Of a stretch of DNA of 64,000 nucleotides, positions 1-64,000 are shown in pieces. The DNA is taken from the NCBI GenBank assembly GCA_031213475.1, contig JARUPZ010000004.1:744001-808000 (forward strand). Direction: 5' to 3'. The notes under the pieces are model-generated. The model did not search any database and was not told the DNA's origin. It saw only the letters and a program-made list of their open reading frames with translations. The DNA is from Nereocystis luetkeana (taxonomy: Eukaryota; Sar; Phaeophyceae; Laminariales; Laminariaceae). A program made the translations under genes and the position numbers. Position 1 is the stretch's first letter. Each line of letters opens with the position of its first letter.

Positions 1-1867
1 CGATACCTCCGTTTTGACATTTCGTTTCCAAGTCCCAGAGCACTTCATTTTTACAAAAGGGTGCCAAACAAACGAAATATGGGTTACCCAGGGGCGAACA
101 GGGGCGTAGGAGGAGCTCGGAACGTTGGGATAAAGTTCCGATAAACGTTTTACGACCGGTTGGCAGGCGCACGATGGCCGAGGTAGTGCATGTGGCTGCC
201 ACGCGGCATGTCTGCTAACGGCGCGAGAATATTTGGGTAGGTTATGACCAAGGGGTGCCTTCGCAAGAAACGGGGGGATCAGCAAGTGGCTGTGGCGGTA
301 TCCTTTTCGACATGAGTGCCACTCAACATTCAAACGTCTGCCATCAAACAGCGATAGCTGACACACACAACTTCTATTAATAGAGCACTCCGGAGGGAGC
401 GGGTTGGACCACGAGAACCGTCTGCTGTGGAGTGTGCATCGCGTGTTCGAGTTGTGTCTATCCCCCGTCGTTGTCGAGCGCTATTGCCGGGAATCACGTG
501 CTGTGGTGGTTGAGTGATCCTGAAAAAATGCACCGCGTACACATTCGACTCGGCTTCTTATTTGTTCTTCGTTTTTTCTTTTTCGTTTCTTTTTTCTCGT
601 TAGAACTCAACCTGCTGTTTTTCACCAAAAACGCGAAAGTCTGTTCGTTTATTTCCTCCTTTGTTTCGTTTTTTCCCCCCTCGTTTGGACCGGCCCTAAC
701 GAACAAAAAAAAAAAATCCCGGTTCGTGACTTTTTGGCGTGACAACATATCACGATCCATGACATCTCAGTTCTAACGAAAAAAAAACTGAAAACCGTCT
801 AATGTTTCGTGATATTTTCGATTTGTTAAAATTCCGGTATTTCAAATCCAACGTTTTTTGCGGGTGAAGCCAACTATCGCGAGTGGGGCACTACAAGCCT
901 GGGCCGGGCCGACCGCGCCTGGCCCGGCCCGTTGTATATTCAAATCACGGGCCGAAGCCTGACCCAGCCTGCAAGATTCCAATCTTACCCACCGTCGGCC
1001 AAGCCCGGCCCGCGAGATTCCAATCTCATAGGCTGTCTGCCCGGTCTGGCTTGTGGGATTCTAAGATCATTTTTGGTTTTTCTTCGATCTGTGGCTTCTC
1101 CTCCTCGAAATTTCGAGGGCACAACGTGCTCGTTAGCCCGCGCCCAGCGGTGTCTTTGGGCAGCCCCCCGTGGTCCAAGCGGCGTACGAAGCAGAGTATG
1201 CCAAGCCCTTGTACCGACCGTCGGATCCCGTTGGTGCGCGTGGGTGCCTATTGGCTTGATCAGGCGTGTTTCGAGCCACGACCAAAGTCACGAGACCATA
1301 TTTTGTCGTTTTGGAGGAAACGCTAAAAAAATGGCGTCATGAATGGTGATTTGTTTTGAAAAAAAAAAACACGATTCAAGACAAAACCCCGCGAGTCGTT
1401 TTTTTTTTCCGTCAGGAACGGCCCTTACATACACGCATATGCCGCATTTTCTTTGCCTCCAGTACCCCCTACGCGAGGCGCGGCCTCTGGGCCCCCCTGT
1501 GGGCGAACACGCCTGCGGCGCGTGCTATGCGCAACGCGCCTGCTGCTCGTGTTGCGCTGTGCGCAGCAGACGCCGGAGCCCTACTCGATGCCCTTGTAGC
1601 CCATGTCTAACGCGTACCTGGTATATTTTGCCAAGTAAACAGCAGGATGCACCTCGAATGCAATACTGAATGCAGTGGATTAAACACCGAGTGAAAAATA
1701 AAGCTGTTATCCTCCCCGGTTTTCGGGATTGTTGCAGGGCCCGTTGTCCATGGCCCGTGGTGTTGTTGTGGGGATACATCCCGCATACACCATACCAGTA
1801 GTGGTGTTGTGGTCAGGCAACCCGCATGCACCATGCACTACGCCTGTAACAGGCGTAGCCTACACAA

Positions 1868-2130
1868 ATGATATATATATATATATATATATTTATTTTT
1901 TTCTCATCCCATTCATTTTCTTCGCACATCTTCGTCTCTCTCTCCTTCCAACTCGTAACTCAGATCCGGGGTCACATAGCAGGCTCTTCTCCCCCCCTTC
2001 CCGCTACGGTACGTGCCTTCATTTTTATCGCGAGAAGATTTCAGCCTTTTCTTCCCTCGTCGACTCGCATCGAATTGTGCCTACCCACGCTGCAAGGCGC
2101 TCTCAACAATTGAATCCTTTTTTTTTATTT
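1868..2130 (+). repeat. Interspersed repeat F, copy 1
   Basis: The repeat begins in an AT microsatellite (1,868-1,892) and continues as a pyrimidine-rich block containing CGTAACTCAGATCCGGGGTC and TTTTTATCGCGAGAAGATTT. Two other copies lie in reverse orientation at about 34,490-34,700 and 55,205-55,500. The third is interrupted by a TTAA hairpin element, which gives an empty-site comparison. No protein is recognisable. Confidence 0.7.
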
Positions 2131-2139
2131 TTGCAAATA

Positions 2140-2225
2140 AAGTCAAAGTCCGACCCACCTGGGGCTCGAACCCAGGACTCAAACAAGTAGAATTCGAGGT
2201 TAACCACTTGAACCACCGGGGCGAC
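2140..2225 (-). other. tRNA-like / SINE-like segment
   Basis: On the minus strand there is an A-box-like GTGGTTCAAGTGG followed by a strong B box, GGGTTCGAGCCC. The T arm has a perfect five-base stem (CTGGG/CCCAG). The putative acceptor strands do not pair, so this is not a functional tRNA gene. A tRNA-derived SINE head or a decayed tRNA is the simplest reading. It directly follows repeat F. Confidence 0.35.
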
Positions 2226-4549
2226 CGGCTTCGCATATATATATACCAGGTATAATATATATATATATAAATGTTGAATTTAAAATGCCGTGTTTAAATG
2301 CTTGGTTTTAGACGGTTTGATTTAATTTTCAACAGACGTCTGTCTGTGTAAATTTCCATCTCCCGCCCCGCCCTGTCTGTGTGTTGCCTCTTCTGATCTA
2401 GGTCGGGTGTCGCTGGGACCGACCTGGACGCGGTTTTTGCTCTCAGTGCCGAGAGATTCTGGCAATTGGCATGCTCCAAAGAATTTTATCGCAGGACTAG
2501 GCAGCAGAGCAAGCACGTACGCCAAGAGGTGCAGTACGGCATTCATACGAGTAGTACCTGGTAGTAAATACGAGTAGCACCTGGTATCATTCGATTAATT
2601 TAGTAGAACACCCCAGGCGTGTGATGGAGGATTCGTCGATTTTTTCTTCGCAAGCTGCGTATAATACGACTGTTTATTACTATTTCTACTATTGCATTTG
2701 GTATCCGACAAAGTGCAGGCAGCATAAGCTTCAACGTTCATCATCAATATGATATCAAACATCCCCCGAAATATGGCATCGATACTGTGGATACACTGCG
2801 TGTAACCGCAGCCGCGCCGACACTTTCGTGAGCGCAAGAAAACTCAGCCTGAGATTTCCGACGAAATATGATGGTCGGGAGCCGTCCGGTTACACAGGAG
2901 TTAGCGTAGAACACCCCATTTCTTCGATGAGAGAATTTAGCCTGGGTTAGAATGTCGGTTCAATACCGGTTTCTTGTTAGAGGACCAGTACTTCGGCAGC
3001 ACAGCAGGAATCTATGAGTAGTACACCTCACGGCTGATTGTCTGTGTCTTGAACGTTTTTCAAACCTATGCCCCCACTGTGCGGTGCCTCTAAAGTGCGG
3101 TAGGAGGGGTATACTTTTGGGCCCAAATGTTTCAACTGACCATGAATAGACTTCTCAACTGAGAAGGTTAGTCGCTCTTCCGCTCGCACCCCTCCCCACC
3201 AAAACTGGGCCCTGCAAAAGGAACGCTTTTAGTCTGATTTTTCGTGCCTTTGTTGAATGTTCTGACCGCGTTGAACGACTGCCGTGCGGAAGAAACAATG
3301 CCACTGACGCTCCCGTAAACAGCGCTACTACAGCGAATTGAATGCGCTAACCCGTCAGCCAGTTAGCCTGCACGCGAAATGACTTCTATTGTACCGCCGT
3401 GGTATTACCAGGTCTACAAGGTGGTGGGGCATTTACCGCAGCCGTCGTAAGGTTCTTCCGTGCGCTATTTCAAACAAGTCTGTATCCCGTCTTGGACCTG
3501 TAGCGCCGGCTTTGTCCTCTGCTACGCTCACAGGATATCTACTTCGAACTTATCCAACGTGCTCCAGGCTATTCTGGTACCCAAGGTGCTCCACGCTATA
3601 CTGCTACCCTTGTACCCTCCGTCGATCTGCTTGGCCTTCTTATTCCGTACCTACAAAGCCCATATTTTCTCGTATCTCGATAATATTTTTCGTTATTCCG
3701 TGCTCGAAGATGTGCTATCTAGTTTGTGTAGTCCTTGTCGACCTCGCCGAGGTGCGACAGGGTATAGTAGCGTGTGATCACCAAGCCGCTCCGCCGAGTC
3801 GCCTCCCGAAAGCCAACCCCGCTCTACTCCTCGCTCCCCTTATCCTGTAGGGCTGGATCCACCTTGGGCCCAGCTTCGACACAATTGTTGAAATACACTT
3901 GGCTTCAACCCCTTAAGAACCGCACGTACGCTTTTGGGGAAAAACAAGTGCTCGCAATTAGAGTGTTTGCGATTATCCAATATGGTTGAGTTATCACACG
4001 TATTTGAAACCGACCAAACCTGAGGAGCTGATTGGTTAAACATGTGAAATATAAGTTGCTCCGTTCGCTAACCAACCCGCAGAGTTACCCAACCCAAGAA
4101 TACGTTGACTCAAAAACGTCAATTGGGTCACTTTTTCCGGAATCAATTATTTCTTCGTAGGTTGGGATTGCTACTATAGGAAACACACTACAAGAAACCC
4201 AACAGCAAACACCTTAGTGTGAAGTTTGGTTTTTGGAGTCCTGGAAGGATTGAACCCTAACTCTAACGCGAACCCCGACCGCTGGGAAACTTCTTGGACT
4301 ACCCAACCATTGCGTCGAAGCTCGGGCCAAGCGTAACTGCTTGAGAAATTCGTCGGAATGAAGATGAACGAAGGGAGAAGTACGGTACCAACCTTTAGTT
4401 GTTGTGGACCATCAACCATCGTGACGAGGCTGGGCCCAGTCGCAGTCGCTCAGGATATCCATCGGGATGAAGATGTAAATGAAGGCTTGGTGTCGACTTT
4501 CAACCTTTCACACCACAGACAGATGATCGATTCCCCCTTCATGATCTAA

Positions 4550-4790
4550 TTTTTTCAAGACAGATCTATTCCCGATCTTGTATGATCTACGACGGATCAT
4601 GTTGCCGGCAGGGACATATGATCTACAGTAGATCGTACGGCCGGGTGGGAGCCGTGCATTCTGCATGATCTAGCACATGTGTCCTGAGTTGAATCTGTAC
4701 TATGCCGATCCTGAACAACCTCTCACAACTGTAGGTGAGGAACTATAGGATCTAGATGATTTAGATCATGATCTGTCTGATCTGTACGAG
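4550..4790 (-). repeat. GATC-rich interspersed repeat G
   Basis: This degenerate family is dense in AGATCATACAGATC-like words and has an internal CCCACCCGGC/AACATGATC block. Related copies are at about 13,280-13,400, 20,415-20,680, 41,670-41,960, 51,050-51,250 and 53,380-53,620, in both orientations. Here the block carries TACTGTA (as TACAGTA, 4,625-4,631) where the 53.5-kb copy has TA. No coding capacity is seen. Confidence 0.55.
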
Positions 4791-5074
4791 GTGTTCAACA
4801 TTGGTTCTGAAGCTGTTCCTGTTCGTAGCTCAGGGCGATGAATCAAGATAGCGATGATGATTGTATCAGGTCATTAATTGTTGGTCTTTCAACAGTAGAA
4901 AACATTAATAGCACGGACTGACCTCTTGCGTAGCACTCTCACAAGACACGTCCAAGTATAGAAGCCAAGATTCAAATACCTAAGAATATCTTCATCACTC
5001 GAAACGATACGTAACCGTCAATGTTGAATAGTCTCATTCGAACAGGTACTGCCATTATTCCGCCCCCTTTTCAG

Positions 5075-5611
5075 GTACTGGAGCTCAGCGACTGGACGCC
5101 CCTGGAAGAGTCCACCACAACAATAGAGGAAGAATGGCCTTCCGGGAGCGGGGGGGGGCTCACACTACCGTCCCGTCCTCGGCCGACGCCGGGGACGCGT
5201 TTTCGCTACCAGCACCAGCAGCAGGATCAGCAGCTGCTGCAACGAGAAGCTCGGCTCGCATACGCAATTTCTTCTCCGCTTGGCTCGTCCAACGCGAGGG
5301 TGGTACAGAAGCACACGCTGGAGGTAAAAGATGGAGGAGCGATTTGGTACTCGGAGGCCGACTGCATCACGGGGTTTCCTATGGTGCCCGGGGAACTGAA
5401 CGTCAAAACTATATATACGGTAACGCCTGCGGAAGGGGGAGACCCGGGGTCCGTTCGCGTTTGCGTGGGCGTTGCCGTCGGAGACATCGGCCTCCCTAAA
5501 TTTTTCAGTTCTGTTGAGTCGAGGGTGGCAAATAGTGTCATAAAGGACGTGAAGAAGCAGGTGGGGAGATGGCTGCAGGAGATGACCGAGACGAGTTTGA
5601 GAGGGCCTTGA
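5075..5611 (+). CDS. VASt-domain protein, terminal exon (partial gene)
   Basis: The acceptor CCCCCTTTTCAG precedes GTACTGGAGCTC. The exon runs 179 codons in phase 0 to a TGA at 5,609-5,611. Residues about 70-170 (VVQKHTLEVKD, GGAIWYSEADCITGFPMVPG, VKTIYTV, GVAVGDIGLPKF, a helical tail ending GRWLQEM) match the C-terminal half of the VASt fold, the START-like lipid-binding domain of plant VAD1 and of the GRAM/VASt sterol-transfer proteins (Ysp/Lam, Aster). Residues 20-60 are Gly/Ser/Gln-rich and disordered. The N-terminal half of the domain, and any GRAM or membrane segment, must lie in upstream exons that I could not find in 1-5,000. By family, a role in sterol or phospholipid binding at membrane contact sites is likely, but nothing in this exon tests it. 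Confidence 0.75.
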   Translation, partial: VLELSDWTPLEESTTTIEEEWPSGSGGGLTLPSRPRPTPGTRFRYQHQQQDQQLLQREARLAYAISSPLGSSNARVVQKHTLEVKDGGAIWYSEADCITGFPMVPGELNVKTIYTVTPAEGGDPGSVRVCVGVAVGDIGLPKFFSSVESRVANSVIKDVKKQVGRWLQEMTETSLRGP

Positions 5612-5957
5612 AACTAGAACCGAGGCGTTTGTCCTACGCGCGGGTGGGAGTTGTGTCAGGCGGTGTGCGTAGGTACGACGTTTTATTTTTTCTGTTGGGA
5701 TCCCATGTATAGAGAGCGACGAAAAAAGGACGAATGTCATGTTACCAAGCGTCTAGGATTAGCGCGCATCTGTACGAGTACGTACATACGTACCACCATG
5801 CTGCCCGTGCGCGCGAAAAGCGGTTCATCCCCGCGTGCGCCCTTAAAAAACCTGCGGTGACAATGCCCTTTCCGTTATGTCGACGCACGTTGAGGCCCAA
5901 GACAATGCCTCGAAGACCGTCTTGTTAAAATACCAAGTACTTGGCTAACCGAGCAGC

Positions 5958-6088
5958 GGGGGCTGTTGGTTGTTGAGTGTACGAGGTGTACGATATGGTT
6001 GATGTATAATTGTATGGGAATATGCAGAGTATTCCCAGACCGTTACATACAACCATCTCACTCACCTCGTACACCCAACAGCCTCCCT
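5958..6088. mobile_element. Inverted-repeat MITE-like element
   Basis: The left arm (5,958-6,010) and right arm (6,041-6,088) are imperfect inverted repeats. GGGGGCTGTTGG and GTGTACGAGGTG are mirrored by CACCTCGTACACCC and AACAGCCTCC. A short inner palindrome, GGGAATATGCAGAGTATTCC, sits between them. A partial related arm is at about 6,290-6,335. There is no coding capacity and no clear target-site duplication. Confidence 0.5.
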
Positions 6089-7369
6089 GGACGACTCGCT
6101 AGCGTGCAAATGTACCCAGTGATGTGATGGGCCGGGATGGGTTTATGGGTAGACACTCCTGGTGACAGGACAGGGAGAGCACAAGTAGACAAGGATTAGA
6201 GTATACCGAACATAGAGTAGAATCCCGGCGCATCCCTGAAACGTATCAGGTACGCCCGGGAGAAGTATGCCTGTTGTTTCTACGTGCTCCCAGACCGTTA
6301 GACATGACCATCGTGTACACCTCGTGGACTCAACGCGTCTGTTTGACGTAATTTTCGGAGGCTGAAAATTTTCCTTGGTGTATTGTATGTGCTACCGTCC
6401 CAACCCCCCCGCCCCGACCCGCAACCTTGGCTCGACCAGAATCCTCCTTCGGAGCGTTGCTGCGTCCTACTACTACTGGTGGTTGTTGGTTGATGTTTTT
6501 ACTGTTTGTTGGTGATGTGTTTCCATTCTGCTGTTGCAGTACGTGTCCAATTTCGTTCTGTTACCACGTGTATTCTTTCTCAGGAGTTTATTGACGTCTT
6601 GTTTCATCTAATTCAAGGCCCTGCGTTTTATATTCAAGTGGATAGTGGTCAGGACAGAGTCATTAGCCCTAAACCGGTTTCCCCGGTGTTGTTCCGCGCC
6701 AGTCGGCCGTATCTGTAGGGGAAATCCGTCACATAGAGCAGCTTGCATCGGCAGCGCTCAGTGACCAAGGCACCTCTTAAAAACCGTGAAAACCAACGTG
6801 TCTGAGTAGATAGGATGTCGTGTACCGCAAGGTGTGCTGTGTCTTGACCTGGCGATATATGGAGCTTAGGTGGCGGGTTTCCCCTGTACCGTCAACTGGC
6901 GCGGCGCGAAACATGCCTACAATAGAATACCGTTTTCTGTATCATGGCCCGTCATCCGGACAGATTTGTTCAGATTTAACTTTCCGTGATGAAAAGCGCC
7001 TGGAAGCTGGGGAAGGCCTGTGGCACCGAGAGGAGGAACAGCTTATATATACTGAAGTGACTGCTGTCAGACGTGGCTAGTGGTGTTGCGGCGGGGCCAT
7101 GCGACTATCGGTAGCATCAACGAAGAAGGCCGTGATCGACTCAATAAACTGACGTTCGCTCTGTGGTCGTCGGGGGGCATCCTGGCTAAATCCCCGGGTT
7201 GTTTTCAGGGTGGATAATATATAGATCTTGCGACGGGTATAACGGATATTGCTCTCCTGCTTGCGTGCATGACATCGCACAAAGCAATCACTCCATAAGT
7301 GTCTTGGTATCCGTTGCTGTAAGCAGTGCATCTAACAACTTGATCTGAAACAGTAATTATGCTGAGTGT

Positions 7370-8045
7370 GACACCTGGCTGTACCTGAGTGTGACACCTG
7401 GCTGGGTGATCATCTCACTCGGTCGGGTGCTTCAGCGATGCTGTACCAAGAGGCGGGCGTGGTCATCCACCCTAGACCATAGCTCACTGCCTTTGCCGTG
7501 CGATTACTTGTCCTTCGCCACATTCATTGGTCGCGCACCCAACAACGGTGTACCAGCAGTAGTATTAATAGTGGCAGTTTATGATTGGCGCGATAACATT
7601 GGCACAACAAGATTGATCGACTTGTGATCATGCGGATGACACAAAGGATGGATGTCCTCTGCAGGGGGCATCTTGGATACATCCCTGGGTGTCATAGATA
7701 GGTGGATGCCGGTTATGTATGCAGATACTGATCAAACGGATGTGGTCTACAGGCGGCATCTTGACTACATCCCCGGGTTTCATAGATTGGTGCATGTGGA
7801 GTAGTAATAAAATTATAAAACAACAGCTGTAGGATCAAGGATTTCGTCGATACTCACATTTTGCAAGCTATGTGGTACTTCGATTGCGCGTACTGCCTGT
7901 GGATTATGAAGCATGTAATATGGAACTGCTGGTTCTTCTGCTGTGAATACGCACGGCCACTTCTTCAGAAAATTACTTACGTCTCGTTACCTATATCGGC
8001 GAGGGTGGTCATCTCACTCGGTCAGGTGCTTCAGCGATGCTGGCC
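7370..8045 (+). repeat. Dispersed short direct repeats
   Basis: GAGTGTGACACCTGGCTG occurs twice in tandem at 7,365-7,402. A roughly 44-bp block beginning ATCTCACTCGGTC occurs at about 7,408 and 8,008. A roughly 55-bp block containing GGCATCTTG and ACATCCC occurs at about 7,660 and 7,745, with a weaker copy near 7,165. They look like remnants of one larger duplicated unit. No function is inferred. Confidence 0.5.
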
Positions 8046-8221
8046 CTGAGTTGAGGGTGATCGTTCGATTTACCATACATACGATATCGCACCAAATCCG
8101 ACAGAGAAACACACATACCTGGTATATATATATGAATACATACCTGGTATATAATAAATGATACCGGTACTATTTAATCTTACAAGGAAGCAATACAAGC
8201 AAGAAGGCGAAATATGTGTTT

Positions 8222-8313
8222 TTAACCCCTTTAGAACCGCAGTCTCGTTTTGGGGACAAACTACTTGAAATTTGAGTGGTTTGTCCCCAAAACGAGACTG
8301 CGGCTCTAAAAGG
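8222..8313. mobile_element. TTAA hairpin MITE (family B), copy 1
   Basis: This is a foldback element. The left arm is TTAACCCCTTTAGAACCGCA then GTCTCGTTTTGGGGACAAAC. The right arm is its near-perfect complement, and the loop is about 20 bases around ACTTGAAATTTGAGTGG. The TTAA start and CCC-type terminus resemble piggyBac-superfamily ends. The right TTAA is degraded in this copy. Confidence 0.75.
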
Positions 8314-8914
8314 GCCGCGAGCAGCACACCGCCAAAAACAGCAAAATAAAAATAGCGCGTAAATTATTGAGGGAGTGGAAATAACGCCAACTCCTTACCT
8401 CGTTGGAGCCAGACAAGCCACACAAAACAGTTGTGAGGTGCAGCTGGCTCAGAGCATGGGAGACGCGCCGAACTCCATCCAGTGGCATCCATTTCATATT
8501 CCACGCGTTGTATTATAACCGTCTGAAAACCTATATTTATTAACCCAATCCCACCTAGCCCAACCCAACCCTGCTAGAGCCGAAACATCTGAAGCCAACC
8601 CACCATCCCTTGGCCCTACGTGCATCATCTTCTGACTACCCAACCCAACTCAACCTAACCCGATGTGTCCCAACCCAACTCGCGACCTCTCGGCCTGATG
8701 ACCTTCTGAAAACCTAACCCAACCCAACACATCCCAATAAAACCCACCAGGTCTCGGCCCTCCACAAAATATACCACAAGGACGAGAGACCAAAATACAT
8801 TGGACAGCGCTTCAACACCTGACCTAACAGAACACAAAACGCTGGATGATGCCGAAAACAGATATCGCGCCCCCTCCACCCCCCGCACCCGTTGAAGATA
8901 GCGCTTGTCTCGTC

Positions 8915-9025
8915 AGTGGAAACCCGACGTGCTCCGTCCGGGCGTTGTAGGGATGCGAGGGTCGATGATCATCTAAGACGACGACCGGCCATGTATGACA
9001 TAACATGATGAGTACGCCCCACCCC
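8915..9025 (+). mobile_element. Element D fragment (3' end)
   Basis: The fragment matches the 3' part of the longer copy at 52,855-53,207: CCCGACGTGCTCCGTCC, TGTAGGGATGCGAGGGTC, then a degenerate GGCCATG block ending GATGAGTACG followed by a C-rich tail. It is 5'-truncated and diverged, as expected of an old retro-copy. Confidence 0.5.
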
Positions 9026-9259
9026 CTCCCTTTGAGCATAGCGCGCCTTATGCACCTACACTTGTAGTATACCACTGTACCAGTACCAGTACCAGTAGCA
9101 GGGAGGACGTCGCCGCCGAATACGAGAACGGACAAGAGTACTCTCACTGTATTTGCACTGCACAGAAATCCGTCCGGAACGAACTATCGTTTAGCATATT
9201 CGCCACACAGTACATGTGCTATCACCATCCAACACTAGAGGAAATAATCTACTTGCCGG

Positions 9260-9600
9260 GCTGTGTACACAGCTAGCCACGACAAACACAAAACCTGTCC
9301 GCCCTGAATAAAACGCCCCCCCCCCCCCCCCCCCCCCCCACAGTCCGCACCACCTGCTTCGCAAAGCAAAATCAACAAGCAAACGAAGCTGCATGGCGAA
9401 AGCATCAACTCCCTGACGTGATGTACACAGGCAGCCACGTCACAATAAGCACAGCACGGCTTGCCAGGACTAGAGTATAACCTGCAAAACACGCCAAATA
9501 AAACGCCTCCATCCCTGCTACTCCGTGCCCCCCCCCCCCCCCTGCACCGCTCTCTACCTCACCAAGCACAATCAATAGACACCCGAAGCTCAACGCCGTG
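9260..9600 (+). repeat. About 210-bp tandem duplication with poly(C) tracts
   Basis: Two diverged units share TGTACACAG, CAGCCACG, AATAAAACGCC, a long C run (9,316-9,339 and 9,528-9,542) and CAAAATCAACAAGC/CACAATCAATAG. A looser relative carrying another C run is at 12,560-12,700. The polycytosine lies at the same place within each unit. Confidence 0.55.
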
Positions 9601-10049
9601 TGTTCACCCAGCAGCTTTGTCTCCACACTCCTCCCTCCCTCCCTCCCTCCCTCCTACGTATAATCCTTTGTACTGCTACAGTAGTAACATGAAACAAATA
9701 ACCCACATAACAACTTAGTTTCCGGGGGGAGCATACGGCGGCGCCTCCAACAGCACTACCACCGTTCTCCTCTTGTTCCCCCCGAGGCCTCATGCTCCCA
9801 CGTTCGCGGGCTACCGGGTACAGTAGCCCCTCTGGACTACACACGGAAAAAAACCACGTGTCAACCATGTACCATGTTGACATTCAATCGGTAGGCCTCG
9901 CGTCATTGCACCCAATACAGAACGTGACGTGAAAAAAAAAGTACCAAGTATGTATGTATATGAATGACGGCAAGACGAGAGAGAGAGAGAGAGAGATAGG
10001 GGCGGGAGGGAGGGAGGAAGAAAAAACGTTCAAGCTCACTTCTTCGTGT

Positions 10050-10145
10050 CCTTGTGTTGATGCAACTGCACCAACATTTGATGCAATTGCACCAACATTT
10101 GATGCAACTGCACCAACTTTTGATGCAACTGCACCAACATTCTCT
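10050..10145 (+). repeat. 21-bp tandem repeat, about 4 units
   Basis: The unit is TTTGATGCAACTGCACCAAC, repeated with single-base changes. The period is a multiple of three, so an open frame translates it as a seven-residue repeat (ATAPTFD). I see no start, splice site or homology to support a gene. Confidence 0.7.
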
Positions 10146-10514
10146 ATGCAACCGCTGCATGAAACATCTCGCCCACTTGTCGGGGGGACACAAGCGCGCA
10201 CGACAGACACGCATATGGTACCTCGTTCATGTCTTCTCTGTACATTGCGGTGTATCTCCTTGATTTCGTTAGCTTGGCCGCATGATGACTAGCCTCAATC
10301 ACAGCAATACGAGTTCACATTGGAAAAGCTACAAACATATACCAGGTACAAGGTACATACTGTGAATGTACTGAAGTATAACGTACAACTCGCCCGCGAC
10401 CTAGACCAAAAAAAAAAAAAAAAACTCCGCATGTACGCGCGCACTCACGCCTTGCTAAGTAAATCAAGTAAAGCAGTGGGCACGAGCAACGATCAAGCCT
10501 CGCCCCTCCATGCC

Positions 10515-10570
10515 GAGGCATGTCAAGCCAAGCCAAGCCAAGCCAAGCCAAGCCAAGCCAAGCCAAGCCA
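10515..10570 (+). repeat. AGCCA pentanucleotide array
   Basis: About eleven near-perfect AGCCA units decay at the right edge into AATCA units. This is a simple-sequence repeat with no coding support. Confidence 0.8.
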
Positions 10571-10689
10571 ATCAAATCGAATCAAATGAATGCCCTCAAT
10601 TAAGCTACGAGTATCAACGGCACAAAAATAGCTCTGCTCGAGAGTAAAAACATCAACCTCAACATTCAGCACAACCCTTCCGCCACCGT

Positions 10690-10865
10690 TGCGGACCGTT
10701 GGATCTTAAGATATTCGATTCTTGAGATGTTTTAATCTCAAGGCATTCGGTTTGGATCTCAAAACGTTCGAATCTCGAGATATACGGATCTCAAGACATT
10801 CGAACCCCGGGATATTGGACCACAAGACGTTCGAACCTCGTGCGAGGTAAGATGTTTTGATATTT
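10690..10865. repeat. Degenerate 20-24-bp repeats with internal symmetry
   Basis: Units of the form GGATCTCAAGACATTCGAA recur about seven times. Each alternates an ATCT(C/T)AAGA half with a TTCGAA palindrome, so both strands read alike. It resembles an old minisatellite. No promoter or gene is adjacent. Confidence 0.5.
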
Positions 10866-12334
10866 AGACCTCTCGATCGGGTCGATCTAAAGCATCCATC
10901 AATCCTCCTGTACTATTTGCCTTCCTAAAAGGAAAACGCCGTTCGAGCAGAAATCCCCCGGGTGTTGGTTTGGCTAGGTATCGTTTAGTCCTCGCCATCA
11001 GATGCTATGCCTACCTAATTTTTCTCAAATTTGGTATGCCCATAAATAGGGCGTGGAGAAGGAATAAACAAAAATCATACAATAGACAGATACGTACGGT
11101 GTACTAGATTACATATAATAGATGGTACTGGAAGAAAAAAACAGCGTGCTACCTTGGTGAACAAGTCTGCCTAGCTAGGCTTGTTGATATTATATAAGCG
11201 CGTTGCCCTTCAACCACACAGAGACTCCCACAACAAAAATCTAATAACGCCTACCAAACAACTTTTAACACGCGCGCGCGCCTGTGTGGCCTTGCCCCGC
11301 CCGCGCTCAAGTGCACCACCATATCCCTTGAAGAAAAAACCTCCCCCCTCCCCTCCGCACAAACTGCTACTAAACTATTGCGGCTCCAGCAGCTGCTGCT
11401 TCCCCAATCCACTACTGTACAAGTTCCGCAGCAACCCCGGGGAGCCGCAACGCGCGTCCCCTATACCATTGGCATTCTTTGTAGCAGTGTTTTTCCTCTT
11501 CCCCAAAATTTGTTCCGTGGGCGAGATGCGACCGGTATTACTACCTCGCATACCGTAACTCCACCGCAGTTACCCCCTCCCTACTACTACTATTACTATT
11601 ATACGCCATCAAGTATGCTACGTTTGGAGACCGCGGTTTGGCCCCTTGGCCGACCTCCCCCTTATACGTACCGAAACAATGGCATCAAGGCCAAAATAGT
11701 CCGTGCGAGTCAAAAATGGTTTTGACCGGCCGAAAGAGGCCTGGACACGCCCAACAGAATTTTTAGACGCCGCCCAAAAGACAAGTCTCGAGCGCGTACG
11801 GTATGTGCAGCATAGCTTCTTTCCTTGGCTTTTGCAATCGCGGAACCTACCTCTGCACCACGATTAAACAAAGCCTGCTGAAGCAACACACGGTCGAGTT
11901 TCTCACAAACACCGCTTGGTGCGCGCCGCAAGACTTAACAAGACCATCAACCATGCTATTTAGGACACTGCGGTTTGGCCCCCCTTGGCATATTACCAGG
12001 CCGGACGGAAGAGTAAGGACCGTTTGGGCTTCAGAACGATACCTAAATGTTGCTTATATTTCCGTCCAAAGTGGCATCAAATAGGCGAGGAGACCGTGGC
12101 TTAACCGCTTGACAGCAGTATACTGATATCAAGTATACCAATATGATGCTCGTATAAAAAAATGTCCCTTGACATGTATCGAACATTATAGAAGACCGCT
12201 CCTGCACTAAAACTAGTATACTAAGGCCCAAAGTGGCCTTACCGCGGCAAAAAAAAAGTCTCCGAGAAAATCATCCTCGACGTTATTTTTGTAGCCCATC
12301 GATCAGGCCAGCCAGACCTTTTGGCAAAAGCTCC

Positions 12335-12430
12335 TGCCCCCTCCCCCCCCGTCCCGGCATTGTAGGGATGCGAGGGTCTATGGTCATACGACTACGTACG
12401 GCCATGCAAGAGATCGAGTACAGCCCCCCC
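12335..12430 (+). mobile_element. Element D fragment
   Basis: GCATTGTAGGGATGCGAGGG, TCTATGGTCATACGACTACG and a GGCCATGCAAGAGATCGAGT block followed by a C-rich tail match the longer copy at 52,855-53,207. Relative to that copy it carries an extra four bases that turn TACGG into TACGTACGG (12,393-12,398). Confidence 0.6.
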
Positions 12431-12756
12431 TCCCCTCTGCGTCGCAGCGAAAAAAACAGCACAATCGAACACCTCGCAAGGAAGCACACCCTACCACCAT
12501 GAACGCAAACACACGTGGCCGTGGATAACATAATAACCCAGCCAGTCCCCGCCTTCTACCGGCCGTGAACAATATAAAAACCCGGCCATTCTGCCCCCCC
12601 CCCCCCCCCCCCCCCGACACCCGAAAATAAAACGCTCCACATTCACCGATACAAACCCACTCAGGGCCAATATAAATCGGACCCGTTCTGCCCTCTAATA
12701 AAGCGTGAGCCTTCAAACCCCCACATAAATACCGAATTGAAAAAACACATACAAAA

Positions 12757-15700
12757 TCAAACCCTGCTTTGGAACCTCAGGTGCTGCTGCTGCTGCTGCT
12801 GCTGTTCTTGAGTACGAGCTCCCTTGCCCGCAGAATCAACCTTGGACGGCGCAACAGAAACCTTGTCAGGGGTGGAAGTAGGGGTAGTAGCACCGACACC
12901 CCCCCCCCTTCCCTTCCCGGAGTCCTTCTCCTGAGCGCTAGGGCTCCTAACGCTGGCTACGGCGGGACTGGTGCTGTTACTGCTGCTGGCGAGAACTGTC
13001 CCGTTCACAATGCTGTTGCTATTGCTAGTTGCAGAGAGAGCCTTGCCCTTGCCCTTGCCCTTGCCCGTTTTCGGCGCGGTGGACTCTGCTGCTGCTGCTG
13101 CTGCTGCTGCTGCAGTAGAGCCAAGGTCGAAATCTGCAGCCTTGCCTTTCCCCCCAACCTCGTAGTCGTCTGCCGTCCAGCCCTGCACAGATATGACCGG
13201 TATTAGGCAAAGAATCGTTACATACAGTACGAGTCGTGAATCGGAGCGAAATCGGATGGGAAAATATAGCACACATCCGACAGATCATCTGGACCGTCGA
13301 CTCCGACTTCATGGTCTAGATCTTCGTGGGCACCTGTACCTGTAGTGCAATCATGACCTGTACTGGTGTGGATAGCCCATGTTGCCGGCTGGAAGCCGTA
13401 CCAACTGCTCTAGGGCATGTTTCCCTGGGAGGCTTGCTGCGATAGAAACTCTAGGTCTTACCACGGTTGGATGCATGCGGAAGATTACGGAGCTCCTATG
13501 TCTCTGTATCTGGTCGGATGGCTGTGGCTACGGCTGTAGAAAGGTTTTATTTATTTTGAAATACAAAACATCAAGTCGGATACGTGTGTTGGTTTTTACT
13601 TCGCCGCACAATTACTAACTATTAGTAGCCGTCAAGTCAAGTCCAGCCGACTTACAGCCCACAGCGCTCCACCGAAAAGGGTTTCATACAACAGTGGCAT
13701 ACCCCCTTTCGGGGGCGTATTATATTGCTCGGGAATTGTAGTTAGATTAAGTATGTTCCTGTGCTACTATTACGGGGGACCATAGTTAATAGGACCAAAT
13801 AATGTTAGCAAAAATGGTTAAATATATAGTTTTTCATGTATACCATAGATCCTATCAACTACGGTCCCCCGTAATAATCAGGTACAGTATGAAAAGGGTC
13901 AAGAATCACCTGCTTTTTGAGGGCGAGGAGGTGCTCTTCAGCGTCAATGCCGGCCTTCGCGCGAAACTTCCTAAGCTGCTGCCGACCCTCGTCCTCCACC
14001 TTCACGACAGGACCATGGCAAGAGCAGCATGAGGAAACCAAGCGCGTGCCATGGAGGGAGTAAGAAAGCAGACATCGAAACAATTGTCACTAACGCAAAT
14101 GACACAAACCCGAGAACACGTACAGCGTAACAGCGTGGCAAGAGCATGAGGAAAGCAAGCGCGTGTCACCGAGCCGAGTAAACACATTGAAACATATTGT
14201 TACACGACATACCAGGTACAGGTTTTTCTTAGCGGATACAACCCCTTTAGCACCGCACTTACATACGTGGGGACAAAGAAGGCATTCTACGATAGAGGTT
14301 CCCCCTGATTTTTCTGAGGCGCCTCACTCAAGGAGATCCATACCTCACCCGAAAACTGACCTCAGCAAAAATCAAATTGCATCGCGGCGAATACTCCCAT
14401 GGCCCGAGTCTTACAAAACGTTTTTTTTCGGAATCAAGATTGAAATTCCAACGATTTGGGGTCGAGGAACCCCGTCTTTCGGATACAAAATAGCGGAAAT
14501 GTGCTACTTCTATCGTAGAACGGGTCAAAGCACTCTAATTATAAGTAGTTTGCCCCCAAAACGGGACTGCGGTCTTAAGAGGGTAAAACAGCGGCACGAA
14601 CCCCCAGGTGCCTTGACGATAACCCCGAACAGCCATACCAGTAAACACTTCGACAACGTATAGAAAGCGGGGCGTGTCGCGTTCTTTCTTCAAGACAAAC
14701 TCAAACTAGCATAGTATGTAGTATGTATACATTACCATAGAGTAGTGGTCTGGGGGGAAACTACCGGGAGGTGGGGGTTGCCCTCCCCCCCCGTGTGATT
14801 CTATTACGGGGGGCATAGTAAATAGGACCCAGTAGTGTTGACAAAAATACGTAAATATATAGGTTTTTGTATGCACCGTAGGTCCTACCAGGTATTTACT
14901 ATGGCCCTCCGAAATAGTACTCGAAAAAGGATCCCTCATAACGCTTAAACCCTGACCATGGGGACGTTCCCGGAATATTTCGGGGGGGGGAAACATCGTG
15001 GCGGGAAAACAGCACATGACCCCTCCGCGTTTAAAATATATCAGAGTCCTGACGGGGAATATATTGTAAGTGCAACGGGGACTATAATACAGACTATATA
15101 GACGGGCCGAGTGGCATACGCTAAAAAAATATCGTCCACGAGATAAACTTGATACGCATAAAAAAAACCCGGTAGGATACATACTATTGATAGTCTATAT
15201 ATAGGGATAACAGGCACCCTATTGGGGTGCTATTAACAACTGTAGAATAAAGTGTGGGGGAAAAGGGTGCCAGAATGGTAGTACGCTGACCACAGGATCT
15301 CGACCACGAGGATGAACTCCACGTACAAAAAAAAAGGTGATATAGTATTACGTACTGAAGCATAGTTATAATATATATATATATATAACACGCACTCCAA
15401 TAGGATGCCCATCGTGCGAGTACGGTGGTGCGGCGAACGTAGATGAATTCACTCACGATACAGAGGAAGTAGGTAGTATATACCTGATACCGCTCTCATC
15501 CAAAATATAATAATCGTGTACCAGGTATACATTAATATGAATACCAAGCGGTCCTTAATTTCCGTCCGGAGCGGTATGTAACCGACACTACTACAGTAGT
15601 AGCAGGATGTTGATCGTACACAGGGACAGCAGAGTGGGGAGAAGGAAGGCCATACCAGGGCTCCTACATACCTACGGTAGATACCGATACCCCCGCGGTC

Positions 15701-18700
15701 CCCACATTTCCACCCAGAATTGTATCAGAGCTATCGCAACACGCGGCGACAAGGGAACCTAAAATGGCCCCGAGCAGATATAAATGAATGGGTCCACAGA
15801 TCGAAACCTGCCCAAAACCGGGAATCAGGAAGCAGCCTGTGGTTTGGAGCATCTACCACACGATCGAGTATTCTATGAAATTTCCAAGAAAAAAATCCAA
15901 CGCTTCCTAGCCCGAGAAGCGTCCATAATCAGCGGGCCGACCCCTGAAACACCCATCGCAAGTCGCCGTCTGGGGGATTCAAAAAATCCATGTGCGAAAA
16001 AATCGCACAACCTACGAAAAAAAACACGTGTTACGTATATGTCTACACAAAACACAAGATGTACGTATGAAAACTCGAAGCATCTTTGCACGGGTAAGGT
16101 CTTCACGTTCTTCAGCCAGCGGAGCGAGGTATGCATGAAATTGAACACAAATACACGAAGAGAAAACTCTCCGAAAAAAAACTTTGTGATTGTCCTTACC
16201 TCCCCCTTAGCGAGCTCCCGCTGCACCAAGGCCTCGTACTTGAGGAAATCCTTGGACCCGTCTCTGGGAACAACGCCTTCTTGGAAACCCGCTTCGAAGT
16301 CTTCCTCGCTCCAGTGGTGTTGCCGCAGAATTTGCTCGTGCTCGGCCGAAGCAATGTGATGTACATCGCGGTACCTTGGTAAAAAAAAGCATGGCAAATA
16401 CCGTAAAGGGGGGGGGGGGGGGGGGGGGGCGTACTCATTCGGTGCTTGCCTTAATCATTTGACCATTGACAACGCATCCCTCTCGAGACGGTGCACCGTT
16501 CTTACTCGTGTTAGAGATACCTCCAACCTTTGGGCACTCATTACGTTGTTTCGATATATTACACAAAAATGTTTTGATTTTCTTATCCCCTTCCTGTTTG
16601 GCCGCCTGTGGCCACCATCTATCTCCTAGGATAGCGATCGTTTTCTCGCTGCTATCTATTAATAGTGTACCAAACTCTTCCATGTCACATTCGTCTTATC
16701 TCCCTCATCTCCTCCAATACATCCCGTTCCTCCTTGTACATCTCACATTCTCCTACCATGTTATTTCTACTCTCTACTGCTTTGCCACACGGGCACATAT
16801 ATGCATCTACTTCCTCCCGGCTGCTGGTATACCTCCTTGTTCTCGCTGGCAGGTCCAGGTCCCCTACACGATTACACGAGGTGTGGGGGGGGGTGTACTC
16901 GATAGGAGAGATGTACTCGATCTCATGCATGGCCGTAGTCGTATGACCTAAGACCCGCGCATCCCTACAATGCCGGGACGGAGCATGCCGGGTTTTCACC
17001 GACCAGGCAGACATTGCTTGCACCAAGCGCGAAGCGCCATGAGGTATTCGGCGAGTGGCATGAAGGGTGAGCTGCATGCTGGTAAGAACCACTTATGAGG
17101 CCGACTTGCAAGTGTATGGCAGCTTCAACGAGTTCTTTTAATTTCGGGTATGATCACTTCCAGAACAGCAGTGGGGGTACTATGTAACTGCCTCGTGGGT
17201 GCCTCACCATAAACACTACGTGATGCGACGTTTCCTCCATGTGCGGAGTCAAGGTGCTGCACCCCGCACAAATGATCTATAACTCGATCGCCAGCTGTGG
17301 CCGACTACCAAAATAAAATAAAATAAAAACGGTGTACTCGAAATCATGGATGGCGGTCGTAGTAAACACGACAAAATACCGGCCTGGGAGGGAGGGGGGG
17401 GAGGGAGGCGGTTCATATTTATGCTCGCTAATGGCACTGCAACTGGGGACTTTATAAGCAGCGGCTTTGAAATCTCGATGGTGTTCATTCGTATAAAGCT
17501 CAGTTCGGATTTCTGATACAAAAAGCAGTGGCGTTCGAAGTCCGACAATGTCAATACAAGCCCCGTTCGAATTTCCGATAATCTACAGCAGTGGCTTTGA
17601 AATTCCGACAATATTACTGTAAGCCCCGTTCGAATTTCGGACAATCTAAGCATCGTTGGAAGTTCCGAACATCATGAGCGCGCTGGGAATTGGTGCAGAC
17701 AGCGTCACAACCCACGCTTCAATCGATCAAAAGTATCTGGCAAGAACAAGCTGTGGCTGAAAACCCCCTCTTGATCAACTTTGCGGGGAGTAAAAAACAA
17801 AAACGGCAAGGTATTGAACGGTTGGAAGTAAGAAATAAAAGCCAATAAATTTGTAAAATATTCAATATAATTGACGGCACTTTGGGAAGAGTAAACTAAA
17901 AACAGAAATAAAACAGGGTCGTCCAAGCCAGCAGAGAGGGGGGGATCTGCCAGGTACGTAAAATATGTACCCAGGGAGAGAATGTGGTTTTTGTTTTCTT
18001 TTGTTTAAAAAATATATAATTTCGGGAGTGCACAGGAAGCACCAACAGCCGCATGCGTACCGAGTACCGATGTACCTCGTGCAATACTTTGATTATCCAC
18101 GACACGTCTCTCATCTGTGCATAATTGTTTTATTCGTGACCGGAGTTACTCCGCCGTCCAAGTCTTCTGTTGGGCATGATGTACTATTGCGGGGGGCCAT
18201 AGTTAATAGGACCTACGTCACACACAAAAAACTAGATATTTACCTATTTTTATCAACAATATTTGGTCCTATTTACTATGCCCCCCGTATTAGCATGGTC
18301 AGTCAAGAGGTCAAACCGCTGTCTCCTCGTACAACAACACCTTTTATTCTTGTCGATCGGACTGACCACGTCACCATCCAGGACTTCTGCCTTTTTTGTG
18401 TACCGTATCCTCCATGTTTTTCTAGTCAAAGTCTCGGGATAGGATTTCGCGTTATATATTTATTCATCCTTCGTGCACGTGTTTTTACACCATCTCCCAT
18501 AGAAATGTCAGGTACCATATTTGCTCACCTGTGCAGCTTTTTCTTCTCGATTGGAGTTACCACGCCACCATCCAAGGCTTCCGCAAGCAAGAGCCGGTAC
18601 CGTTCATCGTGTCCCCGGGACTGATCCACCTTCCGGGTGAGGTCTGCCGAGATCGCCTTCTGGAGAGACGCGCCAGCCAGGGGGCGTCGCTTGATGAACG

Positions 18701-21700
18701 CCCGCAGGAGATGCATGTCCCACGCATACACTACCACCTGAGCGCCTCAGACCATGACAATGGGTAGGGTTGGGATGGATTGGGTTGGGTTGGATTGGGT
18801 TGGGTCGGATAGGGTCGGGCTCGGTTTTGATGGGTTGGGCTGAGCTAGGTTGGTTGCGTCATGTGCGTAGACAGACACCGCCGCAGAAAGGCTTAAGCTT
18901 TCACAACAATGAAAGACAGCAGTATACCCTGGTATGCCTGACTTGAAACAGATCTATTGGGCGGCTACATAACCAAACGAGAGTGTTGTTGGTTGTTGGC
19001 AGGAGATTTCAACTTCTGGTTTCTTGCTCTCTCAACGACAGCTACCGCTGATGTAGTTAGTCGACCCTTTGCAACGTTTCGAGCAGCGTAATCGTTTTGA
19101 CTTTAGTTCGATAAGAATTAGCCTCAGCTGTCATCAGCGCGCTTAGATACAGCATATATCAATACATGCGCATGCAGATTCGGTTCGCTGTTGCCTCCTA
19201 CCCCCCCTCCTACCCCTCGACCGAATACGCAACTCACATTGCTGGTGGTGGTGACAGTCGTCGCAGAACGCTCCATCCCCGCCCCTGGCTCCCTCTCCCG
19301 TCCGGCCTCCGGTTCCACAACAAACGACTTCGCCACCTCCCCGACGATCGATTCTCGGCGAAGTAGGTCAAGAGCCACTTCCTTCGCCTCCTCAAAAACG
19401 CCCCCCCCGCCCGGCACGTAGTTGTCCTCGATGTAACTGTCGTCGATGTATTCTAGCTCGTCGTCATCCCGATCCCGGCCGGTAGCAGTATCGTAGGCAG
19501 TAGAATCGTTGGAAGGGTCGGTGGTTCTGAGGCCGTCAATACCAGTCGATGTTGACTCGTTCCGTAGGTGCGCGGGCGCTGGCGACTGGATGAAGCGGTT
19601 GAACGCCATGGACCCGACGAATTGCTTCGGCCCTAAGTGGCACACCGCCACGCCCTCCGACTCCACCTGTTCGCGTAACCATCGTTCACACAACCATCGT
19701 TAACACCACAACTATTTATGCAACCATAGATCGAACTACCGTTATTTATGCAACCATTGTTGACACAACCATCGTCCCATTGTTGACATATTCTACGATG
19801 GTATGTTTTAAACCACACACCGTAGTCATCACTGCCATCATTTATACAACCATTGTTCACACTGCCATCAAGCCGCGATGAGAAAATTTGTTTTTGTTCT
19901 TCATGGTTGGGTTGTCGCTGGTTTCGCTGGGCCTATACTAGGTACATACATCGCGTCTTTGCTTTGGAGAAAGTCCACTCTGAAAATCATCCCGGGGTCT
20001 GTGTTACCTTGCATGCAACACGGTGAACCGACAGTTTCTGTACCAGGCGTGTTTCTGTACCAGGCGTGTTACACCTGGTGCGAGGTGTTTTTATTAAAAG
20101 TATTGAAGCGTATTACAGCCAGCTCAACTTTTCGAGTCTAGTCTAGTATAGTGTACGAGGTATAGTATTAGTGATTTCATAGGGTAGAAGGGGGCAGGAG
20201 GACTCACCAATCGTGCACCGGTTCTTTTTCAGCAGATAAATCGTACGACAGGTGCAAATGCTTTGTATCGAAGTCCACAGCCATATGTTGTCATATACCT
20301 GGTACCGGTACTCCCGTACCAGGCATATCTCTAGCAGAGCTATCCACCGCGAGGTATGGCGTTGTTCATACCAGTATATAAATACCCCGTGTGTAGCGTT
20401 CCAAACGTCGTACAGGTACAGATATATCAGATAGATCATATAGATCACCTACTGTAGATCATCACCTGCCGTTATGAGATGTGCAGGATCTATCTGTACA
20501 GTACAGATCCAACCCAGGAAACATGGCTTTCTGTCGTACATCAGACATTTTATGCGACTCCCAATCGCCAACATAATCCAGATCATACAGATCATGCATA
20601 TCATACAGATCAGGAATGTATCGATCTGCCCTGAAATGTCTAGCTCATAAAGTGGGAATCGATGATCTGTCCGTCCGAGGAGTGTACGAAGTATTCTAAT
20701 GTACCAGGTAAAAGACAGCGGAGAACGCGGGTGAAAAAACTTGCACCAGGTATTTGATATTTCCAAGTATACCAGTATAGTCATATCGTACCTCGGCCGT
20801 GCCCTCGACGATGAGGAAGACCTCATCCTGCACCCTTCCGGCCTCGGAAAGACGCTCCCCCTCAGAAACGAACCGACGGTCCGCCAAGTCTAGCAGGCGA
20901 ACAAAGTCCACCGGCGTGAGCTCCACCGGCTGAAAAACTTCTCGGAAAGTTCCAGCCTGCACACAGTGCGAATGCAGGGAGAAAGTTATACACGGGTAAG
21001 TCGGCGGGGAGTTGTGCACGACAGGCAGCTAGCGGATAGTCAGTTGCATACGAGCAAGCTTGCGGGGCATTGCACACCGGCAAGTTGGCGGACGAACACC
21101 ATGAAAACAAAATGCAGGAAGGACGGGCGGCTTGAAAACACCACTCTGCAGCTTTAGGACTTGTTCCCACTTGGCAACCGGCAGGGCCTTGATTCCACCA
21201 GACCTGATGGCCTCATCCCCCAAATCGAGGGCTTCCATCAAACGACAACGGCTAAAGGCAAAAAACACTAAATACAGCGTATGTTTTAACGGCCTGCAGA
21301 CATTTTTAGCAGGCCTGCCCTGCATTTATTAAATAGTAGGCGCCTACTGTAAGTTGGCTGGGGGCTGTGCACGATTAAGCTGGCGGTGAGTTTGTACACA
21401 AGTAAGTTGGCGGGAGTTGTGCATGAGTAAGTTGGCGGGGAGTTGGAAACGAGAAACCTGCCGGGAAGTTGTACACCTGTAAAGCCCACGAGCAAGTTGG
21501 CGGGGCGCTGTAAACGAGCAAATCGGTGGGGCGTTGTGATATTTATCGGATCCGGTCGGATGACCAAAAACTCCGATGCAGTTACGATAAACGATATTCG
21601 AGGCGGAAAGACGGAATTTCAGGTCATGGTACTCGTACTGCCGAGTAGCACGCTCCTGTTTTTTTCTTCTGGCATCCCGCGTCAAATAATTCACCGTGGA

Positions 21701-24700
21701 CGCTTTCAACAGTAGGGGGACAGTAGATTGGCATCCCCTCCCTGTTACAAGAAATACGTTTATTATCGGATATCGGGAAACTTTATTGCCCGATTGGCGA
21801 ACCGGTACGATTTCCGATGTATCGGAATTTCCGATACGGTGTCCAACCCTACACCCCACACCACACACCTGTTCAGGGTCCTCCTCGAGTTTATCCGCAT
21901 CGTTCCTCTCCTTGAGCAGCAGCCCGATCATGGTTGCGTTGATCAACAAGAAAATGCCGTTCCAGCCAATCGGAATCCACAGAGGCTGTGCGCGGTAGAA
22001 CTGGAAAAGGATGGACAGTCCGATACCGCTCGCCGCATACCCACTGCAGCCATAACCGGCATATCATATCAAGAGTCAAACGTACCGGCATATTGAATGC
22101 CAGGTGATATAATCAATTCGTGATACCGGTGTAAGGAGGAAGTTAGCGGCACAACAGCCGTCGGTTCAAAAGTTGTGTCGGTCCAAATGTCGGTTCAGAT
22201 GCCGTACCATCCGTCGCGCGGCGCGCGGCCGAAAACCAAATTGCGGAAAGAGGGAGAGACAGAGAAAGAGCGCAGCCATAAAAACGGAAACATAACACAG
22301 AGCAGGGAGTGTACAGCAGACAACACACAACACAGCAGCAGCAGAGCACAGAGAACAAACCGCAGAGCAGACAGAGCAGACAGCAAGGAAGAGAGAGTAG
22401 AGAAAGGGGATGGGACACAAGAGGATGAGAGGACATTGGGAAAAAGGAAAAAAGAGCGGTAGGGGGTAGAAGGTAGAGGATAACACGGCATGATTTAGGA
22501 CGAGGTGCACGCTATGATATAAGCGCGGGAGAAGACGTGTGAGATCGGATCTGGTTGCAACACGTCCGATATTGACCTGAATTTCAGCAAGCATCGTAAT
22601 AAAACGGCCTCTGATATCCTGATTGTTATACGAGTATACCTGGTAAATATCTGATGTAAACCAAGTGCCAATATTTGTTATCAGGTATCTTGCAGCGGAT
22701 CAGTGTGAACGAAGTTTAACACGTCAACACACACACTTCCATGTACTTCGAAGTGATTGGTCCCGGCCTCTGGCGGCATGAAACATGGTTTTCGCAACCG
22801 AAACAACATTTGGTCTAGAGCCGAAAAAAAGCAGGGGTCGGGGAAAAGTTAAGACCCCCCGTAATCTCTGTTAAGTACAAAGTATAATACAGGTTCTATA
22901 AGACCTATATAATAATGTTACAGATTTACCTGAAAATTTAAACAAGTACAACGTTACCATTATACCGCTGCTGTAATTGAATTATCGTAAAATACACCAT
23001 TCCGCGGTTCAACCTGTAGGTGTTGGAGCTGGCCTACTGTAGGTGTCAGGGCTGGTATCTTCAATATAGCAGTATCATACTCCTGCTGTAAGTTACCGCC
23101 AAAACTTGGACATCATAATCATGTGTAACTATTGATACTCAGAAGTACCTGGTACACAGCAGCAGCACGACTATAACAGGTACCTGGTGTCGTTTATTAT
23201 TCCTTGTTGTCCATACCTGGTACCTGGTACAGTATAATATCCAACACCACAATCACGGACGGGCCGTCGAGCCTGCACCACACCCATGAATTATTATCTA
23301 GGATAAAGTATGCAAATCGGGGAAATTTCGTGTGGAACGAAGTAACCTGCACCACACCCATGAATTATTATCTAGGATTAGGTATAGAAATCGGGGGATT
23401 TGGTGTGGCCCGTGTATGCTTCTTGAGCAGTATGATGAGAAGGGATATTTCGAAAACCCTCAAAACACCATGCCACCATTAATGTTAATACTTGCAGTAG
23501 ACAAAACTGCTGCAGCCTATACACGAGTATTAATAACCCTGAACGCAGCCCTGCCCCCTACCAGGTATGAAATACTCATTCGTACGTACTCGTACGAGCT
23601 TTGTCTAGAAAAAATCAGGAGTTTATTTTTGGAAAAAACTGAAAAAATGGTGTGACTCACACGAGCACACGAGAGGTTTCCGACGCCACCGTTTTCGTCG
23701 TGTGTGCCCCCCTATTAATAGTAATAGTAACTTTCTAATTTTGGAGAAAATTGTCTCGGGAAATTCGTCCAGGAGACGTGTCTTGTGTTGTCTTTAACAT
23801 ACAACTACTCTGGGGTTTAAATATCTGTGTAGATATCCTGGTGGGATATGATGCAACAGCCAGTAGCTGCTGTTCGTCCACCGGGTACGTGCTCGTAATG
23901 CAATGGCTTCTGACGAAGCATCAATACACCGTGGACTACCTCTGCGTACTACAATTCCAAATGCTATGAATAATTCTACTCTGTAACACAGACACTACTA
24001 CTGCAGTTATACTGTTCTACCAACTTACCAGGTATCAGTAGGTATCGACTACCGCTACGACGTACCTGGTACTACAATATACTGCTATAATACAGGTATT
24101 AATAGTATAAACAGACATCACGTCATAAACTGTAACCGCGCAGTATTGCGGGCGAAATACCGTGCAGCGGTTGTACAACGACAGCTTGATTAGGTCTACT
24201 TGCTATAAATACAACCTATTGGACCATATCATACCTATAAATAGGTGTACGTGGTGAAACCAGAGCATTTACAGCAGTACATGGTACGAGTTTATACTCG
24301 TAAGTGGTAAAGGAGTTGTAGCCGCCCAGCCCAGATTCCCGACATCGTTGGTCCCAGCGCCATACGCAGCACGTGGATGAATGCTCACACAGTAGTAGTG
24401 CCATTACAGAACAGTACATCTGATAGGGAGATAGGGACCCTACGAAACCATGTGAACGACGGCTATGTACTGTAAGATAGAGCCGGTTCAAACATAACGC
24501 GGGAAACACTAGAGCGACTCGTGGCATCCTCTCGCTCTGCAGCTCTACACAGAGCTCGCAGCTCTAGCTACTGCTGTTTGTCGAAATGTGGCCAGTAATC
24601 GAACAGCGGCTGCATCGTCGTGGTTTGAGACAGCTGCGGTTGGTTGGCGTACCGCAACTTGAAATTTAACGTACACTCAGCAGTCTAAAATAGACGAGTC

Positions 24701-25398
24701 TACCCGGTTTCATAATTTTAGGTGCCATCAATCGTATGTATCATACCCGTATGTACGGAAATGTAAGGGCCGTCTCACTAGTCATAACAATATCAAAACC
24801 GTCCTTATATATCCGGACACAGTGGCGGTATGGTTCCAACTTCGCCCACGATCTATCTGGAGCAGCTGTATCCCTAAATGTATCGTGTGGATGATCACGC
24901 ACAACCGACTCACCGTAGCGCCAAGACGTCCGTCTCCAAATACGCGAGCGCCAGCACCCCGAAGCTAGCGTGGCCGCACATGTTGCTCACGTTGGTCCTG
25001 AAGCGCCAGCCCAGGAAAGCGAATGGCCGCCTGTCCTTCACCATGGCCTCTCGAAAACTTCGAACGGCCCCGACCAGGTAGTCCGAGATAAACCACTCTC
25101 CCCCAAGGGGTAGCCGAGCGGCCGTTACCTGGTGCGTCTTCTGGCTCTGACCCATCGCCATCGCGCTGAAAGACACCTCCTGAGAGAGTATCCTCGGCGA
25201 AGCTTCTGGCGGCTTAGCCAGGGAGAACAGGTGGCCTGCTGATGCTGGTCGACCTGCAGCTGCCTCCGCTCGCAAGCCGCCGCAGCAAGACGCTGGCAAA
25301 CGGCTGCGGCTCGCTAGCCGCGTCCCCGGGCGCAACACACCGCGGTAGCTGTTTCGACAAGCAGCTCTGCTGCACCCTAGGTTCCTGAGGCTCAACAT
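12757..25398 (-). CDS. Popeye-like (POPDC/CNBD) membrane protein, 7 exons, complete
   Basis: Exons on the minus strand are 25,398-24,914; 22,043-21,869; 20,956-20,792; 19,666-19,238; 18,737-18,529; 16,374-16,200; 13,182-12,757. All borders are GT..AG and phases agree (2, 0, 0, 0, 2, 0). The total is 2,064 nt, 687 residues. The start is the first ATG in frame. Residues 1-40 are Arg/Ser-rich and look like an organelle presequence. Three membrane segments follow: around NMCGHASFGVLALAYL, GYAASGIGLSILFQFYR and WNGIFLLINATMIGLLL. Next comes a cyclic-nucleotide-binding fold (LTPVDFVRLLDLA, VFLIVEGTAEV, LGPKQFVGSMAFNRF, then VVVYAWDMHLLRAF). About 110 residues rich in Asp/Glu/Ser interrupt that fold between strands. 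The usual phosphate-cassette FGE..R residues are absent (VGS instead), so ordinary cAMP binding is doubtful. The C-terminus has a YRDVHHIASAEHEQ / HHWSEEDFEAGF motif and then poly-Ala and poly-Gln. Popeye-type proteins act as membrane-bound cyclic-nucleotide-fold regulators. The exact role here is unknown. Confidence 0.85.
13770..13874. mobile_element. TA-flanked MITE (family A), copy 1
   Basis: Terminal inverted repeats TTACGGGGGACCATAGTTAA ... CCCCCGTAA surround an AT-rich core of about 105 bp in all. It is flanked by TA on both sides (13,768-69 and 13,875-76), the target duplication of the Tc1/mariner/IS630 group. There is no coding capacity. It lies in intron 6 of the Popeye-like gene. 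Confidence 0.8.
14014..14205 (+). repeat. About 125-bp imperfect tandem duplication
   Basis: GCAAGAGCAGCATGAGGAAA with CCAAGCGCGTG (from 14,017) recurs as GCAAGAGCATGAGGAAAGCA with AGCGCGTG (from 14,138). Both units continue into GAGTAA and an AAACA(A/T)ATTGT block. It lies in intron 6 of the Popeye-like gene. Confidence 0.55.
14239..14585. mobile_element. Long form of the TTAA hairpin element (family B), copy 2
   Basis: The outer arms are those of the short family: ACCCCTTTAGCACCGC (left, decayed) and TTTGCCCCCAAAACGGGACT followed by GCGGTCTTAAGAGGG (right). They are about 270 bp apart instead of about 20. Just inside is a second inverted repeat, TTCTACGATAGA (14,285-14,296) and TCTATCGTAGAA (14,509-14,520). 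The interior is AT-rich and open for long stretches but has no known domain. This may be the less-deleted relative of the short hairpins. Confidence 0.6.
14814..14914. mobile_element. TA-flanked MITE (family A), copy 2, with a TACCAGGTA insertion
   Basis: The left end is TTACGGGGGGCATAGTAAAT and the right end is decayed (CCCTCCGAAA). TA lies on both sides. Inside the right arm, GGTCCTATTTACTATGG of the sister copies reads GGTCCTACCAGGTATTTACT (14,881-14,900), a seven-base insertion. It lies in intron 6 of the Popeye-like gene. Confidence 0.8.
16430..16870 (-). mobile_element. Non-LTR retroelement fragment, 3' end with poly(C) tail
   Basis: On the minus strand this encodes the 3' portion shared with the element at 61.3-62.8 kb: GDLDLPARTR, CGKAVESRNNMVGECEMYKE, then WWPQAAKQEGDK. 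It ends with a stop inside TGAGTACG, followed by a run of about 22 C (16,408-16,429 on the plus strand). It is 5'-truncated and broken by a stop. It lies in intron 5 of the Popeye-like gene in the sense orientation. Its C tail ends about 33 bases upstream of the exon 6 acceptor. Confidence 0.8.
16885..17235 (-). mobile_element. Element D, near full-length copy with C tail
   Basis: Reverse-complement match to 52,855-53,207 over about 350 bp, including AGTGTTTATGGT, GAGGCAGTTACA, GAAGCTGCCAT, CAGCTCACCCTTCATGCC, GGCATTGTAGGGATGCG and GAGATCGAGTACATCTCTCC, ending GAGTACACC plus a nine-base C run. It directly abuts the retroelement fragment at 16,870. No conserved protein was identified. It lies in intron 5, sense to the Popeye-like gene. 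Confidence 0.65.
17458..17670. repeat. About 66-bp tandem repeat, 3 units
   Basis: Units contain AGCAGTGGCTTTGAAATTCC, GACAAT, then AGCCCCGTTCGAATTTCCGA. They are diverged by point changes. The minus-strand open frame across them is a by-product. The array lies in intron 5 of the Popeye-like gene. Confidence 0.6.
18110..18390 (-). pseudogene. Two decayed partial copies of Popeye exon 5
   Basis: Minus-strand sequence at 18,110-18,170 reads like the end of exon 5 (EDLDGGVTPVTNKTIMH versus EALDGGVVTPIEKKKLH), but the donor is changed from GTGAGC to ATGAGA. A second copy at 18,337-18,390 reads AEVLDGDVVSPIDKNK and has no donor. The three versions are about 208 bp apart. A family A MITE (18,187-18,290) lies between the first two. 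They are probably duplicated exon ends that are no longer spliced. Confidence 0.6.
18187..18290. mobile_element. TA-flanked MITE (family A), copy 3
   Basis: Ends are TTGCGGGGGGCCATAGTTAA and ACTATGCCCCCCGTAT, with TA on both sides. It sits between two decayed exon copies in intron 5 of the Popeye-like gene and has no coding capacity. Confidence 0.8.
18765..18855 (+). repeat. GGGTTGGATTGGGTTGGG-type degenerate tract
   Basis: Imperfect 5-6-base units of GGGTTGG, GGATTGG and GGGTCGG. The complementary type occurs at 8,540-8,740. It resembles telomere-like simple sequence but has no regular period. It lies in intron 4, about 30 bases upstream of exon 5. Confidence 0.5.
19690..19870. repeat. CAACCATCGTT minisatellite
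   Basis: Imperfect units of about 18-27 bases, such as CACACAACCATCGTTAACAC and ATTTATGCAACCATTGTTGA. It lies in intron 3 of the Popeye-like gene, starting about 25 bases upstream of the exon 4 acceptor. Confidence 0.6.
20415..20680 (+). repeat. GATC-rich interspersed repeat G
   Basis: AGATAGATCATATAGATCAC, CATCACCTGCCGTTATGAGA, GTACAGATCCAACCCAGGAA and a run of ATCATACAGATC words match the copies at 51,050 and 53,380. It lies in intron 3. Confidence 0.6.
20985..21540. repeat. AAGTTGGCGGGGAGTTGTGCA minisatellite in two blocks
   Basis: Units of about 27-35 bases of the type AAGTTGGCGGGGAGTTG occur at 20,985-21,090 and 21,345-21,540. The segment between them contains an exon-like open frame. 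The array may have been split by insertion or duplication of that segment. It lies in intron 2 of the Popeye-like gene. Confidence 0.6.
21170..21278 (-). other. Exon-like segment in Popeye intron 2 (probably skipped)
   Basis: A good acceptor (TTTTTTGCCTTTAG) opens a frame reading MEALDLGDEAIRSGGIKALP then VAKWEQVLKLQSG. The second half resembles the LTPVDFVRLLDLADRRF helix of the next exon. However, exon 2 ends in phase 0 and exon 3 starts in phase 0, while this segment needs a partial codon at its start. Including it breaks the frame unless another donor is used. It may be an alternative exon or a decayed duplicate. Confidence 0.35.
22195..22470 (+). repeat. AG-rich low-complexity tract
   Basis: A purine-rich stretch of GAGAGA, AGAGCAGACAGAGCAGACAG and ACACAACACAGCAGCAGC words in intron 1 of the Popeye-like gene. 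Open frames on both strands across it are compositional. Confidence 0.6.
23273..23423 (+). repeat. 75-bp tandem duplication
   Basis: CTGCACCACACCCATGAATT followed by ATTATCTAGGAT occurs at about 23,274 and 23,349, each followed by a diverged AAATCGGGG(A/G)(A/T)TT(T/G) block. It lies in intron 1 of the Popeye-like gene. Confidence 0.75.
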
Positions 25399-26878
25399 GG
25401 CTACTTGATTGCGATGGTGTCGGTCACAGTCAACGCCCACCTCGCCAACGCACTGCTGCCTGCCGTCGTCGGCTTGCCACGCTCGCTGCCTGTTCCCTGT
25501 CCTTTACACAGCACCCTGACGACGAGCAGAAGAAGCAGCGGCAGCAGGAGTAGTAGTGTGTCAGAGCTGCGAAGGGTTCGTCAGTGCCTGACTGTCCCGG
25601 CTGGTGTGGGTAGAGGTTGCTCACGCTGGCCTTGCCCCCTATGCTCCCGATGTACGATAGGTGAGAGTCCCATGTGGACCCTTTCGAGTAGCAGTGGGAG
25701 AGGTGTTGTGAGTTGGCTGCAGCCTTCGCGTCGTGGTCGTGAACCTGGGATGATGCGGTTTGATTTGTGAGTTGTGGTTCCATGTTTTTAAGTTCCAGTA
25801 AACCTGGTACCTGTGCCTGGTACCAGAGAAACTGGAGGATGGGAGATGGGAGATGGGAAGAAAGATGAAAAAAGGATCGTGCCAAAATTCCAAAAAAAAA
25901 TCTCGGAAAAAAACGAAAAAAAATCACAATTTTTGAAATCGCTGATGATCAGATGATCACGCAAAATGAGGATCCAAAGAATATCCAAGAGAGATACGTA
26001 TCTCGAAGAGGAAAATCGTGAAAAGGGTGGCCCACTGCGAACTCCCGCCATGTGTACAACATGCAGCAAGCGTCAGTACGTAGCTGCCACTATTAATAGC
26101 GTGGTAGTGTGTCGACTTGACCTCGTGAAATACATTTTTTCCTGATTCATGATCCAGAATGCTTCGGAACTACCGGTATATATGAAATGATACCCGTACG
26201 TACGTGGTACTCGTACATCAAAAAAACATTATTATTTTATTACGAGTACGAGTATACTGCTGCTGTGCTGGTAGGACCAGAAATGAGAGTTCAACCGAAC
26301 CGGTTGAAATGAGGTGTGCTTCGTATGGAAAGAGCAGTGTTACTGCTGTGTTGCCGTTGCCGTGTACTGCTGCTGCGGCTGCAGTTGTGCGTTGTACGTG
26401 CGGCGACCTGTTTGTTGTACGTGCGAGCGGGCATTCACACTATAATACCAACCATCGTCATAATTCATCGCGTGTTACCGTTATAGTTGCGATGGTGATG
26501 TTATACTGTACTGCTGCTGTATATTATTGTGATTGATTTTGTGTTGTCGTTGTTGGTTGTTCAACGTGTCAACGTTGCATGCTTGCTTGTCACTCATTGC
26601 CTACTTCGTACCTGGTACGAATTTAAACTGAAAATACACATGCAGGCAATACCAACCAGCTTAAACTTGCACTCGTACCCTGTGAAAGTTCCAGCTGCTG
26701 CAGCAGTACTTCTACTGCTACTATTGAACACGAGAGAGAGTACAATAATATCGACGACAGCAAGCAAGTGCAGGTGCCACGACGAGTATGTATATAGTAG
26801 TGTGGTCTGGTATGTGAACACCATGTTGAATGCATCGTCGTCTTCCGAGGTCGAGTTTATTACAACGACAACATCATC

Positions 26879-26919
<41 letters not shown>

Positions 26920-27894
26920 CGAGGAGGAGGAGGCGGGGGGGGGGGGGGGGGTTCTCTGGGCTCCATCTAGGCATGCATGTGCGCAGCATTGCAGCAGAAG
27001 CAGAAGAAGGCCACAACAACTAACTACTGTTACCGGCTGTTAACAGAACTCTGATAACAGCTACCAGGTACAAGGTATTATTTAAAGTAAGACTTATGCA
27101 CGTCAGGAAAATAGTCCATCGGTACTACTGTTAAGATAAAGCGGGCGGGACACTTTGTATCCCTGAGCAGGTTTGCCTGTTAAGTCGGTACTCGTTGGTA
27201 TTCAGCGTGCGTGTGTTGTTTGCGTGGAGATAGAAAGAAGAAGAGCAGCTTTATTCCTTTCGTGGACGGGGAGAGAGACTGAGATCATTGACTCTCGGGA
27301 AAACCCTTCCCCCTAAGATACGCCTTCCAATAATTAATTACTACAAATACGATCCCAGTGCCTGAACCCAGGTAATTACCAGGCTTTCAACCTCATTCAA
27401 GGCAGGACCATAACACTAGCCCACTCTGATGAGCCTTATACGCATAATTATTATGGGAAATTCATGGAAATCCCGATTCCACGAACTAGAACATGATGAG
27501 TCGAATAAGCGGCTCCTCGAAACCCACACTCCCACACCTCTGCACGGCAAGACAACAAAGCCGGCAAAGTACGATGTTAAAAAAAATGAAAGGACGGCAG
27601 GAAGAAATCGTCAACGACAAGGTAGTATCATAACAACAATACTCCTTACTATACAAGCGTTCAGCCATCAACCCCTGTCTGCGTTCCGGTACATACTATA
27701 CTACGCAGTACGTACACAGAAGAAGCCTCGCCTTCGTAAGGCTCGCCTCAGCGCGGTATTAAGGCATACACGTATAATCGGAGACAAACAAACACGTTTT
27801 CAGGGTCGTACACATATGTTCTGGGGAAAAAATACTAGGAATTAGACTGGAGAATATTTGCTGCAGAACCGAGTGTTATATTTGCCTTGATGGC

Positions 27895-28600
27895 GAGCAT
27901 CGTGTCCAACAATTGCTTGAGAAGGTGGAAGAGAGCTACAGAAAGAAGAGCGAGACGGCAGGGACTCGCTCCTACGTACTAAGTGGACACTACCGACAGA
28001 TAGAAGAGTAGACCAGCAAAACCGCACGACTTTCTGCGCGTTGAAACATGCGCATAGCAGTTATCAACCAACCATGTTGATCCAGCGGGTTTTTCGTAGA
28101 TGCTTGTTATTATGCGGAAGTGCTCTGGGAAGGAGGACTGGGCCCCCCGCCTTACAGTCGGAGGTGGCAGGGTCTGGGGTACGGGAAGTAACTGTGGGGG
28201 GAAGGGTTGGAGGAGGTAGAAAAGCTACAGAGAGAGCGAGACGGCAGGGCCTCTCTCCTAGGTACTACCGTTAGCAGTGTAGACCAGCAACACCGCACGA
28301 CCTTCTGCGCGTTGAAACATGCGCGTAGCAGTTGTAAACCAACCATTTTTTAGGACGGCGGGTTTTTGGTATTAATAGATGCTTCTTCGGGAGTACTTGG
28401 GAAGGAGGACTGGGCCCTTGCGGTTGGAGTTGGTAAGGTCAGGGGTACGGGATCTAACAGTAGCAGTATAGTGGTATGTGGAGGGAGGGGTTGGAGGAGG
28501 TAGAAGAGCTACAGAGAGAGGGAGACCGCAGCGACTCGCTCTAGATACTACCGATAGCAGTGTACACCAGCAACACCAGCAACACCGCGCGGCCTTCTGT
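27895..28600 (+). repeat. About 285-bp tandem array, about 2.5 units
   Basis: Units share AGAGCTACAGA(A/G)AGAGCGAGAC, GTAGACCAGCAACACCGCAC, TTCTGCGCGTTGAAACATGC and GGGAAGGAGGACTGGGCC. Unit 3 has TTTTTGGTATTAATAGATGC where unit 2 has TTTTTCGTAGATGC, which gives a direct view of a six-base insertion at TA. Confidence 0.75.
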
Positions 28601-28860
28601 CACGGTATTCATGATCCCGTTTCCCTCTATTGTCGAGGAGGCGGGTTTCTGATGAAACGCGCCACGCAAATAATTTATATAAACCCCCCCTCCTGTTCTC
28701 AGAACTCTCTGAGAGCCAGGAAAGTGGGAATCAGATAAGACATCAATCTCTGTGAGTAGGTACACACGTCTAGGTCGACCTGCATTACAGTAGTCGGGCC
28801 TGCCCCATAATAATGCCCCTTTTATTATCCGGTACGTAGTCAGATATATACCCATTTACA
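28597..28860 (+). repeat. 264-bp direct repeat, copy 1 (copy 2 at 29,437-29,700)
   Basis: About 90% identical by eye to 29,437-29,700, from TTCATGATCCCGTTTCCCTC through AGTCGGGCCTGCCCCATA to CAGATATATACCCATTTACA. The intervening 0.6 kb is not duplicated. No protein is recognised. The copies could be solo terminal repeats, but no TG..CA ends or flanking duplication are clear. Confidence 0.7.
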
Positions 28861-28894
28861 CCTACTACCAGACAATGGCGACGACGGCAGAACA

Positions 28895-28940
28895 CGGGTC
28901 GTTGGTCGTGAGTTCGAATCTCACGTCCACCATGAAATCG
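28895..28940 (+). other. tRNA-like T arm / B box
   Basis: GTGAGTTCGAATCTCAC forms a perfect five-base T stem with a canonical B box, followed by GTCCACC and A. No matching 5' acceptor strand or A box lies about 70 bases upstream. This fits a SINE or tRNA fragment, not a working tRNA gene. Confidence 0.35.
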
Positions 28941-30206
28941 CTTTTTAAGAGCAAAGTGAGTTTCCTCATGTCAAGAATCTGAAAAACACTTCTGGATCCC
29001 CAGAAATTGGAACCGCGTGTGGTGGCGCGTCGACCCGTTAAATCCGGTCCGTTCCAGGGGGGGAGAGTGTTATGAGGCTTAGATTGGGTAGGCGATTGGT
29101 TAACCTTTTACCTTTAGCCCAACGGACTAAGACCTTCACAAATTCGAGCCGTTCTGTTTTTTTTTCACTGTTTGTTTTTTTCGCGATTTTTTTTCTTGCC
29201 ACGTCGCACACCGCGTATCTTTAGATTCCTCGCGTCTCTCTAGGGACAAACTTGCTTCACACGGTAGGATGCAGATTTTTGTTGATTTAATCGGCTTTCA
29301 CCTTGCGAGTTATAGAGGTGTGGGAGTGGGTTGTGAAGCGCCGTATCTTCGATCCATTTCTCAGAATTTTCTGGATGGATTTTGTCCCCTCCTGATTTCG
29401 ATGCATCTGCATATACAGCCCTTCAAGGTGGGCTTGTGTCATGGTGTTCATGATCCCGTTTCCCTCTATTGTCGAGGAGTGGTTTTCTGATGAAACGCGC
29501 CACGCAAAAAAATATATATAAAACCCCCCTCCTGTTCTCAGAACTCTCTGAGAGCCAGGAAAGTAGGAATCATCAAGATAAGACATCAATCTCTGTGAGT
29601 AAGTACACACGTCTAGGCCGACCTGCATTACAGTAGTCGGGCCTGCCCCATACTGCCCCTTTTGTTATCCGGTACGTAGTCAGATATATACCCATTTACA
29701 CCCAATACTACCTGACTTCTTCGCGTCCAAACATGCGCGTAGCAGTTATAAACCAACCATTTTGATGGACAGAGGGGAGTGGTTGTTTTTTGGTGGATGG
29801 GATGGACGGATGTTGGTTGTGGTAGTCTTCATGTGCGTCACATCGGGTTTGGGTTTGTCGTATGATACTGCCGCGCTTTTGTTCTGGAGAGTTCTTAACT
29901 TTCTGTTCCTTACTCTATTTTAGAACAAAACTACACATTGTCGGATTGCAAGCATAATAATTATTCTACACTTTTAGTAGACTGGCACTCCCAAAAGGAG
30001 GCAGAAAGAGAGCCAAGTATTTGAAAAGCATTTTTGGCCCACAGGAAGGGAGATATATTCGTTTGCAACAAGGCACCTCTTCGCAAAATTTAGAATATCA
30101 ACCCTGCCCCCTGCTTGTTGGAAGATTTCTGGTCTAATGGCGCCATTTTTGGACACGATCAACGCCATTAAGGCTCGCAACACAGCCAACTCTTTGGAGT
30201 CGAGCG

Positions 30207-30313
30207 TTAACCCTTTTAGAACTCCAGTCTCGTTTTGGGGACAATTGGGGACAAATGACTTGGAATTTGAGAGCCTTGTCCCCAAAACGGGACTGGAGTT
30301 CTAAAGGGGTTAA
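30207..30313. mobile_element. TTAA hairpin MITE (family B), copy 3
   Basis: The best-preserved ends: TTAACCCTTTTAGAACTCCA on the left and TCTAAAGGGGTTAA on the right, so TTAA flanks both sides. A long perfect hairpin lies between them (GTCTCGTTTTGGGGACAA mirrored). Confidence 0.8.
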
Positions 30314-30530
30314 GGCGCTTCTCAAGGCGAGCTTAAAGACTTCGTAAAGCCTAGCTAATTGGACGGTAGTATGAGGTACCATATTAATGACCCCCCCACC
30401 TACCAGCTACTAGCACCCGTATTTGGCGTTGTACAGCAGCTGTGCACCATGTGTGTTGGCGACTGGTGAGTGTGTGCCCGGCAGGCGCAACAGAACAATT
30501 AAGTCGCGAAAAAAGCGGCCAAACTGCATA

Positions 30531-30619
30531 TTACGGGGGACCATAGTTAATAGGACCAAATACTGTCTGTAAAAATGGTTAACTATAGGTTTTTATGTAT
30601 ACCATAGGGTCCCCCGTAA
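30531..30619. mobile_element. TA-flanked MITE (family A), copy 4
   Basis: TTACGGGGGACCATAGTTAA ... CATAGGGTCCCCCGTAA with TA on both sides. At 89 bp it is shorter than its sisters because part of the right arm is deleted. Confidence 0.8.
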
Positions 30620-31347
30620 TAGTATTCATACAGTTATTTTATTAACAGACGTACAAACAACTTATCAATAGCATATCAACATACCTGGTACCTGGTATAT
30701 ATTAACTGCCTGTGGATGACGGCTTCATCGATTATTTCTATGAGTACACTTAAATCACCATTACTCGTACTGTAGTGCGAGGTGCAAGCGGGCTCGGGAA
30801 CGAACTTGGAGTCAAGTTCTTCACCCTCACAGGCATGTTGTCTGAGTTATTCTTCCACCCTACTCAATAGAGTATTGGCAATTGGTTTTTGGAGCCTGTC
30901 CTGCGTCCCGTGTCCTGTGACCACCGACTACATCGCGGCGTAGAGTCAATGCGAGAAAAACAGCAACATACAGAATACGAGCACCAGGTATGAGTATTGA
31001 ATACCAGGTACACAATATCTATGGCAGGCTCTCCCGGTGAAAATCAGACAACATCAAATCGCGTGTTAATATATTAGTAATGCCGTGCTGTTGTGTTGTT
31101 GGTGGATATCTCGCCCCTCGAAATATCAACGTGAAGAATGACGCCCAACTTTGGCTCGCGAGCATCATCAGCGCTTCCATAGTAATAAAGACAGCATCCC
31201 CCCACCCATCGCTGCCTTGCGCTTCTTCTTGCCTGGACAGAAAACGACCCACAAGGATACCGACAAACTTGCTTGGTCCGGTCCTACAGCCCCTGGGCGA
31301 CGAAAAAAAACGCCACCCTATCTTGGCGCCGCAAAATCACGAGAGAC

Positions 31348-31380
<33 letters not shown>

Positions 31381-31445
31381 CATGCACCGCGCCGCCACCA
31401 GCCGTGAACAGCTGCGCCACCGCCGACCCCACACAACTATTTTTA

Positions 31446-34400
31446 CTACGCTTTAGCCCCTGTCAGCACGATAGGAGCGAAACACGCCCGGAGCCAGACC
31501 CAGGCTAACCAAACGCCCGCGAGAGCGATCCCCCTGGACCACAGCACAGCCAGCTGCGATCCCCGTCTGTATATCCCCGAGGCAATCTCGCCAAAATCGA
31601 TCCAGCTCTCGAGGGTTTTCCCGTCGGCTTCCTTGAGGTACGAGCTGACCTTAGTAACGACCGCCTCGTTGATCGGAACTCCCGCCGCCCCGGCGAGCGA
31701 CTTGAGAGCTTCCGGCTGACCAGCGGAGGGAGCAAGGAGGGGAAGATAGGCTTGGTACGCGGACGGGGGGAGAAGGGCTACGTATAGGGGATGACATGGA
31801 TATTCCCGACAAGCACGGCGGTCTATTCATAGGAGTATAAGCCATCGTGCCGCCTTACGCCGTGTTACACAACGGTCTGTTCGTAGAATCATGCCGCATA
31901 ACGTAGTACCGGTACATCTTCAAAGTACTCGTATTCAGCTACAGTTAGTACTACAGTATAATAGTACGTACGTACAGCACGCAACACCACTTAATGAAAA
32001 CATATTTTGGACAAGTGTTTAATTCTCATTGTGCGAGGTAATTCTGTGAGGCAGGGTGGGTCCTACACAAATTTCAGCATATAAAATGTTCTCAAGTTTC
32101 TTACGAAAGCCGAGCCAAAAGTTCTTGAGAAATACCGAGTACCAATTGAGTGGTGTCGCTATCAAAAATGTTCTTGAAAACTACAATGCCTTGAGCGCTG
32201 TCGCGTATCGCACCGTCGCACCGTCAACATAAGTGCGATATGATATATCAGGTGCATATATACTGTTCCCCCGCTTCCTTTCTGCACATCTGCTTACGTA
32301 CGTACTTCGTACCTGGGCATATATACTGCTGTTCCCCCGCTTCCTTTCTGCACATATGCTTACGTACGTACTTCGTACCTGGGCATATATACTGTTCCCC
32401 CGCTTCCTTTCTTCACATCTGCTTACGTACGTACTTCGTACTTGGTACACGTTTTGGATTTCCTCTGAATGCAGCTGTCGGCAGTGATAGTCACACACTT
32501 AATGCACCGCGAAACCTCTTCGTACAGCAGCTCCCTATGCTGTACCTACCGGCACCGTCTCACTTGCAACATTAATCGCTGCGGTTATTTCGTGCTGTAT
32601 CCATACTTGGCCGTGTTGCTGGCTTGATTGTACCGGCCCATTCTCGCTATGGTTGCTCATAGCGGCTATCCGACGACACCCCCAAGTTCCTACGCGTACC
32701 CATACACAACAGCAGTGTTGTAAATCGCGTTTTGCGATCACGATTTAATCGGGAGTTCTGGTGATCGTGATCGCAAAAAAATGACTCGATGACGATAAAA
32801 TATGTGTTAATCGCGATTTACGATCACGATTATTCAACAAAACTTCCGATACATCTCGACAGAACAGACACCCGTCAAGAATGCTGGCTGCAACCTGCTA
32901 GCCCACACGGTCCGCCGTCTGCAGCAGGATTCACGGTCTACAAGCATCATCGTCGGTGGGAGATGGGCAAGTAGAGGGAAAGGATGCTGTCAGGTTCCTG
33001 GTACGATGAAACGACGTAACCTGTTCCTACAAGTAGTGGTGACTGTCTCAGTTCGTGCATGCACCACGTGAGTCATCGATTGTGTCGTCTCCTTCGCGCA
33101 CTTGTGTGCAAATTGTGTCAGGTGCTAGGGTTGCTGTGAAGAGTGAAACGGTGCCCGTGATAGTAAGCGGTGCAATAATGTGGAGTAGCAACAACCAACC
33201 CAAGCGGCCAACATGACTTGGATCATGGACTCATGGATGGATGCACCTTGCCCCTTGCATAGATTCAACACGAGTCTGGTAGTGGGATCGTGACTGCACG
33301 TGGATCACAGACACCCAAATCATCTCCGGTTTCGTTTCTTACCAACAGCAGTAGCGTGCACCTGTATCCAGAACATCCATTTGACGCAAGCACTGCTTAC
33401 TGGTTCAACTTTGAACTGCGCCGCCGCTCCGGGTGCTTAGCACTCCCGCGACTGCTGCTCTATTTAAGTTGGGTTCCTCTTGAAATGCACAGCTTTGTGC
33501 CCCAATATTGCGATTAATCGCGATATGCGATATACTGTATCTGGTACGTTTCTTTGGTGGTCAAGATCACGGTATATGCTAGAAAATGTGAACGGGTCAC
33601 GCAGAAGTGCTGGGTGCCAGGTTGAGGAGCTGCTTTTTGACCCCTTCAGAACCGCAGTCCCGTTATGGGGACAAACTACTTGAAATTTGTGTGGTTTGTC
33701 CCCAAAACGGGACTGCGGTTCTAAAAGGGTTAACCACCTATCGGAGTTGATATTAGCGATTATTCCAAGGTTGCGCTCTGTAGTGCATACAGAACCATAC
33801 CCGCGGTAGTCACCCGGGTATTACCCTACAAAGAACTTCTCTAAATTCTGTACGGCATTAATGCCAGTACCCGGAATTTCTGTGAGTTCTGTGTGTGCGT
33901 GTGTTCCTTCATATTAAGCCGTTCTTTCTGCCCGTCGACATCCAGCACAACACCAGTGTCCGTGCCAATTCTGTAATCCTATTAGTTTCAATAATAGAGA
34001 GGTAAAAGCTCTCTGGTCACAAAACTAAGACACAGAGACACTACTTGTTACCAGGGTATGCAGTAAGCACAGCAGTAGGCAGCAATGCAATGCCAAGCCA
34101 TCGTACTGGATACGACAGGCACGACATAGACATTCTACAAAAGAAACTAAAACTGCTGTGCTACTGATGTGTACATTCAAACCCGTACCCGGAACTACTG
34201 CAAGTTCTGCACGCCGGTCCCACAATACCCGGAATACGGGTACAACTTTTTTAAAACCTGTCCGGTACTTTTGTGAGATCTGTACGCCCGCGCCACAATA
34301 CCCGGAACTTCTGTGAGTCCGGCAACATTTTCATACACGTGCCCGGCGCTTCCGTATGTTCTGTATGACCTGCATACCCGTATCCGGAACTTCCGTGACT

Positions 34401-37400
34401 TCTGTAAGATTCTGTGGCCCCGTACGATACCCTAAGGGTTGGGGTATACCTTTGAAAAAAATACCCTGGAGCCCGGTACATAAAATATCAGAGATAAATT
34501 CGATGCGAGTCGACGAGGGAAGAAAAGGCTGAAATCTTCTCGCGATAAAAATGAAGGCACGTACCGTAGCGGGAAGGGGGTAGAAGAGCATGCTATGTGA
34601 CCCCGGATCTGAGTTACGAGTTGGAAGGAGAGAGAGAAGAAGATGGGCGAAGATAATGAATGGGATGAGAAAATATATATATATATATATATATACCTGG
34701 TATATAATATCAGAGTTGGAGTGCCAGGTACTGCTATGCATCATGACGTCATGTCTCATCAGTCACACACACCAGTATGAAATCGGAAACAAAGCAACCG
34801 GTAAGACTTATACTACAGTATACTGCTGTTGTAGGAATACTTGCATACCTGGTATGATATATTTGTATATTTGGGTTTCTCAGTCCAAAAGTCTGTGACC
34901 ACAGACTCCGTACCTCACCAAGCAAGATAAAGAACCAGGACACTACTGGGTGCATACTGGGTGCATACATAGGGTAGCTTCGTAATTTCCGTATTTGTTG
35001 GCCTAGGGATACTACTCTGTACCTAAATATAAGGAGCATTTGGATATTAATATGAAATACAATTGATCCTTAAGTTTCGGGACAGAGTGGTAATATTAAG
35101 AGCGGCTCCATTAAAAGCGGCGCAATCAGTCTATCAGTCTATTATTTACAATAGAGCGTTGTCAACGTCATATGTATTATGTCATATGCACACATAGCAT
35201 CTCGAGCCGGCCGAATCACCCTGCGAGTAGAGTGTTTCCTAACCCTGCATCCAAACCGGGCGAATCAACCTATGATATTAATAGAGCAGTAGAGTCTTAC
35301 CAGGTACCAGTATCAAGCAACATCGTCCTACTAATAATATCCTAATACTCGTCGCATTGATCACTGGCCTCAGATACTTTTTTTGCCTCTGTTTTTACTT
35401 GAGGTATTTCTTCCACTCCAGAGTTATTGGAGCCTGTCCTGCGACCACGGACTGCATTGAATTGTGAGTTAATGTGAGAACAACAACAACAACAACAACA
35501 ACTTGACGAGACAGCACTTTCATCCATCGACAGACAGCAACTTTGCCTTGACATGTCCCGACTGACACCAAAACTACTACAGTAGGTTTTAGTGTAAAAC
35601 ACTCGGCTATACACCCTTGACAGCGCACGTTTCGTCGTGCTTGACATATCTCCCGACATGTTTGACAGGCATAGGGTTCGGGTTCGGGCCGGAGGGTCGG
35701 CTTTAGGTTCGCAAAACAAAACCCCCGGAAATATGAATTATCAATGTGTTTCCAGGCCTCCGTCACGCATGGTGAAAATGGTGCCGACAGACATGACGAA
35801 ATGCATGGAACCACACCACCTGTTGGCAGTGGCAGCATTGCGATCGCACTTCCCACTTACCTCCGCCTGCTTGAGGAACGAACACACAAACTGCTGAGTG
35901 CCAGGATTGCGGAGCTGCTTTTTAACCACCTGCCGGAGTAGAAAATTAAAATGAAAGAGTGCAAGTCGAATATCAACCACTCGATCGGTCCCACTCACAG
36001 CGGACGCGTACGTAGACAACAAGCATTTGTAAGAATATAAAAAGTGCAGGGTGTTATAATTTTAGAACGACAGAATACTACCAGTATATAATACCGGGAG
36101 CAGGGGACCCTTATCAGGCTCTTCATAGTTGGGTGCGATCAGGCTTACATCGTTGTAATGAATTAGTCTGTCGGTGTATCCGTCTGTCTGCTGTGTACCA
36201 GGTACTCTGTATTGTAAGAATCTTATTTTCGCATCATTGGTTGCGAAAGCTAGTTAGTTACGCCACCGATTTCCAATAACACGGCGTCTACAGAGGAGGG
36301 TGGCTCGTCGTAAGTCGTCTCAAGTTGGAGGCGTTCCCGTATGATAGTCCTCCTGTGTTTTGGTGCTTTGTTTTCGCGGGATTTCGTTGTTTTTCGTTAT
36401 TTCTACTTCGAACGCACACGGCCCATCTACGGCATGTATCAGGCAGCCTTGCCTCGTGTACCTCTCCACTACAAATAGTAACATATTTTACAGGTCATGT
36501 TAGCCGTCCCACCCGCCGGGGGGAGGGGGGGGGAGGGGGATGATTGAGGCTCGCTTCGCTCGGCCAATTTCACTCAAAGTCGAAGCGAGTCGACTTATCG
36601 AAAGAAAGTAAACGACGAAGCGGCCTTCTCGCCGAAATCGATTTAAAATCAATCGAACCTATCATACGCACCAATTCACGCCCCAACTCTTTGGGGACAT
36701 GATAAAAAAAAAGTCACCGACCAGAATTATTAGTAAACCCGCAAACGATGAGTATGAACCAATATTATTACGGGGGGCCATAGTAAATAGAACCAAATAT
36801 TGTGAGTAAAAATAGGTAAATATATAGGTTTTTGTGTGTACCGCAGGTCCTATTTACTATGGTCCCCCGTGCTGCGAGTATAGGGCAATGGCAACACGAA
36901 GCAGCCATGTCCTGTGGGATAAGGGATGATCAATTCACCCATTTGGAATTCGATTAACTTGAGTATAGTACAGAGCGAAAAAGCCACGACATAAGACGGC
37001 GACCGCAACATCGGCCACTGATTGGTTGGGCCATGCTAAAATTGGGTGTCCGAAATACTGCTCCACGAGCCAAACGAGTCGCACGACACGGGTGCAGGAT
37101 TATCCTGCTCGTACCTACACTTTTTTCCTCCTGCGGATATAAGAGGAACTGCTGCCGCGCTGACGTAACCTAACTCGTGGATGGTGGCTCATCCCAAACT
37201 TGACATTTTTTTGAGCCGCTCTCTCTGGGTTCCAAAAAGACGTATCAAAGCCCGAATACTATTTCAAGCAGTATCCCACAACCTATATACGTAGCTTGTC
37301 CCAAAAAGCAGGGTAACCCTTGAGCTGCGAGCACTATCCAACAGCCAAAAACAGGGTCCGAGCCACAACGCAAGGACGTGCGCGACACGCATCTCAGCAT

Positions 37401-40400
37401 GGTATATACTACTCGCACCTTCTACTACTGCCGTGCGGTCACACGACGACTAACCGTTTGGGGGCTTCACTCGATTACAGCTTATACTATTAATAATACC
37501 AGGGTGTATGGAAAAAAGCATGTCGAAAACAACCATCAATAGTAGTTGACGGTTTACAGCGTCGACCACACCTGGGGGGTAAGGGTTCGTGTCGGGACTG
37601 CAATGTCAGGAGCTGTACCATACCAACCTGGTACGACACACGCACAGCATGGAGATATTTGATATTTGTACCACACTGCAGCACGCTCTTCCCACTAGGG
37701 TCGGGCATAGGTATACATAGTAGTAGTACGTGCCAGTCTGTCCCAAAATCCAAGGACATTTTGTATATTAAAATTCAATACAAAATGTCTTTGTATTTAC
37801 AGTAGGGAGAGTAGTGGTAGCAATAGCAATAATTACTACTGTAATCAGAACCCATTATGGACCCAAAAATGAGGTCATCCCCGTATGTTTACACGCCGTG
37901 CTTGGTTCTGATTACTCTGTTCCCCCGTAATATTAGTGCTACAGTAAACTCTCGATAAAGTCACACCCCTGGGCTGTTTCAGTTCGATATACTATAACAA
38001 ACATAAATCCGCCCCACAGGTGTCAAGACAAGGTGTTCGATTCAGCCTCAACGCTCAAAGGAGCGCAGTGCCTTGTACGTACTATTAATAACACTGTTTG
38101 TGGGTCGGGTCGAAAAATAGAATGCACAAAAACAAGAAAGAAAAAAAAGTCGTGAACGTTACTGTACGGAACGTTGAAGGCGATCGTCAGAATCACCGTT
38201 CGCAGGAAACGCAGTCACCCGCCTCGACACCAGGCATACCCACCAGCGTTCTTCTACTACTACAGTACCTCTCGCTACAGGCCCACGTTATACATACCTG
38301 TAGTATGGGTCCGCCGACAAAAAACAGCTACTGTTGCGAGCAAGGCCTGAGACCTTGTCGTGGCCCAAACCTCGACCAATCTTACCTTGAGCTGAGGCTA
38401 TAATATGTCAGTATCTGGTAAGACTTACCGTAGTCTAGTGCTTGCCGCTGAGCACGATTTCTTGATGAAAAAATTCTTAGCGTCCCTCCAACAGTGGGCA
38501 TTACGTTCTTATTAGCCTATCTCTCAATCGTGGGCGTATACCAACTCCAACTGCCGCCGCAACAGCAACGCACCTTGCTCATCTTCTTGGCCATCTTCAG
38601 CATCTGCTTCTTGTCAGGGCCGTCCCCTCCCGAGGCAGCGCCACCTTCGCCCGCCCCCCCCGCCCCACCCATGATCATCTTCATCAGACCTCCCATACCC
38701 TCCGCCCCGCCCCCGCCCGCCCCCATCATGTCCATAAGGCCTGGCATGCCGCCCATGTCTCCGCCCCCGCCGCCCAGGCCTGGGACGCCGCCGGTAGCCG
38801 CCCCGCCCCCGCCAATGCCTCCGCCAGCACCCGCAGTCCCAAGAAAATCAAACATCCCACCCCCGCCTGGGGTGGCAGCTGGTGAAGCGGCTGCACTGGC
38901 GAGGGCCGCCAGGTGTTCGTCTGCCTTCGATTGGGCGGCTGAATAGGGGAGAAGGCGGGAACAGAGGGGGGGGGGGGGGGGGGGGGGTCGAAGGGAGTGG
39001 TGGCTACTGCTTGCCGACAGCTTGATGTTGTTGTTGAACTCACATTAGCGTGTTGCCGTCACCTAACCCAGGGTTACGCGGAGTGGGGGGAGGGGGTACG
39101 GTGGATGTACGGTCGTCGGGAAAAGGGTGATCGAGTGTACGAATCTAAGGACAAAAGCGGTGTCGGCAACGAAAGCAACGTTCGGCACCAGACACTTTGG
39201 GACGGCTACACGGTCTACCCGTTGGTAGCACCAGCTCCCATAAGGATGGTTACACTATACCAGGTACCCTGATATAATATTTCAACGTTGACACTTTATC
39301 TACTAGATTGTCGGATACACATATTTGTATTGACTTTTTCATCACGTCTACGGTTACAGTAATCTTTTGTGGAGACGGTTATATTGTGTCTATTACGTCG
39401 ATGGTCACACTGCTGTATCTAGTATTTCGACGGTTACACGTGTATCTCGAATGTTGTGTGTCGACGGCCATGCTTGATCTACTATAAATATGTTGCCGGG
39501 TACACATACCTACTGTGTTGACCGTTAAACCATATTTACTGCATCGACGGTTACACCATTCGTTACGTCCACGGTTACATTTACCTCGTGTATCGACGGT
39601 TACACTTGATCTGCTACGTCAATCGTTACGCTGTATCTACTAGTTCGACTGTTGCACTTATCTATAGTGCCGGCGGTTATATGCCATACTTGATCTACTG
39701 TAAGCTTGTTGGCGGTTACAAGCTATCTACTACGTCCACGGTTACACTTACAGTATATCTACAACGCCGCTCATTACACCTCTACCACGTCGACTGTTAT
39801 ACTAATCTATTGTCGACGGTTACACTTTTATCTGCTACGTCGACGGTTTCAATTAATCTCCTTAATCGACGAATACGCCCGCCCGTCACTAGACAGTACT
39901 CGCGATTTACTCTGGCCATCCAACGTGCTCAATGTACAATGCCATTTCTAACCCAATCATTGTTGGGTCAAGTTAACTCTTAGGATGCATGGGTTGGGTT
40001 CCTTTAAAAATAGGAAACAGACCACAAGAAATCCAACCCAATAGGTTCCATCCAAAATTAAAGCAAACGTCCCTTGTATATGGAAGAGTTGGAAGTTGTA
40101 CGGAACATAAAAGTAAATAATAACAACGATCAGACTGGTACGGCAGAGGACTACTCCCCCTGTGTACCTGAATATAACGACCAGACTATGTCGACGGTTA
40201 AACGCACCTATTGTAGAATTGGTTATACTCGATCTACAAAAAAAATGTTGATGGTTACACCCTATCTGCTACATCGACAATTACACTACATCCACTAGTT
40301 GGACGGTTACACTTAGCTATTGTGTTGATGGTTGCATTACACTCTATCTACTGTTTCGGCGGTTACACTTACCGCTTGTGTCGACGGTTATACTTGATCT

Positions 40401-43400
40401 ACTATAATTGTGTAGACCATTACACGCAATCTACTACTGCGCACCTTCTCGATCGAGTGCCGTCAGGCGCCCTTCGGCCCACTCTCCAGCCTCCATCAAC
40501 GACACGAGCCCGACTGCCTTGGGGTCTCCCTCCGCAGGACCCGCCGCTCCAGCGCCCTGCTTATTAATAGTAATATTAATAGTATTACGTGTCAACACGG
40601 GCACAAAGGTCAAGGTTAGAAGCGGCGTCCATCTCCATCTCCAACAGTTGGAGGTCAGAAGAGAGGGCAAGCAAAGACCATGCCCCTTGGGAGTAGCTTT
40701 CTGTCGTGGCCGCCCAGAACAGTACTGGCCGCTGAGCACTAACGCCGACACTACGGCTCTGAGTTGGTCTACTACTAAAGGGCTTGATGGCTTCTGTACA
40801 CTACTAGATAGGTAATAGTTGGGTGGCGAAGTTAGCAAAATACGGGCTTAAAATAGTATCTATCGATAAAAAACAGATGTCTAGCCACACACGCGGTGAT
40901 CGTATATAAAAGACGCAGAATTCCGCAAAACATTAGCGCGCAACAAAAAAAAACACCTATCCATAGATTGTTAGCTATAGCCAACTAAATAACTACCAGG
41001 TACACAGCAGTCGGCGACTTCTAGTCAACACAAAAACCACCATAGAAAGGAGAAATACGTCGGCGGCGGATGGTACGTTCCTCAAACAACAACCACACCC
41101 CACATTCCACCAACCTGTGACAGTTTCACGGAGAGATAGGCGTCACGGTACGCCTTCTGCGCCAGTCGAGAACCCGCGACCCCGATCCCCGCCTCCTCCA
41201 CTTGACGCTGTCGTGCCATGGCCCTCCTGTAGGAAGCTTTTTGGCGAAGGGGACGCGCCAGGCCGGGCGTCCTCAGCAGCTGCGAGCAGGTCGCCTCGGC
41301 CCCGCGCAGGTCTCCAGACTGGTTGCCACAGCACGTTCATTGAATGGTGTTGTTGCCGTAGTCACCATCGATATTGTTGGGCGCCCGCATAATATATCGG
41401 GATCATGTGGGGAAGGGAAGGGAAGGGAGGGGGGCGGGGGGGGGGGGGGTACTCATTTGTTGATCCAACATTTGGGCGCTCATTACGATTTTTTAAATAT
41501 ATTACATGCGGCAGCAGAAACTCTTTACTTGTCTCATCCCCTTCCTGTCTCGCCGCCTGTGGGCACCATCTATCTGGGGGTCGTGTACTGATGGCTCATG
41601 GTGTACTCATGTCGTGCGTGACCGTAAAAAAGGGGTCCCTTCACGTCAAACGTCACGTGGAGGGTTTCACAGATCATCGGACGGATCACAGATCCCCACG
41701 TGATGACCTAAAATACTTCAGAGCAGATGCATCCCTGCTCTGTATAATCTGTACGGTCTAGCACATATTGGCAGGTGGGAGCCAAATAATCGTCATGCTT
41801 TAGTGCAATTTCCCGAGTTGGATCTGCACATGTACGTATACTATACATATCATGCATAGCATTTCATCGCGTTAGGTTAGGATGCACAACACAGTAGATG
41901 ATCTAAGTATCTTAGACCATGCGACTAACCTAGGTCTGGGAACTGGCACAAGCATGTACTGGCAGTAGTGATCTACTGCCAGTAGTAATATACTGATTTA
42001 CCCGGCCAGTATATTCGCCAGCAGATTTAGAATACATACGTCCAAGAAACAAGCCATAAAATAGAGCGGAAAACCACCAAAGAGGTTTCAGGTTTTAGGA
42101 AGAGAGAGGAGCTCTCCGCCACCCCTCGTCTGCCGGGCCTATTTACCGCGTTCCTCCCTTCCGTGTTTTTCACGTCTTGTCTTTTTCTTTGCTCTGAGTA
42201 CTCTGATACCGGTTACATTTACTATACGTAGCGTTCCTTCGTTTGTTGGGGTTCCGTTTCCTTTCCTTGTTGTACTTGTGTCTGTCTGTGCTTTCTTGCG
42301 TTTAGTTTTTTTTTCATGGTGAGAGCCTACCCTGTCTGCCTCACGGTTAGCAGCGATGGAGTAACCTCTAAACATTCAATATCAGGTACACGTCAAAACC
42401 GATAACACGGAGATCGCCACATCATCGCTACACTTTGCATATATACATGCATTTTTCTTGATCACGTATTTTCCTGTTTTTGTGTGTCCATGACCTTAAC
42501 CACACCCGGCGAAAGCCGTTTGTGACGGGAAATGAAGCGAACACGCGTGTTTTGTTGGCCTCCAGCGGCACCACCAGCGGGGACGCCTCACCAGACGGGG
42601 AAGGGTGAATTGGCGAGAGCTCGGCCAATAAACTGCAGCAATCCAGCGTACTGATTGATTTTGAGGACAAAATATACCGAGTTAGTCAGCCAGTGCCAAG
42701 CCGTATTAATAGCTGTACCTACAGCAGTATGTACCCGTAGGTATTGGTGTAGCGTTTCCCGATGATCCCTACGATGACGTACGTACGATTTCACAATAAA
42801 GAAATATGATGAGTACAAGCACGCAAAAGCTGGTACAGCTTACGAGTAGTAATGAGGCGCGCGAGCGCGAAGCGCGAGCCTTTTTTTTTCTTGGTTTTCC
42901 AAGGAAAAAAAGCCTCTTCATAACGGCTCGGACACGAGGGTAGGGTGCCTTGTTTTGAGTTTTTCTGTATATGTGTGTGATTCAACATTTTTTGGGGCCA
43001 CATTTGACCACCGCGCTCGACGCACACGGCACCAATTCCAGTTCCGGCGGGCTCTGTGCACGCACACACACAAAATAAACTTTCTCGTGCTGGTTCGTTG
43101 TCAAGTCGTTCACAGTTGGTCGAGCTACGAGGTGCGGCAACGTGTGAATCGAGATGGCCGGGCCATGGTTTAAAAACTCTCAACCGTAAAATATCAAACG
43201 GTTTCTGTTTTCTGGGGTTCTACCAAGCGAAACCCAACTCTGCGAGTACTCGTGGGCAGACTGTGCCTGTCCACAGCAAACGTTCGGCCTGTGTCCCAAG
43301 ACATGCTGCAGGTGGTGTTGCCAGGCCCACCGTCCCTACTACTACTGATAAAGGGACGGAGAAGCAGGAGAAGTTCTGCTGTACATGTGGTACAGCAGTA

Positions 43401-44177
43401 CCAGGTATATAGTAGTGTGGTTGCACCTGTCATAACGGTTTTTGTTTTTCAGCTTTCACCTAAAATTAACGAAACCCACGAGTCAACCGTACGTGTGTGT
43501 ACTCGTGGGCAAAATGTTACTGCCCACAGCAACGTTCGGGCCGTGTTCTAAGACATGCTGCAGGTGGTATCGCCAGCCCCACCCACCCACCGATGATGGG
43601 ACGGATAAGCAGGAGAAGCCCTGCTTGAGAAGATGTCGCATAGCAGTAGTAGTGCACTTGCCGCTACGAGGAGCTCTTCTTGTTGGACATGCCAGGTGGT
43701 AGATTTTTCGTCTCGAAATTATGCCGACTTTCGATGTGGGAAGGAGGAAACATGTATACCTGGTACTCGTACAACGAAAAAACGAGTACGTTCATGTACG
43801 TGTACAAAGGTTGCAAGGGTTAGACCGACAAGCCGAGCGTACAGCGACGCTGACCCTGGCCTCGCGTGTCCTACTGCTACTGCTGCTGCTGCTGTGTTGC
43901 TGCTGGAGAAGCTCTGCTGTTGATGTCGTACGTAAGTATTAATAGTAGTGGTGGCACCTGCTTCGAGAAGCTCTCTCTGTTGGACATCTCACGTTGTAGA
44001 GTTTTCGTCTCCAAATTAGTATGCCGAATTTCGAGGTGGGAAGCAGGAAACATAGGACATAAGTCGAGTACGACTGTGCAAGTACAAAGGGTGTACTCGT
44101 AAAGGTTAGACCGACAAGCCGAGCATATAGCGACGCTGACCCTGGCCTCGCGTGCCCTACTGCATACTGCTGCTGCT

Positions 44178-44210
<33 letters not shown>

Positions 44211-44935
44211 GCTGCCGCCACGTCTGCTGCTGCTGCTGACGACTTTTACTTTCTTAAACAATCGAGCTCAAACATCACGGATACATGTGACCGCGTACGT
44301 ACGTAGATGCTCGTTTTTGTTGGTTCAGCATACTGCATTGTAACATGATACGGTAATCCGTATTCGCCCAGCATGATGCATCGCAGATATGACTCTTAAT
44401 ATTAACACTGTAGGTACTGAGGTCGCGCCTCATTACCACCAATTACTACGAGTATTAATAAAGGAGTAGTACTTCTTATTGGTGGGCCTACACTGCAGTA
44501 TAGGAGCACGTACCTGGTACGTACTGAGTATCTGATCACATACATGAGAACGGCCGGGTATTGACGACAAGAACCACAAGCACTAGCCGTACGTAGCCGT
44601 GGTCTAATACTGGTACCAGGTACCTGGTATCTAACAACGTACCTGTGGTGATGCACCAAGCGAGCAGCCTACACTGTACAGCAGATGGGTCTCCCGATGT
44701 GAAGCTACCTAAAAGAGCTGTGCACATCAGTTCTCTTTGTACGCACCTTGAGCTGAGCAGCTGCCAGCGACAAACGTATCGCGCTCAGCGCCGGCGGTGG
44801 GGCCAGCCCGCCCCCGACAACCTCCAGCAGATCCGCCGCCCGCGCAAACTCCTTCGCGGCCTCGGAGTACTCCCCGGCCCTGTGCAGCGCCGTCGCCTGT
44901 TCCTTGATAAGCTGGGCGTTATCGGCTGGAGACAT
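31446..44935 (-). CDS. TPR protein with C-terminal membrane anchor, 5 exons, complete
   Basis: Exons on the minus strand are 44,935-44,747; 41,318-41,115; 40,556-40,445; 38,938-38,574; 31,715-31,446. All borders are GT..AG, phases are consistent (0, 0, 1, 0) and the total is 1,140 nt, 379 residues. Residues 1-110 form tetratricopeptide repeats (AQLIKEQATALHRAGEYSEA, RLSLAAAQLK joined to SGDLRGAEATCSQLL, KASYRRAMARQRQ). Residues 175-265 are Gly/Met-rich (MFDFLGTAG, MGGMPGLMDMMGAG, GGLMKMIMG), followed by DKKQMLKMAKKMSK joined to PEALKSLAGAAGVPINEA. The last 35 residues contain one hydrophobic segment (GIALAGVWLAWVWL), then a short tail and stop. N-terminal TPR, a Met/Gly-rich linker with an MSPEAL-like motif and a C-tail anchor match the plan of OEP61/TPR7-type chaperone-docking receptors, but only the architecture supports this. 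The start is the first Met before the TPR. An in-frame open stretch continues upstream. Confidence 0.8.
32250..32460 (+). repeat. 72-75-bp tandem repeat, 3 units
   Basis: The unit is GTTCCCCCGCTTCCTTTCTG, CACATCTGCTTACGTACGTA, CTTCGTACCTGGGCATATAT. The middle unit has three extra bases (ACTGCTGTT versus ACTGTT). It lies in intron 4 of the TPR gene. Confidence 0.8.
32700..32835. repeat. AATCGCGAT/CGATCACGATT inverted repeats
   Basis: TTTTGCGATCACGATTTAAT, then GTGATCGTGATCGCAAAA, then TTAATCGCGATTTACGATCA. The arms can pair with each other. It lies in intron 4 of the TPR gene and no element ends were recognised. Confidence 0.45.
33637..33733. mobile_element. TTAA hairpin MITE (family B), copy 4
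   Basis: The left end is decayed (TTGACCCCTTCAGAACCGCA). The right end is intact: GACTGCGGTTCTAAAAGGGT then TAA. Hairpin arms with GTCCCGTTATGGGGACAAAC. It lies in intron 4 of the TPR gene. Confidence 0.75.
33800..34400 (-). repeat. Degenerate TACCCGGAACTTCTGTGAG repeats
   Basis: About eight scattered units such as ACCCGGAACTACTGCAAGTT and ACCCGGAACTTCTGTGAGTC with irregular spacing. An old minisatellite in intron 4 of the TPR gene. Confidence 0.45.
34490..34700 (-). repeat. Interspersed repeat F, copy 2
   Basis: Reverse complement of 1,868-2,090: ATTCGATGCGAGTCGACGAG, AAATCTTCTCGCGATAAAAA, TGACCCCGGATCTGAGTTAC and an (AT)n end. It serves as the empty-site reference for the hairpin at 55,282. 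Confidence 0.7.
36768..36870. mobile_element. TA-flanked MITE (family A), copy 5
   Basis: The left end is TTACGGGGGGCCATAGTAAA after TA. The right arm is GGTCCTATTTACTATGGTCC CCCGT, with the outer few bases lost. It lies in intron 4 of the TPR gene. A more decayed relative is at about 37,840-37,933. Confidence 0.75.
39300..40440 (+). repeat. TCGACGGTTACACTTGATCT minisatellite, interrupted
   Basis: Dozens of diverged 25-60-bp units of the type CTACTACGTCGACGGTTACA C. The array is interrupted at about 39,890-40,180 by unrelated AT-rich sequence containing ATCCAACCCAATAGG. It ends at the 3' border of TPR exon 3 (40,445) and lies in intron 3. Open frames across it are by-products. Confidence 0.7.
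41430..41590 (-). mobile_element. Non-LTR retroelement 3' fragment with poly(C) tail
   Basis: The minus strand encodes CPQAARQEGDE and ends in AACAAATGAGTAC followed by 14 C (41,436-41,449 on the plus strand). Compared with 16,430-16,870 it has an internal deletion shortly before the end. It lies in intron 1 of the TPR gene in the sense orientation, about 115 bases upstream of the exon 2 acceptor. Confidence 0.7.
43230..44165 (+). repeat. Diverged tandem units with micro-insertions
   Basis: Two kinds of unit alternate. One has ACTCGTGGGCA, CAGCAACGTTCGG, AGACATGCTGCAGGTGGT and GACGGA(G/T)AAGCAGGAGAAG (43,240 and 43,500). The other has TGTTGGACATG, GACCGACAAGCCGAGC and GACGCTGACCCTGGCCTCGC (43,680 and 43,978). 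It lies in intron 1 of the TPR gene. It provides a three-way comparison of the same TA site at 43,399, 43,647 and 43,937. Confidence 0.7.
44175..44215 (+). repeat. TTG trinucleotide array
   Basis: About eleven TTG units followed by CTGCTG, in intron 1 of the TPR gene. Related CTG units are at 43,870-43,910. Confidence 0.85.
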
Positions 44936-45387
44936 CGCGGTGGGTCGCTGACTGCCTCCCAATGTTGCAGCGTCGAATGACCCTAGCGACCCTGCCGCTG
45001 CAGCAGCCTGTGGTTGAGCATGGGACGGGAACCGCGAGTGAGACTACTGTGAGGAGTGGTAGGACCCGGGGGGGCTCTCCCGGAGGCACAGCGAGGTAAA
45101 CTCTAGGGACCTCCTATCCGACTGCTGCGTGCACAACAGGCTGCCAGGTGTGCCTTGCACGTACCGTCTGCCGGATGAGGCGACACTCCACTGCTTGCTG
45201 CTGCAACTCATGTTTCTCGCGTTAAGATTCGTGTTCTTACCTTTCCACAGCACAGGCATACTACCAGAGCGGCTGCTGCTAGTGCGGAAGTATGGTTACG
45301 CCGTCGCACCATGGTATACAGCAGCTTGAGTCCACCTGGAAGTAAAGGCAAAGCAACGTCGAGTTGCCTCGCGCGCTTTGAAAACGC

Positions 45388-45785
45388 TCAAACAAGGGGT
45401 TTCAATGTCATGAATGCCGTGTTTAGAAAGGAAAAAATATCCCAAAAAGCCCGAAAATATGCTTCAAAAACCAAAAACCCAAAGACAGCAAGCGTGAACA
45501 TCCACTGGAACAAGTGTGTGTACAGCCAGCAGAGAAGGGGCACGATGACTATGAGACGCCCGAAGAAGATGGCCCGTCCAACCGGTGCCTCGTCGTCGGC
45601 TAGTAGGCTTGGTCCTGGGATGGAGACGGTTGAACTGAGGTTTTTACCTGAGGGGGGCTGGGAGCGCGGGCTTCGAGGTGATGCTGGGCACGACATCAAA
45701 GCTCCTACGCCTTGGGTGATTTCATGGGAAGTCGGTGCAGGAGCCTCGGTAGACCGTGGACTAAGGCTGGCGAGGCTGAAGTGCG
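45388..45785 (-). CDS. Possible terminal exon of a membrane protein
   Basis: A strong acceptor (CCCTTGTCTGCACCCGTACCAG) opens 131 codons to a stop at 45,388. The first 70 residues are Ser/Pro-rich. They are followed by DDEAPVGRAIFFGRLIVIVP and a long hydrophobic stretch (LCWLYTHLFQWMFTLAVFGF) that could be one or two membrane segments near the C-terminus. The arrangement of GR plus a hydrophobic tail is reminiscent of C-terminal anchors of golgin-type proteins, but this is weak. No coiled coil or upstream exon was found. The exon lies about 450 bases upstream of the TPR gene, on the same strand. It could be a chance open frame. Confidence 0.3.
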
Positions 45786-46554
45786 CTGGTACGGGTGCAG
45801 ACAAGGGAGCGGGAGTTGCAGCAGAGCAGTTCATAATTGGTGAGAAATTACGTCCTTGGGTCCTCTCTCTTCCCAGTAAACAGGAACAAGTCGCCGAGCG
45901 AACGGATATTCATGCTCCTGTACGTCAATGAGTACGCGTGCTGTGTGAGTACTGGGGCATATACTCAAGTACTTGCACTTCGGACGCCGTAATACAGCAG
46001 TAGTTGCTACGAACATACTGCACTACCAGGTACACGACTTGTGATAGTATACGGGCACTGCCCGAGTATACTGACACTGTATACCGAGTACCCAATATAC
46101 TCTGATACGACCTACGAGTACGAGTACCAGGTATGCTGCATCCCCTCGTGCCTACCAAGTACCAGGTATACTACGTATACCAGGTATGTACCAAACTGTC
46201 CGGATAGATAAGAACCGCTTTCATTTTTAAAAATAATCAAACGTTGCTTCAATTTCCGGACAGATGATTGGTTCGTGTATCAAGTACCTGGTACCCTGGT
46301 ACTTCTAAACTCGTACGAGTACGAGTGCATGTCACAAGAGGACCGGTATTTGCAGACACCTGTCGAAGAATTTCACAGGTCGCTGCTTCCGGCCCTGCTT
46401 CCGCTGGGCACTCTGATCCTACGCCGACCTGGTCCCACCCTGACCTGAGCCCTCCAAACTGACCCTGGTTACAGCCGGCAGGGCCCCCTGGGATGTTTTT
46501 TTTGTTCCAAAGCTACGTATACCCTGTAAGGGGCGACACGGGTAGCCGCACGTA

Positions 46555-46785
46555 CCACATCACACACAAGATAACGCACGCCCCCCCCTCGAACGATTTT
46601 GAAATGTGGGTTTCTCGACGACTGGGAGGACGTACTGAATACGTCGAGCGATGCGTTTATGCAACTTTCTCCACGAAATCTTTCCAAAGCCACAATTTTC
46701 GTTGTGTGTGTCCCGTAGGGCATGTGTTGGAGGAAACCGGGTCTGAAATTCGCCCCAGGGGGTGTGCTGTCTTGGTTATAGTATA
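46555..46785. mobile_element. Family C MITE, copy 1
   Basis: The left end is CATCACACACAAGATAACGC ACGCCCCCC. The right end is GAAATTCGCCCCAGGGGGTG TGCTGTCTTGG. Internal TTTCTCGACGA, GATGCGT and CACAATTTTCGTTGTGTGTG are shared with the copies at 49,255, 54,771 and 57,505. The consensus terminal inverted repeat is about AAGATAACACACCCCCTCGG. No protein is recognised. Confidence 0.6.
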
Positions 46786-46859
46786 CGGTTTGGACGTACA
46801 AGGCCCTTAGCGCAGCGGGCGGTTCCGCCTGCTTTTGATACGCTTGCTCACGAGGGAGA

Positions 46860-48005
46860 GTGTAACGGAACAGATGGTCCAACAAAATTAGGTCGAAACA
46901 CGCGACTTGTAAATGCTTAGAGCTCCATCCTCCACCCAGGAAACCAACAAGGACTACGGGTGCATATGTACCTACCTGCATTACTTTGAAACATATGGTA
47001 CCAAGTATGCACGAAGGAGGAGGCACAGCACGACACGACACAGCACCGCAAAAGCAATGAAAATTGATACGAAAAATTGAAAACTCAAAAGATGAAAAAC
47101 AATCCCCGTCCCCCCTAATGTAATAGTTTCCCGCCTGATTGGAACACTTTGCGCCGGTGGAAAAAAATAACAAAGTAAACCAAACAGCAGAGCTTCTCTC
47201 AGCGGTGTACGCTGCCCGCCCTCTCGCGACCACCTTGTTACCGATCGGTCCGGGTATAGCGTTCCTCTTTCTCTGCCCCAGTGAGCCGTCGCCCGCCTCG
47301 CGTGAAGCCCGGTGCTCGCCATGGCCCTTGTTCGACAGCTCGACGTTGTTGGTGCTCAGGCCCATTCCTATCGGGAGAGGTATTTTTCCAGAATATACAC
47401 GTTTGGAAATATGGATCAAGAGACGGAGGCGTTCTGTCACAGTTTGTGATTTTCTTCAAGAGTCAAAATAATGAGGAAATTTAGATTTCCCGTAGTTGGG
47501 GAAAAAAAATATCAGAAAAGTCTGGAAGATAAAAAATTGCGCGAAAAAAATATGGAAATTATGGGGGAAAACAAACTCCCCGATAAGAATGACCCTCAAT
47601 CTGACGAGCTCTCTCTCTGAATTTCAGCTTGTTCGCAAAAATAAGCTCCGCTGGATGTTTTTTTGGACACCAAAACAACCCTCGTAGACTCGTACATACC
47701 TGGTACCTGGTACAATATTAATTTCAACGTCAGGGGGCCCGACAGAGCCCACTCATGTTTTCCCCGTGTCTCGGGGACACGCGACGCCTAGCCACAAAAA
47801 CGACCACCGCGCTCCCCGTCTACCCGCCAGCGCCCGCTGACACCTGCGATAGCGGCGCGCTCGCCCGCGTTGCCGTGCTCTGGGTACACGCACGCATACT
47901 GAACGAAAAAAGAAAAAATGGCTCTCGCCGGCAAGTAACAGGAGGAGGTGATATTCAAGTGGGAGCTCTGAGAGGCCAGGCAAGTGCCAACCGAGCCCGC
48001 TCAGG
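46860..48005. mobile_element. Element E, about 1.1-kb interspersed repeat, copy 1
   Basis: Shares long blocks with 62,835-63,945: CAGAGCTTCTCTCAGCGGTG, GCGACCACCTTGTTACCG, CGTCGCCCGCCT, ACGCGACGCCTAGCCAC, and the end GAGCTCTGAGAGGCCAGG plus CCAACCGAGCCCGCTCAGG. Neither copy has an intact frame with a known domain. The second copy interrupts a retroelement, which shows E to be mobile. Confidence 0.65.
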
Positions 48006-49254
48006 AAAATAGAATTAAGATAAGTAAGTCTATGCACGACTATATGGTGTTTTGGGAAATAGCTCGGCTATACATACACCTTTCCATAGGTGGTCTCGGA
48101 AAGATCTCGTCTGTCCATGGATGCGTCGCTGGGCGTATTCAGTGCCACCCCTCCCGTAGTCGAGGAGAATTAGCTTGGAATTCGTCGGAGGGGGTGTGCT
48201 ATGTTATCACCCTAGTGTGATAGTGTTATGCGGTATGTTTGCTGAGGAACACGGGATGTGCGAGGTAGAGCCTGTCATCTAGACAAGGTCTCAAGAGCAC
48301 TATCTTGTCCCGTGAACATTCAGCATTTTTGACGCTTGAGAGGCGAAACATAACGGCAACATTGACGATTGCGGTATCGCCCACACGGAGCACAGCATCA
48401 CTCCTTGCCTGGTGTAGCTAGGAAGTGATGTCAATACATTTGGTACTGGAATTACAGCAAAGAACACAAGGAGTCGTCGCAAGACGCCCGCGACGGTGCT
48501 GTGCCGGTACTCCTACCGCAGATCGCCCACCCTAGACGGCTGGCGAGACATCTCTCCTCGATTTTTTGTTTTATCGTTTTATGATACCTGTTGTGCAAGA
48601 AAGCGTGCACGTAGGTAGGGTTGTGCCTCATATGTTCGTTTGTTCGTTTGTTTATGAGGCTCCTCGCTTTGCGTTATACCACTCACCCAAAAAGTGATTC
48701 TGAGGTAAACCGAAAGCTAAAACGTCACCCGATCAACAAACCGTTGGTCTGCTTACCCCCATGGCGAATAATGATGTTGATAGTCTACTGCCTGTATTCC
48801 AACGATATGGCAGGCCTTGTTGGTTTTTCCTCAGTGCCCTTATGGAGCCCAGTCAGTCGAACATGTGTCCACCAAAAATGCGCTACGTACCCCTATCGTA
48901 ACACTTGTCTCTCAACCATTGTCGAACTGGTTCCGCCTCCTTACCTAATCGAAACCTGCGCGACTATTATTCACTGGAGTTGGACTACAGTAGACCTCGT
49001 ATGATCCGAACTCGCCCCACCGGTTTGTTTGCTTGCTTCACATCAGACACCGTCGTACACTGCCGTACCAGGCATTGTCATAACAAAAAGCCACGTGAAG
49101 GCATCCCCACCCACTATCACACCGCTGCGATACGTATTTTCCACTTGCCGCTATCTCTTGTCCCATGACCAGCGCCACTTGAGGTCGTCCTAACCTGCCA
49201 CGTACCGCTACCTTTTTCCGCCTTCCGCTCATCGCGTATCCGTCACCTATTCAA

Positions 49255-49505
49255 CACTATCACACGGGTGATGAGATAACACACCCCCCTAGAACACTTC
49301 ATATGGGCTCCTCCGAAAGTAGGGGGGTACACACAACGAGAATGGCGTCGTTCCGAAAACTCCGAATTTCCTCGAGATGTTTTTCATAGACGTATGTATG
49401 GAGGCGTTTGCACCCTGCCCGTTGCCGAGAAAAACGAGCGCGGAAATTCGTCCGAGGGGGTGTGATATCGTATCACCTTAGTGTGCTATATTATCACACG
49501 TGTAA
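49255..49505. mobile_element. Family C MITE, copy 2
   Basis: About 250 bp with terminal inverted repeats TATCACACGGGTGATGAGAT AACACACCCCC on the left and GGGGGTGTGATATCGTATCA CCTTAGTGTG on the right. The interior includes GAAAACTCCGAATTTCCTCG and AGACGTATGTATGGAGGCGT. Confidence 0.65.
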
Positions 49506-49569
49506 CACGGTACATCTCACCACCAGCGCAACGCGAGGGCATCCTATCCCACCACGTCCGCTGGGCTCT

Positions 49570-49740
49570 CATTGCCTTCCCTCTGTCCCCATCATGTAAT
49601 ACATGGAGGGTAACGTAGTGAGCGCCCAAATGTTGGAGGTGCCGCTAGTAGGAGTAGAAACGTTGCTCAATCTCAAGAGCAATGCGTGGTCAATGGTCGA
49701 ATGACTAAGGCAAGCACCAAATGAGGACGCCCCCCCACCC
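49570..49740 (+). mobile_element. Non-LTR retroelement 3' fragment ending at an FCP1 splice site
   Basis: Aligns with the end of the 16.4-kb copy: GCGCCCAAATGTTGGAGGTG, GGTCAATGGTCGAATGACTA, AGGCAAGCACCAAATGAGGA CG, then a C run. It continues through CACCCTCCCTTGCCCCCTTT TCCAG, the polypyrimidine tract and acceptor of the first FCP1-like exon found. The ATG at 49,721 lies in the element and is unlikely to be the gene's true start. Confidence 0.75.
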
Positions 49741-49760
49741 TCCCTTGCCCCCTTTTCCAG

Positions 49761-52700
49761 CGCCCCGCGAAGGCATCCTAACGGAGCTGGTAGTGGCCAC
49801 AGGAGGACACGTATTCCCCGCGCAAGCCCCACCCTCTCAGGACACCTCTCCCGCAAACACCGACGCTAAGGCCGCCGCAAATTCACAGCCACCGTCCGCA
49901 CGCGGAGGCAACACGGCCGAGGGCCCAGTGTCTGCTGCTGCTACAGCAACGGCAGCGGCAGTGGCTGGAGGGACAGGGGCGCTGGCACCGGCTGAGGCAG
50001 GGGCAGGTTCGGCGGCTGGAGGGGCAGTGGTGGTGACTGGAACGGGCACACCGGAAAGCGTTGTCGTCGGGCGGCTGAGTTTCTGCAGCCACCCTGAGCT
50101 GCACGGAACGCTCTGCACCAGCTGCGGTCGCAATGTTGTGCCCCCCGCGGGAAAAGAGGAAGGTGCTACTGGCGGTGCAGGCGGAGGTGGCAGGAGGGGC
50201 AGGACTGGCGGTGCAGGCGGAGGTGGCACGAGGGGCAGGGGGGGCAGTGGTGTCGATGGCGGCGAGGGGAGGGGGGCAGGGGGCAAGCCGAGTTGGGACT
50301 CGGCGGAGGGGCTGGGAGAGGGAGAAGTCGCGATGATGTCTAAGGTCACGATGAGGGGTGGGGGTACGTTGACCGTGTCTTCGACAGGTGCGCTGTCATT
50401 GCCGTGTTCGTTTTTGATGCTGTTGCTGCTGTCGGTGTCGTTTCTTGATGCTGTTACTCCAGTGGTAGTGTTTTTTTTTGTTCGGTAACCCCCCGTGTCA
50501 TTGCTCTAGTGTTGTCAGTGCGCTTGCTCTTGTGCTTGTTCTTGTGCTTGTTCTTGTGCTTGTTCTCTTTATCGTCCGTGTCCTTCTTGATTTTGATATT
50601 GAGATTGTTCTTCTGCTTGCCGTCGGTTGTTTTCTGGTATTTTCCTCGCTCTTGTCCTTTTTTGTTTTTTGTTTTTTGTTTTCAGGATGTTCTTGTTCTT
50701 GGTTGCCCTTACTTTTATGATTGCCCTTGTTCTTGCTATCGTCCTTGCTCCTGGTGCTGTCCTTGCTCTTGTTTTTGTTTTTTCTCTTGTGTTTGTTGCT
50801 GTCCCTGGTCCTTCTTGGTCTTATGCTTCTTCTTAATCTTCTTTTTGCCGTTCGCGACTTTGTTCTTGTTCCTTGTCGTTCCTGGTTGTTTTATTTCCCG
50901 CAGCTGCGCGTCGAATGCACATGGACAAGTCCGGGCGGTTGCTGAACAGCAAGAAGCTGTCGTTAGTGCTTGACCTCGACAACACGTTGCTTCACTGCTC
51001 CGATCACCCAGACGCCGGAAGGTAAACTTATTAATTGTAATCTTTTCACACGTCGGATATATCATCTACAGATAGATCTTATAGATCATCCAGACACTTG
51101 ACGTGCCGTTATGATATGTGGTGCACGATCAGTATAGTACAGATCCAATCCAGAAACACGTCCTAAATCATGCAGACCATACAACTCCCGCGCGGCAAGA
51201 TGAGCTACATCACTCAGATCATCAGGGATCTATTACCTGGTACATGGAAATGCATGGTAGTACATAGCAACGCATACCAGGTAGTAGTCATCAGCCACGA
51301 TGGTCCTAAAAACCATGTATCCCGCTTATATTTTCACACCATATGTGGTTCTCATTACTATGGTCCCCTGTAATTAATGACGTCGAAGGCTAGTTGTTAG
51401 TTGAGTGGCGAAGTAAGCCATTTAATATGTATTGGAACCACTAACATGCAAAAGACGCAGAACTAACTCCGCTGAACAGTCGCGCGCAACAAACATCAAT
51501 ACCTACGGTTGTCGGCGACCTATTGTCAGCCAACTCAGAGCCCCACTGTAGTACCGGTAGTACGTACTGTAGTAAGCCGTACTGTAGTAAGCCAACGCTC
51601 TACCGACGCGCCCATTTTTTTCGTTTTGTAACCAATCGGTCGATTACGGCCACTTGACCATTTTTCCGTTTTCGCTCGAGTACTGAAGTGTGCCCCACAC
51701 CCACCCTTCGATTTCCTCATGAACGGCCGTTGTCGATCGCTTGTATTTATGATTGCGTGATTGTATGACGCGACGCAGGGTGTCTGCGCCTGGAGTGGAC
51801 GGAATACACAGCCTGAGGCTGCCCAACCAGCCCCGAGACTACTACATCAAGCTCAGGTAAACTGCCGCTATCGCGGGCAGGAACGCATCGTATCAACAGT
51901 AATTAGAACCCAATGTGATGTTTAAACATAAGAGGATACCCGCTTTTTGATCCATCGTGGTTTCTGATAGCTATGTGTTACTCTTAATATGTAATACTAC
52001 AGTACCTGGTACCAGGTATGTATTACTCTGTGTGGTCGCCCTTGGTAGTGTTGGGTATACTGTAGTGTCCAAAGTGGCGATCGAGTTTTCGATGACCAGT
52101 ATAGTGCCGAGCGCGTTTGGCCCTCCTTTCCCCCTGGCCTCCCACATTTTTTTTTTTTCTGATGCTGTATATGTTACTGCGTAAACGAAAAAAATGGACG
52201 TTTTTGACTATCGAAAGCGTATGGGTGCATTTGTTTTTTTGGGGTGGTCGTTATCGTATCGACCTCGATTATCGTTTGGTCTCCGTGACTATGTAACTGC
52301 CGTCGTCGTTGTTGCTGTTGGTGCGGTTATCGTCCGATCTTCATCACTCCGTAACTGCAGTCGTTGTTGTTGTCGCGATTTTCGTTCGATCTCCATGACC
52401 AACTGCAGACATTGTTGCTGCTGGTGTCTGTGCTGCCATTGTAAACAGAACGCCCATGGTTGGCGTTGAGAAGGCGTGACTATAACTTTACCCTTCCCCT
52501 TCCTCCCTTTCCCGTCCTCGTGTTTTTCCCTTTCGTGCTCTGAACTTCTCCCAATCTGGAAAACGCCTCGGCGTGTATGGCGTCCAAGTTTTCCTGACCT
52601 TTCAGGCGTTTTTAGGGGGGAATGAAACGGCCCATGGTTTGATATTGAAGGGGCGTGACTACCCCCCCTCCCCCCCCCTATTATCGTTGGCGTCGGTTGG

Positions 52701-55700
52701 CAACGACACGGTGAAACATGCCGCTCATTACGTGAGCTAGACAACCAGGGTACCGCTTTTTTTCGTCTTCTTTTTCTTGGCGGTCGGTCACAGCTGGTTG
52801 TCGAGTTAGATCGTTTGTGCGAGGTGAACAACCTTTCCTCCGCACAAGTGGGAATGATCGTATCCCGTAGTGTTTATGGTAGGGTACCCAAGAGGCAGTT
52901 ACAGAGTAATCCCATTGCTGTCTCTGGAAAGGCCTACACCAGAAATTAAATCAACTCATTGAAGCTGTCATCCATATGCAAGTCCGCCCCACAAGCGATT
53001 CTTAGTAGGATGCAGCTCACCCTTCATGCGACTCGCCAGACACCTCATGGCGCTTCGCACTTGGTGCAAGCAATGTCTGCCTTGTCGGTGAAAACCCGAC
53101 GTGCTCCGTCCCGGCATTGTAGGGATGCGAGGGTCTATGGTCTTACGACTACGGCCATGCATGAGATCGAGTACATCTCTCCTATCGAGTACACCCGCCC
53201 CCCCCCCTGCTCCCTTCCTTACCTCTCTACATCATATGTTTTCCGTTTAGACGGGTGTTGATGCCCACAGTGCACACTCTCGACTGCTCCCCTTCTGAAA
53301 AACGTTTGCTGCGTCCCAAGATTTATTCATGTGTGTGTGTCTTTTTTTAAGGAAACGCTCATGGTGCACGTCGGACATATGATGGTCTATCTATATATCT
53401 ATCTACAGTAGATTATCTAGTCCCTCACCTGCCTTTGTGGGAGGTTGTGCAGAATTTGCCTTATAGGGCAGATCCAACCCGGGCAACTTGTGCTACCGTA
53501 TAGATCATGCAGATTACACTGCTCCCACCCGGCAACATGAGCTAGATCATACAGATCATACAGATCTATCTGCGCTGAAAAATCTAGACCATCACTTTCG
53601 AACGGATTATCTGTGAGGTGTGTGCATGCTTTGATGTCGAAGGGGCATGACTATACCCTCCCTCCCCCCTACCCCCACATCTAATTCGCGTTCATTTTGC
53701 GTGCTGATTCCCGCAGTTGACGCTTTCGACTCGTCCTCTTCTCAAACACGCCTTTTTATATACCAGGTATAGTATACTTCGTGCTAGTTTTGTTAACTTT
53801 GCAGGCGTTTTTTTTCCCGGGAGACGCCCATGGTTTGCTATTGAGGGGGTTTGACGTTATCACCCCCGCCCCCCCGCCCTTGCCTCTCCCTCAAGAGAAG
53901 AATATATACCAGGTATATATGTTGAGAAAGCGTGGGCTTTATTTACCCCCCCCCTCGCTCGCTCGCTCCCTCCCTCCCTCCCTCCCTCCCTCCCTCCCAC
54001 CCTCCCTGTCTGCCTGCCGGGCTGCCTGGCTGCCTTGGTGTTTGGTGTGACAGACCTGGCTTGAGACAATTCCTAGCACAGGCTGCGACGATGTTTGAGA
54101 TGACCATCTACACTGCCGGGACTTCGCAGTACGCAGATGCGGTGAGATAAGCTGGAAGCGTCGAAAGGAAGAGGCAGGAAGGGGGGGAGCAAGGAGAGGG
54201 AAGAAAGGGCGCGCGCCCGGGGGGGGGGGGGGTACTGATATCATGCATGGCCCTATTAATAGTCGTGTGACCATCGGGGGGGGAGGGGGGCAAGGGAGAG
54301 CGCGGGGGGCGGGGAGGGAGAGGGACGGAGGGGAAGGGACAAAAGGGGGAGGGAGGGGAATGAAAGAGGAAGGGGGGGAGGGGGAGAATTTGTGGTAGGC
54401 GTGTTGACGGTGGGGAGTCAAGGTTTGCTAAAGGTTAGGGCTAAGTATTGCACTAGCTAAATAGTTCTATTGCGACGAAGGAAAGCAACCACGCAACTCT
54501 TCTCGTGCTGGGTGCCGTCCTACTGCCCTGCTTAGGTGGCAGGCGTGCTGGACCCTGACCGAAGCCTCTTCCAGGGCCGCCACTTCTCAACGTGCTACAC
54601 CCCCGACCTCGGCAGAAATACCAAGGTGCAGGAAACCCTTGAGGCATGCCTCTACAGTGCGGTCGGTCCACTGACGTGTCCTACGATAGGGGCACATATA
54701 ATAGCACTTTTTGCCCAAAATATTTATGACTGAGGGGGGGGGGTGTTATCTTGTTACACTATATTCAATATAAAACTATCACACTAGGGTGATAAGATAA
54801 CCCCCCCCCCCCCCCGGACGTATTTCGAGGCTGATTTTCTCGACAACGGAGAGGGTGTAAAACAAACGCCCTGCGATGCGTCTATATACGAGAAACATCT
54901 CGACGAGATCTTCTGCGCAAGGCCGCCATCTTCATTATTTTGTGCCTCCCTCGGGGCCTTCACACACCTTTAGAACCGCAGTCCCGTTTTGGGGACAAAC
55001 TACTTGAAATTTGACTGGTTTGTCCCCAAAACGGGACTGCGGTTCTAAAGGGGTTAAGGCAATGGTTCGGTTTGGACACAATCGGCTCTGAAATTCGTCC
55101 AAGTGCGGGTGTCATTTTACTGCAAGTGTCGCGCGGTACCCAACACTGGTTGTTTTCTGATTGTTTTTATGATCGACGCGGAGAGCGGCTTTGTAGTGCG
55201 GGTAGGCGTTATTCGATGCGAGTCCACGAGGGAAGAAAGCGGGCCGAAGTGTTTTCGCGATAAAAATGGAAGGCACGAACCTTAACCCTTTTAGAGCCAC
55301 AGTTCCGTTTTAGGGACAAACCACTCAAATTTCAAGTAGTTTGTCCCCAAAACGGGACTGCGGTTCTAAAGGGGCTATAATGGGGAGGGAGGGGGGAGAA
55401 GAGTCTGCTTTATCACCCCGGATCTGAGTTACTTACGAGTATTAATGGGAAGGAAAGAGAAGAGAAGGACAAAGGCAATGAATGGGATAGGGGAAAAATA
55501 CGAGAGAAAAATGCTTGATAGGGCTGCTCATCGGCGTTAGACCTATGCCAATGGAAACGCGAAGTTGAAAAGTTTTTTTTCAAATATATGGCTTTAAAAA
55601 AACAGCCGAAAAATTTCTCGTACCGCCGCTGTGGGGAAAAAAGAGAAAAATGTTTGATTTTTTCTTTTTTTTCCCCCAACGGCTGCAGGCGGCGCAATTT

Positions 55701-58700
55701 GTGTTTTTCTGGTCGCAAATTGTCAACACGGTGATCGAAACCAGCTCGTGCGACGATCGACCCTCGATCTCGACATAGACTCAGCCCACGGCCAACCCAC
55801 TCGGTATCTGACAAGCCCAACGAGTATAGATGACGGCCTCGAAGATATCAGGCGGATCCATGGTCTAGGGGGCGAGAGCTTGCCGGCGGCGTCCTACGGT
55901 ATCCTCCCAAACCTGAAAAAAAGACTTTTTTTTTTTGCCATTCGAGACGGATGGAGCAGTTTTGTCTTCTGTTTTGTGCAAACCAGCGGCCAAATGTTTT
56001 TTTATCACACGCCTGGTCAGCTCCCGCCACATGACACCGGCCATGGTGTGAAAACGGTGACCCTAGGGTGGGTCGGAGCCCCTAACGAGCGCACTCCGTT
56101 CAGAATTCTTGACGCAATCGTTGGTTTTGTTGATCGATGTCTGTCGAGGACTCGGAATCTCGCCGCTTCGAACCAAAGATCGGCCTGAGTTTTTCTCAAG
56201 CCGATGTTGGCCCAACATCGCCCAGCATCGGCCCCAGATTTGCTTTTTTCGGGCTTTTCCAAAAGTTAGGAACTTTTTTTTTTTTTAGGTGGCCCATAGG
56301 AAGCGTGTTCTGATTTTTTTTCGCGGGTATCTTTGAAATTCAAACTTTTTATTGCAACTTCGCTGTACCATTGGCATAGGTCTTAGTTAAGGTTTTTTTT
56401 ATGGTTTCTTGATTTATTTATTTTTTGTGTGACTTACTATTGACATATTAATAGTAATGGTATGGTACAGAGGTTCTGATGTGAGGAGCCTCAGAGAGTT
56501 GCGGGTTCCCCCCCCCTACCGTAGTATGCGTCCACTACAGCGCGGTACACTACAGTGGGGTACACTACAGCAGTACGGTGGACGGGGTGCTTTGGTGACT
56601 GACGGGGCACCTCAACGGAGGAACTGGCTAACTGGCTAATCTCATTGCAACTCCAGTTCTATCATCATTTCATTTGTGATACGCTACGCCTACCTAGCCA
56701 GTGGGATGTATCGGTATCGCTCATATTAATATTAATAATAGTACAAATATGACCTACCGTCAGGTTTGCGGTCGAGCCTCAGAAAGGCTTCCGACCTTTT
56801 CTGTGTATTAGGCCTCTCGGGAGGGCATCCGACGTTTTGTCGACCATGAGTTGACACATGCCTCGTGATCCCCCTCGATGAGGGCTGTTCGTACAGTATG
56901 GTCGCCATGCTCAGATTGTTTTTAGGCGGACCGTCGTCGTAACTTTGTCCTGCTGAGCATGTCGTACCTTGTGGTTTATTATCTGATTTGATTTGATCTC
57001 ATCTTGTGGTGTCGAATCTTATTTGATCTTACATTTTTTCAGGTTGTCTTATTTTTATCTTATCTTATCGTACCTTATTTTACCCTTACATCATCTTATC
57101 TTTTCTTCACTTATCTTGTGTTTTTGTATCTTGTCCCATCTTTTATTTTTGCTGTATCTTATCCGACGTTGCAATTCTATTGTATTATCTTGTATCCCTT
57201 CGTGTTTATCTCATCTTGCCTTGTCCCGTCTTGACTTTTTACGTTTTCGGCCTATTTTACCGTCTCATCTCATCTTGATTGATCTCGCCTTACGGTATCT
57301 TATCTTGTCTTGTCTCGACTTTTTTTCGTGTTTTTGATCTCTTCGTACCGTCAGTCTCTGGAGCGTATATTCCCGTGCGGCTTGGACATGGCGTTGATAG
57401 TGGACGATCGAGATGACGTCTGGAGAGGAGAGCAGGCGAAGAACCTTCTTCTAGTTCGCCCCTACAAGTTTTTCGTCGTGAGTTGAGCTAGGCTACCGTA
57501 CGCATGACACTATCACCCTAGGGTGGTAAGATTAGCACACACCCTCGGACGAATCCCCCAGACCGATTTTCTCAACAAGGGAGAGAGGCGGAAACGCCGA
57601 GGGGTGCGTCTATTGAAAATATTTTGACCACGAAGAGCTAGCGGAAGCCAACATTTTCGAGAGCTGCGCGTACCCGCTTGTTTGCTTTCTCTTGTCAACG
57701 GAGTGCGCAGAAATCGGGCGATATATAGTTTGGAAAATATCTCGACTACGCACGTATACATGTACCTGGTAGATGCTTCCAGCGCCGCAGTTTTCGTTTG
57801 TGTGTGATTCCCCTTGTTTTGGGGAAAATCAGCTCGGAAGCTCGCCCCAGGGGGTGTGTTATCTTAACCCTTTTAGGACTGCCGTCACGTTTTGGGGACA
57901 AACCAGTCAAATTCTAAGTAGTTTGTCCCCAAAACGGGACTGCAGGCCTATAGGGTTTAACCAGGGGGTGTGTTATCTTAACCAGGGGGTGTGTTATGTG
58001 AAGTCTTGCCGCTCTGGACAGAAATCTAAGGACCGTTGGTGAGGACAAAACGCCTCCTACGTTCGCGTTCAGAGGGATACCACTCTACTGTAGGGACCGT
58101 TTGAGCCAGAAATTTGAAGACCAAGCAGTGATACACGTATACACGGTGGTAACACCCCGTCGAGACTTGATCCGCTTGATTTATGATATTAATAGTACTA
58201 GATTTTTTGTTTCGCAACTGCCAAAACGATCTCAGCAAACTTGCTTGGAGTAGTTTGTACCGGAAAAGTGGTTGTATGTGTATACGTGTATACTCGTACG
58301 ATCACGGTAGCTCGAAAGGGAATTGGTTCTCACCCTCCCGGGACTTTTGTCAGGTAAAATTTGACGACACAAAAGTGATGATTACACCAGGCGGCCACTG
58401 CGTGGAATGGAGGGTGATATGATTGGTGTTGGTGCCCTATTGTAGTGTGAATAGAGGTACAACGCAAGGAGTCGAACGGTACGGTATGGCGCCGCATGAT
58501 ACCTGGTGTACCCGTACTGCAGCGCGCTCGCTCTGCGCGTTGGAAGTCGACACCAACAAATGGATCGTTTTTTTTTGTCGATATCTCGGGGGTATCAAAG
58601 GGATTAATTAACCCTCCGCTCTGCTCTGTTCCGCTCCCACCCGGATCGAACAGGGACAAAGAAGCGTGCCTTCTGGGGCAACCCACGACACCGGAGGGCA

Positions 58701-60116
58701 GCAGCTCCCTCCCAACCAACAAAAGGCACCCCTGCGACTGGCCGCAGAGAACCTCCCCTCGAGAGGAAGCGGTGGGGGCGGTGGCCTTGATGGTGACACA
58801 GGCGACGCCGATGGGCATGGGGACAAAAGCAGAGACGGAGACAAAGACACGGAAGAAGAAGCTGATTCGACGGACCGAGTGCAGACCGAATTGGGGTCGC
58901 GGTCGACCGAATCGGAATCGCGGTCGACCGAATCGGAGTCACGGTCGACCGAGTCGAAGTTACGGTTGACCGAGTCGAAGCTACGATTGACCGAATCGGA
59001 GTCGCGGTCGGCCGAATCGGAGTCACTGACTACCGAGTCGGGGTCGCCGCTGACCGAATCGGAGTCTCTGTTTACCGATTCGGGATCGCCGCTGACCGAA
59101 TCGAGGTCCCGGCTGACCGAATCGGAAGAATCGGACGGATCGGCGCATGCGAATGAAACGGAGCCGGGCAACGACGCGAACGCGAAAGTGAAAGCGGTCG
59201 AGGATTCCCCTTTGTCCCTCGGTGGGGTTGGAGGTAAGGGTATGGGTAATGGACGCAATGGAAATGCCATCAAAGCTCGCGTGGAGGGGGAAGACGGGTC
59301 GCGGCGAGAGTTGCCGCCGCCCAAAGGAGTCACGTCGAGCGGAACTTCTGCCGGACTCGGCGAAGAGGGAGATGAGGGTGGCGGTGGTGGTAGGGGGGGG
59401 GGTGGAGGCAGCGGTGGGGATGGGGAGGGGAGGGACAGGTCCTCCTCTGACTCTATGGGGGATCTGGGCAAGGGGCTAGCGATGCTGCTGGCTCAGAAGC
59501 GCCAGAGTAGTAGCGGAGATGACCTCGCAGACTCCTCGGCAAGGGCGCCAGCACCGGATCGCGGCGTGCAGGCGGTGACAGACGGGGCAGGGGACGCAGA
59601 GACAGACGTCCCCGGCGCTCTCGTCGAAGATGTTGAGATGACCGCCGTAGCTCCCCGCAGCCCTCTCGCTGCTGGCGACGGTGGTGATGGTGGGGGTGGT
59701 GGGGGTGGTGGGGGCGGCCCGGGGGATGAGGGCGTGGATGCCCCTCGGATAGCCTCGCGGTCGCCAAGCAGTTTGAAAAATCCAGAGGGTAAGATGACCG
59801 AGCTGGCACCTATTGCACCGCAAGTGTCTAGTAGAAGCGGAGCTGGAACCCGCACCGAACCGGAACGGACTGCCCCGCAAGCACTTACTAGAAGCGGCGC
59901 TGGAAGGGGCACTGGGGGGGGCAGGACCGCGCCCAGCAGGCTGCCGGCCTTAGATGGTGGGGAGGGAGAGGTTTCCCCCTCCTCCTCAGGCGGCGCGCGA
60001 GAAGTGAACAAACAGGACGACGGACCGACCAATAGAAGCAGGGCTGGAAGCGGGGCTGGAAGCGGAACGAGAGGTGTTGAGCCTCGAGGCAAGGGGTTTA
60101 GTAATGGCAAAGGCCC

Positions 60117-60161
<45 letters not shown>

Positions 60162-60305
60162 CAGGTCGATGCTGGCGCCGCCGATGTCGCCCCCGAAGGT
60201 GGTCGCCAGCGCGGAGAATGATCCGCAGCTGGACTGCACCCTCAAGACCCTCGAGGCGGTGCATGGGGCATTCTATACGCCGGACTACAACCACGGCCAG
60301 CCACG
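49761..60305 (+). CDS. FCP1-like RNA polymerase II CTD phosphatase (7 exons; start and end not seen)
   Basis: Exons: 49,761-50,387; 50,904-51,021; 51,779-51,856; 54,054-54,141; 54,536-54,625; 57,355-57,477; 58,654-60,305. All borders are GT..AG and phases match at every junction. The N-terminus has the biotinyl-like EGILTELVVATGG and the FCP1 motif CSHPELHGTLCTSCG. After a Gly-rich stretch comes TLTVSS and the catalytic LSLVLDLDNTLLHC, the DxDx(T/V) signature whose first Asp forms the phospho-enzyme in this family. It continues with RDYYIKLRPGLRQFLAQAA, MTIYTAGTSQYADA, VAGVLDPDRSLF, SLERIFPCG, ALIVDDRDDVWRGE and VRPYKFF, the complete FCP homology domain in order. Exon 7 adds 550 residues of Ser/Glu repeats, Gly/Pro and a 15-17-residue Gln run, ending with LDCTLKTLEAVHGAFYTP, which in FCP1 precedes BRCT. 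The BRCT exons are not in the remaining 3.7 kb. FCP1 removes phosphate from the Pol II CTD in the nucleus. Confidence 0.9.
50520..50565 (+). repeat. TTCTTGTGCTTG 12-bp repeat
   Basis: About four near-perfect units in intron 1 of the FCP1-like gene. The rest of this intron, to about 50,880, is T-rich with CTTGTTCTTG words. Confidence 0.75.
52440..53860 (+). repeat. Four dispersed copies of an ACGCCCATGGTT...GGGCGTGACTA block
   Basis: Blocks at about 52,450, 52,630, 53,620 and 53,825 share (A)CGCCCATGGTTTG, ATTGA(A/G)GGGGCGTGACTA and then a C-rich run. They lie in intron 3 of the FCP1-like gene and may be decayed units of one element family. Confidence 0.5.
52855..53207 (+). mobile_element. 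Element D, near full-length copy with C tail
   Basis: About 350 bp, from GTAGTGTTTATGGTAGGGTA through CAGCTCACCCTTCATGCGAC, GACGTGCTCCGTCCCGGCAT and GAGATCGAGTACATCTCTCC to GAGTACACCCG plus a C run (53,198-53,207). It matches 16,885-17,235 on the other strand. It lies in intron 3 of the FCP1-like gene, sense orientation. An open frame (HATRQTPHGASHLVQAMS) is partly kept between copies but is not recognised. Confidence 0.7.
54219..54285 (-). mobile_element. Element D fragment with C tail and TATTAATA insertion
   Basis: On the plus strand a 14-G run is followed by GTACTGATATCATGCATGGC CCTATTAATAGTCGTGTGAC C. The copy at 16.9 kb reads ATGCATGGCCGTAGTCGTAT. The extra bases form TATTAATA at 54,254-54,261. 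It lies in intron 4 of the FCP1-like gene, antisense, about 80 bases after exon 4. Confidence 0.6.
54771..55130. mobile_element. Family C element with nested TTAA hairpin
   Basis: The left end is CTATCACACTAGGGTGATAA GATAA plus a C run and GGACG. Internal GATTTTCTCGACAACGGAGA, and a decayed right end CTGAAATTCGTCCAAGTGCG GGTGTC. A family B hairpin (54,967-55,057) is inserted inside, so the host element is the older. It lies in intron 5 of the FCP1-like gene. Confidence 0.6.
54967..55057. mobile_element. TTAA hairpin MITE (family B), copy 5
   Basis: CCTTTAGAACCGCAGTCCCG TTTTGGGGACAAACTACTTG mirrored to GCGGTTCTAAAGGGGTTAA. The left TTAA is lost and the right one kept. It is nested in a family C element. 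Confidence 0.8.
55205..55500 (-). repeat. Interspersed repeat F, copy 3, interrupted
   Basis: TCGATGCGAGTCCACGAGGG, TTTTCGCGATAAAAATGGAA GGCACG, then the hairpin, then ACCCCGGATCTGAGTTAC. The copy at 34.5 kb lacks the hairpin. It lies in intron 5 of the FCP1-like gene. Confidence 0.7.
55282..55374. mobile_element. TTAA hairpin MITE (family B), copy 6
   Basis: Left TTAACCCTTTTAGAGCCACA, right GACTGCGGTTCTAAAGGGGC TATAA. Inserted in repeat F between AAGGCACGAACC and the A/G-rich block that are adjacent in the empty copy at 34.56 kb. Confidence 0.8.
57000..57340 (+). repeat. ATCTTATCTTGTCTTGTCTC-type degenerate repeat
   Basis: Pyrimidine-rich 5-10-base units (ATCTT, TCTTATC, CTTGTC) over 340 bp. 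It ends about 15 bases before the acceptor of FCP1 exon 6 (57,355) and supplies its polypyrimidine context. Open frames in it are compositional. Confidence 0.65.
57505..57875. mobile_element. Family C element, copy 4, right end disrupted
   Basis: The left end is ACACTATCACCCTAGGGTGG TAAGATTAGCACACACCCTC GGACG. The interior has GATTTTCTCAACAAGGGAGA. The right end AGCTCGCCCCAGGGGGTGTG TTATCTTAA is cut by a TTAA hairpin at 57,864. The terminal CCAGGGGGTGTGTTATCTTAA motif recurs after the hairpin (57,960 onward). It lies in intron 6 of the FCP1-like gene. Confidence 0.6.
57864..57960. mobile_element. TTAA hairpin MITE (family B), copy 7
   Basis: TTAACCCTTTTAGGACTGCC ... GACTGCAGGCCTATAGGGTT TAA, with TTAA on both sides. 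The arms are diverged near the left end. It is inserted at TTAA in the right terminus of a family C element. Confidence 0.8.
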
Positions 60306-60891
60306 GTGGGTGTTCTTTTTTTGTGTGGGTGTGTGTTTTTGTGGGTTGTGTCGAGGGGGGGTGAGTGCTTGTGATGTTATGTAGGTTTTGTCGCTTTTTT
60401 CTCAAGGAGTGCTTTTGCGTTTTGTGGTGTTGTATTCTCGCGTTTTGTGTTTTTGTGTTCCTCGTGTTTTAGCGGGTTTTTTTTGTGTTTCGTGTGTGTT
60501 TGTGTTCGTTGTGTTTGTGTTTTTGTGATTTTATTACTGTAGGGCTCGGTACTAGATCTACTGGTAGTAAGAGTAGAGCGATCATGGCAGCATTTATCTT
60601 CTGGCTCAGGGGCCTGCACAGAGCACGGGTGCCAGTAAAAACTGACGAGTTACGCACGTCCCTCGAAACGCCTCCGCATACACATATAAAACATGAGGGT
60701 ATAATACAACGGAACGGAACCCCACGAAAACAAGCCCTGCGCGTAGAGGAAATATATAAGCAGACTTTTCCGGCATTCCATTTTTTCTTGGATAAATCTG
60801 TCTTACACCCCTGTCCCGAAAAATCACTATATATCGTATACCTGGTACCTTCCAAGAGTAAAGCCCCTAGCCAACGTGTGTTTTAGCTCTA

Positions 60892-60998
60892 TTACGGGGG
60901 GCCATAGTAAATAGGACCTGCGGTATATAGACAAAAACCTATATATTTCGCTATTTTTACTATCCATATTTGGTCCTATTTACTTTGGTCCCCCGTAA
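60892..60998. mobile_element. TA-flanked MITE (family A), copy 6 (best preserved)
   Basis: TTACGGGGGGCCATAGTAAA TAGGACC ... GGTCCTATTTACTTTGGTCC CCCGTAA, 107 bp, flanked by TA (60,890-91 and 60,999-61,000). It lies downstream of exon 7 of the FCP1-like gene, probably in an intron. Confidence 0.85.
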
Positions 60999-61158
60999 TA
61001 GTGAAGCCAATTTTTCTCACGTGTACCTATAATACGTACCAGCAATAGAGTATTCATAGATTATCAATGGGCTGCTTTTGTTTTTAATTTGCTTTTTTCA
61101 GCCGGGGGCGAGCGGTAGCCCCCCCGTCGAAAGCCTCGCGTGAATCGCACCCACCTCT

Positions 61159-62833
61159 ATGTCCCCTCCGCCTCTTTGGCGCATTCGTTGTTTTAGGGAA
61201 AACTCTTATTCATTTCTCCGTTCACTTGACCCCCCCCCCCTCCCCCCACCCTCCTTGGGTAAGATAATCCGAGGTAGGAAAGACGCGGGACTAACATGTA
61301 CCAGGTACCAGGGTACTGTTTATTTTCTAAATGTACAGAAGGCCTACGACACAGTATGGAGAAATGGATTGTGGAAAAAAGTATGGAAAATAGTAATCAG
61401 AGGAAAGATGTGGAGAATGATGAAGAAGATGACGGAATGTGCGAGAAGTGCTGTGATGCTGGACGGGGAAATATCGAAGTGTGTTGGTATTTTACAAGGA
61501 CTTGCACAGGGTTGTACGTTGTCACCCAACCTATTCAAGATATATGTTAACGCCCTAATAGTAGCAGTCGAAGCAGCAAGGCAGGGAGTCACGGTAGGGG
61601 AAGATAAGGTGTCGGGATTGATGTTTGCGGATGACTTCGTGGGGGTATCAGAAACACGCGAAATATTGCAGAAACAAATAGAGAAGGCGCTAGAATACAC
61701 TAAGAAATGGAGGGTGACGGCGAACGTCATGAAATGCGCAGTAGTTGTTTGTAACGAAGATAAGGTGAACCCGTTAAAAATCAGTTGGAAGTGGGGGAAA
61801 AGATGAATTGCCGATCGTAGACCAGTATATATACCTTGGCGTAGAGGTCTCAAAAGACTGGTCTTGGGATACACATATAGCAAAAGTAATAGGGAAGGGT
61901 AAAGCACACGTAGGCAAGATGGATGCGATCCTAACAGACTCGCACCTTGACACCAGGATTAAGAGATGTATCCTGATGAATGTGATAGTACCAAAGCTAG
62001 GATAGGCAGGAGAAGTATGAGAAGGGAACTCTAAACTCGTAAAACAGTTGGAAACAGTACAGATGACAACAGCTGAAAAAATCCAAAGATGCTCAAGTAA
62101 GACCAGTAATACAGTATTAAGAGCAGAACTGGGAATACACCCACTATTAATAATAGATATATGAAAAGTTGAAATGGCGATGTAAAGTAAGGAACAGCCA
62201 AAAAAGAGGCTGTCAGCCATAGTTGATAGAGCTGTATGGGAGAAAAAGTAGCAAGAGCGCGAGCTGGAATATGGTGGGATAGCGTAGTTGAGAAAGATAT
62301 AGGGGGAAACCAAGAAGAGGTGATGTCCACCCGGAAGTTTGGGAAGTACAAGGCAGAAGTAGAAGAAAGGATAGAAAGAAGGGAAAGGCTAGCGCTACGA
62401 AACAAGGTGGAATCGGGAAAACATCTAGAGATCTACGGGGGATTGAGGGAAGGAATAGGAATGAAAACGTATTTGCACGATCCAATGGACTTGGCGAAAA
62501 CGCTGAAACTGCGCTTTCGTGTAGGTGACCTGGACCTGCCAGAAAGAACAGGTATACCAATAGCCAGGAGGAGGAGGAAATAGATGCACAGATGTGCCCG
62601 TGTGGCAAAGCAATACAGAGTACAACCCAAATAGTAGGAGAATGTGAATTGTACAAGGAGGAACGGCATGTCAGAAGAAGAGATGAGGGAAATAGACGAA
62701 TGTGACATGGGGTACACTAGATAGCAGCAAGAAAACGATCGTTATCCTCGAAGACACATGGTGGCCACAGGCGGCGAAACAGGAAGGGGATAAGATTAGC
62801 GAAAAGTTTCTATTAAAATTAATATGTAATACA
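61159..62833 (+). pseudogene. Non-LTR retrotransposon reverse transcriptase, broken
   Basis: 61,330-61,806 encodes the palm of a LINE-type reverse transcriptase: NVQKAYDTVWRNGLWKK, GLAQGCTLSPNLFKIYVNAL and the catalytic MFADDFVGVSE, then a TKKWRVTANVMKC thumb. The frame stops at 61,806. It resumes one frame over from about 61,808 (YIYLGVEVSKDWSWDTHIAK) to a stop at 62,005 and again, broken, to RVGDLDLPERTG and WWPQAAKQEGDK near 62,790. The 5' part, including any endonuclease, is missing. At about 62,835 it is interrupted by element E, and its 3' end resumes at about 63,945. It lies downstream of FCP1 exon 7 in the sense orientation. It cannot be active as it stands. Confidence 0.9.
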
Positions 62834-62834
62834 A

Positions 62835-63945
62835 GGCGCTACTACGCCGCCCGCTACGCTCGCTCAGGAAGGAAAAAAGTACATCAAATTAAGCGAAGCG
62901 AACAGAGGTCCACGATTGAATTTAGTTTTTGAAAGGATCGTAATTGCAAACCGACGACTTGATAATGCCAAGAGTCCCGCCGCCATGCTTCAGGAAAAAA
63001 CAGCTCCGACGTCATCTCGGACGCCACATCATACGATTCGCGTCGCTGATGTCGTACGTACGTACATACCCCAGGTAGGGTACTACTGCTGTACTTATTT
63101 TCTTATTTTGATATGCTCTATGTCTGTACTCGTATGTACGAAGAAAGCGAAAGCACAGCACGGCACAGCAGCGAAAACAATGAAAATGAAACCGAAAATT
63201 CGGAAAGAAAAAAAAATCCCCTCTCGTGCAATAATGTTCTGCCTGACTGGAACACCTCACACCCGGTCGAATAGAAGAAAATAAAAAAATCGCTCAGAAG
63301 AGCTTCTCTCTCAGCCTCGTACGCCGCCCGCCCCTCTCGCGACCACCTCGCCACCGGTTCGGTCCGGGTAAAGCTTTTTTCACTCTCAGCCACAATCAGC
63401 CCCGTCGCCCGCCTGGCGTGACGTCCGGTGCTCACCGTGGCCTCCGTTCGCCAGCTCGATAACGTTGGTGTTCAAACTGCACACCTCCTTCTTTCAACTC
63501 CAGCGTGGTCGCAAAAATAAGCACCGCTTGAACATTATCTTGCCATCCCGAACGACCTTTATAACTCGTACATACTCTATAAAAAATCACAAGCGGAAGC
63601 CAGGCAAAACCCGTTCATGCATCCCTCGTGTCTCGAGACACACGCGACGCCTAGGCACGAAAGCGGCGACCGCGCTCCTTGCAACCCCCCTTGTACCCGC
63701 CAGCACCCACTGACACCCGCGACGGTGCCGGGCTCTCCCGCGGTGCCGTACTCGGAGTACACGCACGCACATGAAACGAAAGAAGAAAAAAGGAAGAAAG
63801 GACCGAGAGTGCCAAGAGAAATGGAGAAAACAAAGAACGGCTGGAAAGGTCCGGCAAGTAATGAAAGGAGGCGGTTTGGAAGTGGGAGCTCTGAGAGGCC
63901 AGGGATGTACCAACCGAGCACGCTCAGGGGTTGTGATCCAAGTAT
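62835..63945. mobile_element. Element E, copy 2, inside a retroelement
   Basis: Left flank TTAATATGTAATACAAGGCG; right flank GTAGTTCTATATGGATACAA CATAATGAGTGCCC, which continues the retroelement. The interior matches 46,860-48,005. Short frames such as those near 62,916-63,284 have stops at different places in the two copies, so no gene is called. Confidence 0.65.
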
Positions 63946-64000
63946 GTAGTTCTATATGGATACAACATAATGAGTGCCCAATTGTTGGAGGTGTCTCTAT
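63946..64000 (+). mobile_element. Retroelement 3' part, running off the window
   Basis: ATGAGTGCCCAATTGTTGGA GGTGTCTCT matches the 16.4-kb and 49.6-kb copies. It is the continuation of the element broken at 62,835. The poly(C) end lies outside the window. Confidence 0.7.

Follow-up and report, generated by a model that had tools for sequence, protein, structure and literature searches.

Short words enclosed by duplicated TA dinucleotides, among them CCWGG, TTAA, CGAG and CWG, are strongly enriched in the genome of Nereocystis luetkeana, and we consider it probable (roughly 83%) that they are excision footprints of several cut-and-paste transposon families of the Tc1/mariner (IS630) or pogo type. 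An element of this kind would insert at a TA and double it; on excision a few bases of its ends would remain on each flank as 3' overhangs, and ligation of both flanks by the cell would leave a joint persisting as TA-word-TA. The analysis was centered on a stretch of 64,000 nucleotides (the window) within a 465-Mb genome comprising 1,987 contigs. The window reads as eukaryotic, with 109 frames of at least 100 codons in 64 kb, the longest having 572.

The original prediction concerned a tandem repeat in which a single TA was said to hold CCAGG, nothing, or TTAA in three successive units. The features of this region are as follows.

43246..44193 (+): block of diverged tandem repeats, its units spaced by about 252 and 297 bp; the comparison of the words was made here
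43399..43407 (no strand): TACCAGGTA word of repeat unit 1, a putative CCWGG scar with an additional TATA after it
43647..43648 (no strand): bare TA within GCAGTAGTAG, the empty state, in repeat unit 2
43757..43765 (no strand): TACCTGGTA, the second CCWGG word of this tandem block
43937..43944 (no strand): TATTAATA word, a putative TTAA scar, in repeat unit 3
44094..44101 (no strand): TACTCGTA word, a putative CGAG scar
44614..44629 (no strand): two CCWGG words in opposite orientation with one TA in common

All three readings were found where they had been claimed. Copy 1 carries the word together with the extra TATA and so differs by 11 nt from copy 2, which means that it does not represent a clean single word, and in copy 3 the placement chosen by the aligner is ambiguous because the site sits in a TAG-rich stretch. 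The block is kin to repeats at three other loci (L003, L004 and L026, of which L003 and L004 overlap in the genome). As the related units there read CAGCAGTCAGTAGTAGTGG, CAGCAGCCAGTAGTAGTGG or GCAGTAGTTGTGG and carry neither word, both words look like gains; unit 1 would then hold the scar of an element with CCA ends and unit 3 that of an element with TTA ends, unit 2 being the untouched site. At 44094..44101 the copies in L003 and L026 are without the CGAG word and read CA, not TA.

The words are far more abundant than expected. In the window TACCWGGTA occurs 50 times against 0.59 expected and TATTAATA 23 times against 0.76 expected, and none of 100 shuffles reached either count. Genome-wide, TACCWGGTA was found 182,395 times compared with 1,744 for the pattern read backwards (mirrored control), TATTAATA 93,112 times compared with 10,689, and TACGAGTA 82,203 times compared with 9,641, counts that include copies amplified within larger repeats and therefore give an upper bound on the number of events. 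The density of CCWGG words is 0.78 per kb in the window versus 0.27 per kb in the rest. A further count covered 254 kb, made up of the window and 19 of 20 unselected 10-kb stretches, with simple repeats masked and one satellite locus (L012) dropped, nearly the whole 10 kb of which is a satellite-like tandem array. In this set the ratio of TA-word-TA to the backwards string was 97:0 for CCWGG, 66:0 for CGAG, 39:4 for TTAA and 89:18 for CWG. Also enriched were CTCC (39:2), CTGC (39:10), ATAG (32:4) and several six-letter words such as CAGCAG (23:0), an enrichment that the footprint reading does not account for and that counts against it; none of these four named words appeared among the listed TA-bounded indels between repeat copies.

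CCWGG words frequently touch one another. Genome-wide there are 15,917 touching pairs, of which 9,539 are direct and 6,378 inverted. The surplus of direct pairs points to some duplication; an inverted pair requires either independent events or an altered middle base. Touching pairs also occur in 9 stretches of a viral collection and in at least 118 stretches of prokaryote genomes, which means that the word by itself cannot serve as a marker. At 32254-32445 of the window, a tandem array of three 63-66 bp units has a consensus holding TACGTACGTAC and a TACCTGG half-word, and a broken CCWGG word seems to have been amplified along with this array. Among ten open reading frames of the window the sole profile match was a reverse transcriptase fragment at 61159-61806 (+; RVT_1, E 1.1e-16), and an Rfam search of the sequence gave no match. 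Dinucleotide autocorrelation was too blunt a measure.

Self-alignment of the window and 27 loci (L001-L028 without L007, 285 kb) yielded 845 pairs of at least 60 nt, with 543 distinct isolated indels of 3-30 nt, 70 of which can be placed with a duplicated TA. Because AC (92), AG (87), CA (86) and AA (74) are all commoner than TA (70) among the dinucleotides duplicated over all indels, the signal comes from specific words and not from TA-duplicating indels in general. CCWGG plus TA accounts for 13 of the 45 seven-nt indels, and TTAA plus TA was seen 4 times, CGAG plus TA 3 times and CWG plus TA twice. Counted by place, the numbers are 10 of 35 seven-nt indel places for CCWGG plus TA (two of the ten are neighbouring 12-nt bins and maybe one place), and 4, 3 and 1 for the other three. 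Seven of the ten CCWGG places fall within L003-L005, which had been chosen because they contain the doubled word, and unselected sequence (the window and L021) gives three.

Each word was also set against the corresponding reading in its paralogs, wherever 8 or more of 12 bases agreed in each of the two flanks. For CCWGG, 103 comparisons gave the same word in 40, a bare TA in 16 and other sequence in the remainder; bare TA stands opposite 6 of 39 sites, two of the six coinciding in the genome owing to the overlap of L003 with L004. TTAA faced a bare TA in 10 of 19 comparisons (4 of 8 sites), and CGAG in 4 of 63, with the same word in 30 (by site 2 of 30, both tandem copies). For CWG no bare TA was seen opposite in any of 82 comparisons or 36 sites. 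These comparisons establish CCWGG, TTAA and CGAG, but not CWG, as insertions, and for these three words the predicted position of the extra bases between duplicated TAs holds in aligned repeat copies.

The direction of change can be read from one family of 21 aligned copies. The 801-bp query (L026:2200-3000) belongs to a repeat that is kin to the tandem block; of 1,557 candidates 40 were scored, the search returned 46 matches, and 20 copies were taken. At one site CCWGG is present in L035 alone, and 15 of the 21 copies read AACCGTTATGATTT; at two further sites the single carriers are L036 and L043, most other copies having a bare TA at the site of L036. A fourth CCWGG site has the word in 5 copies and one shared bare-TA reading in 10, and at a fifth the word is carried by 7 copies. 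TTAA occurs in L026 alone at a site where 12 of 21 copies share one bare-TA reading, and CGAG in L026 alone where most others show a bare TA; a second CGAG site, with 16 of 21 carriers, is uninformative on direction. CCWGG, TTAA and CGAG therefore occur as gains at bare TAs. The alignment of multi-copy repeats that had been proposed as a check, run here on 285 kb of the 465 Mb and on this family, thus returned TA-bounded extra bases and single-carrier gains.

A likely parent was found for TTAA. Long insertions with empty sites in the self-alignments brought up a 105-bp inverted-repeat element, MITE A, with ends TTACGGGGGACCATAGTTAATAGGACC / TTACGG at a doubled TA, and insertions opposite bare-TA empty sites were seen at L026:4995-5101 (against L003) and L014:6768-6872 (against L011). 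The window has three copies.

13770..13874 (no strand): MITE A copy with ends TTACGGGGGACC, TA adjoining both ends
36768..36872 (no strand): MITE A copy, TA adjoining the left end, right end degenerate (GCACGGGGG after ...GCA)
60892..60998 (no strand): MITE A copy, both ends adjoining TA

The target preferences of word and element agree. At positions -1, -2 and -3 the TTAA words have C (.53), A (.55) and T (.53), and 19 MITE A ends have C in 11, A in 14 and T in 9; TAC before the TA is common to both, and the TTAA words favor C-TA-G. Under the flank model of the TTAA words the 19 ends gave a log-likelihood ratio of +14.4, which none of 20,000 random TA sets reached, compared with -18.2, -2.4 and +5.9 under the CCWGG, CGAG and CWG models; the test covered the MITE A ends.

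That larger element, about 4.28 kb long with ends TTACGGAGGCTCATAATTAGTAGG, has a head identical to that of MITE A (TTACGG). An IS630 family model gave 24 weak genome matches, several of them in nearly identical copies, and copies of this element are among them. The frame of the element spans 493-515 codons from stop to stop and matches DDE_3 (PF13358; E 2.7e-12, 47.2 bits against a cut-off of 28.6). One copy (C10) has TA on both sides, and in another (C30) one base lies between each end and the nearest TA. Four copies (L114-L117, corresponding to C10, C13, C2 and C30) are 99.3-100% identical over about 3.1 kb, so movement was probably recent. The spacing between the second D and the E, with motifs picked by eye, is 123 residues in L114 and 113 in L118, a second DDE_3 gene for which neither a near-identical second copy nor ends were found. 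In Tc1 the corresponding distance is about 34 residues. Because of this difference we call the putative transposase of the TTACGG element IS630/Tc1-like and do not file it as a DD34E member. Whole-genome profile searches with PF13358 and PF01359 gave no match, yet PF13358 was found on direct scan, and the zero for PF01359 says little, as this profile matched no control. From its ends, TA duplication and targets, the TTACGG family, comprising MITE A and the 4.28-kb element, is the likely parent of the TTAA word.

For CCWGG, the commonest word, no parent has been proven. The words prefer R-TA-Y. One candidate family, MITE C, begins with CCA and has ends CCACTCYGTCCGG / CCACTCYGTCCGGAAAYNTAAGGAC, containing CTCYGTCC, of which 1,028 were found within 2 mismatches and none mirrored; one copy lies in the window.

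46191..46271 (no strand, ends approximate): diverged MITE C copy, of the candidate CCWGG-parent family, between CCWGG words

TA adjoins 36 of 56 left and 18 of 36 right ends of MITE C (54 of 92 in total), and under the CCWGG flank model these flanks score -1.5, no better than any TA. MITE C thus fits by three bases, its target flanks give no support, and it can be regarded as a candidate parent only. Neither TA-flanked inverted repeats nor shared extensions after TACCWGG led to an element whose ends could convincingly be read as CCWGG. In L016 a CCAGGGATC pair flanked by TA was rejected as one of many pairs on a single long inverted repeat, and the remaining CCWGG pairs were words or were weak and stood alone. 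A search for 10-mers that recur after TA behind varied upstream sequence gave 14 rows, compared with 3-7 for five control dinucleotides; several of the rows belong to parts of MITE A, of MITE B (described below) or of repeats, and none was a convincing CCWGG element. The predicted footprint status is accordingly supported for TTAA by an element that duplicates TA and agrees with the word in its ends and target preference, and for CCAGG at 43399 we infer it. Should CCWGG be a footprint too, the many scars set against few candidate parents would make it testable how excision persists without loss of the element.

The other words have candidates of varying quality. The excision footprint of Minos is TA-CGAG-TA; no Minos-like element was found here. 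The pogo-type DDE_1 profile gave 28 matches, of which five regions were read. At L051:1654-4261 lies a pogo-type element of 2,608 bp with a DDE_1 gene inside, TA on both sides and perfect 26-nt ends CAGTGGGGGGCCCTATATAGTGCAGG (beginning CAGTGGGGGG, CAG), and the same end occurs once at L049:570. Judged by its CAG ends, this element could be the maker of the CWG word; the base before the TA is G at all three CAG ends seen, and CWG words prefer C. At L053:503-5893, inverted repeats of about 1.2 kb starting TA-CCGTAATCATGCGG surround two DDE_1 genes, and these repeats are a possible source of the rarer TA-CCGG-TA word. In L050 and L052 no convincing element ends were found.

If the words are footprints, a simple rule might account for their sequences. 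We infer that overhangs of up to 3 nt, pairing as well as possible, would fix each joint: a TTA end would give TTAA through a 2-nt match, a CCA end would give CC-W-GG through one A:A mispair, with A or T as the middle base in consequence, a CGA end would give CGAG or CTCG, and a CAG end CWG. When symmetric joints were predicted from all overlaps of the 64 end triplets and counted in the 254 kb, the three most enriched were CCWGG (from CCA/CCT, 1-nt A:A or T:T mispair), TTAA (from TTA, 2-nt match) and CGAG/CTCG (from CGA/CTC, 2 nt), followed by CGTACG (7 sites) and CWG (from CAG or CTG, 3 nt; z 8.4); the test detects symmetric joints only, and CTCC, CTGC and ATAG fall outside it. The joint rule is post hoc, and TTAA follows equally from filled-in 2-nt overhangs. 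Points in its favor are that TTA ends and a CAG-ended pogo-type element occur here and that the ends of Minos read CGAG (PMC3680223). Hsmar1 counts against it. This element begins with TTA, an end for which the rule would give TTAA. Its listed footprint is T(T/A)A (PMC3878927). The same source gives 2-3 nt 3' overhangs for Tc1/mariner cuts. Tentatively, and at rather less than even odds, the first three bases of a transposon might fix its joint, in which case the vocabulary of TA words would list every TA family that has departed, extinct ones included. On this scar-code reading CCWGG would represent up to about 180,000 departures of a nearly vanished family, joined through a single A:A mispair.

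Several other origins of the words can be weighed against this evidence. An enzyme might place ultra-short insertions at TA in their own right, without any parent element, as the 182,395 CCWGG copies with no proven parent and the frequent touching of words would allow; we consider this unlikely, given that a likely parent whose ends and targets agree with the word was found for TTAA, that the words equal the joints of transposon ends, and that we know of no enzyme inserting 4-5 bp. Selection for regulatory or structural palindromes is less probable still. Highly iterated palindromes do exist in bacteria, and CCWGG and TTAA are both palindromic and strongly enriched, but the single-carrier gains in diverged repeat copies, flank preferences that vary by word and the non-palindromic CGAG speak against such a role.

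The least probable source, in our estimate, is tandem slippage or microsatellite-like expansion around TA: gains are also seen at sites with no adjoining word copy, and slippage of direct repeats cannot yield inverted pairs, even though direct pairs are in excess among touching CCWGG words and 15 of 25 TA-bounded indels between copies at least 85% identical are also tandem copies. A different question arises for TTAA, as the window also contains MITE B, a nearly palindromic element of about 90 bp. Its ends, CCCTTTTAGAAC, mostly follow TTAA, and it resembles a piggyBac-type MITE with TTAA duplication. Its copies in the window are the following.

8226-8314: MITE B copy
30211-30309: MITE B copy
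54965-55053: MITE B copy
55286-55374: MITE B copy
57868: MITE B copy

Elements of this type, rather than the TTACGG family, might have left the TTAA words; MITE B copies are numerous in the window, and another, at L026:7312-7406, occupies a place where L013 has TATTAATA. This origin is nevertheless very improbable, about on a par with selected palindromes: TTAA plus TA is gained at bare TAs, the words favor C-TA-G, and excision of piggyBac leaves the target in its original state with no bases added (PMC3878927). The reading in L013 is consistent with MITE B having taken an existing scar as its target. Excision of TA-duplicating elements remains our preferred reading for the words.

Descriptions of footprints usually cover only a handful; the identical ones here suffice to measure target preference, joint type and the relative number of departures per family, and the scars of one genome let one ask how the host joins 3' overhangs. 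The words are also frequent enough to fool motif searches, in which TACCWGGTA, for instance, might be called a regulatory palindrome. A literature search found no paper containing the TA-bounded word itself and no reports of such words at genome scale, with most subscription journals outside its coverage.

The arrangement resembles known systems in several respects. For Sleeping Beauty, Frog Prince and Hsmar1 PMC3878927 describes a TA target and a few end bases between two TAs, as here, and the Sleeping Beauty footprint given there, C(A/T)GTA, equals the CWG word; a review gives it as TAG(T/A)CTA (PMC2874221), which we counted against the footprint reading. The CGAG word equals the first four bases of the Minos end, which appears as TA-CGAGCCCC in a primer in PMC3680223. 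Stowaway MITEs and plant mariner-like elements likewise show TA duplication and excision footprints (PMC4423477, PMC4561436), and the CTCYGTCC within the MITE C ends is a further resemblance. Stowaway ends read CTCCCTC in Table 1 of PMC4423477, compared with CCACTC at the start of MITE C and TTACGG at that of MITE A, which places MITE C outside the Stowaway end definition. The length of Tc1/mariner footprints is quoted in one paper as 2-4 bp (PMC7913693), whereas CCWGG has 5 nt, and footprints of differing sizes have been reported as non-canonical (PMC3770610). The Tc1/mariner footprints in PMC3878927 come from vectors, whereas here exact words occur in 10^4-10^5 copies in a single genome together with the 5-nt CCWGG joint. 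Footprints of this kind are therefore known, while their number, their exactness and the 5-nt CCWGG joint are unusual, the scale and the joint being new to us.
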